Shown one piece after another: positions 1 to 64,000 of a DNA stretch of 64,000 nucleotides. Under the pieces are notes generated by a model. That model worked only from the letters and a program-made list of their open reading frames with translations. It did no database searches and was not told the origin of the DNA. Position 1 is the stretch's first letter. Each line of letters begins with the position of its first letter. A program made the translations under genes and the position numbers. This stretch comes from Candidatus Koribacter versatilis Ellin345. GTDB taxonomy: Bacteria > Acidobacteriota > Terriglobia > Terriglobales > Acidobacteriaceae. The stretch lies in the NCBI RefSeq assembly GCF_000014005.1, contig NC_008009.1, positions 3,844,001-3,908,000 of the forward strand, written 5' to 3'.

Positions 1-1
1 C

Positions 2-2341
2 GATAAGGTCCAGCGCATGGCCCGCTTTATCGGCATCGAGGGCCGCATCAAGCACGAAGAAGGCATGAAGGACGGCCATAGCGATATCTTCCAGGGCCTC
101 GATTTCTGGGCGCCGAACATCAACATCTTTCGCGACCCTCGCTGGGGACGCGGCCAGGAGACCTACGGCGAAGATCCGTTCCTGACCGCGCGCATGGGCG
201 TGGCTTACGTGAAGGGCCTGCAAGGCGACGACCCCAAGTACTACCTCGCCATCTCTACGCCCAAGCATTACGCGGTGCACAGCGGCCCTGAGACCACGCG
301 CCACTTCGCGGACGTGAAGGTCAGCAAGCACGACGAGCTCGATACCTATCTGCCCGCCTTCCGCGCCACCGTCACCGAAGCCAAGGCCGGCTCCGTCATG
401 TGTGCCTACAACAGCATCAACGGACAGCCTGCTTGCGTGAACGAATTCCTGCTGCAAGACCAGTTGCGCGGCAAGTGGAACTTCCAGGGCTATGTCGTCT
501 CCGATTGCGAGGCGATCATCAACATCTATCGCGACCACAAGTTCACCAAGACTCAGGCGGAAGCCTCCGCGCTCGCGGTACAGCGCGGCATGGACAACGA
601 ATGCGTCGACTTCGGCAAGCAAAAGGACGATCACGATTACCGTCCCTACTTCGACGCCTACAAGCAGGGCATCTTGAAAGAGAGTGAGATCGATACCGCG
701 CTCGTTCGCCTCTTCACCGCCCGCATGAAGCTTGGCATGTTCGATCCGCCGGAAATGGTCCCCTATTCCAAAATCGATCCCAAGGAATTGGAGAGCGCCG
801 AGCATCGCGAGTTGGCACGAACCCTGGCGAACGAATCCATGGTGCTTCTGAAGAACGATGGCACGCTGCCGCTGAAGAAGTCGGGGCTGAAGATAGCGGT
901 GATCGGCCCATTGGCGGAACAGACGCGCTATCTCCTCGGCAATTACAACGGCACACCGTCACACACCGTCTCCGTGCTCGAAGGTCTCAGGGCGGAGTTC
1001 CCCGACGCGCAGATCACCTTCGAACGTGGCACCCAATTCCTCGATCAGAACGGCGAAGCGGTTCCCTCCAGGGCGTTGACTACCGAGGACGGAAAGCCTG
1101 GCTTGAAAGCGGACTTCTCCACCGGTGAGTTCTTTGGCGACAAGATTCCGCTCACGTCCGCGCAGGCGAGCAATGTTGATTTCACCAACAAAGACATCCC
1201 GCAGGCTGCCGCTGGAAAGTTCCCGCTCAACGTGGAATGGAGTGGCTTCCTCACCGCCAGTGAGACCGGGCGGTACAGCCTCGGCGTGCGTGCGCTAGGA
1301 AACGCCGCCATCGTCGAAGTAGATGGCAAGCCCCTCGCCAGGGAGTGGCTCGACGGACAGCACGTGCAAACCGCGGTCGGCCACATTCATCTCGAGCAAG
1401 GCAAGAAGATCGCCATCAAGGTGCGCTACTCCATCCGGCAAGCCGGCCCCATGCAGGCGCAATTGATCTGGTCGAAGTTCGATCCGACGCCGAATCCCGC
1501 AGCTGTGACGGCAGCCAAGAATGCCGATGTCGTCATCGCTGTGCTCGGCATCACCAGCGACCTGGAAGGCGAAGAGATGCCTGTCAGCGAGGAAGGCTTC
1601 AACGGCGGCGATCGGACCAGCCTCGACCTTCCAAAACCGGAGCAGCAACTGCTCGAGTCCATTTCGGCCGCGGGCAAGCCGGTGGTCCTCGTGCTGTCGA
1701 ACGGCAGCGCGCTGTCGGTGAATTGGGCGCAGCAACACGCCAACGCGATTCTCGAAGGCTGGTATCCCGGCGAAGAAGGCGGGACCGCCATTGCCCAAAC
1801 GCTCTCCGGCAAAAACAACCCGGCAGGACGCCTCCCGGTCACGTTCTACACCGGCACTGAGCAACTGCCGCCCTTCGAAGATTACGCGATGAAAGGACGC
1901 ACCTATCGCTACTTCGAAGGCAAGCCGCTCTACCCGTTCGGATATGGCCTGAGCTACACCACGTTCTCTTATCGCGACCTCGCGCTTCCCAAGGCTCCGT
2001 TGAACGCAGGCGACCCGGTGACAGCGCAAGTCACAGTCACCAACACCGGAAAAGTGGAAGGCGATGAAGTGGCGCAGCTCTACCTCTCGTTCCCAAACAT
2101 CGCGGGAGCACCGCTGCGCGCACTGCGCGGATTCCGGCGTATTCACCTCAAGGCGGGCGAATCGCAGACGATAAAGTTCGAACTGAAGGACCGGGACTTG
2201 AGCATGGTCAATGAAGCGGGCGATCCCATCATCGCGGAGGGCGAGTACTCCGTCTCGGTAGGTGGCGGCCAACCGGACACCGGCGCACCGACGGTCTCTG
2301 GAAAATTCCAGATACAGGGGACGAAGAAGCTGCCGGAATAA
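2..2341 (+). CDS. Glycoside hydrolase family 3 beta-xylosidase/beta-glucosidase with PA14 insert (5'-truncated by window edge)
   Basis: This is an exo-acting GH3 enzyme that releases beta-linked sugars from plant-type oligosaccharides. The frame is already open at the first bases, so the true start lies upstream; residues below count from the Met at base 17. The N-terminal GH3 barrel contains KHY (83-85) and the nucleophile Asp163 in the block GYVVSDCEAI, a form typical of beta-xylosidases. A PA14-like lectin domain (about 363-495) is inserted into the second GH3 domain. The C-terminal 110 residues form a fibronectin-III-like domain after YPFGYGLSYT. The signal peptide, if any, is outside the window. 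Xylosidase versus glucosidase cannot be settled from sequence alone. Confidence 0.93.
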   Translation, partial: DKVQRMARFIGIEGRIKHEEGMKDGHSDIFQGLDFWAPNINIFRDPRWGRGQETYGEDPFLTARMGVAYVKGLQGDDPKYYLAISTPKHYAVHSGPETTRHFADVKVSKHDELDTYLPAFRATVTEAKAGSVMCAYNSINGQPACVNEFLLQDQLRGKWNFQGYVVSDCEAIINIYRDHKFTKTQAEASALAVQRGMDNECVDFGKQKDDHDYRPYFDAYKQGILKESEIDTALVRLFTARMKLGMFDPPEMVPYSKIDPKELESAEHRELARTLANESMVLLKNDGTLPLKKSGLKIAVIGPLAEQTRYLLGNYNGTPSHTVSVLEGLRAEFPDAQITFERGTQFLDQNGEAVPSRALTTEDGKPGLKADFSTGEFFGDKIPLTSAQASNVDFTNKDIPQAAAGKFPLNVEWSGFLTASETGRYSLGVRALGNAAIVEVDGKPLAREWLDGQHVQTAVGHIHLEQGKKIAIKVRYSIRQAGPMQAQLIWSKFDPTPNPAAVTAAKNADVVIAVLGITSDLEGEEMPVSEEGFNGGDRTSLDLPKPEQQLLESISAAGKPVVLVLSNGSALSVNWAQQHANAILEGWYPGEEGGTAIAQTLSGKNNPAGRLPVTFYTGTEQLPPFEDYAMKGRTYRYFEGKPLYPFGYGLSYTTFSYRDLALPKAPLNAGDPVTAQVTVTNTGKVEGDEVAQLYLSFPNIAGAPLRALRGFRRIHLKAGESQTIKFELKDRDLSMVNEAGDPIIAEGEYSVSVGGGQPDTGAPTVSGKFQIQGTKKLPE

Positions 2342-2383
2342 CGGGGTGCGCCGTTCTGAGGAAGCCGCTGGGTACCGAAGTAT

Positions 2384-3925
2384 TCATTTGCCTGGCGTGA
2401 AGTACAGGTCCTGGTAGTCGTAACTGAAATCCGCGAGGGGCGAGACTGGCAGCATGGTGAAGTGGTGGATGGTGCCGTCGGGGTTCAGCGCGAAGGTGAC
2501 GTAGGCATCTTCTAGAGCCCAGTGGAGTTTGAAGGTGTCGTGCTGCCACGGGGTGAGTTCGCCAGTGGCATTCTGGGAGCGGTCGAGGGTGAAGGTGAGC
2601 TTGCCGTCCTTCATGGCGATGGTCGCGGGACCGTACCAGGCGTCACGATAGGCTCCGGCGTATTTCGCGAGCGGGAGCGAGGGGCCTGAACTGGCGACGC
2701 GTTCGGTGGCGGCTTTCTTCATGGTTTCGTCGGCGTCGTGCTGCGATTTTTCGTCAGCAGATTTCCAGGCGGCGATCCAGTCGTTGCCGGTGATGCCCAA
2801 GTAGGAATCGACGATGTGGTAGGCGATGGCGTTCATGGGGCCGTCGGAGGTGTCGGTGTTGGTGAGGACGACGACACCGAGGTTCTGATCGGGGACCATG
2901 AGGACGCGGGTGAGGAAGCCCATGAGACCGCCGGAGTGTCCGACGAGTTTGTGGCCGTGATATTCCCGCAGGCCCCAACCGAGACCGTAGGCAGAGAAGT
3001 CGGTGTTCAGGGCGGCGAGCGGGCCGGTGCTGTTCTCCGTGGGCACGATGGTTTGGGGCGACCACATCTCTTGCCATTGCTTTTCGCTGAAGAGGCGCTT
3101 GTCGCCGTTCGGTAGCTTGCCTTGATTGAGTTGCGCCATCATCCACTTCGCGAGGTCGGAGACGGAAGAGTTAATGGCGCCAGCGGAGCTGATGGTGTCT
3201 TTGTTCTCCATGGCGTCAACGGTCATCTTGCTTTCGTTGCGCGAATGCGGCCATGCGAAGTCTGCGCCGGGTTTGAGATCGGCGTTGCTGAAGTTACTGG
3301 AATTCATGCCGAGCGGTTGGAAGATGCGCTCGCGAACCGACTCTTCCCACGACTTGCCGGTGACTGCCGCCGTGAGTTCACCGGCGGTGATGAACATCAG
3401 ATTGCTATAGGCGTACTTGCTGCGGAAGCTGTAGGCCGGCTTCATGTAACGGATGCGCTGCACGATTTCAGCGCGGGTGTACGTGGTGCGCGGCCAGAGA
3501 AGCATGTCCCCCTCGCCGAGGCCGAGTCCGCTGCGATGGCAGAGCAGGTCGCGCACTGTCATTTCGTGCGAAGCGTAGGGATCGTACATGGCGAAGCCGG
3601 GGAGCTTTTCGGAGACTTTATCGTCCCACGAGAGTTTGCCTTCGTCGACGAGGGTTGCGATCGTGGCGGCGCTGAAGGCCTTGGTGTTGGAGCCGATGCC
3701 GAAGAGGGTGTTCTCGGTGACGGGCGCGGGATCACCGAGTTTTTTAACGCCGTAACCTTTGGCGAAGACGAGGCGGCCGTCCTTGACGATGGCAACGGCG
3801 ATGCCGGGAGTATCGAAGACCTTACGGGCGCGTTCGACGTAGGCGTCGAGATCGGAGGGAGTGAGTTGCGCCAGGGCCGCGGAGGAGAGGAGAAGGATGA
3901 AAGCGAGAGTCCGGAAGCATCGCAT
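2384..3925 (-). CDS. Secreted serine beta-lactamase-fold hydrolase (class C / PBP4*-like) with DUF3471-type C-terminal domain
   Basis: The 513-residue product begins with a Sec signal peptide ending near Ala19-Gln20. It shows the three landmarks of the serine beta-lactamase/DD-peptidase fold: SNTK (79-82, acylated Ser79), YSN (173-175) and HSGG (330-333, in place of KTG). The last 110 residues look like the small beta domain that follows many such hydrolases in Acidobacteriota. Members act as peptidases or esterases as often as beta-lactamases, so resistance should not be assumed. It converges on the GH3 gene and is probably monocistronic. The substrate is unknown. Confidence 0.9.
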   Translation of the reverse strand: MRCFRTLAFILLLSSAALAQLTPSDLDAYVERARKVFDTPGIAVAIVKDGRLVFAKGYGVKKLGDPAPVTENTLFGIGSNTKAFSAATIATLVDEGKLSWDDKVSEKLPGFAMYDPYASHEMTVRDLLCHRSGLGLGEGDMLLWPRTTYTRAEIVQRIRYMKPAYSFRSKYAYSNLMFITAGELTAAVTGKSWEESVRERIFQPLGMNSSNFSNADLKPGADFAWPHSRNESKMTVDAMENKDTISSAGAINSSVSDLAKWMMAQLNQGKLPNGDKRLFSEKQWQEMWSPQTIVPTENSTGPLAALNTDFSAYGLGWGLREYHGHKLVGHSGGLMGFLTRVLMVPDQNLGVVVLTNTDTSDGPMNAIAYHIVDSYLGITGNDWIAAWKSADEKSQHDADETMKKAATERVASSGPSLPLAKYAGAYRDAWYGPATIAMKDGKLTFTLDRSQNATGELTPWQHDTFKLHWALEDAYVTFALNPDGTIHHFTMLPVSPLADFSYDYQDLYFTPGK

Positions 3926-3969
3926 GGGCGAGGACAGTGTCAGGGTGGGAGGGGAGGAGCGTCAAGCGA

Positions 3970-3993
3970 AAGGCGCAGCCGAAGCTGCGCCTT
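3970..3993 (-). terminator. Hairpin terminator downstream of mrp
   Basis: A perfect 10-bp inverted repeat AAGGCGCAGC/GCTGCGCCTT with a four-base loop (TTCG on the minus strand) lies 16 bases past the mrp stop codon. The U-tract is short (TTTC), so termination may be only moderate. Confidence 0.6.
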
Positions 3994-4009
3994 CTCAATG
4001 CGAACACAT

Positions 4010-4858
4010 TTAGCTGATCTCGACGACACTGCCACCATCGGCTTCGCGGATTTCTTTCACGCGTTTTTCGACTTCGCGGGCGAAGGCGAAGATGGATTTG
4101 GCGTGCGGGTTCGATTCGCCTTCGAGGACGATGGGGTGACCGGAGTCGCCGCCTTTGCGGATGTCGGGATCGAGTTCGATGCGGCCCAGGAACGGGAGGC
4201 TGAATTGGCGCGCGGTATGTTCGCCGCCGCCTTTGGAGAAGATGTCGATCTCGTGGTTGCAGTGCGGGCAGACGAAGAAGCTCATGTTCTCGACTAGGCC
4301 GAGGATGTCGACCTTGACCTGCTTGAACATCTCGATGGCCTTGCGCGCATCTTGCAGCGAGACATCCGACGGCGTCGTGACGACGATGGCGCCGGTGACG
4401 GGCACGGTTTGGATGAGGGAGATGGCGACGTCGCCGGTGCCGGGAGGCAGATCAACGATGAGGTAGTCGAGTGCACCCCATTCCACTTGCGAGATGAACT
4501 GGCGAATGATGGAGTGGAGCATGGGGCCGCGCCACACGAGCGGCTTGTCGCCGGGGTTGAGTAGGCCGACGGAGATGACGCGGAGGCCGTAGCGCTCGGC
4601 GGGGAGGATGCGGTTCTCGCCGATGACCTGCGGGGCTTCCTGGGTGCCGAGCATGAGCGGAACGTTGGGGCCGTAGACGTCGGCGTCGAGGAGGCCGACT
4701 TTGTGTCCCATGCGCGCGAGGGCGACCGCGAGGTTAACGGAGAGCGTGGTCTTCCCTACTCCACCTTTGCCGGAGCCAACAGTGATGATGGCGTTCACGC
4801 CGGGAAGCGGTTGCGGTCCTTGCGGTTCAGCATGCGGGTGCGAGTGCGAATGAGACAC
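4010..4858 (-). CDS. mrp: Mrp/ApbC-family P-loop ATPase, iron-sulfur cluster carrier
   Basis: This cytosolic P-loop ATPase of the Mrp/NBP35 family is thought to carry Fe-S clusters to apoproteins. The deviant Walker A GKGGVGKT is at about residues 30-37, the switch Asp at LLDADVYGPN, and the family-defining C-P-H-C pair at Cys197/Cys200, which would bridge a cluster in a dimer. At 282 residues it lacks the N-terminal DUF59 domain of long Mrp proteins. Instead it starts with a histidine-rich leader (four His in the first nine residues) that could bind metal. The neighbouring hydrolases suggest no shared operon. Confidence 0.93.
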   Translation of the reverse strand: MSHSHSHPHAEPQGPQPLPGVNAIITVGSGKGGVGKTTLSVNLAVALARMGHKVGLLDADVYGPNVPLMLGTQEAPQVIGENRILPAERYGLRVISVGLLNPGDKPLVWRGPMLHSIIRQFISQVEWGALDYLIVDLPPGTGDVAISLIQTVPVTGAIVVTTPSDVSLQDARKAIEMFKQVKVDILGLVENMSFFVCPHCNHEIDIFSKGGGEHTARQFSLPFLGRIELDPDIRKGGDSGHPIVLEGESNPHAKSIFAFAREVEKRVKEIREADGGSVVEIS

Positions 4859-4974
4859 GGGGATTCCTTAATCGAATGGAGATCAGAACAGAACTTTTGA
4901 TTATAGAGGAATGAGAGGGATGCGGAATTCGCACGGGCGGGACGATACACTTGCGGCGAGGTAAACGGGTCTTT

Positions 4975-6312
4975 ATGAAACGAGCGATATTTGTCGCACT
5001 CATTTTCTCCGCTGTTTCGTGCGCGCAGACAGAGCTTGCCCCGACACCGCCTATGGGGTGGAACAGCTGGAACTCCTACGGGCAGACGATCTCGGAGGCC
5101 GACGTGCGCGCCACTGCCGATGTGATGGCGCAGAAGCTGAAAGCCTTCGGATGGCAGTACGTGGTGATTGATGAAGGCTGGTATGTGCTGAAGCCGGGCG
5201 GCGACGCGAAGCTGTACCAGTTCCGGATGGATGAGAACGGGCGCTTTCTTCCGGCGGAGAGCCGCTTCCCTTCCGCGAAGGACGACGGCATGAAGGCGAT
5301 TGCGGATTACGTACATTCGCTCGGGCTGAAGTTTGGGATCCATGTGATTCGCGGGATCCCGCGCGAGGCGGTGGCGAAGAATTTGCCGATCGCGGGGAGT
5401 TCGTTTCATGCGGCGGAGGCGGCGGATACGAGCGATGTGTGTCCGTGGAATGCGTACAACTACGGGCTGAAGGACAACGCCGCGGGGCAGGCCTATTACG
5501 ACAGCATTGCGAAGCTGTATGCGAGCTGGGGCGTGGACTTCATCAAGATTGATTGCATTTCGTCGCACCCATACAAGGGCGCGGAGATACGGATGATCAG
5601 CGAGGCGCTGCATAAGAGCGGGCGTGCGATGGTGCTGAGCCTGTCGCCGGGGCCGACGCCGCTGGAGAAGGCCGATGAGGTCGCGAAGTACGCGGAGATG
5701 TGGCGCATCTCGGATGACTTCTGGGACCACTGGGGCGTGTGGAAGGGACATGAGTGGTCTCAAGGATTGAAGGCGCAATTCGAGAATGCGGCGAAGTGGA
5801 GCGCGCATCAGACGCCGGGACATCGGCCCGACAATGACATGCTGCCGTTGGGATATCTGGGGCCGCATCCGGGTGAAGGCGAGGTCAGGAATACGCAGTT
5901 CACGGCGGATGAGCAGAAGACGCTGATGACGCTGTGGGCGATTTCGCGGTCGCCGCTGATGATGGGCGGGAACTTGACGAAGATGGATGAGGCGACGCTG
6001 GGAGTGCTGACGAATAAGTCCGTCATAGCGCTTGACCAGCAGTCTCACAACGGCAAGCAAGTGATCAACGATGGGAATACTGTGGTTTGGTTCGCGGAGG
6101 GCTTGTCTCCGATCGCTGGATACGTTGCTGTGTTTAACATTTCTGATCGCGAGCAGTCCGTGAAGTATTCGTGGAAGGAACTTGGTTTAGCGGAGGGAGC
6201 ACGCGTTGCGCGAGATGTTTGGGCGGAACGTTCTTTGGGGAAACAGGAGGGCGTTAACCTGAAGCTTGCGCCCCACGCGTGTGTGCTGTACCAGCTGTCA
6301 TTGTTGAAATAG
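4975..6312 (+). CDS. Secreted GH27 alpha-galactosidase
   Basis: The product hydrolyses terminal alpha-1,6-galactosyl (or related alpha-N-acetylgalactosaminyl/arabinopyranosyl) linkages. ATG 4975 is preferred to the in-frame TTG at 4951 because it directly begins a signal peptide (MKRAIFVALIFSAVSCAQ). The mature N-terminus has the GH27 signature PPMGWNSWNSYG. The nucleophile is Asp193 in DFIKIDC and the acid/base lies in RISDDFW (Asp247/248). A C-terminal beta-sandwich follows the barrel. The 445-residue length is usual for bacterial GH27. With the upstream GH3 gene it suggests plant hemicellulose use. Confidence 0.93.
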   Translation: MKRAIFVALIFSAVSCAQTELAPTPPMGWNSWNSYGQTISEADVRATADVMAQKLKAFGWQYVVIDEGWYVLKPGGDAKLYQFRMDENGRFLPAESRFPSAKDDGMKAIADYVHSLGLKFGIHVIRGIPREAVAKNLPIAGSSFHAAEAADTSDVCPWNAYNYGLKDNAAGQAYYDSIAKLYASWGVDFIKIDCISSHPYKGAEIRMISEALHKSGRAMVLSLSPGPTPLEKADEVAKYAEMWRISDDFWDHWGVWKGHEWSQGLKAQFENAAKWSAHQTPGHRPDNDMLPLGYLGPHPGEGEVRNTQFTADEQKTLMTLWAISRSPLMMGGNLTKMDEATLGVLTNKSVIALDQQSHNGKQVINDGNTVVWFAEGLSPIAGYVAVFNISDREQSVKYSWKELGLAEGARVARDVWAERSLGKQEGVNLKLAPHACVLYQLSLLK

Positions 6313-6323
6313 GGGAATGCAGA

Positions 6324-6352
6324 AAGCCCTCCTGAGTGGAGGGCTTCCTTGT
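6324..6352. terminator. Bidirectional hairpin terminator between GH27 and the crystallin gene
   Basis: A 9-bp perfect stem AAGCCCTCC/GGAGGGCTT with a 5-nt loop lies 12 bases after the GH27 stop. It is followed by CCTTGTT on the plus strand and by TTTCT on the minus strand, so it could end transcription from both convergent genes. Confidence 0.65.
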
Positions 6353-6376
6353 TGGAAACGTTTGTGGTGCGATAGG

Positions 6377-6424
6377 GGTCCTTCGACTCCGTTTCGCTTC
6401 GCGAAACTCCGCTCAGGATGACAG
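6377..6424. repeat. Extragenic TCCTTCGACTCC...GCTCAGGATGACA repeat unit
   Basis: The unit has outer arms TCCT/AGGA around a perfect 7-bp inner hairpin GTTTCGC-TTC-GCGAAAC, itself flanked by direct ACTCC copies. From memory, sequences of this type are dispersed between genes in Acidobacteriota genomes; only one copy is evident in this window. Confidence 0.5.
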
Positions 6425-6460
6425 AGTACCTACCCGTGTTTTACGCAACTCGCAGAGCGG

Positions 6461-7201
6461 TTATCTGGGGCCGCCGGGGTACCACGTGCCGCCCTTCCAG
6501 CCGGCGCCCAGGACCTGGATGGACGAGATGCGGTTGTTCCAGTTCTTGTAGGGATTGTCCTGGGTGCGCCAGCGCGAGAGGTCCTGGACATCGCCCCGGA
6601 AGTGAATACGGAGTCCTCCGAAGCCAGGGTCGTTGAAGGCGACGATTTCGCCGCCACCGAAGACGCGGATGCTGGAGATGGAGTCGTTGAAGCCGCCGGG
6701 CAACGATTCGTAACTCTCACCCGCGGACATGCAGAAGTAATCGCCCTGGAATCCGGGGTTGTGATAGAAGCAGGCGCCGGAGCGGGGGACCTCCGGGCGT
6801 CCCCAGGAGGGCGGAGGCAGCGGACGGAATCCGCCGTGGCGGAAGTTGACCTGCACGGAGCTGATGCGGCCGGCCCAGCTCTTGGAGCGATCGTCGGATA
6901 CGGAGATGGTGTGAAGGTTGGGGACGCTGCCCTCGAGGCGCGTGAAGACGCCGGTGAATCCGAAATAGTTGAAGGCGATGACTTCAGCGCGGCCGAAGAC
7001 CTGGACGGAGTAGACGCCGTTGTCGAAGCCGTCAGTGAAGCGATCTACGGACTCTCCGACGGGGACGCAGAAGGAGCGGCCACGGAAGTTTTCTTCGCGA
7101 TAGAAGCAGGCGCCATCACGGGGCGGCGGTCCTTGTGCGAGTAATGGCAGAGACAGCCCGAAGAGCAGAAACAATGCGAACGCGATGCGACGTAGACCCA
7201 T
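6461..7201 (-). CDS. Secreted beta/gamma-crystallin-family protein
   Basis: The 246-residue product starts at ATG 7201, chosen because AGGAGAG sits just upstream and a signal peptide follows at once (MGLRRIAFALFLLFGLSLPLLAQ). Two homologous modules of about 110 residues are visible. Each opens with a Gly/Phe-rich Greek-key motif (CFYREENFRGRSF; CFYHNPGFQGDYF) and closes with a (N/G)RISS(V/I)QV segment, the usual Ca2+-binding position of crystallin motifs. It is probably an exported Ca2+-binding structural or protective protein. No enzymatic residues are apparent and the role is unknown. Confidence 0.85.
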   Translation of the reverse strand: MGLRRIAFALFLLFGLSLPLLAQGPPPRDGACFYREENFRGRSFCVPVGESVDRFTDGFDNGVYSVQVFGRAEVIAFNYFGFTGVFTRLEGSVPNLHTISVSDDRSKSWAGRISSVQVNFRHGGFRPLPPPSWGRPEVPRSGACFYHNPGFQGDYFCMSAGESYESLPGGFNDSISSIRVFGGGEIVAFNDPGFGGLRIHFRGDVQDLSRWRTQDNPYKNWNNRISSIQVLGAGWKGGTWYPGGPR

Positions 7202-7309
7202 AACTCTCCTTGCGAAGTGCACGCTAATAGAACTGCTTGATGGAGAAGATAACACTGAAGTGCGAGGAGAGTTGCTGCGGGGATGTTGACGGTTTCGTGA
7301 CAGGCAAAA

Positions 7310-7481
7310 GATGCAGGGGCTAAAGCCCAGAATTTTTAGGAGCTGTTTCGGCACGACTGAAGTCGTGCCCTGATACAAAGCCGCTTCGATACTGGTTTTT
7401 CAGCAGCCTGTGCAGTCGTGCCCTGATACGAAGCCGCTTCGATACGAGTCTTTCAGCGCCTGTGAAGTCGTGCCCTGATAC
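7310..7481. repeat. Composite extragenic repeat array, locus A
   Basis: The array starts with hairpin GGGCTAAAGCCC, then a second hairpin GGCACGACT-GAA-GTCGTGCC followed by CTGATAC. Two further tandem units of 52-53 bp (about 7377-7429 and 7430-7481) share AAGCCGCTTCGATAC at the start and AGTCGTGCCCTGATAC at the end but have lost the 5' hairpin arm. A related array lies at 11640-11784. Together with the cydB terminator this accounts for the otherwise gene-free stretch 7202-7583. Confidence 0.75.
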
Positions 7482-7516
7482 AGGTCTCGTTGCGCGATGC
7501 GGGATGAGTTAAAGCG

Positions 7517-7555
7517 AAAAACCCCGCCCTATCCGCTTTGCGGATAAGGACGGGG
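7517..7555 (-). terminator. Rho-independent terminator of cydAB
   Basis: On the minus strand an outer CCCCG/CGGGG stem and an inner TATCCGC/GCGGATA stem are followed by TTTTT. It lies 29 bases after the cydB stop codon. Confidence 0.75.
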
Positions 7556-7583
7556 CACCCAGATCTCAAGACCCAATTACATT

Positions 7584-8633
7584 TCAATAGCCGTGGTCGC
7601 TGCCGTCGCTCAGGCTTACTTTGCCTCGGAACATGCGGTAGACGAACACGAAGTAGCCGACGGTGAAGACCATGCCGATTGACCACCACACAAGACCGAT
7701 GGTGAGGCCATACGTCGGTGCGGAGGCGTTTTGAATGGTGAGGCTCCAGTCGGGATTGGTGCTCGCTGGCAGGACCGTTGGATAGAGCGCGAAGACGGCG
7801 CCGACGAGCATGACAGTGATGTAGAGAGCTGAGGAGACGAACGCAGCCTTGTCGTTGCCCTTCTTGCGGAAGACGAACATTCCGCCGAGGGTCGCAACCA
7901 CGAGGATGGGGATGAGCCATCCCACGGGCCAGCGTTTGTAATTCGCCAAGACTTCCGGACGGATAGAGGTCGTGGCGATGAGGCTGACGATGGTGAGGAG
8001 CACCTGCACAGGCCACAGGACAGCGGCAGTCTTGCGGCAGCGCTGGTTCAAGTCGCCTTCGGTCTTCGAGGCGACATAGAACGCGCCATGCGCGGTAAGC
8101 GTTACGGCGGCGATGACGCCGCACAGCACCGTGTACCAATCAAGAATGCCGGGATGCGGGCCGACGCGCCAGTTGGTCCAGAGCGGCTCAAAGAAGTAGC
8201 GGTCTTCGCCGAGGGGGACGCCGCGGATGACATTGCCGAGAGCGGCGCCAAAGAAGATCGTCAGCAGAAGGCTGGAGAGCGAGAAGACGACGTCGAAGAA
8301 ACCTTTCCAGACGTCACTTTGGATGTGGGTGCGGAACTCGATGCCGATGGCGCGACCCATGAGCAGCCAGAGCACCATCATGAGCGGAAGGTAGAAGCCG
8401 CTGAAGCCCGAGGCGTAGAGCTGCGGGAAGGCGAAGTAGAGCGTGCCTCCGGCGGAGAGCAGCCAGACTTCATTGCCATCCCATACGGGGCCGATGCTGC
8501 GGATGATCAGGCGGCGTTCTTCGTCAGTGCGAGCGACGAAGAGATGCAGCACGCCGGCACCGAGATCGAAGCCATCGAGTACGACGTAGGCGGCGACCAT
8601 GACCGCCACAATGCAAAACCAGAGTGTCGGCAT
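7584..8633 (-). CDS. cydB: Cytochrome bd ubiquinol oxidase subunit II
   Basis: CydB is the integral membrane partner of CydA in the quinol:O2 oxidoreductase with high oxygen affinity. The 349-residue protein is almost wholly hydrophobic with about nine membrane helices. It carries the family N-terminus (LWFCIVAVMVAAYVVLDGFDLGAGV) and the conserved segment GPVWDGNEVWLLSAGGTLYFAFP. It starts one base after the cydA stop codon, so the two are translationally coupled. No cydX-like small ORF or cydCD genes are evident here. Confidence 0.96.
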   Translation of the reverse strand: MPTLWFCIVAVMVAAYVVLDGFDLGAGVLHLFVARTDEERRLIIRSIGPVWDGNEVWLLSAGGTLYFAFPQLYASGFSGFYLPLMMVLWLLMGRAIGIEFRTHIQSDVWKGFFDVVFSLSSLLLTIFFGAALGNVIRGVPLGEDRYFFEPLWTNWRVGPHPGILDWYTVLCGVIAAVTLTAHGAFYVASKTEGDLNQRCRKTAAVLWPVQVLLTIVSLIATTSIRPEVLANYKRWPVGWLIPILVVATLGGMFVFRKKGNDKAAFVSSALYITVMLVGAVFALYPTVLPASTNPDWSLTIQNASAPTYGLTIGLVWWSIGMVFTVGYFVFVYRMFRGKVSLSDGSDHGY

Positions 8634-8634
8634 A

Positions 8635-10014
8635 TTAGTGCGCCCCCTTCAGGATCGGATTCGCTGCCACAAGCGGCTGCGTCGGATCGGGTGGAGCTTC
8701 CGGGCCGTGCTCGATTTCGCGACGAACGAGGAAGAGGAAGAGGATCCCTAGGATGGTGTACATGCCCATGAAGCCTAGCAATGTGAACCATGCGTTCCCG
8801 GCAGAGACCGATTTCGAGTAGCCTTGCGCCGTGCGCAGAAGACCGTAGACAAGCCACGGTTGGCGGCCAAGTTCGGCGGTCATCCAGCCGGCGGTGTTGG
8901 CGATGTAGGGCAGCGGGAACGCGAGCAGCAGGATCCACTGCATCCATCTCGCATTCCAGAGCGCACCGCGCCACCAGAGGAACGCGGCGACGACCATGAC
9001 CGCGAGGAAGATGGTCCCGAGGCCAACCATGATGTGGTAGGCGTAATACAGGAGCGGAACGTTCTCCGGTTGATCTTCTTTCGGGAATGAATCGAGGCCT
9101 TTGACTTCGGCTTCCCACGCGCGGTAGGTGAGGAAGCTCAACATTTTCGGGACAACGATCGGGTTATCGATCTTCTTCTCTTCCTGGTTCGGCTGGCCGA
9201 TGATGACCAAATCCGCACCGGGCTGGGTTTCCCAGAGGGCTTCCATGGCGGCGAGAGTTGCGGGCTGGTATTCGGTGACGTAACGGCCCTGCTTGTCGCC
9301 GGTGGGGCCCATCACCATGAAGGAGAAGAAGAGGCCGGAGACGATGCCGGTCTTCATGAAAATCTTCGCCTGCTCGACGTGTTGTTTGCTCAGGAGATAG
9401 TAGGCGCCAAGCGCGGTCATGACGAAGGCGCCGCAGATCGCGGCACCGCACATGTTGTGGGCATATTGCCAAATCGCCCAAGGATTCAGAACCAGGCTCC
9501 AGAAACTACTCACGGCGACGGAGCCATCAGCGGCAACGGCGTAGCCGACGGGGTGCTGCATCCAGGCGTCGGTGCAAATGATGAAGTAGCCGGAGAGCCA
9601 CGATCCTGCAAAGACCATGAGGGCCGCGAACCAGTGCATCTTGGGGCTCAGGCGCTTCTCGCCGTAGAGGAAGAGACCGAGGAAGCTGGACTCGAGGAAG
9701 AAGGCGAACATGCCTTCCATGGCGAGGGTCTGGCCGATGACGCCTCCGGCGAAGCGCGAGAAATGCGACCAGTTGGTGCCGAACTGAAATTCCATCGGGA
9801 TGCCGGTGACGACACCGATCACGAAGTTGATTCCGAAAATCTTCGCCCAGAAGCGGGCGGCACGGGCGTACGCTTCGTCCTTCTTCCACAGGTGCATGGT
9901 CTTGAGCGCGACGATCAGCGGCGCAAGGCCCATGGTGAGCATGGGAAAGAGGTAGTGAAACGTCACCGTGAACGCAAAATGCAGGCGGTGGACGAGAAGA
10001 GCACTATCCATCAT
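8635..10014 (-). CDS. cydA: Cytochrome bd ubiquinol oxidase subunit I
   Basis: CydA is the haem-bearing subunit (b558, b595, d) of cytochrome bd oxidase. The N-terminal helix contains the haem-ligand region LLVHRLHFAFTVTFHYLFP. The hallmark GRQPW (in ELGRQPWLVYG) sits before the last helices. At 459 residues it has the short quinol-binding Q-loop seen in cyanide-insensitive-oxidase-like members rather than the long E. coli form. It is the first gene of cydAB. A palindromic CRP/FNR-type site lies about 110 bases upstream of its start, consistent with oxygen control. Confidence 0.96.
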   Translation of the reverse strand: MMDSALLVHRLHFAFTVTFHYLFPMLTMGLAPLIVALKTMHLWKKDEAYARAARFWAKIFGINFVIGVVTGIPMEFQFGTNWSHFSRFAGGVIGQTLAMEGMFAFFLESSFLGLFLYGEKRLSPKMHWFAALMVFAGSWLSGYFIICTDAWMQHPVGYAVAADGSVAVSSFWSLVLNPWAIWQYAHNMCGAAICGAFVMTALGAYYLLSKQHVEQAKIFMKTGIVSGLFFSFMVMGPTGDKQGRYVTEYQPATLAAMEALWETQPGADLVIIGQPNQEEKKIDNPIVVPKMLSFLTYRAWEAEVKGLDSFPKEDQPENVPLLYYAYHIMVGLGTIFLAVMVVAAFLWWRGALWNARWMQWILLLAFPLPYIANTAGWMTAELGRQPWLVYGLLRTAQGYSKSVSAGNAWFTLLGFMGMYTILGILFLFLVRREIEHGPEAPPDPTQPLVAANPILKGAH

Positions 10015-10124
10015 TAGGCCTCAGAGTTTATGAAGGAGCGTTCTGGTTAAAGACCGTGCACACGAGCGCAAGATCCGCGGAAGCAGAATGGGTACTATTC
10101 TGCGAGCAGGATAACTATCGCGCT

Positions 10125-10138
10125 GTGATGTGGATCAC
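10125..10138 (-). promoter_or_regulatory. CRP/FNR-family operator upstream of cydA
   Basis: GTGAT-GTGG-ATCAC is a perfect palindrome with the half-site spacing of FNR/CRP-superfamily boxes (compare TTGAT-N4-ATCAA and TGTGA-N6-TCACA). If the activator sits at -41.5, the -10 hexamer falls on CAGAAT (10097-10102, minus strand), a 4/6 match to TATAAT. The regulator gene is not in the window. Confidence 0.5.
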
Positions 10139-10207
10139 TTTTTTTGAAGGGGAGGTTCAGTTTTGTTGCGGGAAAGAAAAATCCCGTGGGGGGACGGGAT
10201 GGGGTTA

Positions 10208-10254
10208 GCGATAGTTGCCCTCCCACCCTCCCTTCGGGAAGGGTGGGGCACCCA
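10208..10254. repeat. GC-rich extragenic hairpin followed by GGGGCACCC
   Basis: An imperfect inverted repeat CCCACCCTCCC-TTC-GGGAAGGGTGGG is followed by GGCACCCA. It lies just downstream of the thioesterase gene and may terminate it, though it has no U-tract. The same trailing CGGGGCACCCA follows the cydAB terminator stem near 7551. Confidence 0.45.
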
Positions 10255-10268
10255 CATTGACATGATCC

Positions 10269-10778
10269 CTAGGCCTTTTTGGCGCGGGCGGCTTTGCGGT
10301 GCTCTAGTTCGCTTTTGCGGGCTTCGCGGCGGCGCAGGGCACCTTCGTAGCGGCGCTTCTCGTCTTCGGTCTCAGGGATGACTTGCGGAACCGGGAGCTT
10401 TCGTCCGTGGCGATCCACGGCGACGAACGTGAGGTAGGCCGAGCTGACGTGCTGGCGGGTGGAGGCGATGTAGTTCTCGACCAGAACTTTGACGCCGATC
10501 TCCATAGACGTGTTGAACGCACGATTTACGGACGATTGGAAGACAACCAGATCGCCGACCTGTACGGGGACTAGGAAATCGAGGTGGTCGATGGAGGCGG
10601 TGACGACGTAGTTGCGGCAGTGGCGGTGCGCAGCGAGCGCGCCGGAGATATCAATCCAGTGCATGAGGCGGCCGCCGAGAAGATGGCCGAGTGGGTTGGC
10701 ATCGTTGGGGAGGACGATCTCCACCATTTCGGAGGCGGAATCGCGCACTGGCTTGGGATGAAGGTTTTCGGTGGTCAT
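10269..10778 (-). CDS. Acyl-CoA thioesterase (hotdog fold, YciA/BACH-like)
   Basis: The 169-residue cytosolic enzyme would hydrolyse acyl-CoA to free acid and CoA. It shows the family block N-P-x-G-H-L-L-G-G-R-L-M-H-W-I-D, with the catalytic Asp in the WID motif, followed by the strand ASIDHLDFLVPVQVGDLV. The hotdog helix and sheet fill residues 20-130. The C-terminal 35 residues are charged and Lys/Arg/Ala-rich, common in this family. It is the only gene in its unit except possibly the hypothetical gene upstream (24-base gap). Chain-length preference cannot be read from sequence. Confidence 0.92.
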   Translation of the reverse strand: MTTENLHPKPVRDSASEMVEIVLPNDANPLGHLLGGRLMHWIDISGALAAHRHCRNYVVTASIDHLDFLVPVQVGDLVVFQSSVNRAFNTSMEIGVKVLVENYIASTRQHVSSAYLTFVAVDRHGRKLPVPQVIPETEDEKRRYEGALRRREARKSELEHRKAARAKKA

Positions 10779-10802
10779 CGTTCCTCTGTTATGTCTGATC
10801 TC

Positions 10803-11228
10803 TTAAAGATGCGCGGCGGCGGCGGAAGGACGTTGGCGGGTGCGCCAGGTCTTCAGGAAGCACTCAGCCTGGCATTGGAGCTTGTCGTCTTCAATCTTGG
10901 TGAGCCAGCGATGCTGATGGTCGTCGAACTCGAGGGTGCCGCCGCCGGCGGGCCAGCATTCGACTTCATACACGTAGCGAACATTGATCTTGTGCTTCTC
11001 GGCTCTGGCGGAGAAGCGGACGGAGTCGGCATGACGCTGCTTGGGCAGACGCAAGCACGAGGCGTGACCAAGGTTGCAATGGTCGCGAAGTTCTTCATCG
11101 GCGGGGCGGCAGAGCATTTGTCCGGGAGCGCCGCAGACGCCGCTGAAGCCGGGCGCAAGCGGGAGGCGGTCCGGAAATTTGAAGGCACCGTCGAGGCGTT
11201 CGGTCGGGATGAAGAAGGGGCAGGCCAT
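10803..11228 (-). CDS. Cysteine-rich hypothetical protein
   Basis: I do not recognise a named family. The 141-residue product has no signal peptide or membrane segment. It has eight cysteines (3, 32, 40, 51, 58, 91, 119, 123), several in CX6-8C spacing, which could bind zinc or an Fe-S cluster. The middle contains a soluble alpha/beta-like stretch (KINVRYVYEVECWPAGG). The gene lies 24 bases upstream of the thioesterase gene on the same strand. The ribosome-binding site is weak, so the start is uncertain. Reality as a gene is supported by clean codon usage and by its filling the interval, not by homology I can name. Confidence 0.6.
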   Translation of the reverse strand: MACPFFIPTERLDGAFKFPDRLPLAPGFSGVCGAPGQMLCRPADEELRDHCNLGHASCLRLPKQRHADSVRFSARAEKHKINVRYVYEVECWPAGGGTLEFDDHQHRWLTKIEDDKLQCQAECFLKTWRTRQRPSAAAAHL

Positions 11229-11272
11229 GGGAAGACGAACGCCTATTGTATATGGGGTCTTGGAAGAACGTT

Positions 11273-11298
11273 TTAGGAGTTAGGTCTTAGGAGTTAGG
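11273..11298. repeat. Tandem 12-bp direct repeat TTAGGAGTTAGG
   Basis: Two identical copies of TTAGGAGTTAGG are separated by TC, in the gap between the divergent hypothetical and TPR genes. A TAGAAT -10-like hexamer follows at 11313-11318. Confidence 0.5.
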
Positions 11299-11325
11299 AA
11301 ATGCGCGCAATGTAGAATCGGCTGC

Positions 11326-11634
11326 ATGGATCGGATTGCAATGTTGAAAGAAATACTTGAGGGTTCCCCGGACGACGCCTTCGCGCGCTATGGGCTGGCC
11401 TTGGAGATCGCCAAGACGGGCGATGTGGATGGGGCGCTACGCGAGTTTCAGACCATCCTCGATAAGAAACCGGAGTATGTGCCGGCCTACCAGATGGGAG
11501 CGCAGACGCTGATTGAAGCCGGACGTCTGGACGAGGCGCGCGCGATGTTGGAGACGGGAATCGCGGTGGCGGTGCGTGTGGGGAACCAGCATGCGCGGAA
11601 TGAGATGGAAGGGATGCTGGTGGATTGCGGGTAG
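11326..11634 (+). CDS. Small TPR-repeat protein
   Basis: The 102-residue product consists of about two and a half tetratricopeptide repeats. Visible repeats include ARYGLALEIAKTGDVDGALREFQTIL and PAYQMGAQTLIEAGRLDEARAMLE, each with the TPR A/G/A pattern. Such proteins are protein-protein adaptors; the partner is unknown. No Shine-Dalgarno precedes ATG 11326 or the in-frame ATG 11341. A TAGAAT hexamer ends only 8 bases before 11326, so the message may be nearly leaderless. The composite repeat array follows the stop codon directly. Confidence 0.8.
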   Translation: MDRIAMLKEILEGSPDDAFARYGLALEIAKTGDVDGALREFQTILDKKPEYVPAYQMGAQTLIEAGRLDEARAMLETGIAVAVRVGNQHARNEMEGMLVDCG

Positions 11635-11639
11635 ATCTT

Positions 11640-11784
11640 GCAGGGGCTAAAGCCCCCTCTTTTATGTGGCCTTTTCGGCATCGCTGAAGCGATGCCCTGA
11701 TACAAAACCTTTCTGGCATCGGTGCAGAACGCGTGCCCTGATACAAAACCTTCTGGCATCGGTGCAGAACGCGTGCCCTGATAC
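11640..11784. repeat. Composite extragenic repeat array, locus B
   Basis: It begins with a perfect GGGGCT-AA-AGCCCC hairpin, then GGCATCGCT-GAA-GCGATGCC followed by CTGATAC. Two near-identical tandem units of about 40 bp follow, sharing CTGGCATCGGTGCAGAACGCGTGCCCTGATAC. The order of parts matches the array at 7310-7481 although the stem sequence differs (GCATCGC versus GCACGAC). Confidence 0.75.
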
Positions 11785-11811
11785 AACCTCTTGTCCCGAT
11801 GGATATCTGTG

Positions 11812-12600
11812 CTAGATCTTGCGAACGCTCTTCCGCAGCATCGTCTCAATCAATCCTGGCCACATTGAATACGTCACGAATAGTGGGCGGTAGTACCACG
11901 GGACTACGATCTCTCGCGATTTCTTCACGCATCCCCTTAACACCGCGCGGGCTACGCGGTCGGCGGTAATGCCGTGTTTTGTGGATCCGCCGACGCGACG
12001 GCTGTCGCTTCCCTTCACCGCGTTTTTGCCGAACTCGGTTTGCACGTAGCCGGGGCAGACGCTCACGATCGCGATTCCATATTGGTCGAGTTCGAGGCGA
12101 CTGGTGTGACTTATCGCGTTGAGGGCGTGCTTGCTGGCGCAGTAGGCGGGCATGTAGGGGACACCGATGTATCCGGCGGCGCTGGAGACGTTGGCGATGA
12201 CGCCGGAGCGCTGGCGCTGCATTGCTGGGATGACGGCCTGCATGCCTTGGACGGCGCCCCAGAGGTTGGTGTCGAAGAGTTCGCGCGCGGCGGTGAGGTC
12301 GAGGTTCTCGGTGGAGTCGAGGAGGCCGTAGCCGGCGTTGTTGATCCAGATGTCGATGCGGCCGAACCTCGCAAGGACTGCCATGATGAGCGCATCGATG
12401 CTGGCGCGGTTGCGGACGTCGCAGGCTAAGGCGACTGTCTGCTCGGGATGGCCGATGCGCTGGCGGGCCTCTTCGCAGCGGGCGGCTTCGCGGGAACAGA
12501 GAACCACCTTCGCACCTTCGTTGACGAAGAGCTTGGCGATGGCCTCGCCGATGCCCATGGAACCGCCGGTAATGACTGCAATCTGGTCTTTCAGTTTCAT
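11812..12600 (-). CDS. Short-chain dehydrogenase/reductase
   Basis: This is a classical NAD(P)-dependent SDR of 262 residues. ATG 12600 is chosen because the Rossmann fold begins at once (MKLKDQIAVITGGSMGIG). Visible landmarks are TGGSMGIG (nucleotide binding), NNAG (structural), a Ser in ANVSSAAG and the catalytic YCASK (Tyr-x3-Lys). The PGYVQTEF segment after strand beta-6 is also typical. Arg after the second strand (CSREAARCEE) favours NADP(H), as inference. The substrate is unknown. It diverges from the AAA+ gene across 148 bases with no obvious operator. Confidence 0.92.
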   Translation of the reverse strand: MKLKDQIAVITGGSMGIGEAIAKLFVNEGAKVVLCSREAARCEEARQRIGHPEQTVALACDVRNRASIDALIMAVLARFGRIDIWINNAGYGLLDSTENLDLTAARELFDTNLWGAVQGMQAVIPAMQRQRSGVIANVSSAAGYIGVPYMPAYCASKHALNAISHTSRLELDQYGIAIVSVCPGYVQTEFGKNAVKGSDSRRVGGSTKHGITADRVARAVLRGCVKKSREIVVPWYYRPLFVTYSMWPGLIETMLRKSVRKI

Positions 12601-12748
12601 GTGCTTTAAATTGTGCGCGAGAGATTTCGCAACGACGGCGTGAATTGCGCGTCCAATGTAACGTCTGAATGTAACACCCAGCAAGCGAGGGCATTGAAAA
12701 CCGTTTTCAACTGCGGGCGTATAATCGCCAGCACCGGAGGCATCCTCC

Positions 12749-14257
12749 TTGAGTTCCCTTCCCGAAACACTCGGCCAACTGAGAAAGTCTTCATTTTCCG
12801 AACCGCGTCTGGCGAGACGCCGCGTGAAAGACGAGCTGCGCGAAAACCTGCTCGACCGCCTGCGGCAAGGGGGAAACATCTTCCCTGGGATCGTGGGCTA
12901 CGAAGACACGGTGACGCCGCAAGTCGTGAATGCGCTGCTCTCGCGGCATAACTTCATCCTGCTCGGACTGCGCGGACAGGCGAAGAGCCGCATACTGCGC
13001 GCGCTTACGTCGCTGCTCGACGCGGAGACGCCGTATCTCGCGGGCTGCGAGATCCATGACAATCCGTACGATCCGATCTGCCGGCGCTGCAAGGACATGA
13101 TCAAATCGTTTGGCGACGATGCGCCAATCGCGTGGCTTTCCGCCGAGGAACGCTACGTGGAGAAGCTGGCGACGCCGGACGTGACGATCGCGGACCTCAT
13201 TGGCGATATCGATCCGATCAAAGCGGCGAAGCAGGGATTTACGCTGGCGAGCGAATTGACGGTCCACTACGGTCTGTTGCCGCGCGCCAATCGCGGGATC
13301 TTTGCGATTAATGAGTTGCCGGATTTGGCGGGGAAAATCCAGGTGGGGTTGTTCAACATCATGCAGGAAGGCGATGTGCAGATTAAGGGCTACCCGATCC
13401 GGCTGCCGCTGGATGTGGCGCTCGTCTTTAGCGCGAACCCGGAGGACTACACCGCGCGCGGCAAGATCATTACGCCGCTGAAGGACCGCATCGGGTCGGA
13501 GATTCGCACGCACTATCCGTCGACGGTGGAAGAAGGGATTTCGATCACGCAGCAGGAGGCGTGGACGCGGCGGGATGGTACGCGCATCCATATCCCGAGC
13601 TACATTCACGAGATCGTGGAACAAATTGCGTTCGTGGCGCGCGATGATAAGCGGGTGGATAAGCGCTCGGGCGTGAGCCAGCGGCTGCCGATCTCGACCG
13701 TGGAGAATGTTCTTTCGAACGCCGAGCGGCGAGCGCTGCGGAGTGGTGAGCATACGGTGGTGCCGCGGGTGGCGGATATCTACGCGGCGCTGCCGGCAAT
13801 TACCGGCAAGCTGGAACTGGAATACGAAGGCGAGATCAAAGGCGCGGATGCGATTGCGCGAGAGGTCATCCGCACGGCGATTGCGAAGACTTACGATCGA
13901 TACTTCCAGGGAAACAACAACCATCTGAAGCAGGTGGTGCAGTACTTCGACCTCGGCGGCGAAGTGCAGATGCTCGACACGGCCCCGGCAGAAGAAGTGC
14001 TGGAGAGCATGAAGAACATCCAGGGACTGATGGAGAAGATTGAGAACGTGGGCGCAAAGACGAGCGATGCGCCAGAGCTGCAGGCGTCGGCAGCGGAGTT
14101 CATTCTAGAAGGCCTGCACGCGCATAAGCGCATCGGCCGCACGGAGGAACGTAAGTTCACTGCTGGAGAGAAGCAGAGTGCGAAGAAAGAGCAGCTCTTC
14201 CGCGAGGAAGACGATTTCGTTCGCGAGCGCAACCGGAGAAACCGCGGGTTCAACTAG
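12749..14257 (+). CDS. MgChelatase-ChlI/MoxR-like AAA+ ATPase
   Basis: The 502-residue AAA+ protein resembles the I subunit of magnesium chelatase but no chlorophyll genes are nearby. TTG 12749 is supported by GGAGG at 12736-12740. The P-loop is GLRGQAKS, with Ala where the usual Gly stands, a form I associate with this subfamily. A Cys cluster follows (CEIHDNPYDPICRRC). The Walker B region is IFAINELPDL and sensor 1 is VFSANPEDYTARG. It ends directly at the start of a VWA protein, the arrangement of MoxR/VWA chaperone pairs that mature or remodel other complexes. The client is unknown. Confidence 0.88.
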   Translation: MSSLPETLGQLRKSSFSEPRLARRRVKDELRENLLDRLRQGGNIFPGIVGYEDTVTPQVVNALLSRHNFILLGLRGQAKSRILRALTSLLDAETPYLAGCEIHDNPYDPICRRCKDMIKSFGDDAPIAWLSAEERYVEKLATPDVTIADLIGDIDPIKAAKQGFTLASELTVHYGLLPRANRGIFAINELPDLAGKIQVGLFNIMQEGDVQIKGYPIRLPLDVALVFSANPEDYTARGKIITPLKDRIGSEIRTHYPSTVEEGISITQQEAWTRRDGTRIHIPSYIHEIVEQIAFVARDDKRVDKRSGVSQRLPISTVENVLSNAERRALRSGEHTVVPRVADIYAALPAITGKLELEYEGEIKGADAIAREVIRTAIAKTYDRYFQGNNNHLKQVVQYFDLGGEVQMLDTAPAEEVLESMKNIQGLMEKIENVGAKTSDAPELQASAAEFILEGLHAHKRIGRTEERKFTAGEKQSAKKEQLFREEDDFVRERNRRNRGFN

Positions 14258-15505
14258 ATGAAGTACATCAAGTACAAAAAGTACGTTCCTAATCTGGCGG
14301 AAGAGATCTCGATGGAAGATCTCATGAAGGCACTGTCGGATTACCTGCTACAGAGCGGGTTCGAGAATCCGTATTCGGATTTCTACGATGTGGGCGACGA
14401 GCAGTCGATGGAGCGGTTGAAACAGGCGATTGCGCAGGCTCTGATGAACAGCGACCTCTTCGACGAAGAGATGAAGGAACAGCTGAAGCAGGCGCAGGCC
14501 GAAGGCGCTTTCGACGAGCTGTTGGAAAAGCTGATGAACCGGATGGAGCAGGAGAACTACATCACGGTGGATCAGCCATTCGATCAATCGCGGCAGTCGA
14601 GCGTGGGTGGGCAGGTTGGCGATGCGCAGGAGCAGGGCGAAGCAAAGTTCGAAGTCACCGAAAAAGGGCTGGATTTCCTTGGCTATCGAACGCTACGCGA
14701 CCTGCTGGGATCTCTGGGGAAGTCGAGCTTTGGACGGCATGACACGCGCGATCTGGCGACCGGAGTAGAAGCGAGTGGGTCATCGAAGCAGTATGAGTTT
14801 GGCGACACGCTGAATTTGGACATCACGGCGACGCTGTCGAACGCAATGCAGCGCGAAGGATTGCAGCTGCCGATTGAGATTGAGTACAGCGATTTGCAGG
14901 TGCACCAGTGCGAGTATCAGTCGTCTTGCGCGACGGTGCTGATGCTCGATTGCTCGCACTCGATGATCCTGTACGGCGAAGATCGTTTTACTCCGGCGAA
15001 GAAAGTGGCGATGGCGCTGTCGCAACTGATTCGGACGCAGTATCCCGGCGATAGCTTGTCGTTGGTGCTGTTTCACGATTCCGCAGAGGAGTTGCCGATC
15101 TCGCAGTTAGCGCGGGTGAAGGTGGGACCTTACTACACGAATACGCGCGAAGGGCTGCGGATGGCGCAGCGCATCCTGCAACGCCAGCGCAAGGACATGA
15201 AGCAGATCATCATGATCACCGATGGGAAGCCCTCGGCGCTGACGCTGGAAGATGGACGCATCTACAAAAATGCCTTTGGGCTGGATCCGCTGGTGGTAAG
15301 CCAGACGCTGGAAGAAGTCTCGAAGTGCAAGCGCGCGGGAGTGATGATTAATACCTTCATGCTGGCGAGCGATTATGGGCTGGTGCAGTTCGTGCAGAAG
15401 GTGACGCAGATGTGCCGCGGGAAGGCGTACTTCACCACGCCTTACACGTTGGGACAGTATCTGCTGATGGATTACATGTCGCGGAAGACGAAGACGGTGC
15501 ATTGA
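14258..15505 (+). CDS. VWA-domain partner of the AAA+ ATPase
   Basis: The 415-residue product has an acidic, helical N-terminal half rich in Glu/Gln/Leu and a C-terminal von Willebrand A domain. The metal-ion-dependent adhesion site starts with DCSHS (231-235), followed by a conserved ITDGKPSAL segment. The ATG abuts the stop codon of the AAA+ gene without any gap, implying coupled translation at fixed ratio. By analogy with ChlI/ChlD and RavA/ViaA the pair should form one machine: ring ATPase plus metal-dependent adaptor. There is no signal peptide, so it should act in the cytosol. Confidence 0.88.
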
Positions 15506-15507
15506 AG

Positions 15508-15538
15508 AGGACAGCCGCTCGGCTGTCCTTCCGTTTTT
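15508..15538 (+). terminator. Rho-independent terminator of the AAA+/VWA operon
   Basis: A 10-bp perfect stem AGGACAGCCG/CGGCTGTCCT with a minimal loop is followed by TCCGTTTTT. It starts two bases after the VWA stop codon. Confidence 0.8.
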
Positions 15539-15549
15539 CCCGAAGAAAT

Positions 15550-15810
15550 CTAAAGCGTGGTTTTCGGTGGCAACTGCTCATTGCCTTCGGCTTGCTTGAC
15601 CGCGGCTTCGGCGCCCTGGAAGCCGATCTTTGAATGGGTTCCATCGCAGAAGGGCTTGTTGGTGCTGCCGCCGCAGCGACAGAGCGAGAACCCTGTCTTC
15701 CCTGTCAGGTCGTAGGAGTTGCCGTCGGCATCCACGAGTGAGACGGCGCCCTCGGGGCACTCTACGCGGTACGGACCATTTCGCTTTACGGTGATTTTCA
15801 CGTCAGCCAT
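15550..15810 (-). CDS. CDGSH-type iron-sulfur protein
   Basis: The 86-residue protein has the complete CDGSH [2Fe-2S]-binding motif: Cys44-x-Cys46-x8-Cys55-Asp-Gly-Thr-His59, giving the unusual 3Cys/1His ligation. The first 35 residues form a small beta domain (MADVKITVKRNGPYRVE). Proteins of this kind are electron or cluster carriers. It is the last gene of the leftward glycan cluster, 15 bases after the debranching enzyme, with GAGGAGAAAGAC upstream as ribosome-binding site. A link with glycan metabolism is unproven and may be incidental. Confidence 0.93.
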   Translation of the reverse strand: MADVKITVKRNGPYRVECPEGAVSLVDADGNSYDLTGKTGFSLCRCGGSTNKPFCDGTHSKIGFQGAEAAVKQAEGNEQLPPKTTL

Positions 15811-15825
15811 GTCTTTCTCCTCTTG

Positions 15826-18033
15826 CTAGCGTTTGAATGCCACGTTGACCAGTAGCTTGTCGCCTTCTACATCTACCACATTGCAGAAGGTCCGTGTGCC
15901 ACCGCGCGTGAAATCGAGCCCGACGCGGCTGTTACCGATGCGGAGATTGCGAACGTGGAGGTGATCGAGCCAGTCCGGCAGTTCGGGATTGACGATGTTC
16001 AACTCTTTGCGTTGCGCGCTGGGGCGGATGCCGAGGACCGAGGTCAGGATGAGGAACATGGCGCCCGACGCCCAAGCCTGGGGCGAACAGGAGACCGGGT
16101 AGTGCACGGGCTCGTCGTTGATACGGCGCTGCACGCCGCAGAAGAGTTCGGGCAGACGGTAGTCGCGAAACTCAAGAGCCGCCTGATAGAGGCTAGTTAG
16201 GACCTGAAGCGCCGGCTCGCGATACTCATTGAGAGCCATGCCGTGGGCAATGAGCGAATTGTCGTGCGGCCAGACGGAGCCGCGATGGTAGCTCAGCGGG
16301 TTGAAGATCCGCTCCGACATTGCGAGCGTTCGCCAGCCCCAGCCGCTATACAGGTCGTCTTGCATGAAGCGCTGCGTGACCATGCGGGCGCGCTCTCGGC
16401 TGAGCATGCGTGTGAAGAGCAGGTGGCCGGGATTGGAAGAGATGACGCGTAGCGGCTTTTTCTCGGCGTCGAGGGCCATGGCGTAGAAGCCTTCGTCGGG
16501 CATCCAGAAAGCCTTGTCGAAGCGCTTGGCCAACTCGGTGGCTTCGCGGCGGAGGCGGTCAGCGGTACCGGTGTCGCCAAAGGTGCGCAGCAACGACGAC
16601 ATGCGGTACTTCGCTTCGTAGACGTAGCCCTGCACTTCGCAGAGCGCGATCGGCGTTTCGGCAACCTTGCCGTCGCGGTGCATGTTGGCGTCCCACGAAT
16701 CTTTCCAGCCTTGGTTGATCAGACCTTTCGGCGAGCGGCGCTGGTATTCAACGAAGCCGTCACCATCGCGATCGCCATAGCGGTCGAGCCACTCCAGCGC
16801 GCGCATCGCTGCGGGTAGGAGATCGCGCACGAGTTGATCGTCGGCAGTCCAGTTGTAAGCCTCGCTGAGGAGAATGAGGAAGAGCGGAGTGGCGTCCACC
16901 GAGCCGTAGTAGGGGCCGAAGGGCATCTCGCCGCAGAGGGTCATCTCGCCTTCGCGGTATTCGTGCAGGATTTTGCCTGGCTCTTCGTCCTGCCATGCAC
17001 TGTCGCGCGTGCCCTGGTAGCGGGCGAGAACACGAAGGGTATCTACCGCGAGTTGCGGATTGAGACAGAGAGATTGATAGGCGGCGATGATGGAATCGCG
17101 ACCGAAAATCGTAGCGAACCACGGAATACCGGCAGCGATGATGTGTTCGTTGCCATTCGGTACCTGGAGAGCGTGGAAATCGCCGATGCCGGTGTTCAGG
17201 GCCGCGTCGAAGACTTCGTTGTTGGTCTTGAAATGCGTGCTGCGGCGTTCCCACTCGTTGAATGCGTGGCGACGCTGCTCTAGGGTGCGCTCCATATTGA
17301 TAGCGGCGTTGCGCGAGGGAACGCGGTTGGAGGCTGGTGTAACACGGGCCTCGATCTGAATGCGCTTGAGCGGTTCAAGCTTCAAATGCCAGCGGCCGAC
17401 GCGGGCCTCGATCTCGTCGGGCTTTGGACTCATTTCCACGAGCGTCTTGCGCATTACGCTGTCGCGGCCGCGGTAGTAGAAGCAGATGGAGGACTCGGTC
17501 AGGACCGGCTGGAAATGCTGGCCCTGAACAGCGCGCGCTACGCCGCGTACCTGAAAGACGTCCACAAAGTCGGCGTCGTAGAGCAGTTCGACTGTGAACT
17601 CCACCGGCGTTTGATTGAAGTTCTCAAACGTAAAGCAATCGAAGAAGACATCGGAACCGAGGACCTGTTCTCTGCGGATGTGGACGGTGTTTTCTGGCAA
17701 GTCGAAGGAATCACGCAGCGTGATGTTTCCGGTGGTGAGCTCGATTTGCGACGAGAACGTTCGTTCCGTGCTCGAGGAGAGCACGACGGCGCGATGGCCG
17801 TCGATACGGAACTCAAGGTGGGAGAGGAAGCGGGTGTCCTGGTGAAAGAAGCCGACGTCGGGCGCGCCGGCGGGAGCTATATCGCCGGCGACGATTGTAG
17901 ACAGGAAGGTCTTCCCATCAATGAGGGTGAGGTTGTTGACCTTCCGCGGTTCGAGCGACTGGAAAGCGATCCTCGGCTCAAGGTGCGGCGAAGGTATCGG
18001 GACTAGCTCTTTCTCATCTATCAACAAGCTCAT
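15826..18033 (-). CDS. Amylo-alpha-1,6-glucosidase / glycogen-debranching-type enzyme
   Basis: The 735-residue protein has the N-terminal bis domain of debranching-type enzymes (about 20-215, with NNLTLIDGKTFLSTIVAGD). The (alpha/alpha)6 barrel from about 290 contains PWFATIFGRDSIIAAYQSL, QGWKDSWDANMHRDG and SVWPHDNSLIAHGM, blocks typical of GH63/GH133-like glucosidases. Acid residues of the barrel are present, but the exact catalytic pair is not assigned here. Its ATG overlaps the stop codon of the upstream GT4 gene (ATGA), so the two are co-translated. Pairing with a glycosyltransferase suggests turnover of an alpha-glucan or a related oligosaccharide. Confidence 0.88.
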   Translation of the reverse strand: MSLLIDEKELVPIPSPHLEPRIAFQSLEPRKVNNLTLIDGKTFLSTIVAGDIAPAGAPDVGFFHQDTRFLSHLEFRIDGHRAVVLSSSTERTFSSQIELTTGNITLRDSFDLPENTVHIRREQVLGSDVFFDCFTFENFNQTPVEFTVELLYDADFVDVFQVRGVARAVQGQHFQPVLTESSICFYYRGRDSVMRKTLVEMSPKPDEIEARVGRWHLKLEPLKRIQIEARVTPASNRVPSRNAAINMERTLEQRRHAFNEWERRSTHFKTNNEVFDAALNTGIGDFHALQVPNGNEHIIAAGIPWFATIFGRDSIIAAYQSLCLNPQLAVDTLRVLARYQGTRDSAWQDEEPGKILHEYREGEMTLCGEMPFGPYYGSVDATPLFLILLSEAYNWTADDQLVRDLLPAAMRALEWLDRYGDRDGDGFVEYQRRSPKGLINQGWKDSWDANMHRDGKVAETPIALCEVQGYVYEAKYRMSSLLRTFGDTGTADRLRREATELAKRFDKAFWMPDEGFYAMALDAEKKPLRVISSNPGHLLFTRMLSRERARMVTQRFMQDDLYSGWGWRTLAMSERIFNPLSYHRGSVWPHDNSLIAHGMALNEYREPALQVLTSLYQAALEFRDYRLPELFCGVQRRINDEPVHYPVSCSPQAWASGAMFLILTSVLGIRPSAQRKELNIVNPELPDWLDHLHVRNLRIGNSRVGLDFTRGGTRTFCNVVDVEGDKLLVNVAFKR

Positions 18034-19124
18034 GCTGCGATAGTGTTCCCTCCTGACAATTGCGTCAACGGTTCAATGTCTTCGGCCTCGGGTGCGGCGA
18101 GGGCGCGCGACTCGACGACATCGCGGAACAACTCGGCGTAACGCGAAACCATTTTTTCCAGCGAGAACTCACGTTCTACGTATTCGCGAACGCGGGCGGG
18201 ATCGAACTTATTGGCGTCTTTGGCGCGCGCAGCCATATCTTCCACGTCTTTGCAGATGAAGCCGCCGACGCCGTGCGAGACAACCTCTTCTACCGCACCG
18301 CCCGACAGCGCGAGTACGGGTGCTCCGCAAGCCATAGCTTCGATCATTACGAGGCCGAAAGGTTCATGCCACTGAATTGGGAAGAGCATGGCGATGGAGT
18401 TCTTGAGGAGCTCGTTCTTTGCCGGCAGGTCGGCCTCGCCGACGTATTCGATGAACTTGCCATCGACGTGCGGTTTGACCTGCGATTCCCAGTAGCCGCG
18501 GTAGCAGGGCTGGATTTCACCGGCGATCTTTAAGGGGATTCCGGCACGCTTCGCGACCTCGATTGCGAGGTGGGTGCCTTTCATGGGGGCGATTCGTCCG
18601 AGGAAGCTCAGGTGTTCGCGCCTGCCATCCTTCCAGGTGTAGAGATTGGTGTCGAGGCCATGGTGGATGGTGCGCATTCTCGCCATGGACTCGCGTTGAC
18701 GCTGGAAGTCGCTGATGGTAACGAACTCAACCTCCGGATAGTAGGCGTAGAACTTGGCGAGATGTTCGTCGTGGACGTGGTGCATGGTGTAGACCATGGG
18801 CACGTCGACGAGGCGTGACATGGCGAGCGCGGGAGCACTGTTCACGTGAATGATGTCGCAGGCTTTGGAGGCATCACGAATCGCCCACGCGCTGTGGTTG
18901 ATGTCCGTGAGATTGGCAAACACTTCGCCTTCGATAGGCCACTGCGATTTCGCGTAGAGCGATCGCACTTCCGTGTCAACGGTGGATTCCCCGTTGGCAT
19001 ACACCACTACATCGATCCCTTGCTTCTTGAGTCCCTCGGCTAACTGCGCAACGAAAAGTTCGGTGCCGCCATACTTGCGAGGAGGGACTGGTATGAAAGG
19101 CGGTGCGACTAAGGCAACTCGCAT
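18030..19124 (-). CDS. GT4-family glycosyltransferase
   Basis: This is a retaining GT-B glycosyltransferase of 364 residues. The N-terminal Rossmann domain starts MRVALVAPPFIPVPPRKYGGTE, with the acceptor-side Gly-Gly loop. The C-terminal nucleotide-sugar domain has HEPFGLVMIEAMACGAPVLAL, the EX7E signature of GT4. It is cytosolic with no transmembrane segment. It is separated from the CgeB-like trio by 111 bases, which could hold its own promoter, but shares an ATGA overlap with the debranching gene downstream. Donor and acceptor cannot be deduced. Confidence 0.9.
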   Translation of the reverse strand: MRVALVAPPFIPVPPRKYGGTELFVAQLAEGLKKQGIDVVVYANGESTVDTEVRSLYAKSQWPIEGEVFANLTDINHSAWAIRDASKACDIIHVNSAPALAMSRLVDVPMVYTMHHVHDEHLAKFYAYYPEVEFVTISDFQRQRESMARMRTIHHGLDTNLYTWKDGRREHLSFLGRIAPMKGTHLAIEVAKRAGIPLKIAGEIQPCYRGYWESQVKPHVDGKFIEYVGEADLPAKNELLKNSIAMLFPIQWHEPFGLVMIEAMACGAPVLALSGGAVEEVVSHGVGGFICKDVEDMAARAKDANKFDPARVREYVEREFSLEKMVSRYAELFRDVVESRALAAPEAEDIEPLTQLSGGNTIAA

Positions 19125-19235
19125 ACGTCTCCTCTGCTTGCGGAAAGGAAATGATCAGGTCTTCTTGATTGGCCGCTTGCTGTTCTTTATTAAAAGATGC
19201 CTTACAACGGGCAGGTGTTGTGAAGCGGCTAGGGA

Positions 19236-20360
19236 CTAAGGCGCTTTTGCGAGTGGCTCACATTCACTGGCTACCGCAGGCGAACGGTGCACGGCCAGGA
19301 CCTTCATGATCTGGTCTTCGAACTGCTGTGCGCGGCGCTGACTGGTGTGCTCCGCGAGCACGCGTTCCTGGGCGGCCAAGCCAATCCTCTCGATCTCTTC
19401 CTCGCTAAGGTCGGTGATGAAGTGCAGCACATCGCGATGGTCCGCGGGGAGAAGGATTTCGCGCCCGGGAGTGAAGAAGGAATCGAGGCCAGGCCAGTTG
19501 TCGGAAATAATCGCGGCACCGCAGGCGGCGGCTTCGAAGAGGCGGACAGAGGGAGAGTAGCCCGCCTGCACCATGTCGCGACGGGTGACGTTGAGGGTGA
19601 AACGCGACGACGAATAGAAGCGTGCGTGCCAGCGCGGGTTGAGATGGAATATTCGCTTCACATTTGCCGGCCAGGTGATGGTCTTGGGGTACTGTGGGCC
19701 AGCGACGATGAACTTGCGTCGAAGCAGCATGGTTGCCGGTTTGCAGAGTAGCTCTTCGATCTTCGGCTGCCGGTCGGGCGCATACGTACCCATGTAGCTG
19801 AGATCGCACGCGAACCGCTGGTTGACGCCGAAGCGCCGGTATTCGTCGGGATCGAAGGAGCAGTAGAGCGGGTAAGCACGTTGTGCGCCGAAGCGGGATT
19901 CCAACTCACGCAGCATGGGGCCGCCGGTGAAGCTGAAGTAGATGTCGAACCCGGGAACCTGCGCTTTCTGCAGATAGTCAGTGGCGTCGCGCTCGCGGAG
20001 GGCTGCGACCGTGATCGGGGTGTCGATGTCGTAGTAGGTCTTGGCGCGGACGGGCGAGTCGAAGATCTCTTCGGCGGCGGCGATGCCATCGGGAAAGTAC
20101 GAGCCCAGCATGGCGACATCCGCACTGCGCAACTCAGCGCGAACGGTTGGGAGAATGGCGTCCCAGTCTTCATACAGACGAACGGTGCAGAATTGCGGCT
20201 CGGGAAGATCGCGATTCGAGGCGTACCACTCTACGTTCTTCTCGAAGAAGACAATGCGATGCCCGCGTTCGCGCAAAGCCTGGCAGAGCGCGCGAAACGT
20301 GGTTGCGTGCCCGTTTCCCCAGGATGAAGTAATGGAGAGCCCGAAGATGACGATCTTCAT
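19236..20360 (-). CDS. CgeB-like glycosyltransferase, third tandem copy
   Basis: The 374-residue protein is a GT-B enzyme of the CgeB/glycosyltransferase-1 type. ATG 20360 is chosen because the Rossmann strand begins there (MKIVIFGLSITSSWGNGHA) and AGGCAATCCT precedes it. The C-terminal half carries the donor-site block SVRLFEAAACGAAIISDNWPGLDSFF. It is clearly paralogous to the next two upstream genes in both the N-terminal FGxSxxSSxxNGxA segment and the C-terminal FxPGxEIL segment. Ten bases separate it from the preceding gene. The specific sugar is unknown. Confidence 0.87.
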   Translation of the reverse strand: MKIVIFGLSITSSWGNGHATTFRALCQALRERGHRIVFFEKNVEWYASNRDLPEPQFCTVRLYEDWDAILPTVRAELRSADVAMLGSYFPDGIAAAEEIFDSPVRAKTYYDIDTPITVAALRERDATDYLQKAQVPGFDIYFSFTGGPMLRELESRFGAQRAYPLYCSFDPDEYRRFGVNQRFACDLSYMGTYAPDRQPKIEELLCKPATMLLRRKFIVAGPQYPKTITWPANVKRIFHLNPRWHARFYSSSRFTLNVTRRDMVQAGYSPSVRLFEAAACGAAIISDNWPGLDSFFTPGREILLPADHRDVLHFITDLSEEEIERIGLAAQERVLAEHTSQRRAQQFEDQIMKVLAVHRSPAVASECEPLAKAP

Positions 20361-20370
20361 AGGATTGCCT

Positions 20371-21471
20371 CTACACCGCTTGTCGGAGTTCGTGCCGTTC
20401 CCTCTGCGGAGCCGAACTTCTGAAAATCGACATCGCGAGTTCCGCACGCTGGGCGTATAGGTGGTCACGCAGGGCGTGGGTACGCATCGCTTGTCCAATC
20501 GCGCGGGCCTTCTTCGGTGGCGTCGTTCGGAGAAGGTGGACGATCTCGTCGGCGCTGGATGCGACCAGGATCTCGTTGCCTGGCTCGAAGAACGTTTCGA
20601 TACCCTTCCAGTGATCGGTAATGAGACATGCGCCGGCGCCGGCTGCTTCGAATACACGCGTCGGAGGGGAGAACCCGACGTCAGCCATGGATTCGCGGTT
20701 GATGTTGAGGACCATGCGCGCGGAGCAATTCACGCGATTGTGGTCGCCAGTGCGGACGTGGCCGATCCAGCGGACGTTCGGCGGTAGCTCCTTGTTGCCC
20801 CAACCCTCTCCGCCCAGGATGAACTTGCATTCCGGCGCGAGTTCGGCGGTGCGCAGGAAGAACTGCTCGACACGCCGTTCGCGATCTGGCAACCGGTTGC
20901 CGACGAAAACAAGATCGCAAGCGAAATCTGAACTCGGGTCGGCCGGGTGGTGCGATTCGGGCTCGAGTGCGTTATAAACGGGGTGGCAATTCTTCGCACC
21001 GAGTTGGAGATATCGTTGAACGATAGGCGGGCCGCCACCGTAGGTGAAGACGAAATCGTACTCGGGAATGCAGGCGCGGAAGGGATTCAACGGCTCGGCT
21101 TCGACACTAGACAGCGTGGCCGGGGCGTCCACGTCCCAGAAGGCAACGCGGGTGCGTGGGGAGCGGCAGTCGAGGACGCGGCGCTCGAGCAGCGCATCTT
21201 CGGCGCCGATTCCACTGTGCTTGATGACCAGGTCGGAGTCGCTGGCGAGGCGCAGGAGCCAATCAATGTCGTCGGGCGTGCGGTAGACCAGAGATTTCGC
21301 ATAGCTGTAGTCGCCCGGGTCGCGATTCTGCTGGCGTTTGTAGATGTCGGGCTCAGCAAAAATGATTTCGCAACCCAACGCCGCGAGGTTCTTGTAAATG
21401 CCGCGGTAGTAGGTCGCCGCACCGTTCCAGTACGACGAAACCAGGCTGGAGCCGAAGACGAAGATCTTCAC
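20371..21471 (-). CDS. CgeB-like glycosyltransferase, second tandem copy
   Basis: The start is set at GTG 21471, not the ATG 18 bases upstream: GTG overlaps the previous stop as GTGA, has AGGAG at good distance, and directly begins the Rossmann strand VKIFVFGSSLVSSYWNGAATYY. The 366-residue product shares the GT-B layout of its neighbours, with TRVFEAAGAGACLITDHWKGIETFFEPG as donor-binding block. It is probably a step in assembly of the same glycan as its paralogues. Confidence 0.87.
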   Translation of the reverse strand: MKIFVFGSSLVSSYWNGAATYYRGIYKNLAALGCEIIFAEPDIYKRQQNRDPGDYSYAKSLVYRTPDDIDWLLRLASDSDLVIKHSGIGAEDALLERRVLDCRSPRTRVAFWDVDAPATLSSVEAEPLNPFRACIPEYDFVFTYGGGPPIVQRYLQLGAKNCHPVYNALEPESHHPADPSSDFACDLVFVGNRLPDRERRVEQFFLRTAELAPECKFILGGEGWGNKELPPNVRWIGHVRTGDHNRVNCSARMVLNINRESMADVGFSPPTRVFEAAGAGACLITDHWKGIETFFEPGNEILVASSADEIVHLLRTTPPKKARAIGQAMRTHALRDHLYAQRAELAMSIFRSSAPQRERHELRQAV

Positions 21472-22586
21472 CTTGTCATCTCCTCGCAAATTTCCTGTAG
21501 TTGTTGCGCGCGATGGGCGCAGGTGTGGCGGGCGCGCACGGTTTCCATACCGCTAGCGCTGAGTTGGGTGCGGGCAGCGTCGTCGCTCAACAAGTGAGCG
21601 AGTTCCGCGGTCATCGCTTCGCCGCTCTCCACCACGAGGTAGTCGTGTCCAGGACGGAAGAGATTTTCGGCGTCGCTCCATGGGGAACACACCAGAGGTA
21701 CGCCGCAGGCGAGCGCTTCGAAGACGCGGATCGTCGGGATGCCGCTCAGTCCGTTGGCGTACTCGCGACGAGGGACGTGCAATGCGACGCAGCTCTGCGA
21801 AAATGCCGCCGGCACGGAGAGATTCGGCAGATAGCCCTGATAATCGATTCCGGCTGTCTCGAGGGTCTGGATCGCGATCTCCGGATAGCGAACGCCGTGG
21901 ACCTTAAATTTTCTGTCAGGTAACTCGGTTGCGGGACGGACTAGGAACTCGAGAAGTTCCTTCGTGCGCTCTTCATCCCCCCAATTCCCGACCCACACTA
22001 CGTCGGTGGATTTGTCGGACCTGATGGGATGGAAGTTGTCGATGTCGGCGGCTTCGTGGAAGGTCCAGACCTTTGGAATACCGAAGCCGTCGCGATAGAT
22101 GCGGGTGATGGGCTCGCCGAATGCTAGAACGCCGTCGAACAGGTGGAGCGGAAAGCGAAGGATCTCTCCGGCACGAGAATAGGCGCGATGGTGAGTGTCG
22201 TGAAACAACGCGCGAAAACCGAATTTCTCCTTGCGCGACAGGATCGCACTCGCAATCGCCGGATCGTTCCATTCGTGGATGATGACGAAGTCGGCGTCGC
22301 TTAGATGCTCGTCGAGAAACTCATCGAACTTGTTGTTGCGATCGTAGAACCGCACGTCGAGCATGGGGAACTTGGCGCGGAACTGGTCAATGGATTCAAT
22401 GGCGCGATCGCATTCGCTGTTCACAAGATTGGAGAGCGACCACGCCCCGAGTTCTTCAAAGCAGCGGACTTCGTGCCCTAGTTTGCCGAGTTCGCGGGCG
22501 AGACCGCGCAGGAAATGCGCGTTGCCGTGGTTCCAGTCCGAGACCCAGGAGTGTGCGAAGAAGCGGATTTTGAAACGATCGCTCAT
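21468..22586 (-). CDS. CgeB-like glycosyltransferase, first tandem copy
   Basis: The product is a 372-residue GT-B enzyme beginning MSDRFKIRFFAHSWVSDWNHGNAHF. The C-terminal donor-site block is TIRVFEALACGVPLVCSPWSDAENLF. Its ATG overlaps the stop codon of the GT4 gene upstream (ATGA), and its own stop overlaps the next start (GTGA). It is the most diverged of the three paralogues, with a longer central segment. No membrane segments. Confidence 0.87.
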   Translation of the reverse strand: MSDRFKIRFFAHSWVSDWNHGNAHFLRGLARELGKLGHEVRCFEELGAWSLSNLVNSECDRAIESIDQFRAKFPMLDVRFYDRNNKFDEFLDEHLSDADFVIIHEWNDPAIASAILSRKEKFGFRALFHDTHHRAYSRAGEILRFPLHLFDGVLAFGEPITRIYRDGFGIPKVWTFHEAADIDNFHPIRSDKSTDVVWVGNWGDEERTKELLEFLVRPATELPDRKFKVHGVRYPEIAIQTLETAGIDYQGYLPNLSVPAAFSQSCVALHVPRREYANGLSGIPTIRVFEALACGVPLVCSPWSDAENLFRPGHDYLVVESGEAMTAELAHLLSDDAARTQLSASGMETVRARHTCAHRAQQLQEICEEMTR

Positions 22587-23692
22587 GCTGCTTGCGTGCG
22601 CGCTCCCAGTTTTCGATAGAGCGCCAAATATTCGTCCACCATGCGGTCCGCATTGAAGTACTGGCGCGCGCGGTTATAGGCGAGATTGGCGAAGGTGAGA
22701 CGCAGATCGCGATTGCCCGCCATTCGATTGAGAGCATCGAACAACGACGCGGCATCGTTCGAATCGAAATAGCACGCCGACTCGCCCCATATCTCGCGAA
22801 AGCTGGGGATATCGTTGGCGACGAGGGCACAACGCGACAATGCGGCTTCCAGCGGCGCAAGGCCGAAAGGTTCGTAGCGCGAGGTTGCGGCGTAGATCGA
22901 GGCCCGACTGTAAATGTGGCGCAGTTGACCTTCGGATTGATGGCCTATGACGCGCACACGAGTGCGATCGATGAACGCGAAGGGCGAGCCTTCGCGAAAT
23001 ACTTCGTCGGGATGCTGTTCGGTGCCGGCAATAGTGATGGGCATGCGAGCTACGCCATGAAGCAGGAGCGAAACCTGCTTGCCGGAGTCCCAGAGGCGTC
23101 CGACAGAAACAATCCCGGCTTCCTTGCTGACGTGAGGGTTAAACAATAAGGGTGAACGTCCGTTGTAGATAACGCTCGAGGCACGAGGTTCGCAGTAATA
23201 GCGCTCGACGTTGTCGAGCATCCAGCGCGATGGCGCGACGACGGTGGTCGCCTGCTCGAGGCCAGACTGAACCACATCGCGGTACCAGGCCATCCACGGG
23301 ATCTCGTTCGGTACCTCGCCCTTCACCGATGCCCACCAGCTGACGACATCGCTGTGGGCGACGACGATCTTCGGAATGTCTACTTTGAGGGCGCCGTAGG
23401 CGAACTGATTCAGGTGCAGAACGTCAGGACGGACTTCATCAATGATCGCGTGCAGGTATTCAGAGGAAGCGTCGATATCGTCGCGCGCTTCCTGCATCCA
23501 TTCCAGGCGGAAGGCGGTGGCACGGAAATCAACGGAGCGGACGGTATCGAGCCACTCGGTCTGTGCGGGCGACGGGATCTCGCCGAAGCTGACCAGCGTT
23601 ACGCGCACCCCACGACGCACCAGGCCCGTCACCAGTTCCCTGGCGTAGGTCCAAACGCCGCCAATCGTGTCTGCCGTGACGAGTACGTGCAT
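22583..23692 (-). CDS. GT4-family glycosyltransferase
   Basis: A 369-residue retaining GT-B glycosyltransferase starting MHVLVTADTIGGVWTYARELV, with the Gly-Gly acceptor loop. The donor domain contains SRYEPFGLAPLEAALSRCALVANDIPSFREIW. Both sequence and position (directly after the epimerase, 8-base gap) suggest it uses the sugar nucleotide that the epimerase makes, which is inference. It is co-translated with the CgeB-like genes through an ATGA junction. Confidence 0.9.
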   Translation of the reverse strand: MHVLVTADTIGGVWTYARELVTGLVRRGVRVTLVSFGEIPSPAQTEWLDTVRSVDFRATAFRLEWMQEARDDIDASSEYLHAIIDEVRPDVLHLNQFAYGALKVDIPKIVVAHSDVVSWWASVKGEVPNEIPWMAWYRDVVQSGLEQATTVVAPSRWMLDNVERYYCEPRASSVIYNGRSPLLFNPHVSKEAGIVSVGRLWDSGKQVSLLLHGVARMPITIAGTEQHPDEVFREGSPFAFIDRTRVRVIGHQSEGQLRHIYSRASIYAATSRYEPFGLAPLEAALSRCALVANDIPSFREIWGESACYFDSNDAASLFDALNRMAGNRDLRLTFANLAYNRARQYFNADRMVDEYLALYRKLGARTQAA

Positions 23693-23700
23693 GCTTGCTC

Positions 23701-24819
23701 CTAAGCCGTCAATCCGTAAGCCGTGAGCTGCTGCGTGGCATCCGAGACCTTGTCGGTAGCGGACTGATTGCGCAGCCAGGCAACGAGCTCACCGATGCCA
23801 TCCGCGAAGCGATGCTTGGGCCGGTAGCCGAGGACCTTCTGCGCCAGACCGATGTCAGCGAAACAGTGGCGAATGTCTCCGGCGCGATACTTGCCGGTGA
23901 TTTCAGGCTCGACGTGAAGGCCGAGGGCGGCGCCGAGAATGTCAGCTACTTGAGAAATCGAGATTGGCGCGCCTGAGCCGATGTTGATGGCCAGGCCGTT
24001 CGCCTCTTCGCGGTCCATAGCCAGCAAATTCGCCTGCACGATGTCGTGCACACTGACGAAATCCCGCTGCTGCTCGCCATCTTCGAAAATCATGGGAGAG
24101 CGGTGATTCAGCAAGCGCGAGGCAAAGATCGCTGCCACACCGGTGTAAGGGTTCGAAAGCGCCTGCCGCGTGCCGTAGATGTTGAAGTATCGCAATGCGA
24201 CCACCGGCGCTCCATAGGTGCGGCCATAGAGAAGACACATCTCTTCCTGGTCTTTTTTCGAGAGGGCGTAGATGGAAGTGCACTGCAACCGCTTGGATTC
24301 GTCGGTGGGAATAGGCGCGAGCTTCGCGTTACAGACGGGGCAAAGCGCTTCCCACTCCTTCTTCCGCAATTGATCGATCGGCCGAGGCTCGGGAGCAATG
24401 TCGCCGTGCTCGGCGCACCGGTACTTCCCTTCGCCGTAGATGGACATTGAGGAGGCGACAACCAGCTTCTCGAAATCGCGGCGGCTGTCGAGCATCGCTT
24501 GCAGCAAGTTGGCGGTGCCCTGCGTGTTAGCGCTCATGTAATGGGAAATCTCATACATGGACTGTCCAACGCCGACAGCAGCGGCTTTGTGAAAGATGAC
24601 GTCGATGTTTTCGAGCGAGCGGCGAACGGCGTCAAGGTCGCGCATGTCGCCTTGAATGAACTCGATGTCGGTGGCGAGATAGCTTGGCAAGCCGTGTGGA
24701 TGCACCTGGGGCGAGAGGTTGTCAAAGACGCGAACGCTGTGGCCTGCACGGAGCAAGGCGTCGACCAAGTGCGATCCCACAAACCCCGCGCCGCCCGTGA
24801 CCAGGATTCGTTTTCTCAT
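23701..24819 (-). CDS. NAD-dependent sugar-nucleotide epimerase/dehydratase with Cys-rich insert
   Basis: The 372-residue extended SDR interconverts or oxidises nucleotide sugars. The NAD motif is TGGAGFVGSH (8-17); the catalytic pair is Tyr184/Lys188 in YALSK, with Ser123-124 upstream. An insert before the catalytic Tyr carries Cys135, His138, Cys160 and Cys163 (CPVC), suggesting a zinc knuckle. I recall similar inserts in dTDP-L-rhamnose 4-epimerase-like enzymes, but cannot assign the substrate firmly. ATG 24819 overlaps the stop of the glycoside hydrolase gene (ATGA), which also fixes the start. Confidence 0.88.
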   Translation of the reverse strand: MRKRILVTGGAGFVGSHLVDALLRAGHSVRVFDNLSPQVHPHGLPSYLATDIEFIQGDMRDLDAVRRSLENIDVIFHKAAAVGVGQSMYEISHYMSANTQGTANLLQAMLDSRRDFEKLVVASSMSIYGEGKYRCAEHGDIAPEPRPIDQLRKKEWEALCPVCNAKLAPIPTDESKRLQCTSIYALSKKDQEEMCLLYGRTYGAPVVALRYFNIYGTRQALSNPYTGVAAIFASRLLNHRSPMIFEDGEQQRDFVSVHDIVQANLLAMDREEANGLAINIGSGAPISISQVADILGAALGLHVEPEITGKYRAGDIRHCFADIGLAQKVLGYRPKHRFADGIGELVAWLRNQSATDKVSDATQQLTAYGLTA

Positions 24820-25739
24820 TTGCGCCCGACCTTCAGTTCGAGATCTTGATCGACCACGGCTTTCGGGGCATAACGCGTGACGGCCCAACGCGCGAAATCC
24901 GCGAAGTCAGCGGGATTGCTGGGAGGACTGGTGTAATGCGGCTGAACCCCGAGATGTTCCGGCGTGAAACAAAGCGTCATCGTGGTTGCAAACTGCTGCA
25001 GCGCACTCATCTGGACGTCGAACCACGCTTCTGCATTGGGGCGATACCAGTCTGCCCAGCTCACCCCGGTGCGCAGGTACTTGACGCCGAGCTTTCTCAG
25101 CCAATCCACACCGAGTTCCAGGCGATGGTCTTCGAAGTGGAACCACTGGCAGATGCCGAGGCCCTTGGGAAACGTCAGTGCGGCGGGCTTGACCGAACCG
25201 TCTTCGCGCAGAAGGCCCATGTAGTAGTGCCGGTAATACGAACTGCCTTCGGCTTCCTTGTGGCGCGTGGTGGCCGACCACGAGGCCGGCAGGTCAAACA
25301 GGCTGTACCAGTACACGCGCTCGACTATGGGCAGGAGCAATTCCGCCGTCTTGCGGACGCCCCACTCCTGCACTTCTTCGGCACCGAAGGAAGAAGCGCC
25401 GACTTCCGTTACCCAGACCGGTTTGCTGGTGACGGCGCGGATTTCGTCCACCTTCTTTGGCCACTCATGGATGTTCCAGTGGTTCCAGTCGAGCGGGAAG
25501 CCGTGAATGGCGACGACATCCACGGCGTCAATGACGCCATGGCCAGTGAGCAACTCGATAAAGTGCGGATCAATCGGCGAGATTCCGCCCAGCACGATCT
25601 TGAGGTCTGGATTGACCTCGCGGATCGCGCGGGCTGCCGCGATCGTCATCTCTGCAAATGCCTTCCACTCCGGATCGATCTTGAAGTCCCAATGCGACAG
25701 GTTGTTGGGCTCATTCCAGAGCATGACTGCTTCAACCAT
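24816..25739 (-). CDS. Apparently circularly permuted clan-A (GH39/GH5-like) glycoside hydrolase
   Basis: The 307-residue protein has the acid/base motif WNEPN with Glu10 almost at its N-terminus and a candidate nucleophile Glu112 in VWVTEVG. In clan A these belong to barrel strands 4 and 7. Strand 8 (VYWYSLFDLP) follows at about 135. After residue 175 come segments that normally open such barrels: GICQWFHF (strand 1), VKYLRTGVSW (2), MTLCFTP (3) and a helix ending FARWAVTRYAP, which normally runs straight into the NEP strand. Strand order is thus 4-5-6-7-8-1-2-3. GGGAG precedes ATG 25739, and the stop overlaps the epimerase start, so truncation is unlikely. The substrate is unknown; cluster context suggests a glycan-editing role. 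Confidence 0.82.
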   Translation of the reverse strand: MVEAVMLWNEPNNLSHWDFKIDPEWKAFAEMTIAAARAIREVNPDLKIVLGGISPIDPHFIELLTGHGVIDAVDVVAIHGFPLDWNHWNIHEWPKKVDEIRAVTSKPVWVTEVGASSFGAEEVQEWGVRKTAELLLPIVERVYWYSLFDLPASWSATTRHKEAEGSSYYRHYYMGLLREDGSVKPAALTFPKGLGICQWFHFEDHRLELGVDWLRKLGVKYLRTGVSWADWYRPNAEAWFDVQMSALQQFATTMTLCFTPEHLGVQPHYTSPPSNPADFADFARWAVTRYAPKAVVDQDLELKVGRK

Positions 25740-25784
25740 GAATTCTCCCGTGACGCGATATGAAGGGGCCGAATACTGCGATCG

Positions 25785-26564
25785 TTACAGCGTGCCCGCG
25801 AGTTCGTGATCGAGAATGTACTTGCCGTCGGCGCGGAGCGATGACCGCGGCTCGCAGATCCAGGTCTCGGACTCGGGATGGTCAACAATTTCGAGGCCTG
25901 AGCTTCGAAGCATGCCTTCCGCGGCGGCGCCGTTGGGGATCCACCAGTTCGTTGGATCGTTGGCGTAGCTGTTCTCGATGAAATACATCTGCGGAAAATC
26001 GGGATCTTTGAAAATCTCTTTGTTCCAGAAGTGGTAATCGTTTTCGACGGCTTTGGTTTGCTCCGAGCCGCGAAGCATGGTCTGAAAGACGAGCTTCTTG
26101 CGAACTTTTTTGATCACCGTGTCGAGCGCAAAGAGCGGATACCGCAGGTGATAAAAGACGCCCATGAAGAAGACGTAATCGAACTGCCCCTCGATCTTCT
26201 CCACGTCGTATACCGAGCGCTTTTCAAACTCGATATCGAGGTTGAGGGTTTCCGCGGCAAAGCGTGCCTGGTTGAGATAGCGGTCGTCTACGTCAATTCC
26301 GAGAACACGCCCGGCGCCGCGCTGCTTCATCTGGATGGAATAGAAGCCGCCGTTGCAGCCGATGTCGAGCACGCTCGCGCCTTCGAGGTCGCGAGGAATC
26401 GCACGCTCAATGTGTTTCCACTTCACGCGCGGGAAATCGCCGAGGAAGTGGTTGGGCGCGGTGGCTATGCCGTGGAGATCGAGATTGTGGAACCAATCGC
26501 CGAGCTCTTCGATCCGGCGTGACAGCAGGTCGCGGTCAACGTCAACACGATGAATTGTCGCCAT
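25785..26564 (-). CDS. SAM-dependent methyltransferase, CmoB-like (TIGR04290-type, tentative)
   Basis: The product (259 residues from ATG 26564) is a class I methyltransferase with SAM motif SVLDIGCNGGFYS (64-76), acidic loop GIDVDDRY, and the segment YVFFMGVFYHLRYPL typical of tRNA mo5U34-methyltransferase (CmoB) relatives. The N-terminus WFHNLDLHGIATAPNHFLGDFP also matches that group. Its place at the head of a glycosyltransferase operon argues for a sugar or lipid substrate rather than tRNA. The start has no clear Shine-Dalgarno; ATG 26618 is an alternative. Confidence 0.85.
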   Translation of the reverse strand: MATIHRVDVDRDLLSRRIEELGDWFHNLDLHGIATAPNHFLGDFPRVKWKHIERAIPRDLEGASVLDIGCNGGFYSIQMKQRGAGRVLGIDVDDRYLNQARFAAETLNLDIEFEKRSVYDVEKIEGQFDYVFFMGVFYHLRYPLFALDTVIKKVRKKLVFQTMLRGSEQTKAVENDYHFWNKEIFKDPDFPQMYFIENSYANDPTNWWIPNGAAAEGMLRSSGLEIVDHPESETWICEPRSSLRADGKYILDHELAGTL

Positions 26565-26702
26565 GAGTCCGTAAAGGAAGACCAGCTTCCCTCGGGGGTT
26601 AGAGGCAGGAGGAGGCATACACGTTGCCCGAGCTGCTCTGGACGGCAAGGATGGTGGGTGACGCAACTTGGCAGCCCGTGGATGCGATGAAGAGAACTGC
26701 AT

Positions 26703-26738
26703 GGCACGCCGCTCGCAAATTTGTGAGCGAAACGTGCC
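26703..26738. promoter_or_regulatory. 36-bp imperfect inverted repeat upstream of the glycan operon
   Basis: Outer arms GGCACG/CGTGCC (26703-26708, 26733-26738) enclose a near-perfect 20-bp palindrome with CAAATTTG at its centre (26710-26729, one mismatched pair). It lies 139-174 bases upstream of the methyltransferase start and 49 bases past the small membrane-protein gene. It could be an operator or a terminator-like stem. The plus strand from 26702 also fits a sigma-54 -24/-12 pattern with one mismatch, but no plus-strand gene follows. Confidence 0.45.
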
Positions 26739-26769
26739 GCGTTCTACTCCCTGCCCTTCGTCTGGTAGC

Positions 26770-26785
26770 CAGCCGCGTGCGGCTG
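26770..26785 (-). terminator. Short hairpin after the small membrane-protein gene
   Basis: CAGCCGC-(loop)-GCGGCTG starts directly past the stop codon of the gene at 26787. There is no U-tract, so intrinsic termination is doubtful. Confidence 0.35.
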
Positions 26786-26786
26786 A

Positions 26787-26933
26787 CTAAACTGTGCGCC
26801 GGCCGGTGATCAGGTTGATCACCGCGACCACGACAGCAATTACGAGCAGCAAATGGATCAAGCTGCCTGCCACGTGGAAGCTCCAGCCCAGCAGCCAGAG
26901 GATAAGCAGAATCGCAAAGATAGTCCAAAGCAT
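26787..26933 (-). CDS. Small membrane protein, lmo0937/DUF5670-like
   Basis: This 48-residue protein is almost entirely two hydrophobic helices: MLWTIFAILLILWLLGWSFH and LIHLLLVIAVVVAVINLI, ending in a short basic GRRTV tail. Length, the Trp-rich first helix and the His-containing turn fit the lmo0937 family of small membrane proteins, often found next to stress or signalling genes. The function is unknown. It lies 88 bases downstream of the degenerate receiver gene and may be part of that regulon. Confidence 0.8.
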   Translation of the reverse strand: MLWTIFAILLILWLLGWSFHVAGSLIHLLLVIAVVVAVINLITGRRTV

Positions 26934-27021
26934 ATTGGTCACCTGGGCCAGAGGGGAGCTGGCCTGTTCATGGGAAGCAACATGCCCGCCGAGAGTTGTA
27001 TCGCGGCGAAAGGACCCTCTG

Positions 27022-27507
27022 CTATTGGAACTCGAAGCGGCTCCGCATGCGGCCGGCCAACTGCTCGATGTCCTTAAGCTTCTCTTCCACAAACATGGGT
27101 GCAGCCTGAGACTGCAGTGCGAGACCGGCGGCGACGCTGATGCCGGTGATCTCGCCTTTCAGTTCGTTATAAAGGGCCCGCCCAGCCTGGCGCGCAGCAA
27201 CCTGTTTCTCGCGTTCGACGCGGGAGATGGCGGCAGTGACTTCCGCGATCACGCGATCTGAGTTCATGATCGCAGTGTTGATGAGGACCGGCACGGCGAG
27301 CGGCGCGTTGCGGAAAACCTCGTCAATGAAGCTGGGATCGTCGTACATGGCGGCTCGGTCCACGATGGCTACCGTGTACTCGCCGTTGCGCGCAATATTG
27401 GCGGCCTTGCGAATGTCGGAACAGAGGACGGTGCGGACCTGCGTGAGTTCTTCGATCGCCTTCGCGCATTCCAGGTTTCCGGGAGATGAGCTGATCAGTA
27501 GATTCAT
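27022..27507 (-). CDS. Receiver-like protein fused to a His-less DHp-like tail
   Basis: From ATG 27507 the product has 161 residues. The first 110 look like a degenerate CheY-type receiver, with strands MNLLISSSP, TVAIVDRAAM and AVPVLINTAI, the last carrying a Thr as in the receiver Thr/Ser site. The last 60 residues (ALYNELKGEITGISVAAGLALQ) resemble the first DHp helix of histidine kinases, but with Glu/Asn where the phosphorylated His would be. It probably dimerises and modulates the NtrC protein encoded 69 bases upstream. No output domain. The assignment is structural inference, not a family match. Confidence 0.6.
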   Translation of the reverse strand: MNLLISSSPGNLECAKAIEELTQVRTVLCSDIRKAANIARNGEYTVAIVDRAAMYDDPSFIDEVFRNAPLAVPVLINTAIMNSDRVIAEVTAAISRVEREKQVAARQAGRALYNELKGEITGISVAAGLALQSQAAPMFVEEKLKDIEQLAGRMRSRFEFQ

Positions 27508-27576
27508 GGTCTTCTGCCTTGGGCGCGGGCAGGCACACGTATCCTGTCGCACCGATGAGATCGATTGCAGCGGCGT

Positions 27577-29073
27577 CTAGATTGCGGCGCCGTATTCCTT
27601 CAGTTTTCGATACAACGTGGTTTTGCCGATGCCGAGCAGACGGGCGGCTTCGAGCTTGTCGCCGTGCAGCCGTTCGATGGCCTCGAGTATGGCTTGCTTC
27701 TCCATCTCCGCAATAGGCACGATGCCATTGGTTGGCGCTGCCGGCGCTTGCGGCGCCAGGACCGTTTGCGTCTGGACATGCCAGTTCTGGATCGTTGTCG
27801 GAAGATCGAGAGTGTTGATGGTCGGCCCGCTGGTGAGCGCGCACGCACGATCGAGACAATGCTCGAGCTCGCGCACGTTTCCGGGCCAGTCGTAGGTGAG
27901 CATGAGTTTGAGGGCTTCGTCGCTGATGTTGCGCTGGAAGCCGGTGGCGCGTTCCGTCCGCTCCAGGAAATGCCCGACAAGAAGCGGGATGTCCTGTTTG
28001 CGGTCACGGAGTGGAGGAATGCGAAGCGTGAGCACGTTAAGACGGAAGTAGAGGTCGCGGCGGAAGGTGCCTTGCTGGACGGCCTGTTCGAGATCGCGGT
28101 TGGTAGCGGCGAGGATACGGACGTTGATCGGCACGGCGCGAGTTCCACCCACCGGACGAATCTCTTTTTCCTGGAGCGCGCGAAGCAGCTTCGATTGCAG
28201 GTCGATGGGCAGTTCGCCGATTTCGTCGAGGAAGACCGTACCGCCGTCTGCCATCGCAAGCAGCCCTTGCTTGGAATGCTGCGCCCCGGTGAAGGCACCT
28301 TTGACGTAACCGAAGAGTTCGCTCTCGATCAGCGTCGGCACCAGCGAGCCGCAATCCACGGGGATGAACGGTTTGTCTTTGTAGCAACCGGTGTAGTGCA
28401 CGGCGCGCGCTACCACTTCCTTGCCGGTACCGCTCTCGCCCATGATCAAGACGGGATGGGTGCTGTTCGCGGCTTTGGTGATGATGCGATAAAGGCGTTC
28501 CATTTCGGGCGCACGGCCAACCATGCCGCCGAATCCGTGTCGTGCCTTTACCTGCTCGCGCAGCATGCGGTTCTCGGTGGTCAATTTCAGGTGACCGGTG
28601 ACGCGGTCGAGAAGGATGCGCAATTCGTCCATGTTGAACGGCTTGGTCACGTAGTCGAATGCGCCGTGTTTCATCGCCTGCACCGCGGACTGCACGGTGG
28701 CATATCCAGTCACCACGATGACAATGGTTTCAGGACGGCGCTGCTTGATCTGGCGCAAGGCTTCGAGCCCGCCAATGCCGGGCAGGCGCAGATCGAGCAG
28801 GATGACATCGACACTGGTGCTGTCGAGGATCTTGTAGGCCTGTTCCGCATTCTCCGCGGTGAAAGTTGAGAAGCCGAGAGTTTGTGCCACATCGCGGCAG
28901 CCCTCCCGCACCACTCGTTCGTCGTCCACGATCAGCAAATTCAGGAGGTTCGCCTCAGTGCTCGCTTGTTGTACCGTCATTTTCGTCGTCCAACCGAACC
29001 GGGGGCCAGCATCCCCAATCGGGAAAACTGGCGTCTCTCCGGGGTCTCTTGGGACCCGATGTTCTTCTAGCAT
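27577..29073 (-). CDS. NtrC-family sigma-54-dependent response regulator
   Basis: The 498-residue protein has a receiver (about 45-160, phospho-acceptor Asp94 in ILLDLRLPG), an AAA+ domain with GESGTGKE (Walker A) and GAFTGA (sigma-54 contact), and a C-terminal Fis-type helix-turn-helix (LEAARLLGIGKTTLYRKLKEYG). ATG 29073 is preferred to 28980 since it overlaps the upstream stop as TGATG and has GGAG at good distance, even though it adds a 31-residue leader before the receiver. The linker between AAA+ and HTH is Pro/Ala-rich. It should activate sigma-54 promoters, possibly its own operon. Confidence 0.92.
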   Translation of the reverse strand: MLEEHRVPRDPGETPVFPIGDAGPRFGWTTKMTVQQASTEANLLNLLIVDDERVVREGCRDVAQTLGFSTFTAENAEQAYKILDSTSVDVILLDLRLPGIGGLEALRQIKQRRPETIVIVVTGYATVQSAVQAMKHGAFDYVTKPFNMDELRILLDRVTGHLKLTTENRMLREQVKARHGFGGMVGRAPEMERLYRIITKAANSTHPVLIMGESGTGKEVVARAVHYTGCYKDKPFIPVDCGSLVPTLIESELFGYVKGAFTGAQHSKQGLLAMADGGTVFLDEIGELPIDLQSKLLRALQEKEIRPVGGTRAVPINVRILAATNRDLEQAVQQGTFRRDLYFRLNVLTLRIPPLRDRKQDIPLLVGHFLERTERATGFQRNISDEALKLMLTYDWPGNVRELEHCLDRACALTSGPTINTLDLPTTIQNWHVQTQTVLAPQAPAAPTNGIVPIAEMEKQAILEAIERLHGDKLEAARLLGIGKTTLYRKLKEYGAAI

Positions 29074-29396
29074 CAGTTTTCTCCACTCTCCTGTCCCAAA
29101 CTAGGACGGACATCACACACGATTGTGCTTTCGCTACGTTCCTGCAGCAGCGCCTGCAGGCGATGGACATCCTCACGCACCTCGTTTACCAGCACCGCCG
29201 CGCGCTCCGCACTCGCCTCCAGGTCGTCCGCGTACCGCCCACCGTTGCCGGTGAGCGGTACGAAGTTTTTCAGGAGGCCGGCCGTTATGAGGAGTCCCGT
29301 CAATACGTTGCTGAGGTCATGAAGTCGGCGGCGGATTCCCATAATCGCCGTTCCATCTTCACCAGTTATCAGCTCGTTGCTCATCATCATCGGCAC
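29073..29396 (-). CDS. Stand-alone DHp/HisKA-like protein without ATPase domain
   Basis: The 107-residue product contains RRRLHDLSNVLTGLLITAGLL, matching the phospho-acceptor helix (H-D-L-x-N) of NtrB-like and hybrid kinases, and a second long helix (YADDLEASAERAAVLVNEVREDVHRLQALL). The HATPase domain that should follow is absent: the gene ends and overlaps the NtrC start (TGATG). It could act as a histidine phosphotransfer protein or be a trans-phosphorylated partner. Met19 (base 29342) is a possible start if the -24/-12 element just upstream is used. Confidence 0.65.
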   Translation of the reverse strand: MPMMMSNELITGEDGTAIMGIRRRLHDLSNVLTGLLITAGLLKNFVPLTGNGGRYADDLEASAERAAVLVNEVREDVHRLQALLQERSESTIVCDVRPSLGQESGEN

Positions 29397-29408
29397 ACCC
29401 TCTCTAAA

Positions 29409-29423
29409 GCAGTCTCGATGCCA
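29409..29423 (-). promoter_or_regulatory. Candidate sigma-54 (-24/-12) promoter of the phosphorelay operon
   Basis: On the minus strand TGGCAT-CGAGAC-TGC places GG and GC 12 bases apart, as in TGGCACG-N4-TTGC. The predicted start of transcription is at about 29397, directly at the first ATG of the operon, so translation would be leaderless or start further in. Confidence 0.4.
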
Positions 29424-29627
29424 ACTGAGAAGGACGGAGTTAACTTGTGCAATTTCAGCAGCTTACGAGGACGAAATGGGGCTTCTGGAATAGGCGGGGT
29501 TCTGTTGTACCGCGCCCGCAATGGGTCGGTAGGTTGCGCGCAGCTCCTAACTGCCCAAGAACACTTGGGTTAGGCGGTTCCTGCGAAGGAACACGCAGTC
29601 TCACTTCGGGAAAGAATCCAGGCCATG

Positions 29628-29652
29628 AAAAAGCCGCTCCGAAGAGCGGCTT
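29628..29652 (-). terminator. Rho-independent terminator of the BNR-repeat gene
   Basis: A 9-bp perfect stem AAGCCGCTC/GAGCGGCTT with TTCG tetraloop on the minus strand runs into TTTTTC. It lies 18 bases past the stop codon. The remaining 29424-29627 holds no gene that I can support, only short inverted repeats such as CCAAG-AACA-CTTGG. Confidence 0.85.
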
Positions 29653-29670
29653 GATAGAGTCCAAATTTAA

Positions 29671-31701
29671 TTAATTCGAGTTACCGGAACCGCTCGCTGA
29701 AGGCGCCGTCGCACTGTGGCCCGGTGCCGAGGAAATCGCCACGCCGTTGTACGCCGTCGCTGCCAGGTAGCCGCCACGATAACCGACGGCGCTACGAACC
29801 AGCAGACCAGCGTCATCTGAATACTTCCAAGTCTGTCCGTTGTCGGAGCTGGAGTAAACGCCGCGACCATCGCGAGAGGTGGCGAGCATCCGGTTATTTG
29901 CGGTATCGAGGCTGACGGTGAGGACGTGCTTCCACGGGAGTCCCGCCGTAACGTGCTCCCATGTCTTTCCGTCGTCACCGCTACGCAATGCACCCTGCTG
30001 CGTCGCCAGCCAAAGCGACTGATCGAACCCAACCGCAGCATCGTAGATACCGGTGATGAACTTCGGCACGCTCACTTGCGTCCAGTGTCCGCCGTGATCG
30101 GTTGTGACGTAGCCGTCAAGTGCGGATGCTGCGAAGGCCTTGTCGCCGAACGCGCCGATCGCAAGGAAACGTACGTCACCTTCGATATCGGCGTGTTGCC
30201 AGGTTTTGCCATCATCCTTGCTGCTGTAAACGCCACTGCTTGCGGCGGCGTACCAGAGCGCCGGAGTGAACACGAGTTGCGACACCTGCGAGGTCAGTTC
30301 CGATTTCTCGATGGTGACCTTCGGCGTGCCTTCGTGTGCCGGAATCTTTTTGCCTTTAACGACCTTCGCGGGAATCTTAGGACCAGGCGTGGTCTTTTCC
30401 TTCACCACGACACTGGCAGGCTCCCACAACAGCGTCTTGCTCGAGAATTTCATGACGCCGTGATTGGTGCCGGCGAAGATGTCGCCATCACCTGCCTGGC
30501 GAAGAGTGAAGACATCGCGGTCTTTCAGGCCCTTGCTCGCCTGTGACCAGGTAGATCCGGCGTCGCGCGAGACATACATGCCACCGAAGTCGCGATCGTT
30601 CAGCAGTCCGACATAGATCGTGTTGGGATCTTTCGAATCCACCAGCAGCGATGAGACCTGGCGATGCGAGTAGCCGCGGTTTGACTGCGTGAACGTGGCG
30701 CCGCCGTTTTCGCTGGCGAGAACACCGCTGCGATCGGTTGCCAGCAGCACGCGGCTGGTGTCGCGCGGATCGACGGAGACATCGTTAACGATGACTTCCG
30801 GGCCGGTCATGCGCTTGAACGTCTTACCGCCATCGAGGGTCTTGTAAAGCCCTTCCGTGGTGCCGGCGTAAACAATCTGCGGGTTCTTCGGGTCCTGCAT
30901 CAGCACGCGCGTACGGCGCGCCGTGGCAGGAATGCCAGTAACTTTATGGAAGAGATTGCCTGCGCTTTCGCTCTTGTAGATACCGGAGCACGCGCTGGCG
31001 AATACCGTAGAAGGGTTCGAGAAGTCGACGATGATGGAGAAGACGTCGGAGTCGTCAATGACGCCCTCTTTGATGTGGTGCCATGACTTGCCTCCGTCAT
31101 CGGTCTTCCACGGCAGGTGCCAGGTGCCAGCGTAAACGACGTCGGGATTTTTGGGATCGATGGCGATGGATTCAATGTTCTTGATCTCCGCGTGATTTTC
31201 CGGGGAGATACGCCGCCAGGTTTCACCACTGTCGTCGCTGCGATAGACGCCATCGAGTGCGCCGATGACCAGAGTCTTCGAATTGCTCGGCGCGATGGAA
31301 AGAGCGCGAATCGATTTACCGCGCATGCCCTCGATGGTCTTCCATGACTTGCCACCGTCGCGAGTGACATAGAGATCGCCGGCGTCACGCTGGTGCTCCA
31401 CACTCCACACACCGATGTAAATCGTGTTCGGATCGCTGGGATCGAACGCGGTGTTGTCGAGGACATAGTCGTCGCCGAGGCCGATCTGCGCGAAGCGATT
31501 CCAGGAGTGTCCGCGATCATTGGACATGTAGAGCTGGCCGGAACTTGTACCCAGCAGAATGCGGTCGGGATTGTGAGGGTCGAACGCGAGACTGCGGGCG
31601 TCGCCGCCATCTGGACCAAGTTCTTTCCACGATGAAGCCGATGCGAGGGTCACAGCCAACAACAGGACAAACAGCAGCGAAAACAGCTTGCGCATGAACA
31701 T
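29671..31701 (-). CDS. Secreted BNR/VPS10-type beta-propeller repeat protein
   Basis: The product (676 residues from ATG 31701; ATG 31695 also possible) opens with signal peptide MRKLFSLLFVLLLAVTLASA. The body is a series of sialidase-type Asp-box repeats, each of the form DGGKSW/DDSGETW/DDGKTW, every 50-60 residues, about ten in all, building one or two beta-propellers. Such VPS10-like proteins are abundant in Acidobacteriota. No sialidase catalytic residues are evident, so binding or scaffolding is likelier than hydrolysis. A linker at about 440-480 is Lys/Pro-rich. Confidence 0.85.
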   Translation of the reverse strand: MFMRKLFSLLFVLLLAVTLASASSWKELGPDGGDARSLAFDPHNPDRILLGTSSGQLYMSNDRGHSWNRFAQIGLGDDYVLDNTAFDPSDPNTIYIGVWSVEHQRDAGDLYVTRDGGKSWKTIEGMRGKSIRALSIAPSNSKTLVIGALDGVYRSDDSGETWRRISPENHAEIKNIESIAIDPKNPDVVYAGTWHLPWKTDDGGKSWHHIKEGVIDDSDVFSIIVDFSNPSTVFASACSGIYKSESAGNLFHKVTGIPATARRTRVLMQDPKNPQIVYAGTTEGLYKTLDGGKTFKRMTGPEVIVNDVSVDPRDTSRVLLATDRSGVLASENGGATFTQSNRGYSHRQVSSLLVDSKDPNTIYVGLLNDRDFGGMYVSRDAGSTWSQASKGLKDRDVFTLRQAGDGDIFAGTNHGVMKFSSKTLLWEPASVVVKEKTTPGPKIPAKVVKGKKIPAHEGTPKVTIEKSELTSQVSQLVFTPALWYAAASSGVYSSKDDGKTWQHADIEGDVRFLAIGAFGDKAFAASALDGYVTTDHGGHWTQVSVPKFITGIYDAAVGFDQSLWLATQQGALRSGDDGKTWEHVTAGLPWKHVLTVSLDTANNRMLATSRDGRGVYSSSDNGQTWKYSDDAGLLVRSAVGYRGGYLAATAYNGVAISSAPGHSATAPSASGSGNSN

Positions 31702-31836
31702 TTGGGTTAATGATACCGCCCTTCCCCTTGGAATGGACGCGGTGGCTAACCTCATAGTTTTACAAATTAGATACTAGGACAAGGTTACGGAAGGCGAGTG
31801 TCGCGCGCTTTTGGTGTGCACCGATTGAAAACAAAG

Positions 31837-31867
31837 AAAAAACCGGTGGGTGCATAGCACCCACCGG
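31837..31867 (-). terminator. Strong rho-independent terminator of the OmpA/PKD gene
   Basis: An 11-bp perfect stem CCGGTGGGTGC/GCACCCACCGG with a 3-nt loop is followed by TTTTTTC on the minus strand, 21 bases after the stop codon. Confidence 0.9.
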
Positions 31868-31887
31868 CCAGTCTTACCGAGAGAAGA

Positions 31888-33537
31888 CTACTTCGCAGCC
31901 TTCTTCGGGGCCTTCTTGGCAGCCTTAGCGCCGGCAGCGGTACGAGCCTGCGCCTTGAACTTGCTTTCGTCGACCGGGGTCGTGCCTTCGCCGGTGAAGC
32001 TGGCGCCGGACGGTACGATCCAGATCTCGGCCTTGTTCTGGTCGCCCGTGCCGGTGCGAACTTCAATGCGGCTCGGGTCGATCTGTTTGCTCTGGTTCTC
32101 GCAAGATACCTCTTCACCGTCGAGGCAGGCCTTGGTGTTAACGGCGCGCTGTGCGGCGAGGTTTGCGTTGGCCTTCTTCTTGGTTTCTTCCGCGGTGGCG
32201 TAACCAACCACGACGGCCTTGGACGACGGCTCACGCTGCAGGCGCAGCGCAACGTCATCGAGGATCGCCTTGGCGGTGTTGTCCACACGAGCTGGCTTCT
32301 TCTCGTTCGGGAAGGTGATTTCGTTCAGCTTGCTCGCGGTCGGAGCGGCCGGCGGAGCTTCCACGCTGCACGAAGACGAAGTCGAGGCGGTAAGGCCGCG
32401 ATCGTCGCTCACGGTGCTGTTAACGGTGATCGGACCCGCTGCTGCACCCGTCGTATCGAGGGTCGCATTGGCGCCGTCAGGCGTCAGGCGGCCACCGGTC
32501 GCGTTGTGGGTGTAGGTCAACGGACGTCCATCCGGGCTGTTGCCGTTGCAAGCGATGTTGCAAGCGTCACCCGCGCGAACGGTCGACGGATTCGCCGTGC
32601 AAGAAATTGTCGGCGGATGCTTCGGCGGTTCGTTGACGGTGAAGGTCGCGTTGCACTCTGCGACGTTCGGGTTCTTCTTCGCGCCATCGCTGAGCGTCGC
32701 TTTCACGGTGTAGGTACCCGGGGCAAGACCGTTGGTGTCAACCGTGGTGGTTGCGTCGGTGCCGCTGACTTTGCCACCGGTGCTCGTCCACGCGTAGCTG
32801 ACGGTCTTCTTGGGGTTGAAGTTAGATCCCGTAGCGGTGACCTTCACAGGCTCGCCCGCCATGATCGACGAAGGCTGCGCGCTGCAAGCGGCCGAAACCG
32901 GAACGGTCGGGTTGAAGCCCCACTGGTAAAGGAGGCCGCCCTGGAGGCGTACGGAGTTCCAACGGCTCGGAGTACCCGTGGCCGCGCCCTGTTCCCAATT
33001 GGTGTAGATGTAATCGGCTTGCAGGAGGCGAATGCCGAATTTCTCAGTCAGCAGAAGGTCGAAACCGCCGCCTGCGCCAACTGCGCCCTGGTACTGCGTT
33101 CCGCGAATGGTATTGGGAGCGCTGATGACAGCCAAGCCAGCCAGTATCTGGCCGAAGGGCTGGAAGTGCTCAGCACGCCACTTCAACTGCGGTCCCACGA
33201 GGAACGTGTTGACGTGGTTGGCATCGCCAAAGTGACCGCTGTAATCGACGGTGAAGCCGAATACGTTGCCGTAGTTACGCGTATAGGCTGCGGCGAAACC
33301 TGGTGTGATCGAGGGAGCCTTGAAGGCCACGCCAGCGACATCTCCCGTGTAATAGCCACGCGGGTCGTACCAGGAATAGCCAGCGAATAATTCGTTGTGG
33401 GGGGCTGAGGTGGTGGTGCTGGCAGACGGTGCTGCTGTTTGCTGTTGCGCCAGCGCCGAAAGCGACACAACGAGCATCATGAGCAGCACCCCTGCGATTA
33501 ACTTACGGCTGGGAGCCACTTCTTTATCCATTGACAT
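31888..33537 (-). CDS. Outer-membrane beta-barrel protein with PKD-like domains and OmpA-type C-terminus
   Basis: The 549-residue protein starts at ATG 33537 after GGAGG. It has a signal peptide (LLMMLVVSLSALAQ), an eight-strand-like OmpA barrel (about 45-210, beginning NELFAGYSWYDPRGYY), two Ig/PKD-like domains (about 215-390, with paired cysteines) and an OmpA-type peptidoglycan-binding domain (about 405-520, with KANANLAAQRAVNTKACL). The last 15 residues are Ala/Lys repeats (AKAAKKAPKKAAK), reminiscent of histone-H1-like tails and odd for an envelope protein. It probably tethers the outer membrane to peptidoglycan. Confidence 0.88.
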   Translation of the reverse strand: MSMDKEVAPSRKLIAGVLLMMLVVSLSALAQQQTAAPSASTTTSAPHNELFAGYSWYDPRGYYTGDVAGVAFKAPSITPGFAAAYTRNYGNVFGFTVDYSGHFGDANHVNTFLVGPQLKWRAEHFQPFGQILAGLAVISAPNTIRGTQYQGAVGAGGGFDLLLTEKFGIRLLQADYIYTNWEQGAATGTPSRWNSVRLQGGLLYQWGFNPTVPVSAACSAQPSSIMAGEPVKVTATGSNFNPKKTVSYAWTSTGGKVSGTDATTTVDTNGLAPGTYTVKATLSDGAKKNPNVAECNATFTVNEPPKHPPTISCTANPSTVRAGDACNIACNGNSPDGRPLTYTHNATGGRLTPDGANATLDTTGAAAGPITVNSTVSDDRGLTASTSSSCSVEAPPAAPTASKLNEITFPNEKKPARVDNTAKAILDDVALRLQREPSSKAVVVGYATAEETKKKANANLAAQRAVNTKACLDGEEVSCENQSKQIDPSRIEVRTGTGDQNKAEIWIVPSGASFTGEGTTPVDESKFKAQARTAAGAKAAKKAPKKAAK

Positions 33538-33691
33538 TCCAATTCCTCCGGAACTCTTGCAGTAAATCAGCAGATAGCTTGCAAAATCGTAATCAAGCAG
33601 GCCGGTAAGACTTGAGCAAAAGTCGCTCTAACCGTGCAGCGGAATTGTACCGCAACACGGTCTGAGCGAAAAGTAGCTTATTTTCCAGAGG

Positions 33692-34471
33692 TTACTGGGG
33701 AAGCATCTTGAGAAGCAATTGCGTACCTTCATCCAGCTTTACCGATTTGGCATCGGAGGAAATTTTTGATGCGCTGGACTGGGAATCAAGGGTGATCCCT
33801 TTCATCCCCACCGCTCCGGTAGAGTTCTCGGAAAGACGCCCGGGAGCAGCATTCTGGCTGGAAATACCCTGCGGAGTAGCCGCGGAAGCGCTTGGATTTC
33901 CAGCAGTTCCGCCGGTGCTGCCGCCGGGACCGTTGCCCACGGCGGAGCTGTTGCCGCCGCTCATACCGTTTTTCGCCGGGGGCGCATTCGGACCGCCGCT
34001 TTCGGGAAATGCCGATGCCGCGGCGTTCTGCCCGGGGCCAATCGCCTGCGCTACGGCGCGGAAAGGAAGCTCTTTCCCGTCCTTCAATACGATTTTTTCA
34101 AAAGCGAAGGTCAGGCTTGATTCGGGATCGCCCTTCGATTTTGCTTTTGCGTCGGTGATGTGTCCGACGATCTTGCTCCCCTCAGGGACTTGCAATCCGT
34201 TGGCGCCGGACATCCCTACGGTTGTTTTCGCGTCGATTTCATCACCGGCTTTTGCTTTTTTCGAGTCGATTGATTTTGCGAGTTGCGCGGGGACAGCCGG
34301 GCCGGTCGAACGTTGGCTCGCCGCAGTATCGGCCTGCGGTTTTGTCATCCCGCTACTTGACTGCGGCGTGGCTGGTTGCGGGCTTTCGCTCTGTGCCGCC
34401 GGAGTCGTTTGCGCTAGAGACAATGTCGCGGCAGCAAACAATGTTGCCGCGAGGACAAGCGATTTGTTCAC
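33692..34471 (-). CDS. Secreted low-complexity hypothetical protein
   Basis: The 259-residue product uses GTG 34471 after AGGAGG. A signal peptide (MNKSLVLAATLFAAATLSLAQ) is followed by a Ser/Pro/Gln-rich linker. A conserved-looking beta domain (about 60-140) reads KAGDEIDAKTTVGM, VPEGSKIVGHITDAKAKSKG and FEKIVLKDGKELPF, a pattern resembling the TrbI/VirB10-type beta-barrel repeat. A Gly/Ser/Asn-rich tail ends in KLDEGTQLLLKMLPQ. I do not know the function; periplasmic or surface location is inferred from the leader. Confidence 0.75.
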   Translation of the reverse strand: MNKSLVLAATLFAAATLSLAQTTPAAQSESPQPATPQSSSGMTKPQADTAASQRSTGPAVPAQLAKSIDSKKAKAGDEIDAKTTVGMSGANGLQVPEGSKIVGHITDAKAKSKGDPESSLTFAFEKIVLKDGKELPFRAVAQAIGPGQNAAASAFPESGGPNAPPAKNGMSGGNSSAVGNGPGGSTGGTAGNPSASAATPQGISSQNAAPGRLSENSTGAVGMKGITLDSQSSASKISSDAKSVKLDEGTQLLLKMLPQ

Positions 34472-34706
34472 AGTTCCTCCTTGGTGATTTGGCCAAGCCG
34501 AAATGTGAGCTCATCCCCGAGTCAACTTCTTCGAACCGTGGCCGTATTCCCCCAGTTGTGATGCGGCTTTTCTCGGCGGTGCAGCACGAGAAGTGCTAGT
34601 GTTATCAAAGCCGCGCCTTCGCCGGTCAACCCGCAGCAGCAGCTCTGCATCAAAGCCTGAGCGACTGCAGGTGACGACTTCGAACCTGGAGCGAACGACC
34701 ATAACG

Positions 34707-36110
34707 ATGTCACGGGAAAAAGTTTTAATCGTAGAAGACGAGGAGCACGCACGTACCGGGCTCGCCGAGCTGGTGGAATCGTGGGGTTACGCCACGGAAA
34801 CCGCGGAAGACGGCCTCGATGCTCTCGACAAAGTCACCACCTTCGCTCCAGCAATCGTCATCACTGACCTAAAGATGCCCCGCATGGACGGCCTTGGCCT
34901 CCTCCAGGAACTCGGAAATCATCCGGAGTCGCTCGCCGTCGTGGTGCTCACCGGGCAAGGCGATGTGGGTGTGGCCGTGACGGCGATGAAAAGCGGCGCC
35001 TACGATTTCATCGAAAAACCCGTAGATGCGGCACGTTTGCGCAACATCCTGGTGAATGCGTCGAAGCAGCAGGACGCCGAGCGCGAACTGGAAGTCACGC
35101 GCCGCAAGTTGCGCGACACTGGACTGCTCGGGTCATTGGTTGGAACGTCGAAAAAGATGCAGGAGATCTTTCGTCTGATCGAAATGGTCGCGCCGTCCAC
35201 TGCATCTGTGCTCATCACCGGCGAGAGTGGAACCGGCAAAGAGATGGTCGCGCGGACGATCCATGAATTAAGCCCGCGCAAAGTCAAGCCGTTTGTCGCG
35301 ATCAATTGCGCGGCAATTCCGGAGAGCCTGATCGAAAGCGAAATCTTCGGCCACGAAAAAGGCGCGTTTACCGGCGCGCTCGAGCGTCGCACCGGCTGCT
35401 TCGAACTCGCAGAAGGTGGAACGCTGCTACTCGACGAGATCGGCGAAATGCCGGTCGCGACGCAGGCGAAACTGCTCCGTGTTCTTGAGGACCGCAAGCT
35501 ACGAAGGCTCGGCAGTAAAACAGAAACCTCGATTGACGTTCGCGTCCTCGCAGCGACGAACAAGGTCCCGGAAGAAGCAGTTGCGTCAGGACAATTGCGC
35601 AACGATCTCTACTATCGGCTGAATGTCTTCAACATCCACATGCCGCCGTTGCGCGATCACAAAGACGACCTTCCCGCGCTGGTGCAATTCCTGTTGCAAG
35701 ACATGAATGCGAAGCACGGCCGCAGCGTTTCCGGCGTCGCCGACGAAGTGAACAAGGCGTTCCAAGGCTATGCCTGGCCGGGCAACGTCCGCGAATTACG
35801 CAACGCGCTGGAGCGTGCGGTAATTCTTTGCGAGAGCCGCGTGGTTGAACCCAAGCACCTGCCGCCCGGATTCGGCAACGTGATTCCACGCGCGCCCGTG
35901 CAAGAAGCGAATGGCATCCGGCTTGGCGTCGGGACGACGGTGGAAGAGGCAGAGAAACTGTTGATCCTCAAGACGCTGGAGTCCACGAACAATAACAAGA
36001 CGCGGGCCGCGGAAATCCTCGGGATCAGCCTGAAGACGCTGCACAATAAGCTGAAAGAGTACGGCCAGAACAGTGCCGCGACGGCCGCGGCCGAGGCGGC
36101 GAACTCCTGA
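34707..36110 (+). CDS. NtrC-family sigma-54-dependent response regulator
   Basis: The 467-residue protein starts at ATG 34707, where the receiver begins (MSREKVLIVEDEEHARTGLAELV). The phospho-acceptor is Asp54 in VITDLKMPRM. The AAA+ domain shows GESGTGKEM, GAFTGA (in EKGAFTGALERR) and GGTLLLDEIGEM (Walker B). The Fis-type HTH is NKTRAAEILGISLKTLHNKLKEYG. It is followed 68 bases later by a membrane kinase that is its likely partner. Compared with the NtrC at 27577 it has a normal cognate kinase. Confidence 0.95.
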   Translation: MSREKVLIVEDEEHARTGLAELVESWGYATETAEDGLDALDKVTTFAPAIVITDLKMPRMDGLGLLQELGNHPESLAVVVLTGQGDVGVAVTAMKSGAYDFIEKPVDAARLRNILVNASKQQDAERELEVTRRKLRDTGLLGSLVGTSKKMQEIFRLIEMVAPSTASVLITGESGTGKEMVARTIHELSPRKVKPFVAINCAAIPESLIESEIFGHEKGAFTGALERRTGCFELAEGGTLLLDEIGEMPVATQAKLLRVLEDRKLRRLGSKTETSIDVRVLAATNKVPEEAVASGQLRNDLYYRLNVFNIHMPPLRDHKDDLPALVQFLLQDMNAKHGRSVSGVADEVNKAFQGYAWPGNVRELRNALERAVILCESRVVEPKHLPPGFGNVIPRAPVQEANGIRLGVGTTVEEAEKLLILKTLESTNNNKTRAAEILGISLKTLHNKLKEYGQNSAATAAAEAANS

Positions 36111-36178
36111 TAATCGGCTGATATGATGGGAGCAGTCGCGCCCTTCGTCAGAACCGTTCCCGTCAGCCCAGGGCCTGA

Positions 36179-38074
36179 ATGCGTCGCATACGCCTGAAGA
36201 CAAAACTCGTCATTGCCATCAGCGCGATGGTCTTCGCCTTGGTCGCGACTCTGTCGTACCTCTACGTATCGCAACTCGTCCTTCAGCGTATTCGGTCTGC
36301 GTATAACAACGGCGACTTTGTGGCCCGCGAGATTCGCGACGCCGCACGCGATGCCGTCGCGGTTGACCTGCGCAACACCGATATCAATCCCTCAGATTCC
36401 GCCAAGATCCGCGCCGTCATTGCCGACAGCCTGCAAACGGATCCCGGCGTAAACACGCTGTTGCAGTCGATCGTCGGCTACTCTCCGACAACCTACGACG
36501 CAGGCATCTATGACCGGGATGACCGCGTGCTCGTTCACACCGACTCATCACTGCTCGACAAGGTCGTTCATTCGCGGGAGGACTTTGCCCAAGTCCGCGA
36601 TGGCAGCTTCTTCCGCCAGATGAACGTCGTCTATGGCAAGCCGGAGGTCTATGACATTCACCTGCCGATCCAACGGGACGGCAAGCCCTTTGGCGACATT
36701 CGTATTGGCGTTTCGACTGTCTTCCTGAAGAGCGAACTGCGACCGCAGTTGAACCGCGCACTCACACTCTCGATTGTTTGCGTGCTGGTGTCCTTCCTGC
36801 TCGCGGCGGTGCTTTCGAACCTCGCGCTGCGACCACTCGAAGCGATTGGGCGACGGCTCGACCAGATGACCGTGGACACTGGCGAAGCACAGCCGACCCT
36901 CGATTTGCGGAACGATGAGTACGGCGCCATCACGAAGATCGATCGCCTCGGCCGCGAAATTCGCGACGTGAAAGAAGTCTTCAGCGCGTTGAAAGAAAAT
37001 CTCGACCAGATCATGGGCACGTTACAGGACGGCCTCATGCTCTTTACCCGCGATTGGCGCGTGGTGTTGGTCAGCGCATCGGCAGAGCGGTTTGTCGGAG
37101 TGCCGCGCGGAGAGATGCTCGGCAAACACGTGGAAGAGGTCTTCACCGATCACACCAAGATGGGCCGCATCGTTCTCGACGCCTATGCTCTGCATCAATC
37201 AGTGCCGCAGCGTGAGATTGAAATCGAAAAGGGCCGCCGAGTACAGTTTGCGCTGGATTTCATCGAGGAGCGAGGGCAGCGCATCGGCGCGCTCATCACC
37301 ATTCGCGATGCGGAATCGGTTCGCCGGATCGAGAACGAAATTGAACTCTCACGCCGTCTTGCTGCTATCGGACGGCTGACTTCCGGTGTGGCGCACGAAG
37401 TCAAGAACCCGATTAACGCCATCGTGGTGCATCTCGAAATCCTGAAGAACAAGCTGCAGGAAGTCGCGCCCGATGCGCGACGCCACATGGACATCATCGA
37501 GAACGAGATTCGCCGGCTCGATCGTGTGGTCCAGACACTGGTGGACTTCACGCGTCCCGTCGAACTGAAACTCTTCGATGCGGATCTGCGGAAGATCGCC
37601 GAGGAAGTGGCGCTGCTCGCCGGACCCGAAGCCGCGAACAAGAACGTGCACATCGAATTCAACGCGGTCGAGAAAACGCTTCCCGTGTACGTGGATACGG
37701 ACCTGGTGAAGCAGGCAATCCTGAACATCGTGATCAACGGGGTACAGGCAATGAGCGACGGCGGGACACTGAAAATAACCGCCCGAAGCAACGACAGTGC
37801 GGCGCTACTGGAGATCTCGGATCAGGGGCCCGGCATTCCGAAGGAAATCCAGGACAAGATTTTCAACCTCTACTTCACCACGAAGAAGACGGGAACCGGC
37901 ATCGGATTAGCTATGACATATCGCGTGATGCAATTACACAATGGCGCGCTTGAATTCGAAACTGAGCCGGGAAAGGGGACGACCTTCCGGCTCCAGGTGC
38001 CGCTGCGTCAATCGCAGATCGACCAAATTGACAATGCGAACACCAGTGCACGTATTTCAGCCAACTTGGGTTGA
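36179..38074 (+). CDS. Membrane sensor histidine kinase (dCache-like sensor, HAMP, PAS, HisKA, HATPase)
   Basis: The 631-residue kinase has TM1 at about 12-32 and TM2 at about 197-220 around an extracytoplasmic sensor of some 165 residues. HAMP (LALRPLEAIGRRLDQM) and a PAS domain (LDQIMGTLQDGLMLFTRDWRVVLV) follow. The HisKA phospho-acceptor is His406 in LTSGVAHEVKNPINAI. The HATPase domain has N box NIVINGVQAM, G1 DQGPGIP and G2 GTGIGLAM. It is the probable partner of the NtrC protein just upstream. The signal is unknown. Confidence 0.95.
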   Translation: MRRIRLKTKLVIAISAMVFALVATLSYLYVSQLVLQRIRSAYNNGDFVAREIRDAARDAVAVDLRNTDINPSDSAKIRAVIADSLQTDPGVNTLLQSIVGYSPTTYDAGIYDRDDRVLVHTDSSLLDKVVHSREDFAQVRDGSFFRQMNVVYGKPEVYDIHLPIQRDGKPFGDIRIGVSTVFLKSELRPQLNRALTLSIVCVLVSFLLAAVLSNLALRPLEAIGRRLDQMTVDTGEAQPTLDLRNDEYGAITKIDRLGREIRDVKEVFSALKENLDQIMGTLQDGLMLFTRDWRVVLVSASAERFVGVPRGEMLGKHVEEVFTDHTKMGRIVLDAYALHQSVPQREIEIEKGRRVQFALDFIEERGQRIGALITIRDAESVRRIENEIELSRRLAAIGRLTSGVAHEVKNPINAIVVHLEILKNKLQEVAPDARRHMDIIENEIRRLDRVVQTLVDFTRPVELKLFDADLRKIAEEVALLAGPEAANKNVHIEFNAVEKTLPVYVDTDLVKQAILNIVINGVQAMSDGGTLKITARSNDSAALLEISDQGPGIPKEIQDKIFNLYFTTKKTGTGIGLAMTYRVMQLHNGALEFETEPGKGTTFRLQVPLRQSQIDQIDNANTSARISANLG

Positions 38075-38110
38075 CAGCGCGCGATTGGTAGAGGAAGTTA
38101 GTAAGACGGA

Positions 38111-38668
38111 ATGATGAAAGTGGGCAAACCAGCTCTGGCCGCAGTCGTCGCACTCGTGTTGTTCGCCACCGGTTGCGAAGGCCCGTTCAAGAAGAAGAAG
38201 CCGGCCCCCCAGCCGTCCATTCCGCCGACGATCCAAAAGCCGAAGGTCGACATCCCGCAACCGCAGCCCACGCCGCCGCCGCAACCCAAGGCGGATGCGA
38301 CCATCCAACCGACACCGCAGCCGAAACCGACGCCGAAGCGGAGACCTACGAAGAAGGTCGTTCCACCACCCTCGCCAACGGAAACAACGCCAGAACCCAA
38401 GCCGACGCCGGACGCAAGCATCAACGCTCCGATGACGAATCAACAAGCGGATCGCCAGCGGCAGCAGACATCGAGCCTGATAGGGGCCGCGGAAAACAAT
38501 CTCTCCAACATCCACCGCTCCCTGAATGTGGATGAGCAAAACATGGTTGCGCAGATCCGCAACTACATTTCGCAGTCGCGCAAAGCGATGACGGACGGCG
38601 ACCTCGAACGCGCCTACAACCTCGCGAACAAGGCCAATCTGCTTTCCAGTGAGTTGATGAAAGACTAG
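38111..38668 (+). CDS. Proline-rich lipoprotein
   Basis: The 185-residue product has a lipoprotein signal peptide with lipobox FATGC (lipidated Cys22). It continues with a Pro/Lys/Gln-rich stretch (about 27-110) that could span the periplasm. A helical C-terminal domain follows (LIGAAENNLSNIHRSLNVDEQNMVAQIRNYISQSRKAMTDGDLERAYNLANKANLL), which resembles TPR-like helices. It lies 36 bases after the kinase gene on the same strand and may be part of that sensory operon. No function can be assigned. Confidence 0.8.
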   Translation: MMKVGKPALAAVVALVLFATGCEGPFKKKKPAPQPSIPPTIQKPKVDIPQPQPTPPPQPKADATIQPTPQPKPTPKRRPTKKVVPPPSPTETTPEPKPTPDASINAPMTNQQADRQRQQTSSLIGAAENNLSNIHRSLNVDEQNMVAQIRNYISQSRKAMTDGDLERAYNLANKANLLSSELMKD

Positions 38669-38672
38669 ACCG

Positions 38673-39314
38673 CTACTTCCGGCCTTCCCTCTTTTGTGCG
38701 ACCACCAGCCCACGGGGCGTGGGCAACAGTACAACCGAAATCAATCCTTCGCGCTCGAGTTTCAGCGCCGCGTCGCGCACCTGCTTCAAGTGCGAACTGG
38801 CATCGTGCATCAGGATCAGCCCGAACGGATTGACCTGCGGAAGATAGCGCCGGACTTCCTGTTCACGGATCGGCATATCGCTGTCGCTGAACAACAGGTC
38901 GATGCGCCCCTCGACGTTCATCTCGAGGCTCGATTCATTGCGGAGGTCGATCCAATCCTTCACCGCGCTGTGCTCGACTTTTTCTTTCGCCTTTGCAAAG
39001 ACCGCAGGGTCGAACTCGCAGCTGATGATCTTGCCGAATCCGTTCTCTTTGAGTCCTTGTGCCAACCACAGGGTGCTAACGCCCATGAAGCTGCCGGTCT
39101 CGACGATTAACTCGGGCTTCGTGGTAGTAACGATGTTCTTGAGAAACTCGAGCACCTCGAACTCGGCGGTCATGGAGTCGTACATACTCCAGCGCTCGGG
39201 ATGCGGGCACTCGGGGGTGGCGCGGTGATATTCGGGCTGCAGCTTCTCGCCGCGCTCCATCACTTCGCGCATGATGCGATGTTCTTGTTTCTCTTTTTTG
39301 CGGAATAAACGCAT
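38673..39314 (-). CDS. Class I SAM methyltransferase (CmcI/FkbM-like fold)
   Basis: ATG 39314 is chosen for the GGAG five bases upstream; the product has 213 residues. It shows an SAM-binding core with LIVETGSFMGVSTLWLAQ (motif I), acidic loop ISCEFDPAVF, and a metal- or SAM-associated LLFSDSDMP segment. The N-terminus is strongly basic. Proteins of this type methylate small molecules or glycans; the substrate is unknown. It converges with the lipoprotein gene, only 4 bases apart, and diverges from the MFS gene. Confidence 0.82.
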   Translation of the reverse strand: MRLFRKKEKQEHRIMREVMERGEKLQPEYHRATPECPHPERWSMYDSMTAEFEVLEFLKNIVTTTKPELIVETGSFMGVSTLWLAQGLKENGFGKIISCEFDPAVFAKAKEKVEHSAVKDWIDLRNESSLEMNVEGRIDLLFSDSDMPIREQEVRRYLPQVNPFGLILMHDASSHLKQVRDAALKLEREGLISVVLLPTPRGLVVAQKREGRK

Positions 39315-39396
39315 TTTTCTCCGGAAACAGCAGTATACAAGCCCGCCCGCGGTGGTGAAGAACCAGCTACTCACTTAAACTGGAAGCACACGCTTC

Positions 39397-40662
39397 ATGA
39401 GGGACATTCTTAAACATCGCGGCCTGAGGTTCGTATTTTTGGCGAACCTGGTTTCCATGATGGGCAGCGGCATGAACGGCGCCGCGCTCAACTGGTCCAT
39501 CCTCCAGACAACTCACTCCGAGATGTCTCTGAGTCTGCTCGTCGTGTTGCAGACCATCCCCGCCATGCTGCTGATGCCGTTCTCCGGCGTCATTATTGAC
39601 CGCGAGGACCGCCGCCACCTTGTGATGTGGCTCGACGCCGCGCGCGGCCTCCTGGTGCTCGCCGTTGCCCTACTGGTGCTGTTCCATCGCTCCCACATGT
39701 GGGAGCTGTACTTCATGAACATCATCATCTCGATCGGCTTCTGGCTGTTCTGGCCGACGATCAATGCGCTCATCCAGGAGCTTTCGCACGAAGACCAACT
39801 CGCTAGCTCCAATTCCCTGCTGATGGCTGGCGTCCAGGGCGGATGGCTGATGGCAGGAGCGTTCGTCGGCTTTGTCTACAACCACATTGGGCTCGGCGGC
39901 GTGCTGTTGATTGACTTCGCGACCTACGTTGTCTCGTTCCTTTGCTATTTCGGCGTGCGTCAGGGACGACATGTCGTAATGCCTGCGCAAGACAACTTCA
40001 ATATGCCCGAGCACGTGGCGGGAGACGCACTGAAGCGCTATTTCCACGAGATGCGCGAGAGCTTTACGTTCATTCGCCAGCGTCGCGCCGTGGTGCTAAT
40101 GGGCTCGGCGTGGTCGCTTTTCCTTGCCGCCATGCTGACGCAGGCGGTGACCACATCGCCGATCAGCGACCGCATCCTCCACAAGGGCGCGGTGGGCTAT
40201 GGATGGCTGAACTTTGGCTGGGCAATGGGCGCGTTTGTCAGCGTCGCCTATGCGGCGCGCACGACCTCGCGAATGGGTGCTCGCCACGCAGTGACGCTCT
40301 GCATGACCGTGCTGGCCGTCTGCTCGTTCCTCATGGGGACGTCGAAGATCCTGCCGCTGTCGATTTTCCTGTTCTTCCTGATGGGCTCGGGGCGCGGATG
40401 GGGCGGCATCGCGATTACGACCGACATGATGCAGCGCGTGCCGAAACAGCTCATGGGGCGGGTGCAGAACACCTTCTACTTCCTCGGCACCGGCTTGCAG
40501 ATCTTCACCGCACTGCTTGTCGGGTACGTTGCTCATCACATCGGCTTGGCGCGTGGCCTCGCCATTATTGGAGCGCTCTACGCGGTAGGTGCCGTCGCGG
40601 CCATCTGGCCAACCGGCGAACGGGTCACCGAACTCACCGAAATTCCAGAAATCAGCTCGTAA
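39397..40662 (+). CDS. MFS exporter (DHA3/EntS-like)
   Basis: The 421-residue protein has about 12 hydrophobic helices. The N-terminal half (FLANLVSMMGSGMNGAALNWSIL) and the cytoplasmic loop IIDREDRRHLVMWLDAARGL fit the DHA3 subgroup (enterobactin exporter and macrolide efflux relatives). The repeated motif-A-like element near 275 is less conserved. It is probably a proton-driven exporter with unknown substrate. It stands 52 bases upstream of fabI, but shared transcription is only possible, not shown. Confidence 0.9.
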   Translation: MRDILKHRGLRFVFLANLVSMMGSGMNGAALNWSILQTTHSEMSLSLLVVLQTIPAMLLMPFSGVIIDREDRRHLVMWLDAARGLLVLAVALLVLFHRSHMWELYFMNIIISIGFWLFWPTINALIQELSHEDQLASSNSLLMAGVQGGWLMAGAFVGFVYNHIGLGGVLLIDFATYVVSFLCYFGVRQGRHVVMPAQDNFNMPEHVAGDALKRYFHEMRESFTFIRQRRAVVLMGSAWSLFLAAMLTQAVTTSPISDRILHKGAVGYGWLNFGWAMGAFVSVAYAARTTSRMGARHAVTLCMTVLAVCSFLMGTSKILPLSIFLFFLMGSGRGWGGIAITTDMMQRVPKQLMGRVQNTFYFLGTGLQIFTALLVGYVAHHIGLARGLAIIGALYAVGAVAAIWPTGERVTELTEIPEISS

Positions 40663-40713
40663 TCCTGTGGTCTGGTATTCTCTACAATTGCGTCCCGAGC
40701 GACGCTTTTCACC

Positions 40714-41499
40714 GTGGGGGCATTGGATTTGGGAAACTCACTGGAAGGTCAGACGGCCGTAGTTTTCGGCGTAGCCAATAAGCGCAGCATCGCGTGGGCC
40801 ATAGCCCAGAAGCTGCAATCCGAGGGCGCGCGACTCGCCATTACGTATCAAAACGATCGCCTGCGCCAGGAAGCCGAAGACATGATCCACGCCCTCCCCA
40901 ACGCCGAGGGCTTCCAGTGCGACGTCTCCAGCGACGCCGAAATCGAACAGCTCTTCGCCACGCTTAAAGACAAATACGGGAAGATCGACCACGTCGTCCA
41001 CAGCGTTGCCTACGCGCCCGCCGAAGATCTCAAGGGCCGCTTCAAAGACACCAGCCGCGAAGGCTTCCGCATCGCCCACGACGTGAGCTGCTACTCGCTG
41101 ATCGCTATCTCCCGTGCCGCGCAGCCGCTTATGACCGAAGGCGGCAGCATCGTGACACTGACCTACTACGGTTCGACTCGCGTGGTGCCGTACTACAACA
41201 TCATGGGCGTGGCAAAGGCCGCGCTCGAGTGCACGGTGCGCTATCTCGCCTACGATCTTGGGGGGAACAATATCCGCGTGAACGCCATCTCCGCCGGGCC
41301 GATCAAAACGCTCGCGGCGCGAGGCATAGGCAGCTTTGGAGAAATTCTGAAAGAAGTGAACGAGAAGGCGCCATTAAAGCGCAATATCGATCAGAACGAG
41401 GTCGCCGACACCGCTGCTTTCCTCTGCACCCGCGGGGCGCGCGGGATTACCGGCGAAACGATCTACGTGGACGCAGGGATTAATATTATGGCGTTCTAG
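40714..41499 (+). CDS. fabI: Enoyl-[acyl-carrier-protein] reductase (NADH)
   Basis: FabI performs the last reduction of each fatty-acid elongation cycle. The N-terminal nucleotide site is GVANKRSIAWAIA, and the atypical SDR active site has Tyr and Lys in YYNIMGVAKAALE, followed by RVNAISAGPIKTLAARGI, the region contacted by triclosan-type inhibitors. Starts: GTG 40714 is given, but TTG 40729 has GGGGG eight bases upstream and may be the true one (256 instead of 261 residues). The C-terminus is complete. Confidence 0.96.
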   Translation: MGALDLGNSLEGQTAVVFGVANKRSIAWAIAQKLQSEGARLAITYQNDRLRQEAEDMIHALPNAEGFQCDVSSDAEIEQLFATLKDKYGKIDHVVHSVAYAPAEDLKGRFKDTSREGFRIAHDVSCYSLIAISRAAQPLMTEGGSIVTLTYYGSTRVVPYYNIMGVAKAALECTVRYLAYDLGGNNIRVNAISAGPIKTLAARGIGSFGEILKEVNEKAPLKRNIDQNEVADTAAFLCTRGARGITGETIYVDAGINIMAF

Positions 41500-41505
41500 G
41501 CTGCG

Positions 41506-42009
41506 ATGAAACGCGTCTGGCTATGGGCAGGGTTGGTTGCGATTGCTCTTGGCGGATGCGCAGGCCTGTTCATCTACCGCGACATTCGCACGGACTCCGG
41601 CGAATATCAGACTCCAGGGAAACTCGAACGACGAATCAGCGCGAACATCGACGCCTGCGATGCGAAGGCCGAATGCCTCATTCAACTGAAGGACGTGACT
41701 TCGTTCGAATGGGACGAAGCCCATGTCTTCGACGACCATGCCTCACGCTCTGACATTGAAAAGGTCCTCCACGCTCCGTTTCCGCAATACAAGGAAATGT
41801 CGCCGGCTGCCGTCTTCATGAAGGATGGCAAGGTCGTCTATTCAGAGGCTGAGGCGTGGCACCTGGAGAAGGCGGCGGTGAACAGCGTCACATGGGACCC
41901 GAAGGACGTCGAACACTTTCGGAAGTATGCACGCGACGCGGAATTCATTGCAACGCGCAGGTCTTTTGAGAAGGGTTACCTGTACGAATTGAACTCGACG
42001 CGGCCCTGA
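41506..42009 (+). CDS. Hypothetical lipoprotein
   Basis: The 167-residue product has a short lipoprotein signal peptide, MKRVWLWAGLVAIALGGC, with Cys18 as lipidation site. The rest is soluble and alpha/beta in character. One more Cys pair (Cys51/57 region: DACDAKAEC) may form a disulfide. I do not recognise the domain. It begins 6 bases after the fabI stop, so it is likely co-transcribed with it. Function unknown. Confidence 0.75.
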   Translation: MKRVWLWAGLVAIALGGCAGLFIYRDIRTDSGEYQTPGKLERRISANIDACDAKAECLIQLKDVTSFEWDEAHVFDDHASRSDIEKVLHAPFPQYKEMSPAAVFMKDGKVVYSEAEAWHLEKAAVNSVTWDPKDVEHFRKYARDAEFIATRRSFEKGYLYELNSTRP

Positions 42010-42010
42010 G

Positions 42011-42445
42011 CTACTTCTTCGTGAACTTGATCTTCCGCTCCTGATCGTTCACCCGCGTAATCACGATCGTCCCATCGGCCGCGGAGACGATCTGCGCGAA
42101 CTTCTCGCCCCACTCCACCAGCAACAGGCTGTTTTCCTCTGTAAGCAATTCTTCGACGCCCAGTGTATCCAGTTCACGACGCTTCTCTACGCGATAGAGA
42201 TCGATGTGATAAACGTTGATCTCTTCACCGTGATACTCGTGGATGAGCGTATAGGTGGGGCTGGTAACGTCGTGCGACTCCGCAGCTTTCAGGCCCGCCG
42301 CAATTCCCTTCACCAGCGTGGTCTTGCCCGTGCCGAGGTCGCCTTGCAGCAGGACGAGGTGGAGCCCTTTGAGATCTGACGCGAGGGTCCGCCCCAGGGC
42401 GATGGTCTCTTCAGCCGAATGCGTCAGGTACTCGCGAGTGCTCAT
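42011..42445 (-). CDS. tsaE: tRNA threonylcarbamoyladenosine biosynthesis ATPase
   Basis: TsaE is the ATPase of the TsaBDE complex that makes t6A at position 37 of ANN-decoding tRNAs. The 144-residue length is normal. Walker A is GDLGTGKTTLVKG (35-47), and the family blocks SPTYTLIHEY and YHIDLYRVEKRREL follow. LLVEWGEKF is the usual Walker B-like region. It lies 9 bases after the nnr gene, an arrangement found widely in bacteria (nnr/tsaE). Confidence 0.96.
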   Translation of the reverse strand: MSTREYLTHSAEETIALGRTLASDLKGLHLVLLQGDLGTGKTTLVKGIAAGLKAAESHDVTSPTYTLIHEYHGEEINVYHIDLYRVEKRRELDTLGVEELLTEENSLLLVEWGEKFAQIVSAADGTIVITRVNDQERKIKFTKK

Positions 42446-42454
42446 GGCTCGTCT

Positions 42455-44023
42455 CTAATTTAGGGGAACCCAGGGCTTCTGCAAACTCTTTTTCGCGCGC
42501 TCGAATGCCCCAGACAGGGCATGGATCAAGTCGGTGGCAATCAGGGAAATCTCACCAACCCTATCGCGGCCAAGGTCGCCGGCCATCCCGTGGAGATGTA
42601 CCGCCGCAATCGCGCACAGCAGCGGATCCTGCGGATGTTGCGCCAGCAGGCCGGTGAGGATACCGGTAAGCACGTCGCCAGTGCCTCCGGTTGCCATGCC
42701 GGGATTGCCGGTGCAGTTGATCCACGTTTCTCCCGAAGGCGCGGCGATGACGGTCTTATCTCCCTTGAGCACAACGATCGTATAACGAGATGCAGCGAAG
42801 TTCTTTGCGATTCCTACGCGGTCGGCTTGGACCTCTTTCGTACTTATCCCACACAACCGCGACATCTCACCGGGGTGCGGGGTGATGATCGTGGCTGCCT
42901 TCGCATCTTTCAGAACCTCGGTTTGATCGACGAGCGCATTCAGCCCGTCGGCATCAATCACCATGGGCTTTTCGCTGGCTCGCACGAGCTCTCGTACGAC
43001 CTGGATGGTCTCAGCGTTCTGCGTCAGCCCGGGTCCAATCGCAAGTACTGTCATCTTCTTCGCGAGTTCCTGAATGGCCCAAATCGCGGCTTCGCAGATC
43101 GTGCCGTCCGCGGTCTCGGCGAGCGACTCAGTCATCAACTCCGGCGCGTAGGACGCCACGCTGGTGAGCACCGACTTCGGCGTTGCCACGGTCGCGAGCC
43201 CGGCACCAGCGCGCAGACACGCCATACCCGCCATCGCCGCTGCGCCGGATTTTCCAAACGATCCCGCCACGATCAGCGCGTGGCCGTACATTCCCTTGTT
43301 GCTGTTGAGCGGCCGAGCGGCCAGCACGGCCGCATAGTCAGCCGGCGTGATTACGTTCAGACCCAGATTGCTGACAATGGCTTCGTCGGGAGAACCAATC
43401 GGTGCAACCACAGTCTTTCCGCGAACCAGATCGCCGAACACGTGAACCGGTTTGGGCGCGGTGAAAGTTACCGCTGCATCGGCGCGCGCAATCGCCTCGC
43501 CCGACTGCGGCTGCATACCGTCGGAGTCCGCTCCAGATGGCACATCCACAGCGACGATCGGCAATTTGCTCGCGTTCATCGCGGCGATTGCCTTCGCGTA
43601 CAACGGCGAGACTGGTGGCTTGAATCCCGTGCCGAGCACCGCATCGAGAATCACGTCGGCTTCTGCAAACGCGCGCTGCAAATTGGATGAGATCGTCTCT
43701 TCCGATTTCACGATCGTCGCAGCGAACCCAAGCTGCCGATACATCTCCGCTGCATCGCCACGCAAGCCCTCTGGATCAGCAAGCAGCAGCACCTCGACCC
43801 CGCGGTCCATCTTATGCAGATGCCGCGCCGCTACGAAGCCATCACCGCCGTTATTTCCCTTCCCGCACACCACGGCAATGGACCTGGCCTCGGGGTAATT
43901 CTCCACAACCATCTCTGCTGCCGCGCGCCCGGCGTTCTCCATCAGCGTCAGCGACGGCACGCCGTAGCGCTCGGTCGTAATGCGATCGATGTCGCGCATT
44001 TCCTGTGCGGTGACGATCTTCAT
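42455..44023 (-). CDS. nnr: Bifunctional NAD(P)H-hydrate epimerase and ADP-dependent dehydratase
   Basis: The 522-residue enzyme repairs hydrated NAD(P)H. The N-terminal YjeF_N epimerase domain (about 1-215) has CGKGNNGGDGFVAARHL. The C-terminal ribokinase-like dehydratase (about 230-515) has HPGEMSRL, KGDKTVIA and the anion-hole block GNPGMATGGTGDVLTG. Both active sites look intact. The ATG overlaps the stop codon of the channel gene (ATGA), so it is co-translated with that gene and followed by tsaE. Confidence 0.96.
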   Translation of the reverse strand: MKIVTAQEMRDIDRITTERYGVPSLTLMENAGRAAAEMVVENYPEARSIAVVCGKGNNGGDGFVAARHLHKMDRGVEVLLLADPEGLRGDAAEMYRQLGFAATIVKSEETISSNLQRAFAEADVILDAVLGTGFKPPVSPLYAKAIAAMNASKLPIVAVDVPSGADSDGMQPQSGEAIARADAAVTFTAPKPVHVFGDLVRGKTVVAPIGSPDEAIVSNLGLNVITPADYAAVLAARPLNSNKGMYGHALIVAGSFGKSGAAAMAGMACLRAGAGLATVATPKSVLTSVASYAPELMTESLAETADGTICEAAIWAIQELAKKMTVLAIGPGLTQNAETIQVVRELVRASEKPMVIDADGLNALVDQTEVLKDAKAATIITPHPGEMSRLCGISTKEVQADRVGIAKNFAASRYTIVVLKGDKTVIAAPSGETWINCTGNPGMATGGTGDVLTGILTGLLAQHPQDPLLCAIAAVHLHGMAGDLGRDRVGEISLIATDLIHALSGAFERAKKSLQKPWVPLN

Positions 44024-45018
44024 TTCGCAGCGGCCGCCTGCTCCAGGATCCTGAGCTTTTCGGGATCGCCCATCGCGATCAACGAATCGCCCGCCTGGAT
44101 CACGTCGTCGGAGGTGGGATTGAAGCGCATGCCATCTTTGCGATGAATCGCGAGCACAATCACGCCGGTCTCCTGACGGATGCCCGAAGTCGCGATGGTT
44201 TTGCCTGCCAATCGCGAGCCGCTGGTCACGGGGATCTCGTCCATCTCGAGGTCCATGCCCAGGTGCCCGTGCGCGGCGTCGAAGAAGTTCATCACACCCG
44301 GTCGCATGAGTGTTTGGGCAATCCGCGATCCAGCAAACAAATACGGTGAGATCACGTTGTCCGCGCCGGCGGTGCGCAGGTGCTTCTCCGCAGAGTCCTC
44401 ACTGGCGCGGGCAATGATCTTGAGGTTGGGATTCATCGCCCGTGCGGTCAGCACAATGTAGATATTTGTCGCGTCAGCAGTCGTTGCCGCGACTAACCCT
44501 TTGGCACGGGCGATGCCGGCCTCTTCCAGGGTCCGCTCCTGCGTTGCATCGCCTTCAAGGCTCAGCCAGCCCTCAGAAGCGTAGCGGTCGATCTTTTCGC
44601 GCTTGTTCTCCACGATGACGAACGGAGCGGGCTTGCGGCCAAATTCGCGCGCTACGCTGCGTCCCACTCGGCCTGCGCCGCAGATGATGTAATGGCCCGT
44701 CAGTCGCGAAATTTCGCGTTCCATACGCTTCCTTCCGAACACCGACTGAAGCTCGAATTCTAGCAAAGCCTGCGTCAGCGACCCGATGGCGAGAAACACC
44801 GTCCCCACGCCTACCAGCATGAGCACGCTATTGAAAACGCGTCCGGCGTGGGAGAGCGGATGCGTCTCCATGTAGCCGATGGTGGTGAGGGTAGTGATGG
44901 TCATGTAGAAGCCATCAAACCAGGGCCAGCCCTCGATGAAATGAAAGCCCACCATGCCGACGAGCACGATCAACACAAGCGCGGCAGCGATCAGCTTCAG
45001 ATTGCGAAGTGCAGTCAT
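44020..45018 (-). CDS. Two-helix K+-channel-like protein with RCK domains and altered filter
   Basis: The 332-residue protein has TM1 (about 8-26), a pore loop, TM2 (about 62-85), an RCK-N/TrkA-N domain starting HYIICGAGRVGRSVAREF, and an RCK-C domain from about 240. The layout is that of MthK-type calcium- or nucleotide-gated K+ channels. However, the selectivity filter reads T-I-G-Y-M-E (46-51), with Met50 where the second Gly of GYG is expected. All other parts appear intact. It is the first gene of a unit with nnr and tsaE. Confidence 0.88.
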   Translation of the reverse strand: MTALRNLKLIAAALVLIVLVGMVGFHFIEGWPWFDGFYMTITTLTTIGYMETHPLSHAGRVFNSVLMLVGVGTVFLAIGSLTQALLEFELQSVFGRKRMEREISRLTGHYIICGAGRVGRSVAREFGRKPAPFVIVENKREKIDRYASEGWLSLEGDATQERTLEEAGIARAKGLVAATTADATNIYIVLTARAMNPNLKIIARASEDSAEKHLRTAGADNVISPYLFAGSRIAQTLMRPGVMNFFDAAHGHLGMDLEMDEIPVTSGSRLAGKTIATSGIRQETGVIVLAIHRKDGMRFNPTSDDVIQAGDSLIAMGDPEKLRILEQAAAAK

Positions 45019-45083
45019 CGGTCACCGCGATTGTAGTGCGCTCTGCATCCTCGACGCAGTGTCAAATTGCGGGTAAATAAGGA

Positions 45084-45103
45084 ACCCTCCCCGAAGGGAG
45101 GGT
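45084..45103 (-). terminator. Hairpin downstream of the APC permease genes
   Basis: An 8-bp perfect stem ACCCTCCC/GGGAGGGT with a four-base loop lies 21 bases after the permease stop. It lacks a continuous U-tract (TTCCTTATTT follows on the minus strand). Confidence 0.45.
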
Positions 45104-45123
45104 CCTGGGGCACTACGGGGAAC

Positions 45124-46635
45124 TTATTTCTTCTGCATCGCCTGGACCTTGCTGTGCTTGCGACCGTAAGTGAAATAGATGATGAATCCGATAAGCAACC
45201 ACACCACCAGACGGATCCAGGTCACGAGCGGCAGAAACACCATCATCAGGAGCGAAGTCAGTATTCCGAGAATCGGTACCAGTGGAACCAGCGGGGTTTT
45301 GAAAGGACGAGGTAAGTCTGGGCGTCGCTTGCGCAGAATCATGATGCCCGCACACACGATCACAAATGCGAGCAGGGTTCCGATGCTAACGAGCGTACCG
45401 AGATCCCCGATTGGAATCGTGGCCCCGAAGAACGCGACGCAGATACCGACCACGATCGTCGACTTCCATGGAGTGCGCAGCTTCGGGTGGATTTCGCCCG
45501 CCCATTTCCAGAGCAAGCCATCATGCGCCATGGAATAGAACACGCGCGATTGGCCGAGCAACATCACCAACATCACCGTGCTCAGCCCAGCGAGAGCTCC
45601 GGCATTCACAATGTAGCTACCCCATTTTCTGCCGGTCTCGCGGATCGCCAGCGAAACGGGCGCGCCGATGTTCAGGCGGTCGTAGTGCACCACGCCAGTC
45701 AGTAATCCGGATACGAGAATGTAGAGAACGGTGCAGATAATCAGTGAGCCGAGAATGCCGATCGGCATATCGCGCTGCGGGTTCTTCGCTTCTTGCGCCG
45801 CCGTTGAAACGGCGTCGAACCCGATGTAGGCGAAGAAGACCACGCCAGCGGCACGAATAACGCCTGCCCAGCCGAAAGCGAGGAAGGGATGCCAGTTGGC
45901 CTGGGCAACCGTTGGATTCTTGATGACGAACGCGCCGGCTACTCCGATAAACACGAGCACAGCGAACAACTTCACAAACACGACGCCGGTATTGAAATTC
46001 GCTGATTCTTTAATGCCAATCACAAGCAGAGTCGTAACCGCGAGAATTGCAAGGAACGCGATGAGATTGAAAATGCAAACCACGTTCGGCAGCGTGTGGT
46101 AGTCGATATGAGCGGTATCAAGTACCGACTGCACCGTCGCCAACGGGGACCACCGTCCCTGGTATTGCACCCAAATCGAGCCGTGCACATCGCAAATACG
46201 CGGCGGCAAACTCACTCCATAGTCCTGCAGGAACGCAACCAGCGTGCTACTCCATCCGGAGGCCACGGTGGCAGCACCGAACGCGTATTCCAGCACCAAA
46301 TCCCAGCCGATGATCCACGCGAAAATCTCGCCCAGCGTCGCGTAACCGTAGGTGTACGCCGATCCGGCGATTGGAATGAGGGACGCAAATTCCGCATAAC
46401 ACAAGCCGGCAAATACGCAGGCGATGCCGGCAAGAATGTACGAAAAGACGATGGCGGGACCGGCAAACTGCGCGGCCGCTGCACCCGTGAGCACAAAAAT
46501 GCCGGCGCCGATAATTGCGCCGACGCCCAGCATCATAAGATTCACCGGGCCGAGGGCACGCTTCAAGCTGTGCTCACCCGTTTCAGACGCTTCCGACATC
46601 AGCACATCAAGTGGTTTTGTTGCGAGTAGATCCAT
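45124..46635 (-). CDS. APC-family amino-acid permease (cationic amino-acid transporter-like)
   Basis: The 503-residue protein starts at ATG 46635 (AGGAGAT upstream). It has about 12-13 membrane helices. Helix 1 carries the unwound substrate-binding motif GVGAIIGAGIFVLTG and helix 6 FFAYIGFDAVSTAAQEAKNPQRD, both typical of the CAT/YhdG branch. A large loop (about 165-205) between helices is probably periplasmic. It is separated by 29 bases from a second APC permease upstream, suggesting an amino-acid transport operon. Substrate not determinable. Confidence 0.93.
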   Translation of the reverse strand: MDLLATKPLDVLMSEASETGEHSLKRALGPVNLMMLGVGAIIGAGIFVLTGAAAAQFAGPAIVFSYILAGIACVFAGLCYAEFASLIPIAGSAYTYGYATLGEIFAWIIGWDLVLEYAFGAATVASGWSSTLVAFLQDYGVSLPPRICDVHGSIWVQYQGRWSPLATVQSVLDTAHIDYHTLPNVVCIFNLIAFLAILAVTTLLVIGIKESANFNTGVVFVKLFAVLVFIGVAGAFVIKNPTVAQANWHPFLAFGWAGVIRAAGVVFFAYIGFDAVSTAAQEAKNPQRDMPIGILGSLIICTVLYILVSGLLTGVVHYDRLNIGAPVSLAIRETGRKWGSYIVNAGALAGLSTVMLVMLLGQSRVFYSMAHDGLLWKWAGEIHPKLRTPWKSTIVVGICVAFFGATIPIGDLGTLVSIGTLLAFVIVCAGIMILRKRRPDLPRPFKTPLVPLVPILGILTSLLMMVFLPLVTWIRLVVWLLIGFIIYFTYGRKHSKVQAMQKK

Positions 46636-46664
46636 TCGCAGAGTATCTCCTATGAGGACCTGAA

Positions 46665-48233
46665 CTACGCGGTCGCCCGGTTCACGCGCGACCAGATGAA
46701 ATACACGGGAATTCCCAACAGCACGATGATCAGCCCCGGCCACGTGTACTGGGGCTTGTAAAGCAACAAGACTATATCAATGAAGAGCGCCATCAAAATA
46801 TAGATAGCCGGCAATATCGGATAACCAATCGCCCGATAGGGGCGCGGCACATCCGGCTTTTTCAAGCGCAGCACGAACAGCGCAACGATCGTCAGGATGT
46901 AGAAGATCAGCACCGCGAAGACGATGTAATCGAGCAACTGCCCGTAACTGCCCGACACGCACAGGATGCAGCACCAGATGCATTGCACGAACAGCGACGC
47001 CGCTGGCGTCTTGTGTTCCGGATGCAGCTTGCCGGCGCTCTTGAAGAAGAGCCCATCCTTGGCCATCGCGTAATAAACGCGCGCGCCGGAGAGAATCAGC
47101 CCATTGTTGCAGCCGAAGGTCGAGATCAGGATCAGTACTGCCATGATCGCCGCGCCCGCCGCGCCGAAGATCTGCTGCATGACAGCAGTGGCGACGCGGT
47201 CTTCCGTCGCATGCTGGATACCGCGAGCGAGAACCGTGGTTCCGTTCGGATCGCCGACCATCGGCAGCACCAGCAGGTAAACAAAGTTTGCGAGGCAGTA
47301 GAGCAGGATCACTGCGCCGGTGCCGATGGCGAGCGACAGCGGCAGATTGCGCTGAGGATTCTTCACTTCGCCGGCGGTAAAGGTCACGTTGTTCCATGCA
47401 TCGGCGGAGAACAGCGAGCCCACCTGCGCCACCGCGAGGACTGTCACGGTGATGACCAGCGCCATGGGGCCGCCGACGCCCACTTGGACTGGGTGTACCG
47501 AGGTCCATCCTGCGCCTTCGAAGAAATGCCCGTGGAAATTCGCGGCCATCGCTTCGGCGGTTCGGCCAATCGTGATGCCGAGCACTACGAGGCCCAGCAG
47601 CGCCGCGGTCTTCGCGAACGTGAATACGTTCTGCACCAGCGCGCCGAGCTTCACGCCATACACGTTCAGAACCGACAAAAAGATGATGGTAAGAATTCCC
47701 ATCAGGTTCTGCGTGTTAAGACCGACATCCATGTTGCCTAAAACCATGGGGCCGATGTGGATGGGCGGCACATGCGCGATGTGCCAGATCCAGTGCGAAG
47801 AAGAGATCGAAGGAAAGAAGATACCGAGAAACTTGCCAAACGCCACACCCACGGCGGCAATCGTGCCCGTCTGGATGACCATGAACAGCGTCCATCCATA
47901 GAGGAAGCCTGTGAGCGGGCCCAGTGCTTCGCGCAGATAAACGTATTGACCGCCGGCCTTGGGCATCATTGCCGCGAGTTCGCCGTAGGCCAGAGCTGCG
48001 GTGATGGTCATAAAGCCCGTCACCAGCCAGGCGCCGATGAGCAGCGCTGGCGACTGCACAAGCCGCGTGATGTCGGCCGCGACAATGTAAACGCCCGAAC
48101 CGATCATCGAGCCCATGACCAGCGTGGTTGCACTGGTCAGGCCAAGCCCCTGGATGAAGCCTTCGTCTTTCGCTGCGGTACTGCGAACCTGTGCTTGCGT
48201 GCTCAAATCGGGTGCCTCGCTGCGGTCAGGCAT
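46665..48233 (-). CDS. APC-family amino-acid permease
   Basis: The 522-residue protein starts at ATG 48233 with GGAGAG close upstream. Helix 1 has LVMGSMIGSGVYIVAADI, and the helix-6 region is SLFSADAWNNVTFTAGEVKNPQRN, as in APC/LAT-type exchangers. About 12 helices are present, and the N-terminal 30 residues are hydrophilic. It is distinct in sequence from its neighbour, so the pair is not a recent duplication. Substrate unknown; the tandem suggests complementary specificities. Confidence 0.93.
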   Translation of the reverse strand: MPDRSEAPDLSTQAQVRSTAAKDEGFIQGLGLTSATTLVMGSMIGSGVYIVAADITRLVQSPALLIGAWLVTGFMTITAALAYGELAAMMPKAGGQYVYLREALGPLTGFLYGWTLFMVIQTGTIAAVGVAFGKFLGIFFPSISSSHWIWHIAHVPPIHIGPMVLGNMDVGLNTQNLMGILTIIFLSVLNVYGVKLGALVQNVFTFAKTAALLGLVVLGITIGRTAEAMAANFHGHFFEGAGWTSVHPVQVGVGGPMALVITVTVLAVAQVGSLFSADAWNNVTFTAGEVKNPQRNLPLSLAIGTGAVILLYCLANFVYLLVLPMVGDPNGTTVLARGIQHATEDRVATAVMQQIFGAAGAAIMAVLILISTFGCNNGLILSGARVYYAMAKDGLFFKSAGKLHPEHKTPAASLFVQCIWCCILCVSGSYGQLLDYIVFAVLIFYILTIVALFVLRLKKPDVPRPYRAIGYPILPAIYILMALFIDIVLLLYKPQYTWPGLIIVLLGIPVYFIWSRVNRATA

Positions 48234-48346
48234 ATCTCTCCGGCTGCGGTGGAACCCATCGTGCAAACCCGAGCTCTGGGAGACGTTTCGCAAGAATGTA
48301 CATCATCAGGACGAAACTGTGAATGGAATGTAACAGATGGAGGCAA

Positions 48347-48982
48347 TTAGGAATGAAGGATTTGGAGGAACTCGCTCGCTCTTTGTCGGGGATCAACTAG
48401 CAGGTCGGCAATCACCGCTACCGAATCCGCACCAGCGTCGATCACCGATCGGCAGTTCTCGCGTGTGATGCCCCCAATCGCGACCAGCGGCTTGCTGGTT
48501 AGCTTGCGCACCGCTCTCAACCTGTCCAGGCCAACCACAGGATCAGGATTTATCTTGCTCTTGGTCGCGAAGATCGGACCGATCGCAAGATAGTCCACCG
48601 TCGCCTTATCGGCAATCTGAAGCTGCTCGGGGTTGTGCGTGGATGTCCCGACGAACATCTCTGGCCCTACCACCAACCGCGCACCTTCGGGCGAAAGATC
48701 ATCCTGGCCTACGTGAACGCCGTGAAATCCTGCGGCAATCGCCAGATCGGCGCGATCATTGAGCAACAGCGTGACCTCCGGCGGCAGCGCCCGCTTCAAC
48801 TCGCGCGCGTGCGACAGGATCTCCCGTGCGCTCCCCTGCTTGTTGCGATATTGCAGCAGGGTCACGCCGCCGGCGACGAGTTCCTTGGCGAAATGCGTTA
48901 ACGTCGCGAGAGACGGCTCGGGCCCAAAGCAGTCGGCATCCACAATTGCGTAGAGCCTCGGCAGTTTGAGCCCGGAAGCCAT
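48347..48982 (-). CDS. thiE: Thiamine-phosphate synthase
   Basis: ThiE joins the pyrimidine and thiazole moieties of thiamine. The 211-residue TIM-barrel protein shows LLQYRNKQGSAREIL (pyrophosphate side), NDRADLAIAAGFHGVHVGQDDLS, GTSTHNPEQ and IGPIFATKSK, ending with KPLVAIGGI. It begins directly after the accC stop codon, an unusual partner for acetyl-CoA carboxylase genes. No thiamine riboswitch is visible upstream, as expected for an internal operon gene. Confidence 0.94.
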   Translation of the reverse strand: MASGLKLPRLYAIVDADCFGPEPSLATLTHFAKELVAGGVTLLQYRNKQGSAREILSHARELKRALPPEVTLLLNDRADLAIAAGFHGVHVGQDDLSPEGARLVVGPEMFVGTSTHNPEQLQIADKATVDYLAIGPIFATKSKINPDPVVGLDRLRAVRKLTSKPLVAIGGITRENCRSVIDAGADSVAVIADLLVDPRQRASEFLQILHS

Positions 48983-50338
<1,356 letters not shown>

Positions 50339-50365
50339 TGGAACCGTATCTTTTCCGCTCACGGG

Positions 50366-50860
50366 CTACTTACGGATGGCGAACAGCGGCATCCCGTATT
50401 CCACCGGCGCGCCATTCGACACCAGCATCTTCACAATCTCGCCGCTGGCATCGGCTTCAATTTCGTTCATCAGCTTCATTGCTTCCACGATGCAAAGCAC
50501 CTGGCCTTCTTTCACGCGATCACCAACCTTGATGAACGGCGGCGATCCCGGCGAAGGCGATTCGTAATACGTGCCCACGATCGGCGACTTCACATAGTGA
50601 AGGTCGGCATCGTCCGCCGGAGGCGCTGCCGGTGCTGCCACCGGAGCCGGTGCCTTCGAGGCCGATGAAGCGCTGGGCGCTGGGGCCGCGACCGGGGCCG
50701 AAGTAATGATCGGCGCAGCTTGCATTACCGGGGCCGCGACAACATGAGTTTCCGCGCCGCGTTTTACGCGCAGCTTCACATCCCCGCGTTCCAACTCAAA
50801 CTCGGTGATGTCCTTTTCAATTAGAAATTCGATGAGTTCTTTGATTTCTTTCTGGTTCAT
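50366..50860 (-). CDS. accB: Acetyl-CoA carboxylase biotin carboxyl carrier protein
   Basis: The 164-residue protein has the N-terminal segment [26 protein letters not shown], a Pro/Ala-rich swinging linker (about 40-80), and the biotinyl domain with acceptor Lys129 in the EAMKLM motif. [11 protein letters not shown] and [11 protein letters not shown] are also in place. It forms acetyl-CoA carboxylase together with AccC; the carboxyltransferase genes accA/accD are not in the window. Confidence 0.97.
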
Positions 50861-50927
50861 TCTCTCGTCCGCAGTGTTCGCAAGTACGTTCTTGCCGTGC
50901 GTACGGCGCGGATGCGCCGTTTTACTT

Positions 50928-52034
50928 CTATAACTCGAGCAGTTCCTTGGTGGCGGGCGTCAGGACCTGGTGCCCTCGCTCGGTCACCACAACCATGTCT
51001 TCAATCCGCACACCGCCCTCACCGGGCAGATAAACGCCGGGCTCGATCGTAATCACCATGCCCGGCTCGAGAACTTCTTTTTGATCCCGCGCAATGCGCG
51101 GCTGTTCGTGGATCTCTAACCCCACCCCGTGGCCCGTCGAGTGAATGAAGTAGCGGTCTAACTTCGCTCGCTTCAATACCGACCGCGCAGCAAAATCCAC
51201 ATCGCCAGCGGTCGCTCCGGGCTTAACGGCTGCCGTTGCCGCTAGTTGAGCGTCCAGGACTGCCTGGAAAATTTCGCGGGAACGGCGCGGAACTGACCCG
51301 ACGTGTACGGTGCGGGTCATGTCCGAACAGTAACCGTGGAGTATAACACCCAGGTCTAGGATCACGAATCCGCGCTTTGGAATCAACGCGTTAGACGCCC
51401 GTCCGTGGGGCAAAGCGCTGCGTACGCCGGCCGCCACAATGGTCTCGAATGACATGGCCTCGGCGCCCCAGCGCCGGGCGGCGTACTCAATCTCCGCCGT
51501 GACTTCGGACTCCTTCACGCCCGGGCGAATCGTCTCGATCGCCGGAGTCAGCAGGTCGGCGCCCATGATCACGGCTTCCTTGATCAGCGCCAGCTCGTGC
51601 TCGTCTTTGACCATCCGAATGCGGTCCACGACCGACGCAGTCGGCGTCAGCTTTACCGATTTCGGGAGCGCCTTCTTGATGGCCTGCTCTCTGGTCACGG
51701 TGGTGCGATCGGCTTCGAAACCTAGCCGCGTGATCTTGCTCGCGGCGATTAGCTTTGCTGCCTCGGCGATCAGGCTCCCTTTCGGCACCACGACCCTCGT
51801 GCCCGTCACCTCCTGCTCCGCCTGCTCGGTGTAGCGCCCGTCGGTGAAGAACGTGCGCTTGCCGCGGATCGACAGCAGCAGTCCATTGCTGCCGGTGAAT
51901 CCGCAAAGATAGCGGATGTTCGGCAGATGCGTGATCAGGATGGAGTCGAGTTTGAGTCCGCAGAGTGCGTGGTCGAGTTTCTGCACGCGCGGCGCATAGT
52001 CGGGTTCAGAAGAGCGAGGGCGCTTTCGCATCAC
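50928..52034 (-). CDS. Xaa-Pro aminopeptidase / M24B metallopeptidase
   Basis: The 368-residue enzyme removes N-terminal residues that precede proline. A creatinase-like N-terminal domain (about 20-145) is followed by the pita-bread fold. The dinuclear metal ligands are visible: Asp in ILDLGV, Asp in [12 protein letters not shown], His in [13 protein letters not shown], Glu in ITIEPGVYL, and Glu in VRIEDMVVV. It is the first gene of the pepP-accB-accC-thiE unit, 67 bases before accB; efp, which I often see between such genes, is absent here. Confidence 0.94.
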
Positions 52035-52082
52035 CTCTCATTATTCTGTACCGATAACCGAATCAGCAAATCGGCGGCAAAG

Positions 52083-52109
52083 AAAAAGCCCTGCGGTTTT
52101 GCCGCAGGG
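52083..52109 (-). terminator. Rho-independent terminator of the coiled-coil protein gene
   Basis: An 8-bp perfect stem CCCTGCGG/CCGCAGGG with a 5-nt loop is followed on the minus strand by CTTTTTC. It lies 32 bases past the stop codon. Confidence 0.85.
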
Positions 52110-52140
52110 TGGAGAACACAACGAAGCCTGGGAGAGAAAA

Positions 52141-52995
52141 CTAGTTCGGGTTTCCGTTACGGGCCTTCAAACTTGGTGCGCCATTCGCGTTGTTGTCCAC
52201 CGGTGTGGTGGTCTGCGCCTGGGTCGAGGCCAACTCGGAGCGGCGATACTTCGGCGCGCTCACATAGCCGTGGATGTGGTCCTTGCTGATGCTGTTGATC
52301 ACGATCTCGACTGGCGCCTCGCTGTCGGCGGCGTAGAAGATCGTCGGCTGCAGCAGGTTCACGTGCTTCTGCGTCAGCGAGCGGTCATCCACAAGCAACT
52401 CGAGGTCGGCGTACTGGTGCTTCACGTTGGCCTTGCGCAGGCGCACGCCCAGCGGTCCCTGGTGATGGAAGCTCTTGTCCTTGGTCAGATCAAATTCGAA
52501 GTAGTTGCGCTCGCCCTTCTTCTGCAGCACCACGAGCTCATCGTGAGTGTGTGCGATCGAGCCACTTAGCTCTGTCTTCGCGCTATCGAGATTCTGGTTG
52601 GTCGAGTTGAGCGCTGCCTGCTGTGCGTCCAACTGATCCTGCATCTTCTTAAAGCGCGGATCGTCGCGGCGCATGGTCTTCCCTGCCGACGTCTTGACGC
52701 CGGTCTTCCGTGCAGCGCGCGCTTGCTCTTGCTCTTCGGCGATCTGCTGCTGCTTAGCGGCTTCGGCCTGGCGCTCGGTCTCAATGTCATTGAGCTTCGC
52801 CGTCAGTTGCGACACTTGCGCATTGGTCGTCTGCAGCGACTGGTTCACCTGGGCGCTGTTCTGTTCGGCCTGCTTGGCCGCGCTGTGTTCGTGAGCGGCA
52901 TAACCGCCAAATCCGATCAGTCCGACGCCGAGCGCAGCGGCGATGGCTTTCATGTGCCAGGTCTGGGTGGTTGCGGGCGCTGTGTAGTCTTCCAT
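52141..52995 (-). CDS. Membrane-anchored coiled-coil hypothetical protein
   Basis: The 284-residue product has one N-terminal membrane helix (about 15-33, MKAIAAALGVGLIGFGGYAA) without a cleavage site. A long Gln/Ala/Glu-rich coiled coil follows (about 38-165). The C-terminal beta domain (FEFDLTKDKSFHHQGPLGVRLRKANVKHQYADLELLVDDRSLTQKHVNLLQPTIFY, in parts) is the most conserved-looking portion. I do not recognise a named family. It is probably exposed on the outer face of the inner membrane. It is monocistronic, with its own strong terminator. Confidence 0.72.
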   Translation of the reverse strand: MEDYTAPATTQTWHMKAIAAALGVGLIGFGGYAAHEHSAAKQAEQNSAQVNQSLQTTNAQVSQLTAKLNDIETERQAEAAKQQQIAEEQEQARAARKTGVKTSAGKTMRRDDPRFKKMQDQLDAQQAALNSTNQNLDSAKTELSGSIAHTHDELVVLQKKGERNYFEFDLTKDKSFHHQGPLGVRLRKANVKHQYADLELLVDDRSLTQKHVNLLQPTIFYAADSEAPVEIVINSISKDHIHGYVSAPKYRRSELASTQAQTTTPVDNNANGAPSLKARNGNPN

Positions 52996-53166
52996 GGTGC
53001 CTCCGAAGGGGTGAGCACCTCAAACAAGTGCAACTCCCATGCCAATAAGCCGGAGTTCACAACCTACAGATGAGTAAGGCGTTGTTCTGGAAGGGGCGGA
53101 ATGTCCGAGACACGGGCGCTATGCAAGACTTACCTAGCGACGGAAGAGAGTACCTGCTGTTGCGGC

Positions 53167-53201
53167 CAAAACGTGAAGGCGCTCGCAAGTGCGAACGCCT
53201 T
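53167..53201 (-). terminator. Hairpin terminator of the LytS/LytTR operon
   Basis: Perfect 6-bp outer arms (AAGGCG/CGCCTT) and a 5-bp inner stem around a 4-nt loop are followed by CACGTTTTG on the minus strand, 20 bases after the stop codon. The gene-free region 52996-53166 otherwise holds nothing I can support. Confidence 0.5.
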
Positions 53202-53220
53202 GATGGATGCGGGGTCTTGG

Positions 53221-53997
53221 TTACCTAAGTTGGTGTACTAGCTCGTCAATCTTCGAGCGATAGGTGCGTCCCAGTGGCAGTTCGCGTCCGTTGCGCAGGA
53301 TGACCACGAACTCGCCGCCGCCACATGGCTGGATCTCCTGCACCATGCTCAAATTCACGATCACCGAGCGATGAATGCGCATGAACTTCCCATTCGGCAG
53401 CGCTTCTTCCAGCGAGCTGATCTTCTCGCGGACAGTGAACACCCTTTGCTGCGAGTACAGCTTGATGTAGTTCGCCGCCGCTTCGATCCACTCGACTTCA
53501 GATGCGCGCAGGAAGACAACCTTGCCGCCACTGCGCACCACCAGACGATCGCTATCGGTATTCACGTGCCGCAACAGCGACAGCAGCTTGTTGTTCTCTT
53601 CCGGCGCATTCCCGTTCACCGGCGCGGCGGCTTGCTGGAATTGTGCCTTGGCCCGTAAAACCGCATCCATAAAACGCTCCTGCTTAAAAGGCTTGAGGAG
53701 ATAGTCGACCGCGTGGGCGTCGAAGGCCTTCACCGCGTACTGGTCGAAAGCTGTAACAAAAATGATTTGTGGGAGGTGAGTGGTCGCAACCGCCTCGAGC
53801 ACACCGAAGCCGTCGAGCTTTGGCATCTGCACGTCGAGAAAGACGAGGTCAGGCTTGAGTTCGCAGATCTTGTCCGCTGCGTCTTTGCCATTCCCGCACT
53901 CGCCGAGAATGTCGAACGACGGGTCAGGCTGAAGTAGAGACAGTATTCGTCGTCTTGCCAGAGGTTCGTCGTCCACGATCAAGGTTCGGATCTTCAT
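53221..53997 (-). CDS. LytTR-family response regulator
   Basis: The 258-residue regulator begins MKIRTLIVDDEPLARRRILSLL (ATG 53997). Its receiver is phosphorylated at Asp55 in LVFLDVQMPKLDGF, and YLLKPF marks the end of the receiver. A LytTR DNA-binding domain fills about 145-250 (WIEAAANYIKLYS, MRIHRSVIVNLSMVQEI, LPLGRTYRSKI). Its first 74 bases overlap the end of the kinase gene in a different frame. It probably binds the direct repeats upstream of the kinase gene. Confidence 0.95.
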   Translation of the reverse strand: MKIRTLIVDDEPLARRRILSLLQPDPSFDILGECGNGKDAADKICELKPDLVFLDVQMPKLDGFGVLEAVATTHLPQIIFVTAFDQYAVKAFDAHAVDYLLKPFKQERFMDAVLRAKAQFQQAAAPVNGNAPEENNKLLSLLRHVNTDSDRLVVRSGGKVVFLRASEVEWIEAAANYIKLYSQQRVFTVREKISSLEEALPNGKFMRIHRSVIVNLSMVQEIQPCGGGEFVVILRNGRELPLGRTYRSKIDELVHQLR

Positions 53998-55090
53998 CGA
54001 CCATGCTCCCTGCATTCGGCAAAATGAACTGGAACGGCAACCTCACCGTTACAGTCGTTCCTTGGCCTGGGGCGCTGACCAATTCAACTTTCTGGTCTTC
54101 GCCGTATAACTGCTTCAATCTCGACCGGCTATTGCTTACACCGATCCCTTCCATTTCGCCCGGCGTAAAGCCGACACCGTCGTCAAACACTGTAAGCATC
54201 AGGTGTCCGCCAAGCTGGCGCGCGGAAACCGTTACGTGGCCCGGCGAGCAGCTCGGGGCAATCCCGTGGAGAATCGCGTTCTCCACGAAAGGCTGCAGCA
54301 AGAGCGTCGGCACCGCGGCGTTGTACAAGGTTTCCGCGACGTCGATGGTATAGCTCAGCTGGTCCTCAAACCGCCTCTTCTGGATACGTAAATAGGTCTC
54401 CAAAAGGTCCAATTCTTGCCGCAAAGATATTTCCTGCTCATTGGTGTCCCGCAGATAAGCGCGCAGCATATAGCTGAGGTCGGCGATCATGTCGTCGGCG
54501 CCCTGCACGTCCTCGTGCATCAGGCTGGCGATAGAGTTCAGGGTATTGAACAGGAAGTGCGGATGTAATTGGTTTCGCAGGGCTTCCAGCTCGGCGCGGG
54601 TGAGCTGGGCTTCCAGCTGGGCAGCGCGCTTATCGCGTTCGGTGAAGCGGGCGTAGTACTCGTAGGCCGCCGAGAGCGCGATTAGCGGCACGTACATCCA
54701 GAGGCTGTCGTAGAAGGTATGCAGAAAGCGGAACCAGACGGTGGAACCCTGGAACTGCTTGGGCAACATGATCGGGACTTTGAGCAACTCGTCCAGACCG
54801 ACCGCTGCCCAGGAAAATGCCATGTAACAGGCGAAGTGGACGACGACAGTTTGCGGCCAGTTCTTCGAGGTGAATGGGAAGCGGTGTGCAACGTACAGCA
54901 CAGGCGGCGTGAGCGCCGCGTAAACCCAATACTCCAGGACGATTTCGGCGGCGGTCTTCCAGAACTCGGCAGTCATGCCGAGCTTGGAGCGGACGAGGTA
55001 TACATTCACGATTGCGACGAGTGCAAACGCCGTCCATGCGCCGAAAATGAGCCCTAATCTAAGGAGTATGCGCTTCACGGAATTTGCCAC
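53924..55090 (-). CDS. LytS/YehU-type sensor histidine kinase
   Basis: The 388-residue kinase has about four membrane helices (residues 10-150), then the compact His_kinase domain of the LytS type: QLHPHFLFNTLNSIASLM with the phospho-acceptor His, and an ATPase part with LLLQPFVENAILHGI and FDDGVGFTPGEMEGIG. The reading frame runs 74 bases into the response-regulator gene; its last 20 or so residues (GRRTSGKTTNTVSTSA) are Thr/Ser-rich and look like a by-product of the overlap. The ligand is unknown. Confidence 0.94.
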   Translation of the reverse strand: MANSVKRILLRLGLIFGAWTAFALVAIVNVYLVRSKLGMTAEFWKTAAEIVLEYWVYAALTPPVLYVAHRFPFTSKNWPQTVVVHFACYMAFSWAAVGLDELLKVPIMLPKQFQGSTVWFRFLHTFYDSLWMYVPLIALSAAYEYYARFTERDKRAAQLEAQLTRAELEALRNQLHPHFLFNTLNSIASLMHEDVQGADDMIADLSYMLRAYLRDTNEQEISLRQELDLLETYLRIQKRRFEDQLSYTIDVAETLYNAAVPTLLLQPFVENAILHGIAPSCSPGHVTVSARQLGGHLMLTVFDDGVGFTPGEMEGIGVSNSRSRLKQLYGEDQKVELVSAPGQGTTVTVRLPFQFILPNAGSMVDEDPNLDRGRRTSGKTTNTVSTSA

Positions 55091-55154
55091 ATCATATGCC
55101 CAAATCCACCGGCAGGCGACTGCAAACCACCACCGTTGTTCATGTTAAAGACAG

Positions 55155-55206
55155 TTGAACGAGACGACCGGAACGCGGGACGAACCGCGATTAGCGCGGG
55201 ATGAAC
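55155..55206 (-). promoter_or_regulatory. LytTR-type direct repeats upstream of the kinase gene
   Basis: Minus-strand cores GTTCAT (55201-55206) and GTTCGT (55180-55185) lie 21 bases apart inside 12-bp repeats (11 of 12 identical). A weaker GTTCAA is at 55155-55160. The GTTN(A/G)(T/G) core and near-two-turn spacing fit LytTR sites. They lie 65-116 bases upstream of the kinase start. Confidence 0.5.
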
Positions 55207-55236
55207 AGCTGCAATCGTGACGATCGAGGGTTGCTG

Positions 55237-56394
55237 CTAAAGCACTGCAGTTTCGTGGATCATGCGGTCTTCGGCAAAGCGCGATAGCGAGAGCAACTCT
55301 GCATCGATCAACTCGGTTCTGCCATTCAGCAGCAGGTCGGAGAGAATCTTGCCGGTCGCGGGTGCATGCATCACGCCGTGACCACTGAACCCGTTGGCAA
55401 GGTAGAAGCCGGGAACTCCGGGCGCTTCCCCGAGGATCGGATGATGGTCCGGCGTCATCTCGTACAAACCGGCCCACCCGCGCTTGGGATTGATGGCGAG
55501 GTTCTCAAAACACGGGACGCGATCGGCCGCCAGCGTAAGTACCTTCTCGACGAACGTTGGATCGAAGTTGGTATCGAAGCTGCGCGTCTCCTGGGGGTCG
55601 GCCCATGCAAGCAGAAACCCGAGGCTCTCCGGCCTGAAGTGGAAGCCGTTGCTCATATCGATGGTCATCGGCGCACGATGCGGATAGTCAGCGAACGGTT
55701 CGGTCGGCAGCAGCATGCGGCGCAGGGGCTCGACGGGCAAATCAAGGTTGCAGAGTTTCGCAACCGATGCGGCCCAAGCTCCGGCGGCGTTCACAGCTTT
55801 GCGGGTTGCAATTGATCCACGCGTGGTTTCAATTTCGCAAACACCGTTCGCGTCGCGATGGATCGCGATGACCTCCGCGTGTTTCCACACCCGCACTCCA
55901 CGATCGCAGGCACTCGCGCTGAATCCGCACATCGCGCTGTATGGATCGACGAAGCCGTCGGTCGAACAGAACGCGCCGCCGAGAACATCGTCGGTGCGAA
56001 GTAGCGGATACTCTGATGCGATCTCATCGCCAGAAACCATGCGCGCCGTTTTCAATCCCAACGCGATCTGTTTCTCCTGGTTCGCCTTCAGGTAATCCAG
56101 GTGCGCGGGCTTCGTCGCCAGAAACAAATATCCTTGGGGACGATAACCCGCAGGATTGCCGAGGCGCTCGTCGAACTCGGCGTAAAACGGAATCGAATAG
56201 AGCGACATGCGGATGTTGACGTCGGTGGAAAACTGGGCGCGTACCCCGCCCATACTTTTCCCGGTAGAGCCTTTGCCCTGCTGCGTCTCGCGCTCAAGAA
56301 CTACCACGTCGGTCACACCGGCTTCGGTTAAGTGCCAGGCGATGCTGGAGCCGACGATGCCTCCGCCAATGATGACGATTTCCGCGGTTTCCAT
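55237..56394 (-). CDS. FAD-dependent oxidoreductase (DAO/sarcosine oxidase beta-like)
   Basis: The 385-residue flavoprotein starts at ATG 56394, where the FAD-binding Rossmann motif begins (METAEIVIIGGGIVGSSIAWHL, in part). ERETQQGKGSTGKSMGGVRAQFS is the typical post-Rossmann region of sarcosine-oxidase beta/dimethylglycine-type enzymes. Near the C-terminus GWAGLYEMTPDHHPILGEAPGVPGFYLANGFSGHGVMHAPATG closes the FAD site. It likely oxidises a secondary amine or N-methylated amino acid; the exact substrate is unknown. It is single-gene, converging on nothing nearby. Confidence 0.9.
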   Translation of the reverse strand: METAEIVIIGGGIVGSSIAWHLTEAGVTDVVVLERETQQGKGSTGKSMGGVRAQFSTDVNIRMSLYSIPFYAEFDERLGNPAGYRPQGYLFLATKPAHLDYLKANQEKQIALGLKTARMVSGDEIASEYPLLRTDDVLGGAFCSTDGFVDPYSAMCGFSASACDRGVRVWKHAEVIAIHRDANGVCEIETTRGSIATRKAVNAAGAWAASVAKLCNLDLPVEPLRRMLLPTEPFADYPHRAPMTIDMSNGFHFRPESLGFLLAWADPQETRSFDTNFDPTFVEKVLTLAADRVPCFENLAINPKRGWAGLYEMTPDHHPILGEAPGVPGFYLANGFSGHGVMHAPATGKILSDLLLNGRTELIDAELLSLSRFAEDRMIHETAVL

Positions 56395-56532
56395 GTCGGT
56401 TTCACATGGTAGCCGAGAGGTTGTGCCACGAACGATAGAAATTCGTAAACGAACTTTCAAAGTGGCCGCCCAAGACAGGAGAGCTGAAACCACATTCTGA
56501 TGCATCGTATCGAGTGGACCTGATTCATTGAT

Positions 56533-58077
56533 ATGCGCTCACTTCCTACCCTCACCAAAGCCAAGTGGCTTCTGCTGTGTTGCGCCGTAATTCTGCTCGT
56601 GACCGCAGGAACGGCATTGTATGTGGCCCCACGATGGCCCTATCGCAAAGCAGAACTCATCAGACGACTCGAAGATGCGACCGGCTCTCGAGTCGAGATT
56701 GGCCGGTTCCATCAGACGTTCTTCCCGCATCCCGGTTGCGTGGCGGAGAACCTGACGCTCACAAACTCCGATCCTGCTCACCCGAAAATTACAGTGCAGA
56801 AAGTGACGGTCAGCGGCCTCTATTCCGGTTTGATCGGGAGCGAGAAGCATATTCGGATGCTGAGCCTCGAAGGCATGCGCATCGCTTTCCCTCCCCAGAA
56901 TCCAGAATCATCGGGAGGCCAAAACGACGTGCGGCCGCAGAGGGTTGGGGTGCCAAGTGGCATCAAATTTGACCAGGTCGAAGCGCGCAATTCGCAGATT
57001 GTTTTCGCTCGTAAGAACCCAGAGAAAGAACCGCGAACGTTTGCTATTTACGACGTAATCCTGAAATCATTCGCGCCCGGTGAGGCAATCCACTTCAACG
57101 CGGTGTTGCGGATTCCAGTGCCTCCTGCCGAAGTGAACGTCGATGGAGTGTTCGGGCCTCTCACCGGCGATGCGATCGGCAAGGCACAATTGAAAGGTCG
57201 CTTTACGATGAAGAACGCGGACTTATCCAAGTTCCACGCGTTGATGGGAACGCTTTCCGCTCAAGGTCAATTTGAAGGCCAGTTAGAGGGCCTGACCGTC
57301 AATGCGACTACGAATGTTCCGGACTTCGGCACGAAGGCAACCCATCACACCATCCCCCTGAATACTGACTTCACGGCGGTGGTTGATGGAACCAATGGCG
57401 ACGTCCAGTTTCAGCCGGTGCATGCGCTTCTCGGGGAAACGAAATTGATCGCGACGGGCAAACTCGAGGAAGTACCGGATGCGAACGGGAAACGCCTGAC
57501 CCTCCATATCGCTTCACAGGAGGCGCGCATCCAGGATCTGATGGTTCTGTTCACACATTCGAAGCCGCCATTACAAGGGGCGACGCGCTTCGACATGAGC
57601 GTGCAATTACCTCCAGATAAGAAGCCCTTTGAAGAACGACTCCAGGCCACGGCGCATTTCGGCATCCGTGGCTCGAAATTCAGCAAACAACAAACGGAAC
57701 AAAAAGTGAGCGATCTCAGTCAACGAGCCCAGGGAAATACAAAAGACGACGATCCCCCTCCCGTAATGACGGACCTTTCAGGGGATGTGAACCTCGCCGG
57801 CGGAACCGCGAACTTCTCCCGCCTCGACATCAGTATCCCCGGGGCGAGCGCTGCCCTGCATGGCACATACAAACTGGAGACCCACGCCGTGGACCTGCAC
57901 GGAATGCTTCACACCGACGCGAACCTTTCGGACGCAACGACGGGTTTCAAGGCGTTCCTCATGAAGGTCGTAGAACTGGCGAAGAAGAAGAACAAGAATG
58001 GCGCAACAGTCCCGGTGAAGATTACCGGATCGTATGAGAGACCTGATTTCGGATTAGACGCCCCTGCGGAAAAATGA
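56533..58077 (+). CDS. AsmA-like membrane-anchored protein
   Basis: The 514-residue protein has a single N-terminal membrane helix (about 12-31, WLLLCCAVILLVTAGTALYV). The chorein/AsmA-type start follows: YRKAELIRRLEDATGSRVEIGRFHQTFFPHPGCVAENLTL. Long beta-rich regions continue, and the C-terminal 150 residues match the AsmA-like repeat (DLSGDVNLAGGTANFSRLDISIPGASAALHGTY). AsmA-like proteins bridge the periplasm and help move phospholipids to the outer membrane. It converges on glgX with one base between the stop codons. Confidence 0.82.
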   Translation: MRSLPTLTKAKWLLLCCAVILLVTAGTALYVAPRWPYRKAELIRRLEDATGSRVEIGRFHQTFFPHPGCVAENLTLTNSDPAHPKITVQKVTVSGLYSGLIGSEKHIRMLSLEGMRIAFPPQNPESSGGQNDVRPQRVGVPSGIKFDQVEARNSQIVFARKNPEKEPRTFAIYDVILKSFAPGEAIHFNAVLRIPVPPAEVNVDGVFGPLTGDAIGKAQLKGRFTMKNADLSKFHALMGTLSAQGQFEGQLEGLTVNATTNVPDFGTKATHHTIPLNTDFTAVVDGTNGDVQFQPVHALLGETKLIATGKLEEVPDANGKRLTLHIASQEARIQDLMVLFTHSKPPLQGATRFDMSVQLPPDKKPFEERLQATAHFGIRGSKFSKQQTEQKVSDLSQRAQGNTKDDDPPPVMTDLSGDVNLAGGTANFSRLDISIPGASAALHGTYKLETHAVDLHGMLHTDANLSDATTGFKAFLMKVVELAKKKNKNGATVPVKITGSYERPDFGLDAPAEK

Positions 58078-58078
58078 G

Positions 58079-60166
58079 CTATGGGCCGTCCGTTGCGGAG
58101 ATCAGCACAACCGTGGAATGCGCGGCCGCGTGGTAACGCGGGCCCTGTATGGCGGGAGCGGTTCGCCAGTTCACGATGTCATCAGGAGAGTCGAGGCTGG
58201 TATCAATCCACCGTCGCCAGCGCGAACCGTTGAGGCGTGGTGGAAGTTCGAAATCGAGCCCTTCGGTGTAGCCGTTTAGAATAAAGTGGAAGACGATGCC
58301 TTCCTCTGCCACCTCAATGCACAGCGCGATCGAGTGCGAATGGTCCGCCCAGTCCGGTTGGTCGAGTTCCACACCATGCCAGGTTTTGCGTGCCGACTCG
58401 AGAAATTCCGTCAGTGATCTACGTTCCTGCTCCGGCGCAACGTCGCGCAGAAGACGCCTCAGGGCAATCATTTTCACAAAGCGGTGAATATCGGCATGCT
58501 CGTCCAGCAAGCTCCAGTCGAACCAACTGAGCTCGTTGTCCTGGCAATAGGCGTTGTTGTTGCCGCGCTGCGTGTGGCGCACTTCGTCACCCATGGTGAG
58601 CATGGGCATGCCGAGCGAGAGCAGTGTTGTCGCGAGAAAATTCTTTACCTGTTTATTGCGCAACCGGTTGATCGCAGGATCATTCGTCGGGCCTTCCACG
58701 CCGCAGTTCCAGCTCCGGTTGTCGTCGTGACCATCGCGATTCTGCTCGCGATTCGCTTCATTGTGCTTCACCTCGTACGAAACCAGATCGTTGAGGGTGA
58801 AGCCATCGTGACAGGTGACAAAGTTCACGCTCTGCTCGGCCTCTCTTCCCTTGTGCCCGTAGATATCCGGGCTGCCAAGTAAGCGCGACGCCAGCTTGCA
58901 AACAGTGCCATCCTCGCCGCGAAAGAAGTCGCGCACATCGTCGCGGAAGCGGCCGTTCCATTCCTTCCAAGAGTCGCCGACAAAGGTGCCGACCTGGTAG
59001 AGGCCGGCGGCGTCCCAGGCTTCGGCCATAAACTTCGTTCCAGCCAGGCGCGGCTCGGATTCGATGTCCCACAGCGCCGGCGGATTCGCCATCGTGTTGC
59101 CGCTGGAATCGCGCGCGAGGATCGACGCGAGGTCGAAGCGGAAACCATCCACGTGCATCTCTTCCACCCAGTAACAAAGGCTGTCCACAATCATGCGGCG
59201 GACGACGGGATGGTTGGCTTTGAATGTGTTGCCGGTACCGCTGTAGTTGGCGTAGCGGCAACGATCACTCTCGAGAATGTAGTAGGTGAGGTTATCAATG
59301 CCCTTGAAGCTGAAGGTTGGACCGGTTTCACTTCCTTCAGCGGTATGGTTGTAAACCACGTCGAGGATGACTTCGATTCCCGCGCGATGCAGCGCTTTCA
59401 CCATGTCGCGGAATTCGTTGATCGCCGCGAGATAGGCGTGCCCTGAGCTGTACGCCTTGTGCGGCGAGAAGAAAGAAACGGGCGCATAGCCCCAGTAATT
59501 CACCAGCCCCGGAGGACAGTCGAGCGGATCGAATTCGAAAACCGGCAGCAACTCAACCGCGGTGATCCCGAGATCTTTCAGGTAAGGAATTTTTTCGATG
59601 ACACCAGCAAATGTGCCGCGCTTCTCTTCAGCAACGCCGGAGTTGGGATTCCGGGTGAAGCCGCGGACATGCATCTCGTAAACAATGGTTCGGCTGGCGG
59701 GACATCGTAACGGTTCATCGCCCTCCCAGTCGTAATCGTGCACGTCCACGACGGCATTCTTCATCGCCGTGGCGCAGTTGTCGCCCGGAGTAATGGCGGC
59801 ATCCCGGCTATATGTCTTCGGCGTGACGACACAACGACCATAAGGATCGAGCAGCAGCTTCTCGGGATTGAAGCGGTGCCCTTTGTCCGGCGCGAATGGC
59901 CCGTACACGCGATAGCCGTATAGCTGGCCGGGCGAGACGTCCGGTATGCAGAGGTGCCAGTAGTAATAGGTTCGATTTCGCACGGGATCCAGCCGGAACA
60001 CACGAGTAGGCTGGGCGTCTTCTGCGTGGTCAAAGAAAAGCAGCTCGACACCGGTAGCATGCCGCGAAAATAGGCTGAAGTTAACGCCCTCAGGGCAAAT
60101 GGTCGCGCCGAGCGGGTGGGTTAGGCCGGGCACAGGCTGGGCGGGAGTTCGCGGCGGTCGGGCCAT
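58079..60166 (-). CDS. glgX: Glycogen debranching enzyme GlgX-type (GH13 isoamylase family)
   Basis: The 695-residue enzyme (ATG 60166; a TTG at 60247 would add 27 residues) hydrolyses alpha-1,6 branches. An N-terminal CBM48 (about 10-110, LGATICPEGVNFSLFSRHA) precedes the GH13 barrel. The conserved regions are DVVYNHTAEG (I), GFRFDLASIL with nucleophile Asp (II), KFMAEAWDAAG with acid/base Glu (III) and FVTCHDGFTLNDLVSY (IV). NYWGYAPVSFFSPH is the isoamylase-type signature. It diverges from blaI; the dyad at 60246 lies 80 bases upstream of its start. Confidence 0.94.
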   Translation of the reverse strand: MARPPRTPAQPVPGLTHPLGATICPEGVNFSLFSRHATGVELLFFDHAEDAQPTRVFRLDPVRNRTYYYWHLCIPDVSPGQLYGYRVYGPFAPDKGHRFNPEKLLLDPYGRCVVTPKTYSRDAAITPGDNCATAMKNAVVDVHDYDWEGDEPLRCPASRTIVYEMHVRGFTRNPNSGVAEEKRGTFAGVIEKIPYLKDLGITAVELLPVFEFDPLDCPPGLVNYWGYAPVSFFSPHKAYSSGHAYLAAINEFRDMVKALHRAGIEVILDVVYNHTAEGSETGPTFSFKGIDNLTYYILESDRCRYANYSGTGNTFKANHPVVRRMIVDSLCYWVEEMHVDGFRFDLASILARDSSGNTMANPPALWDIESEPRLAGTKFMAEAWDAAGLYQVGTFVGDSWKEWNGRFRDDVRDFFRGEDGTVCKLASRLLGSPDIYGHKGREAEQSVNFVTCHDGFTLNDLVSYEVKHNEANREQNRDGHDDNRSWNCGVEGPTNDPAINRLRNKQVKNFLATTLLSLGMPMLTMGDEVRHTQRGNNNAYCQDNELSWFDWSLLDEHADIHRFVKMIALRRLLRDVAPEQERRSLTEFLESARKTWHGVELDQPDWADHSHSIALCIEVAEEGIVFHFILNGYTEGLDFELPPRLNGSRWRRWIDTSLDSPDDIVNWRTAPAIQGPRYHAAAHSTVVLISATDGP

Positions 60167-60245
60167 GGAATGTACGAAGGATGGTAACGGCTGGGTGGGC
60201 TTCTTAGGAAGTGCAGGGCAACACTCTGGATTTTTCGCCACCAGC

Positions 60246-60261
60246 AACTAAAGCATTAGTT
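60246..60261 (+). promoter_or_regulatory. BlaI-type operator dyad upstream of blaI
   Basis: AACTAA-AGCA-TTAGTT is a perfect inverted repeat with 6-bp arms, 44 bases before the blaI start and 80 bases before the divergent glgX start. The same ACTAA-N4-TTAGT arrangement recurs upstream of the protease gene. Confidence 0.6.
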
Positions 60262-60304
60262 ACATTTCTGAGTGAGCCTCGTCCAACCATTAACAGGAGG
60301 AAAT

Positions 60305-60682
60305 GTGCCGCCGAAACAGTCGGAGACACTGACGGAAGCCGAGCTGAGAATCATGGAAGTGCTCTGGGCCAAAGGGTCGGGCACCGTCCAGGAGGTTTTG
60401 GACAAGCTGCCGATGACCTTGGCGTACAACTCCGTTCTGACCACGATTCGAATCCTGGAAAAGAAGCGGTACGTGCGGCATGTGAAAGAGGGCCGCGCGC
60501 ACGTGTACGCGCCGGTGGTGCACCGCGAAGAGGCGACGCGATCGGAAATCCGCCACCTCGTGGGCCGCTTCTTCCGGAACTCGCACGAAGCCCTGGTGTT
60601 AAACATCCTGCAAGACGAAAAGATCAGCGCGGCCGACCTGAAGCATCTGCGCGAAATGCTGGACAGGAGCGAGTCGAAGTGA
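60305..60682 (+). CDS. BlaI/MecI/CopY-family winged-helix repressor
   Basis: The 125-residue repressor starts at GTG 60305, set by AGGAGG five bases upstream. The winged helix (about 5-75) contains LTEAELRIMEVLWAKGSGTVQEVLDKL, NSVLTTIRILEKKRYVRH and the wing GRAHVYAPVV. A C-terminal dimerisation helix follows. In the family, a partner M56 membrane protease senses a signal and leads to cleavage of the repressor. Its stop overlaps the partner start (GTGA). Likely targets are its own operon and the downstream protease gene. Confidence 0.94.
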   Translation: MPPKQSETLTEAELRIMEVLWAKGSGTVQEVLDKLPMTLAYNSVLTTIRILEKKRYVRHVKEGRAHVYAPVVHREEATRSEIRHLVGRFFRNSHEALVLNILQDEKISAADLKHLREMLDRSESK

Positions 60683-61950
60683 ACGCCTGGGCACACCTCG
60701 CACCATTCGCCGCGGCGCACGCGATGAATGCCGGCATCGTCGGCTTGGCGCTCGTCGGCATTCTTTGGGTCGCTTTGCGACTTTCTGGCAAGCAGAGCTC
60801 ACGGGCACGCTTCGCGATCTGGTTTGTTGGATTGCTGGCAGTGGCAGCGCTTCCCTTCCTGTTCGCGCAACGACTGGTATCGAACCCGGCCTCGAGCTTC
60901 GTGGCTTTGCCCTCGCGGTGGGCTGAATATTTCGTCGCACTCTGGGCGATCGGCACGACGGTGGGAATCCTGCGCATTGCAGCAGGGCTCATGCGGTTAC
61001 GGCAATTGCGCAGCAACGCAGTCGGAATTGCGCCGGCGTCGTTGCCTGTCGCGACGGCAGCAAAGCTGCAGAACGATGGCGGCTGGCGCGACGTTCTTAT
61101 CCTGCGCTCGGATGAAGTCTCGGTTCCGATGGTGATTGGCTTCGTGCGGCCAGCAATACTCCTGCCGAGCAGTCTGGTTCCACAGCTTTCCGAAGAAGAG
61201 TTGGACGTGATCGTGCTGCACGAGATGGCGCACATCCGCCGCTGGGACGATTGGACCAACCTGGTGCAGAAGGTCGTGAAAGCGGTCTTCTTCTTCCATC
61301 CCGCGGTGTGGTGGATTGACGGTCGCCTCACGCTCGAGCGCGAGATGGCTTGCGACGAGATGGTGCTGGCGCAGTCGCCGAGCGCGAAAGCGTACGCGGG
61401 GTTCCTGATCTCTTTCCACGAGAAGTTGCAATCCGCGGGCGCGCCTGTGTTGGTGCAGGCGCTGGTGAGCAAGGTGTCGCAACTGGCGGAACGTGTGACC
61501 GAGATACTTGAAGCGAAAAAACCTGCGAAAAGCCGTGTGCCCGCCTTCGCAGCGAGCGCCGCGTTACTGGCAGCGCTGGGGGCGGCGCCGATGCTGCCAG
61601 AATTCGTCTCCTTCGGAAACGCCCCGGAGATCGCGAAGAGCCAGGCTCCCGCGAAGCACGTGTCGACAACCCACACGTACGACGTTTCGGCCGTGATTCC
61701 GTCGGTGGAGACACAGGTAAAGGTCATCAATGCTTCGTACACCCCGGGCACGGTACAGCCGGTTAAAGCGAAAACAGCACGCAAGCGCCGTCCAGCACCG
61801 CAGCAGATCGCGGAAAAAGTGCCTGCCAAACGGCCGATGCTGGTGGTTTATCAGTCGGCGCAATTCGACGGCGCGAACTGGACGATCTGCGTGTGGAGTG
61901 TGGATCCTGCGACGAACAGAACCGTGCAGTCATTCGTTCTGAAGATCTGA
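60679..61950 (+). CDS. M56 (BlaR1/MecR1-type) membrane metallopeptidase sensor
   Basis: GTG 60679 overlaps the blaI stop as GTGA. The 423-residue protein has three N-terminal membrane helices (about 15-35, 47-66 and 84-105) and the zinc peptidase site HEMAH (His181, Glu182, His185) in VLHEMAHIRRWDDW. A further helix follows (about 287-305). The C-terminal extracytoplasmic part (about 305-423) has no penicillin-binding motifs (no SxxK/KTG), so it is not a beta-lactam sensor of the BlaR1 kind. What it senses is unknown; the protease neighbour suggests envelope stress. Confidence 0.9.
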   Translation: MNAWAHLAPFAAAHAMNAGIVGLALVGILWVALRLSGKQSSRARFAIWFVGLLAVAALPFLFAQRLVSNPASSFVALPSRWAEYFVALWAIGTTVGILRIAAGLMRLRQLRSNAVGIAPASLPVATAAKLQNDGGWRDVLILRSDEVSVPMVIGFVRPAILLPSSLVPQLSEEELDVIVLHEMAHIRRWDDWTNLVQKVVKAVFFFHPAVWWIDGRLTLEREMACDEMVLAQSPSAKAYAGFLISFHEKLQSAGAPVLVQALVSKVSQLAERVTEILEAKKPAKSRVPAFAASAALLAALGAAPMLPEFVSFGNAPEIAKSQAPAKHVSTTHTYDVSAVIPSVETQVKVINASYTPGTVQPVKAKTARKRRPAPQQIAEKVPAKRPMLVVYQSAQFDGANWTICVWSVDPATNRTVQSFVLKI

Positions 61951-61974
61951 GCGCGGTTTTTTTTGACCGCAATA

Positions 61975-61988
61975 ACTAATTATTTAGT
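61975..61988 (+). promoter_or_regulatory. BlaI-type operator dyad upstream of degQ
   Basis: ACTAA-TTAT-TTAGT is an inverted repeat with the same half-site and spacing as the dyad before blaI. It directly abuts the ribosome-binding site (TTAGTAGGAG) of the protease gene. Confidence 0.6.
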
Positions 61989-61999
61989 AGGAGATGAAA

Positions 62000-63529
62000 G
62001 TGAACAATCTGTTGGGAACATTGAAGGCGAAGATCGGCCGCCGTTTCTATGCCAGCGTGCTGGCAGGAGCGGTAGCGTTTTCTCTCGCGAGCTATGAATT
62101 TGCTGGCCACGCACGCGCAGCAACACCGAGTCCGGCAGCCGCAGCGCTCGACGACAACAGTGTGGGCGCGCTGCTCTCGCTCGACAAAGCCATGGAGAAC
62201 CTCGCCGCGCGCGTAACGCCGGCGACAGTGAACGTAACCGTTACGTCGAAACGTTCCGCACATAACGCATCCATGCAAGGCACGGAGGATGGCGACGACG
62301 ATGGCAATCCGATGCAGCAGTTCGGACCATTTCAGTTCGGACCGCAGCGTCGCCAGCCGCAATACGAGCATGGCCTCGGTAGCGGCGTGATCATCTCGCC
62401 GGATGGATACATCGTCACCAACAACCACGTGATCGATGGTGCGACTGACATTCGCGTCACCCTCACGGACAAACGCATCCTGCCCGCGAAATTGATCGGC
62501 GCCGATCCGCTGACTGACCTGGCTGTAATCAAAGTCGAGGGCAGCAATATGCCAAGCGTGCCGCTTGGTGATTCGACTTCCCTGCATCCGGGCCAGACGG
62601 TGCTTGCCTTCGGCAATCCGCTTGGCTTCCGCTTCACGGTGACGCGCGGCATCGTCAGCGCATTGAATCGGCCGAATCCCTACGCGCAGGACCGTCGTTC
62701 TCCGGGACAGTTCATTCAGACCGACGCGGCGATCAATCCCGGCAACTCCGGTGGGCCGCTGGTGAACGCCCACGGTGAAGTGATCGGGATCAACACGTTC
62801 CTCATCTCGGAGACCGGCGGATTCTCGGGAATGGGATTCGCGATTCCCACGCAGATCGTGAAGCCGACGGTGGACAGCCTGATCAAGTACGGCAAAGTGA
62901 ACCATGGATACATGGGCATCGGGATCAGCGATGTATCGCCGGACGAGGCGAAGTTCTTCAACGTGACCGACGCAAACGGCGCCGTGGTAACGCAGGTGGA
63001 ACCGAATTCGCCGGGCGCGAAAGCCGGCTTGAAGGTTGGTGACATCATCACTGCTGTGAACGGCAAGCAAGTCGCAGACGCCGGCGCACTGCAAGTGGAA
63101 GTGGGCCAGCAGCAGCCCGGGACCAAACTCGACCTGACGGTGAAGCGCGACGGCAAAGCCTCGACGCTGAACGTAACGCTGGCCTCGATGGACAAAGGTG
63201 ATCGGGACAACGAAACGGCGAGCGCAGGTCATGGCAAGCCGCGGTGGGGAATCGGATTAGCCGACCTGTCGCCGGAAGCGCGTCAGCAGTTGCAGGCGGG
63301 TGATTCGGTGCAGGGTGCGCTGGTAGGACAAGTAACGCCCGGCAGCCCAGCCGACAACGCGGGATTGCAGCCCGGCGATGTGATCACCGAGGTGAATCGC
63401 AAGCCGGTGAAATCTGCGAGTGACGCAAAGGACGCGCTGAGCGGAATCGCGAATGGCGGTGACGCGCTGGTACTGGTGTGGTCGCGCGGCGGCAGCAGCT
63501 TCCGGGTGTTGCACGCGAGCCAGGGATAG
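62000..63529 (+). CDS. Do-family periplasmic serine protease/chaperone with two PDZ domains
   Basis: GTG 62000 is preferred to the ATG at 61994, which would touch the AGGAG. The 509-residue protein has a membrane/signal segment (YASVLAGAVAFSLASYEFAG), the trypsin-like domain with His143 (TNNHVIDG), Asp173 (LTDLAVIK) and Ser250 (GNSGGPL), and two PDZ domains (about 305-395 and 415-500). It is of the DegP/DegQ/HtrA type for envelope protein quality control. The Q-linker before the protease core is short and Asp-rich. It is probably controlled by BlaI through the dyad just upstream. Confidence 0.95.
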   Translation: MNNLLGTLKAKIGRRFYASVLAGAVAFSLASYEFAGHARAATPSPAAAALDDNSVGALLSLDKAMENLAARVTPATVNVTVTSKRSAHNASMQGTEDGDDDGNPMQQFGPFQFGPQRRQPQYEHGLGSGVIISPDGYIVTNNHVIDGATDIRVTLTDKRILPAKLIGADPLTDLAVIKVEGSNMPSVPLGDSTSLHPGQTVLAFGNPLGFRFTVTRGIVSALNRPNPYAQDRRSPGQFIQTDAAINPGNSGGPLVNAHGEVIGINTFLISETGGFSGMGFAIPTQIVKPTVDSLIKYGKVNHGYMGIGISDVSPDEAKFFNVTDANGAVVTQVEPNSPGAKAGLKVGDIITAVNGKQVADAGALQVEVGQQQPGTKLDLTVKRDGKASTLNVTLASMDKGDRDNETASAGHGKPRWGIGLADLSPEARQQLQAGDSVQGALVGQVTPGSPADNAGLQPGDVITEVNRKPVKSASDAKDALSGIANGGDALVLVWSRGGSSFRVLHASQG

Positions 63530-63548
63530 ACGTTCCTTGTTGCATTGG

Positions 63549-63574
63549 GCGCGGGCTTCGGCCCGCGCTTTTTT
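63549..63574 (+). terminator. Rho-independent terminator of degQ
   Basis: A perfect 8-bp stem GCGCGGGC/GCCCGCGC with TTCG tetraloop is followed by TTTTTT, 19 bases after the stop codon. Confidence 0.92.
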
Positions 63575-63587
63575 GTTGCAAAATGGA

Positions 63588-63631
63588 GAACAAAAGAAGA
63601 GCGCCGCCGGAGCCAGGCTCCACGGCGGCGC
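63588..63631 (-). terminator. Terminator of the tRNA gene
   Basis: On the minus strand GCGCCGCCG and an inner GGAGC pair with GCTCC and GGCGGCGC, followed by TCTTCTTTTG. It lies 5 bases after the encoded CCA. Confidence 0.7.
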
Positions 63632-63636
63632 TCAGA

Positions 63637-63713
<77 letters not shown>

Positions 63714-64000
63714 TAATGATAGTAACAATCCTGAAGCAATTGGTCAAATGCGCGAGTGCCTTCAAACCCGCATGAATACAGGAGAGAATCGCTCGTTCCA
63801 TCTTTTTTGAGAATTCCCGATTCGGAGAGAGCGATCCACGAAAAAAGGCTGCGCTTTGGGACGCAGATTTCAGTTTTGAAACGATGTTTCGGGAAGTCCA
63901 ACGGTCCGGGATGCCGTACGTGATACGCGCTGGTGTCCCACGTCGTGGCGTGGCTGCACGACAGTTGCTAGCGAGAATGGTCTCCGGTGCTCTTCGCAAT
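63714..64000. other. Unassigned intergenic sequence at the window edge
   Basis: No coding frame with a credible start, codon pattern or homology is visible in these 287 bases. The promoter of the tRNA gene should lie at its left end. Confidence 0.5.

Follow-up and report, generated by a model that had tools for sequence, protein, structure and literature searches.

A natural circular permutation in a predicted TIM-barrel glycosidase related to GH39 enzymes and linked to an oligosaccharide-type gene cluster

Enzymes of clan GH-A (the 4/7 superfamily) are TIM barrels with an acid/base glutamate after strand 4 and a nucleophile glutamate at strand 7. Few natural circular permutations are known among glycosidase barrels, GH70 being the standard case. 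PslG is encoded with an exopolysaccharide pathway and is periplasmic or secreted, and a permutation separates transaldolase from the class I aldolases. The latter pair, discussed in PMC2213659, are also TIM barrels that can align out of sequential order, but they are not glycosidases. In the GH70 glucansucrases and GtfB-type glucanotransferases the permutation is natural and unpermuted relatives are extant, according to PMC11299179, so that the preliminary description of the DNA studied here was right to name GH70 as precedent. Unlike the protein reported below, GH70 enzymes are GH13-like (clan GH-H), multidomain and extracellular, and no GH70 match to our protein was found in Pfam at E 1 or better. 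MalS of GH13 subfamily 19 has circularly permuted domains, but in another clan and as a domain order, C-A-B-A-C (PMC10223318). A literature search that left subscription papers mostly outside its reach returned no paper on circular permutation with GH39 and no description of the family reported here, which is also absent from the portions consulted of PMC8250049, PMC13105402, PMC10223318, PMC2213659, PMC11299179 and PMC11912335.

The window is a 64,000-nucleotide stretch of the Candidatus Koribacter versatilis Ellin345 genome. The gene of interest occupies 24816..25739 on the minus strand and encodes 307 amino acids followed by the stop codon TGA (24816-24818). A ribosome-binding stretch, GGGAGA, lies immediately 5' of its ATG at 25739, and its TGA shares bases with the next gene's start codon in an ATGA junction, in agreement with the ribosome-binding site and junction noted in the preliminary description. 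This ATG is the true start, because the frame 5' of it is open for only 15 codons and the methyltransferase open reading frame ends 45 bp away. A missed upstream start is ruled out by these two features and by the fixed position of the WNEP motif, which begins at residue 8 in 101/101 full-length family rows (80 and 21 from two row sets, some genomes being counted twice; contig-edge fragments L022 and L023 were excluded). Conservation in the family spans residues 1-291, while residues 292-307 (24819..24866, minus strand) form a variable tail that has low pLDDT at the end of the AF2 model.

We are highly confident in the overall explanation that this protein is a naturally circularly permuted TIM-barrel glycosidase, akin to GH39-type enzymes of clan GH-A. 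The data below demonstrate its strand order, the conservation of that order, the predicted closure of the barrel and the existence of canonical-order kin in clusters of the same kind. The strands run β4-β8 and then β1-β3 of the canonical order. Residues 1-184 (25188..25739, minus strand) hold β4-α4-β5-α5-β6-α6-β7-α7-β8, with AF2 strands at 2-7, 47-53, 75-80, 108-113 and 142-145, and match the later part of PslG and of canonical-order relatives. Residues 185-194 (25158..25187, minus strand; AF2 helix 185-188, before the strand at 195-197) are the new α8-to-β1 junction joining the former C and N ends, and canonical copies start near the equivalent of residue 193-194. Residues 195-291 (24867..25157, minus strand) hold β1-α1-β2-α2-β3-α3, with AF2 strands at 195-197, 221-227 and 251-257 and a helix at 276-290, and match residues 1-102 of canonical-order relatives. 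The new termini of the permuted chain thus fall between α3 and β4, with the short α8-β1 junction linking the old ends.

The AF2 model (pLDDT 89.1, pTM 0.88) has eight strands alternating with helices, and in it the C-terminal half completes the barrel, as the preliminary description had anticipated for a structure prediction; this closure is predicted, in the absence of a crystal structure. The order 4-8 then 1-3 proposed there is supported by the model and by the swapped matches to PslG and canonical-order relatives. The motifs named there also lie where they were placed: E10 within WNEPNN, E112 within VTEVG, GICQWFHF at 195-202, VKYLRTGVSW at 219-228, MTLCFTP at 254-260, and RYAP (289-292) closing the last helix. 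Strand 8, put near residue 135, is at 142-145 in the model, residue 135 being the end of the preceding helix.

Among the closest described proteins is PslG of Pseudomonas aeruginosa (PDB 5bx9, 9g17; CAZy GH39 endo-beta-glucanase), the best PDB sequence match (9.6e-8; 7.8e-8 with the family profile). Its acid/base and nucleophile residues align with those of the permuted protein, but its strands are in the order 1-8 and it matches in two swapped pieces: residues 185-230 align with PslG 12-58 (weakly, 5 bits) and residues 3-192 with PslG 132-327. The family profile again gave two swapped PslG stretches. In structural comparisons, related enzymes aligned with part of the model. PslG 9g17 aligned with the permuted model at 24% identity over model residues 1-220, as row 50 of the best 50 in the VIA list, and the other 49 rows were barrels at ≤12% identity, mostly over the full length. 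By Foldseek, GH53 7osk and GH39 4m29 aligned over 181 and 201 columns, respectively, at 19%, and GH53 chains also covered 274-286 columns (14-15% identity), but their rmsd was 17.

Canonical-order relatives are found as a domain at the N terminus of a longer protein, fused ahead of an SDR (NAD-dependent) epimerase, for which no published name was found; examples are R. etli p42b (L111), Tistrella (L112) and L107. Unlike the permuted protein, this domain is unpermuted, but the two have in common the motifs SWAD, HGFP, SPP and WNEP and the same kind of gene cluster, and the L107 copy is 31% and 35% identical to the window protein over two parts. Three fused copies scanned against Pfam had no GH match at E 0.05, and a search of solved structures with the R. 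etli domain returned nothing relevant. A control model of the L107 canonical copy, only moderate in quality (pLDDT 62, pTM 0.56), had GH53, GH39 and GH1 enzymes among its top rows, aligned without any reordering. PslG was not among the best 50 rows for this weak model, an absence that we do not count as evidence.

The fused canonical domain aligns with the permuted gene in two pieces of exchanged order in 34/34 genomes and two plasmid records, and the swap recurs in all 12 permuted-bearing genomes of a Pseudomonadota draw. Profiles of the two halves match 14/14 canonical-order relatives in swapped order at 42.9-124.6 bits, while the best scores over 2,800 shuffled sequences were 6.6 and 6.4 bits. 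The separate searches proposed in the preliminary description therefore had the predicted outcome, each half matching the opposite half of the same homologue (PslG, 34/34 genomes, 14/14 sequences). With a full barrel and both halves matching one homologue in swapped order (34/34 genomes, 14/14 sequences), the definition of a circular permutation is satisfied. Homologues with their own strands 1-3 ahead of the NEP motif, which had been named as refuting evidence, were found only in the separate canonical-order sister lineage, as a permutation requires.

Pfam profiles give only a fragmentary picture of the protein. The GH39 profile (PF01229) scores 20.1 bits against a cut-off of 26, over residues 7-82 only, and is matched by 17/67 family members at E 0.1 or better; GH53 (PF07745) scores 20.3 against 24. 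Glyco_hydro_cc (PF11790) is met at 23.7 bits against 21, only over profile positions 67-181 of 237; all 67 members match it at E 0.1 or better, and the L107 permuted copy scores 18.1, under the cut-off. The window protein thus meets neither the GH39 Pfam cut-off nor the GH39 strand order of 1-8, with its own 4-8 then 1-3, but it does meet the alignment of the catalytic pair through PslG. The labels that plasmid records give to members vary between beta-xylosidase, glycosyl hydrolase and hypothetical protein, and the partial view offered by order-dependent profiles may be the cause.

The catalytic pair of PslG is Glu165 and Glu276 (PMC11912335). E10, the predicted general acid/base (WNEP; 25710..25712, minus strand), aligns with the WNEP glutamate of PslG, and E112, the predicted nucleophile (VTEVG; 25404..25406, minus strand), with the STEWG glutamate; equating them with Glu165 and Glu276 is our own reading of the numbering, with model residue 1 starting at 156. 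In the model β4 (2-7) is followed by E10, and E112 ends β7 (108-113), which is the clan GH-A layout. A retaining mechanism, in which E10 serves as the acid/base and E112 as the nucleophile, is inferred from sequence, without a measured activity. Action in the cytoplasm is likewise inferred, because the chain starts within the barrel and, unlike PslG, has no space for a signal peptide. We regard the protein as probably a retaining glycosidase or transglycosidase that works in the cytoplasm as part of an oligosaccharide-making cluster, and assign it no substrate in the absence of measured activity; it may trim, edit or transglycosylate a beta-linked intermediate, a role inferred from its neighbours only. 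A permuted barrel that instead binds carbohydrate or acts as a scaffold in the cluster is unlikely. No activity is known, and several fused canonical copies lack a catalytic glutamate, so the fold can serve without catalysis, but in the permuted family both E10 and E112 (each E in 101/101 rows) and much of their surroundings are invariant.

The usual slot of the permuted gene is directly behind a SAM methyltransferase of the TIGR04290 family, which in the window lies at 25785..26564 (minus strand, start inferred; 387.9 bits against a cut-off of 300) and has a homologue within 6 kb in 68/80 loci. Genome G881 has a free-standing canonical-order copy in this very slot; a second free copy (G832) is internally deleted. 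In the tree, the 32 permuted rows form one clade (100/100) with the free canonical copy as sister (97/98), and without the outgroup permuted and free rows are split from fused rows (100/99). Rows L067 and L097 were left out, their reorder point not being located by the script, and the sister is a single intact copy (L210) on a long branch (1.2). The outgroup is distant (stem 3.6, three tips of 3-5) and has five rows, of which L117 and L119 are recognisable in the later half only. Fused rows formed one group in 21% of bootstrap trees and are unresolved.

A single permuted clade with a free canonical sister in the usual slot makes it most likely, from tree and synteny, that the permutation arose once, from a canonical-order ancestor behind the TIGR04290 methyltransferase. 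The probable route is that the gene was duplicated in tandem, the two copies fused and the outer ends were then lost; the sequences examined included no duplicated intermediate. The opposite direction, with the permuted order ancestral to the subfamily and the canonical cluster copies re-permuted, is very unlikely. The distant outgroup and unresolved fused rows leave room for it, and in the Pseudomonadota draw genomes with the permuted form outnumber those with the canonical one (12 versus 2), but the outgroup rows and PslG are canonical as far as readable, and with one permuted clade and a canonical sister one order change suffices.

It is scarcely credible that the three C-terminal βα units were acquired from another barrel, giving a chimera and not a permutation. 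The C-terminal part does match the first half of PslG only weakly (5-10 bits), but in the same set of canonical relatives it matches the N-terminal part at 42.9-109.5 bits, and its top score is in the free canonical sister, which matches the other half too. Given the rarity of natural GH-barrel permutations, the prior expectation would be an artefact, in which breakage, a frameshift or misassembly removed strands 1-3 from the 5' part of the gene and left a piece of a neighbour as its 3' part. This can be dismissed almost outright, refuted by conservation across phyla: the order is identical in 101/101 full-length rows, 34/34 genomes and plasmid records of named strains, the ribosome-binding stretch, ATGA overlap and directly upstream methyltransferase are those of an intact gene, and 80 loci (of 317 relatives found), including complete genomes, were checked for order, upholding the earlier view that the gene is sound.

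Downstream on the minus strand follow an NAD-dependent epimerase/dehydratase (SDR_A, PF01370; 23701..24819), whose ATG overlaps the glycosidase stop (homologue in 46/80 loci), a GT4-type glycosyltransferase assigned by Pfam (22583..23692; 45/80), a CgeB-like PF13524 glycosyltransferase (21468..22586; 45/80), and a second (20371..21489; 32/80) and third (19236..20360, start inferred; 39/80) PF13524 glycosyltransferase. Clusters generally contain one or two epimerases, the SAM methyltransferase and several glycosyltransferases (five in the window), often with a B12-radical-SAM protein and sometimes with inositol-pathway enzymes; these radical-SAM and inositol genes were not found in the window's gene run. 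Our literature search, limited in scope, found no paper on this cluster and none naming TIGR04290, TIGR04295 or Rta_06860; three papers that it did return, on plants and a fungal infection, are unrelated to judge from their titles.

The permuted family is spread across phyla, as seen in 1,828 genome look-ups, some of them repeated, and its hosts include Sorangium cellulosum, Azospirillum lipoferum and Sinorhizobium meliloti. The window's own genome has one family-profile match, and among 199 genomes of the same phylum 7 have matches, 2 permuted (one being the window's own genome) and 5 weak and partial; no match was found in phage records. The unpermuted sisters, single origin, spread across phyla and biosynthetic cluster go beyond the preliminary description. 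The permutation lies in a GH39-like lineage different from that of GH70, and an uncommon step in protein evolution becomes traceable, since usual-order relatives persist in gene clusters of this kind. Its route and its consequences for fold stability, activity and the freeing of a fused domain to decay become testable because there are clear unpermuted kin, a free canonical copy in the same slot, a start fixed in 101/101 rows and a wide distribution. The family also directs attention to a widespread biosynthetic cluster, on which our search, limited in scope, found no paper.

Fused canonical copies that have lost a catalytic glutamate occur in 8/8 determinable genomes with a permuted copy versus 1/10 without (two-sided Fisher P = 0.0004, ignoring kinship of the genomes), with at least one catalytic glutamate lost in each of the eight by several different changes. 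We do not claim an association, because related genomes are not independent and phylogenetic pairing leaves only 2-3 contrasts, with significance out of reach. We suggest, tentatively and at somewhat less than even confidence, that one permutation produced, from a canonical-order glycosidase of this cluster, a free-standing enzyme, which went on to reach many phyla and assume the catalytic role, while the coexisting epimerase-tethered canonical domain became a pseudoenzyme or was dropped, leaving the epimerase alone. If so, this would be a permutation-driven gene replacement in which the ancestor, the ancestral slot and the decaying predecessor are all still visible. The count leaves out G491, whose canonical copy is truncated by a contig edge (it keeps the nucleophile, and the acid/base was not seen), the records L111 and L115, which are plasmids only (the remaining genome lay outside the search), and distant canonical-order matches such as G267 contig 47 (31% identity; others about 30% or less). 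It includes the G276 copy (31%), a 689-residue frame that shares its contig with the permuted gene. The one exception, G1369, has a near twin in G1360 and its copy is on a 6,870-base contig, and the permuted gene may be absent from its assembly.

The permuted glycosidase-like gene (window 24816-25739, minus strand) is read as an ORF of 307 residues in which WNEP begins at residue 8 and the segments resembling strands 1 to 3 come after residue 190. The start codon (ATG, 25739) is preceded by a GGGAGA stretch, and the stop codon (TGA) shares bases with the ATG that opens the following gene, in agreement with the good ribosome-binding site and ATGA junction noted in the preliminary description. 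Only 15 codons are open in frame upstream of this ATG, and the upstream methyltransferase ORF ends 45 bp away, which leaves no space for N-terminal strands 1 to 3.

Among PDB sequences, the top phmmer match of the permuted protein was PslG, the GH39 enzyme of Pseudomonas aeruginosa (9.6e-8), aligned in swapped order: query residues 185 to 230 with PslG 12 to 58 and query residues 3 to 192 with PslG 132 to 327. A profile of 67 family members gave the same picture. The match to the N-terminal part of PslG is weak by itself (5 bits with phmmer, 10 bits with the profile). Pfam matches were confined to residues 3 to 123 and sit in the middle of their profiles (Glyco_hydro_cc, GH53, GH39, and Cellulase).

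Unpermuted relatives were found as well. In one locus, L107, a permuted copy shares its cluster with a protein whose N-terminal domain, in canonical order, is fused to an NAD-epimerase and matches both parts of the permuted protein (31% and 35% identity, 4e-26 and 2e-11). Similar fusions occur on plasmids of Rhizobium etli, Tistrella, and Xanthomonas sacchari. When the R. etli domain was used as a query against 34 genomes and 5 records, it matched the permuted gene as two swapped, adjoining pieces in every one of the 34 genomes. Of the records, those from Azospirillum and Roseomonas gave the same pattern, and the remaining three have the canonical form. In each of 14 canonical rows, the profile of the C-terminal half (strands 1 to 3) matched inside residues 1 to 102 and that of the N-terminal half (strands 4 to 8) inside residues 104 to 293, with best scores of 6.6 and 6.4 bits over 2,800 shuffles as a control. 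The earlier expectation that the two halves would match opposite halves of the same homologue is thus borne out on PslG, weakly for its N-terminal stretch, and on every canonical row. On the X. sacchari R1 plasmid (L115, 10980-11878), the canonical domain is split over two frames, either because the copy is broken or because the sequence contains an error.

An AlphaFold2 prediction, the check proposed in the preliminary description, was built with 67 family sequences (pLDDT 89.1, pTM 0.88) and has eight strands (residues 2-7, 47-53, 75-80, 108-113, 142-145, 195-197, 221-227, and 251-257), three of them from the C-terminal half, with helices in between, a helix at 276-290, and low confidence at 156-167. 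Foldseek matched related enzymes in part (GH53 7osk, 181 columns; GH39 4m29, 201 columns; 19% identity each) and also returned GH53 chains over 274 to 286 columns at 14 to 15% identity that do not superpose with the model (rmsd 17). The best full-length VIA row (Z 14.0, rmsd 4.1, 237 aligned) had 10% identity, and rows 1 to 49, all at or below 12% identity, are read as barrels laid on the model in shifted register. The PslG row (9g17) covers residues 1 to 220 of the model, with 181 aligned positions, 24% identity, and Z 11.5. In contrast, GH53, GH39, and GH1 enzymes, aligned without a change of order, make up most of the best VIA rows for the canonical L107 relative (Z ≤ 11.0); that model is of moderate quality (pLDDT 62, pTM 0.56), and PslG was absent among the matches listed for it.

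Genome G881, which lacks a permuted copy, encodes a stand-alone protein in canonical order (329 aa counted from the likely Met, MRARPQLGVCQWFHY...) directly behind a TIGR04290 methyltransferase, the slot occupied by the permuted gene in the window and in most loci having a methyltransferase. This protein gave the top C-terminal-half score among canonical rows (109.5 bits). In the tree, 32 permuted rows formed a single clade (100/100) with the G881 protein as its sister (97/98); neither the fused canonical rows nor the five distant outgroup rows belonged to this grouping. The fused rows came out as one group in 21% of bootstrap trees, which does not resolve them as a single clade. The G881 protein and the outgroup have long branches, and only the later half is recognizable in outgroup rows L117 and L119; without outgroups, the split of permuted and free from fused rows was supported at 100/99. 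A second free canonical copy (L239, 6046-6465, genome G832) is missing the central part of the barrel, and neighboring PF13524 glycosyltransferase matches are likewise fragmentary, so this cluster looks decayed.

In all 8 genomes with a permuted copy in which this could be determined, the fused canonical copy had lost one or both catalytic Glu: the nucleophile in G267, G280, G256, and G1360, the acid/base in G255 and G276, and both in G634 and G982. Of 10 fused copies in genomes that lack the permuted form, 9 keep both (G381, G319, G546, G448, G445, G301, G804, G881, and G1623; the exception is G1369). The G881 fused copy is intact although a free canonical copy is also present, where decay might be expected. 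The count leaves out G491, cut by a contig edge, and more distant matches. Because kinship leaves two to three independent contrasts, an association of Glu loss with the permuted copy is not established.

A search of genome contigs yielded 317 relatives. The titles of the best 80, which were kept, name Acidobacteria, Myxococcota genera (Sorangium, Minicystis, and Anaeromyxobacter), Verrucomicrobia, Ignavibacteria, Chloroflexi, Nitrospirae, Gemmatimonadetes, Azospirillum, Bdellovibrionales, Armatimonadetes, and others. Matches also occur in 147 plasmid records, a count that includes canonical copies; most are from Sinorhizobium and Rhizobium, and some of the matches are annotated as beta-xylosidase. 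All rows of full length, 101 in number (sets of 80 and 21 that share some genomes, without the fragments L022 and L023), carry WNEP at residue 8 together with the two catalytic Glu. Of the window's own genome and 60 related ones, 61 in total, 23 gave a match. In a set of 385 genomes from one class of Pseudomonadota, 6 had only permuted, 6 only canonical, and 2 both forms; among 398 of the phylum Pseudomonadota, the numbers were 12, 2, and 0, with 5 more giving weak, unsorted matches. Within the window's own phylum but beyond the close relatives, a permuted copy (L116, genome G250) was reported with one TGA within the matched range.

In PslG, the acid/base is Glu165 and the nucleophile Glu276, as stated in an excerpt of PMC11912335. 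E10 and E112 of the permuted protein align with PslG glutamates by phmmer, and the assignment of the numbers 165 and 276 to these rests on our own matching of chain index to entry numbering. From family knowledge, the mechanism is presumably retaining. Because the first residues of the chain already form a barrel strand, a conventional signal peptide is unlikely to export the protein, and the substrate is therefore probably an intermediate in the cytoplasm or bound to the membrane; these data do not distinguish hydrolysis from transglycosylation.

GH70, named as a precedent in the preliminary description, is indeed a known permuted glycosidase barrel in an excerpt of PMC11299179. MalS has a permuted domain order (excerpt of PMC10223318), and two TIM-barrel reviews, as far as their excerpts go, treat permutation generally, in evolution or in designed barrels (PMC8250049, PMC13105402). 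Our literature search found no paper combining "circular permut" and GH39. The enzyme described here belongs to a different lineage from the known permuted glycosidase barrels and adds to them a case with unusually clear intermediates.

Homologues within 6 kb of the permuted gene were surveyed in 80 loci, many of which end at contig ends. They comprised the methyltransferase (68 loci), the epimerase/dehydratase SDR_A (46), a GT4 enzyme (45), three PF13524 glycosyltransferases (45, 32, and 39), SDR_B (39), a TIGR04295 B12-radical-SAM protein (30), a histidine phosphatase (21), inositol-3-phosphate synthase (9), a Gfo/Idh oxidoreductase (9), and a zinc dehydrogenase (7). For the last two, the top NCBIfam models are inositol 2-dehydrogenase and scyllo-inosose 3-dehydrogenase, respectively, with scores far below cut-off. 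This gene content and the NCBI name of the TIGR04295 model, B12_rSAM_oligo, suggest a methylated, perhaps cyclitol-containing oligosaccharide as the product. On a plasmid of Sinorhizobium meliloti GR4, an organism in laboratory use (pRmeGR4d; L238, 11983-12867), the permuted gene lies beside inositol-3-phosphate synthase and histidine phosphatase genes, with no TIGR04290 methyltransferase match in the retrieved stretch around it.

In the window, the run is methyltransferase, permuted glycosidase, SDR_A, GT4, three PF13524 enzymes, another GT4, and a GDE_N_bis plus MGH1-like glycosidase (15826-18033) that closes the glycosyltransferase run and whose homologues flank 5 of the 80 loci. A sigma-54-dependent response regulator (27577-29073) lies upstream of the cluster on the same strand, and a protein of 694 residues carrying Sortilin-Vps10 and BNR repeats is encoded at 29671-31755.
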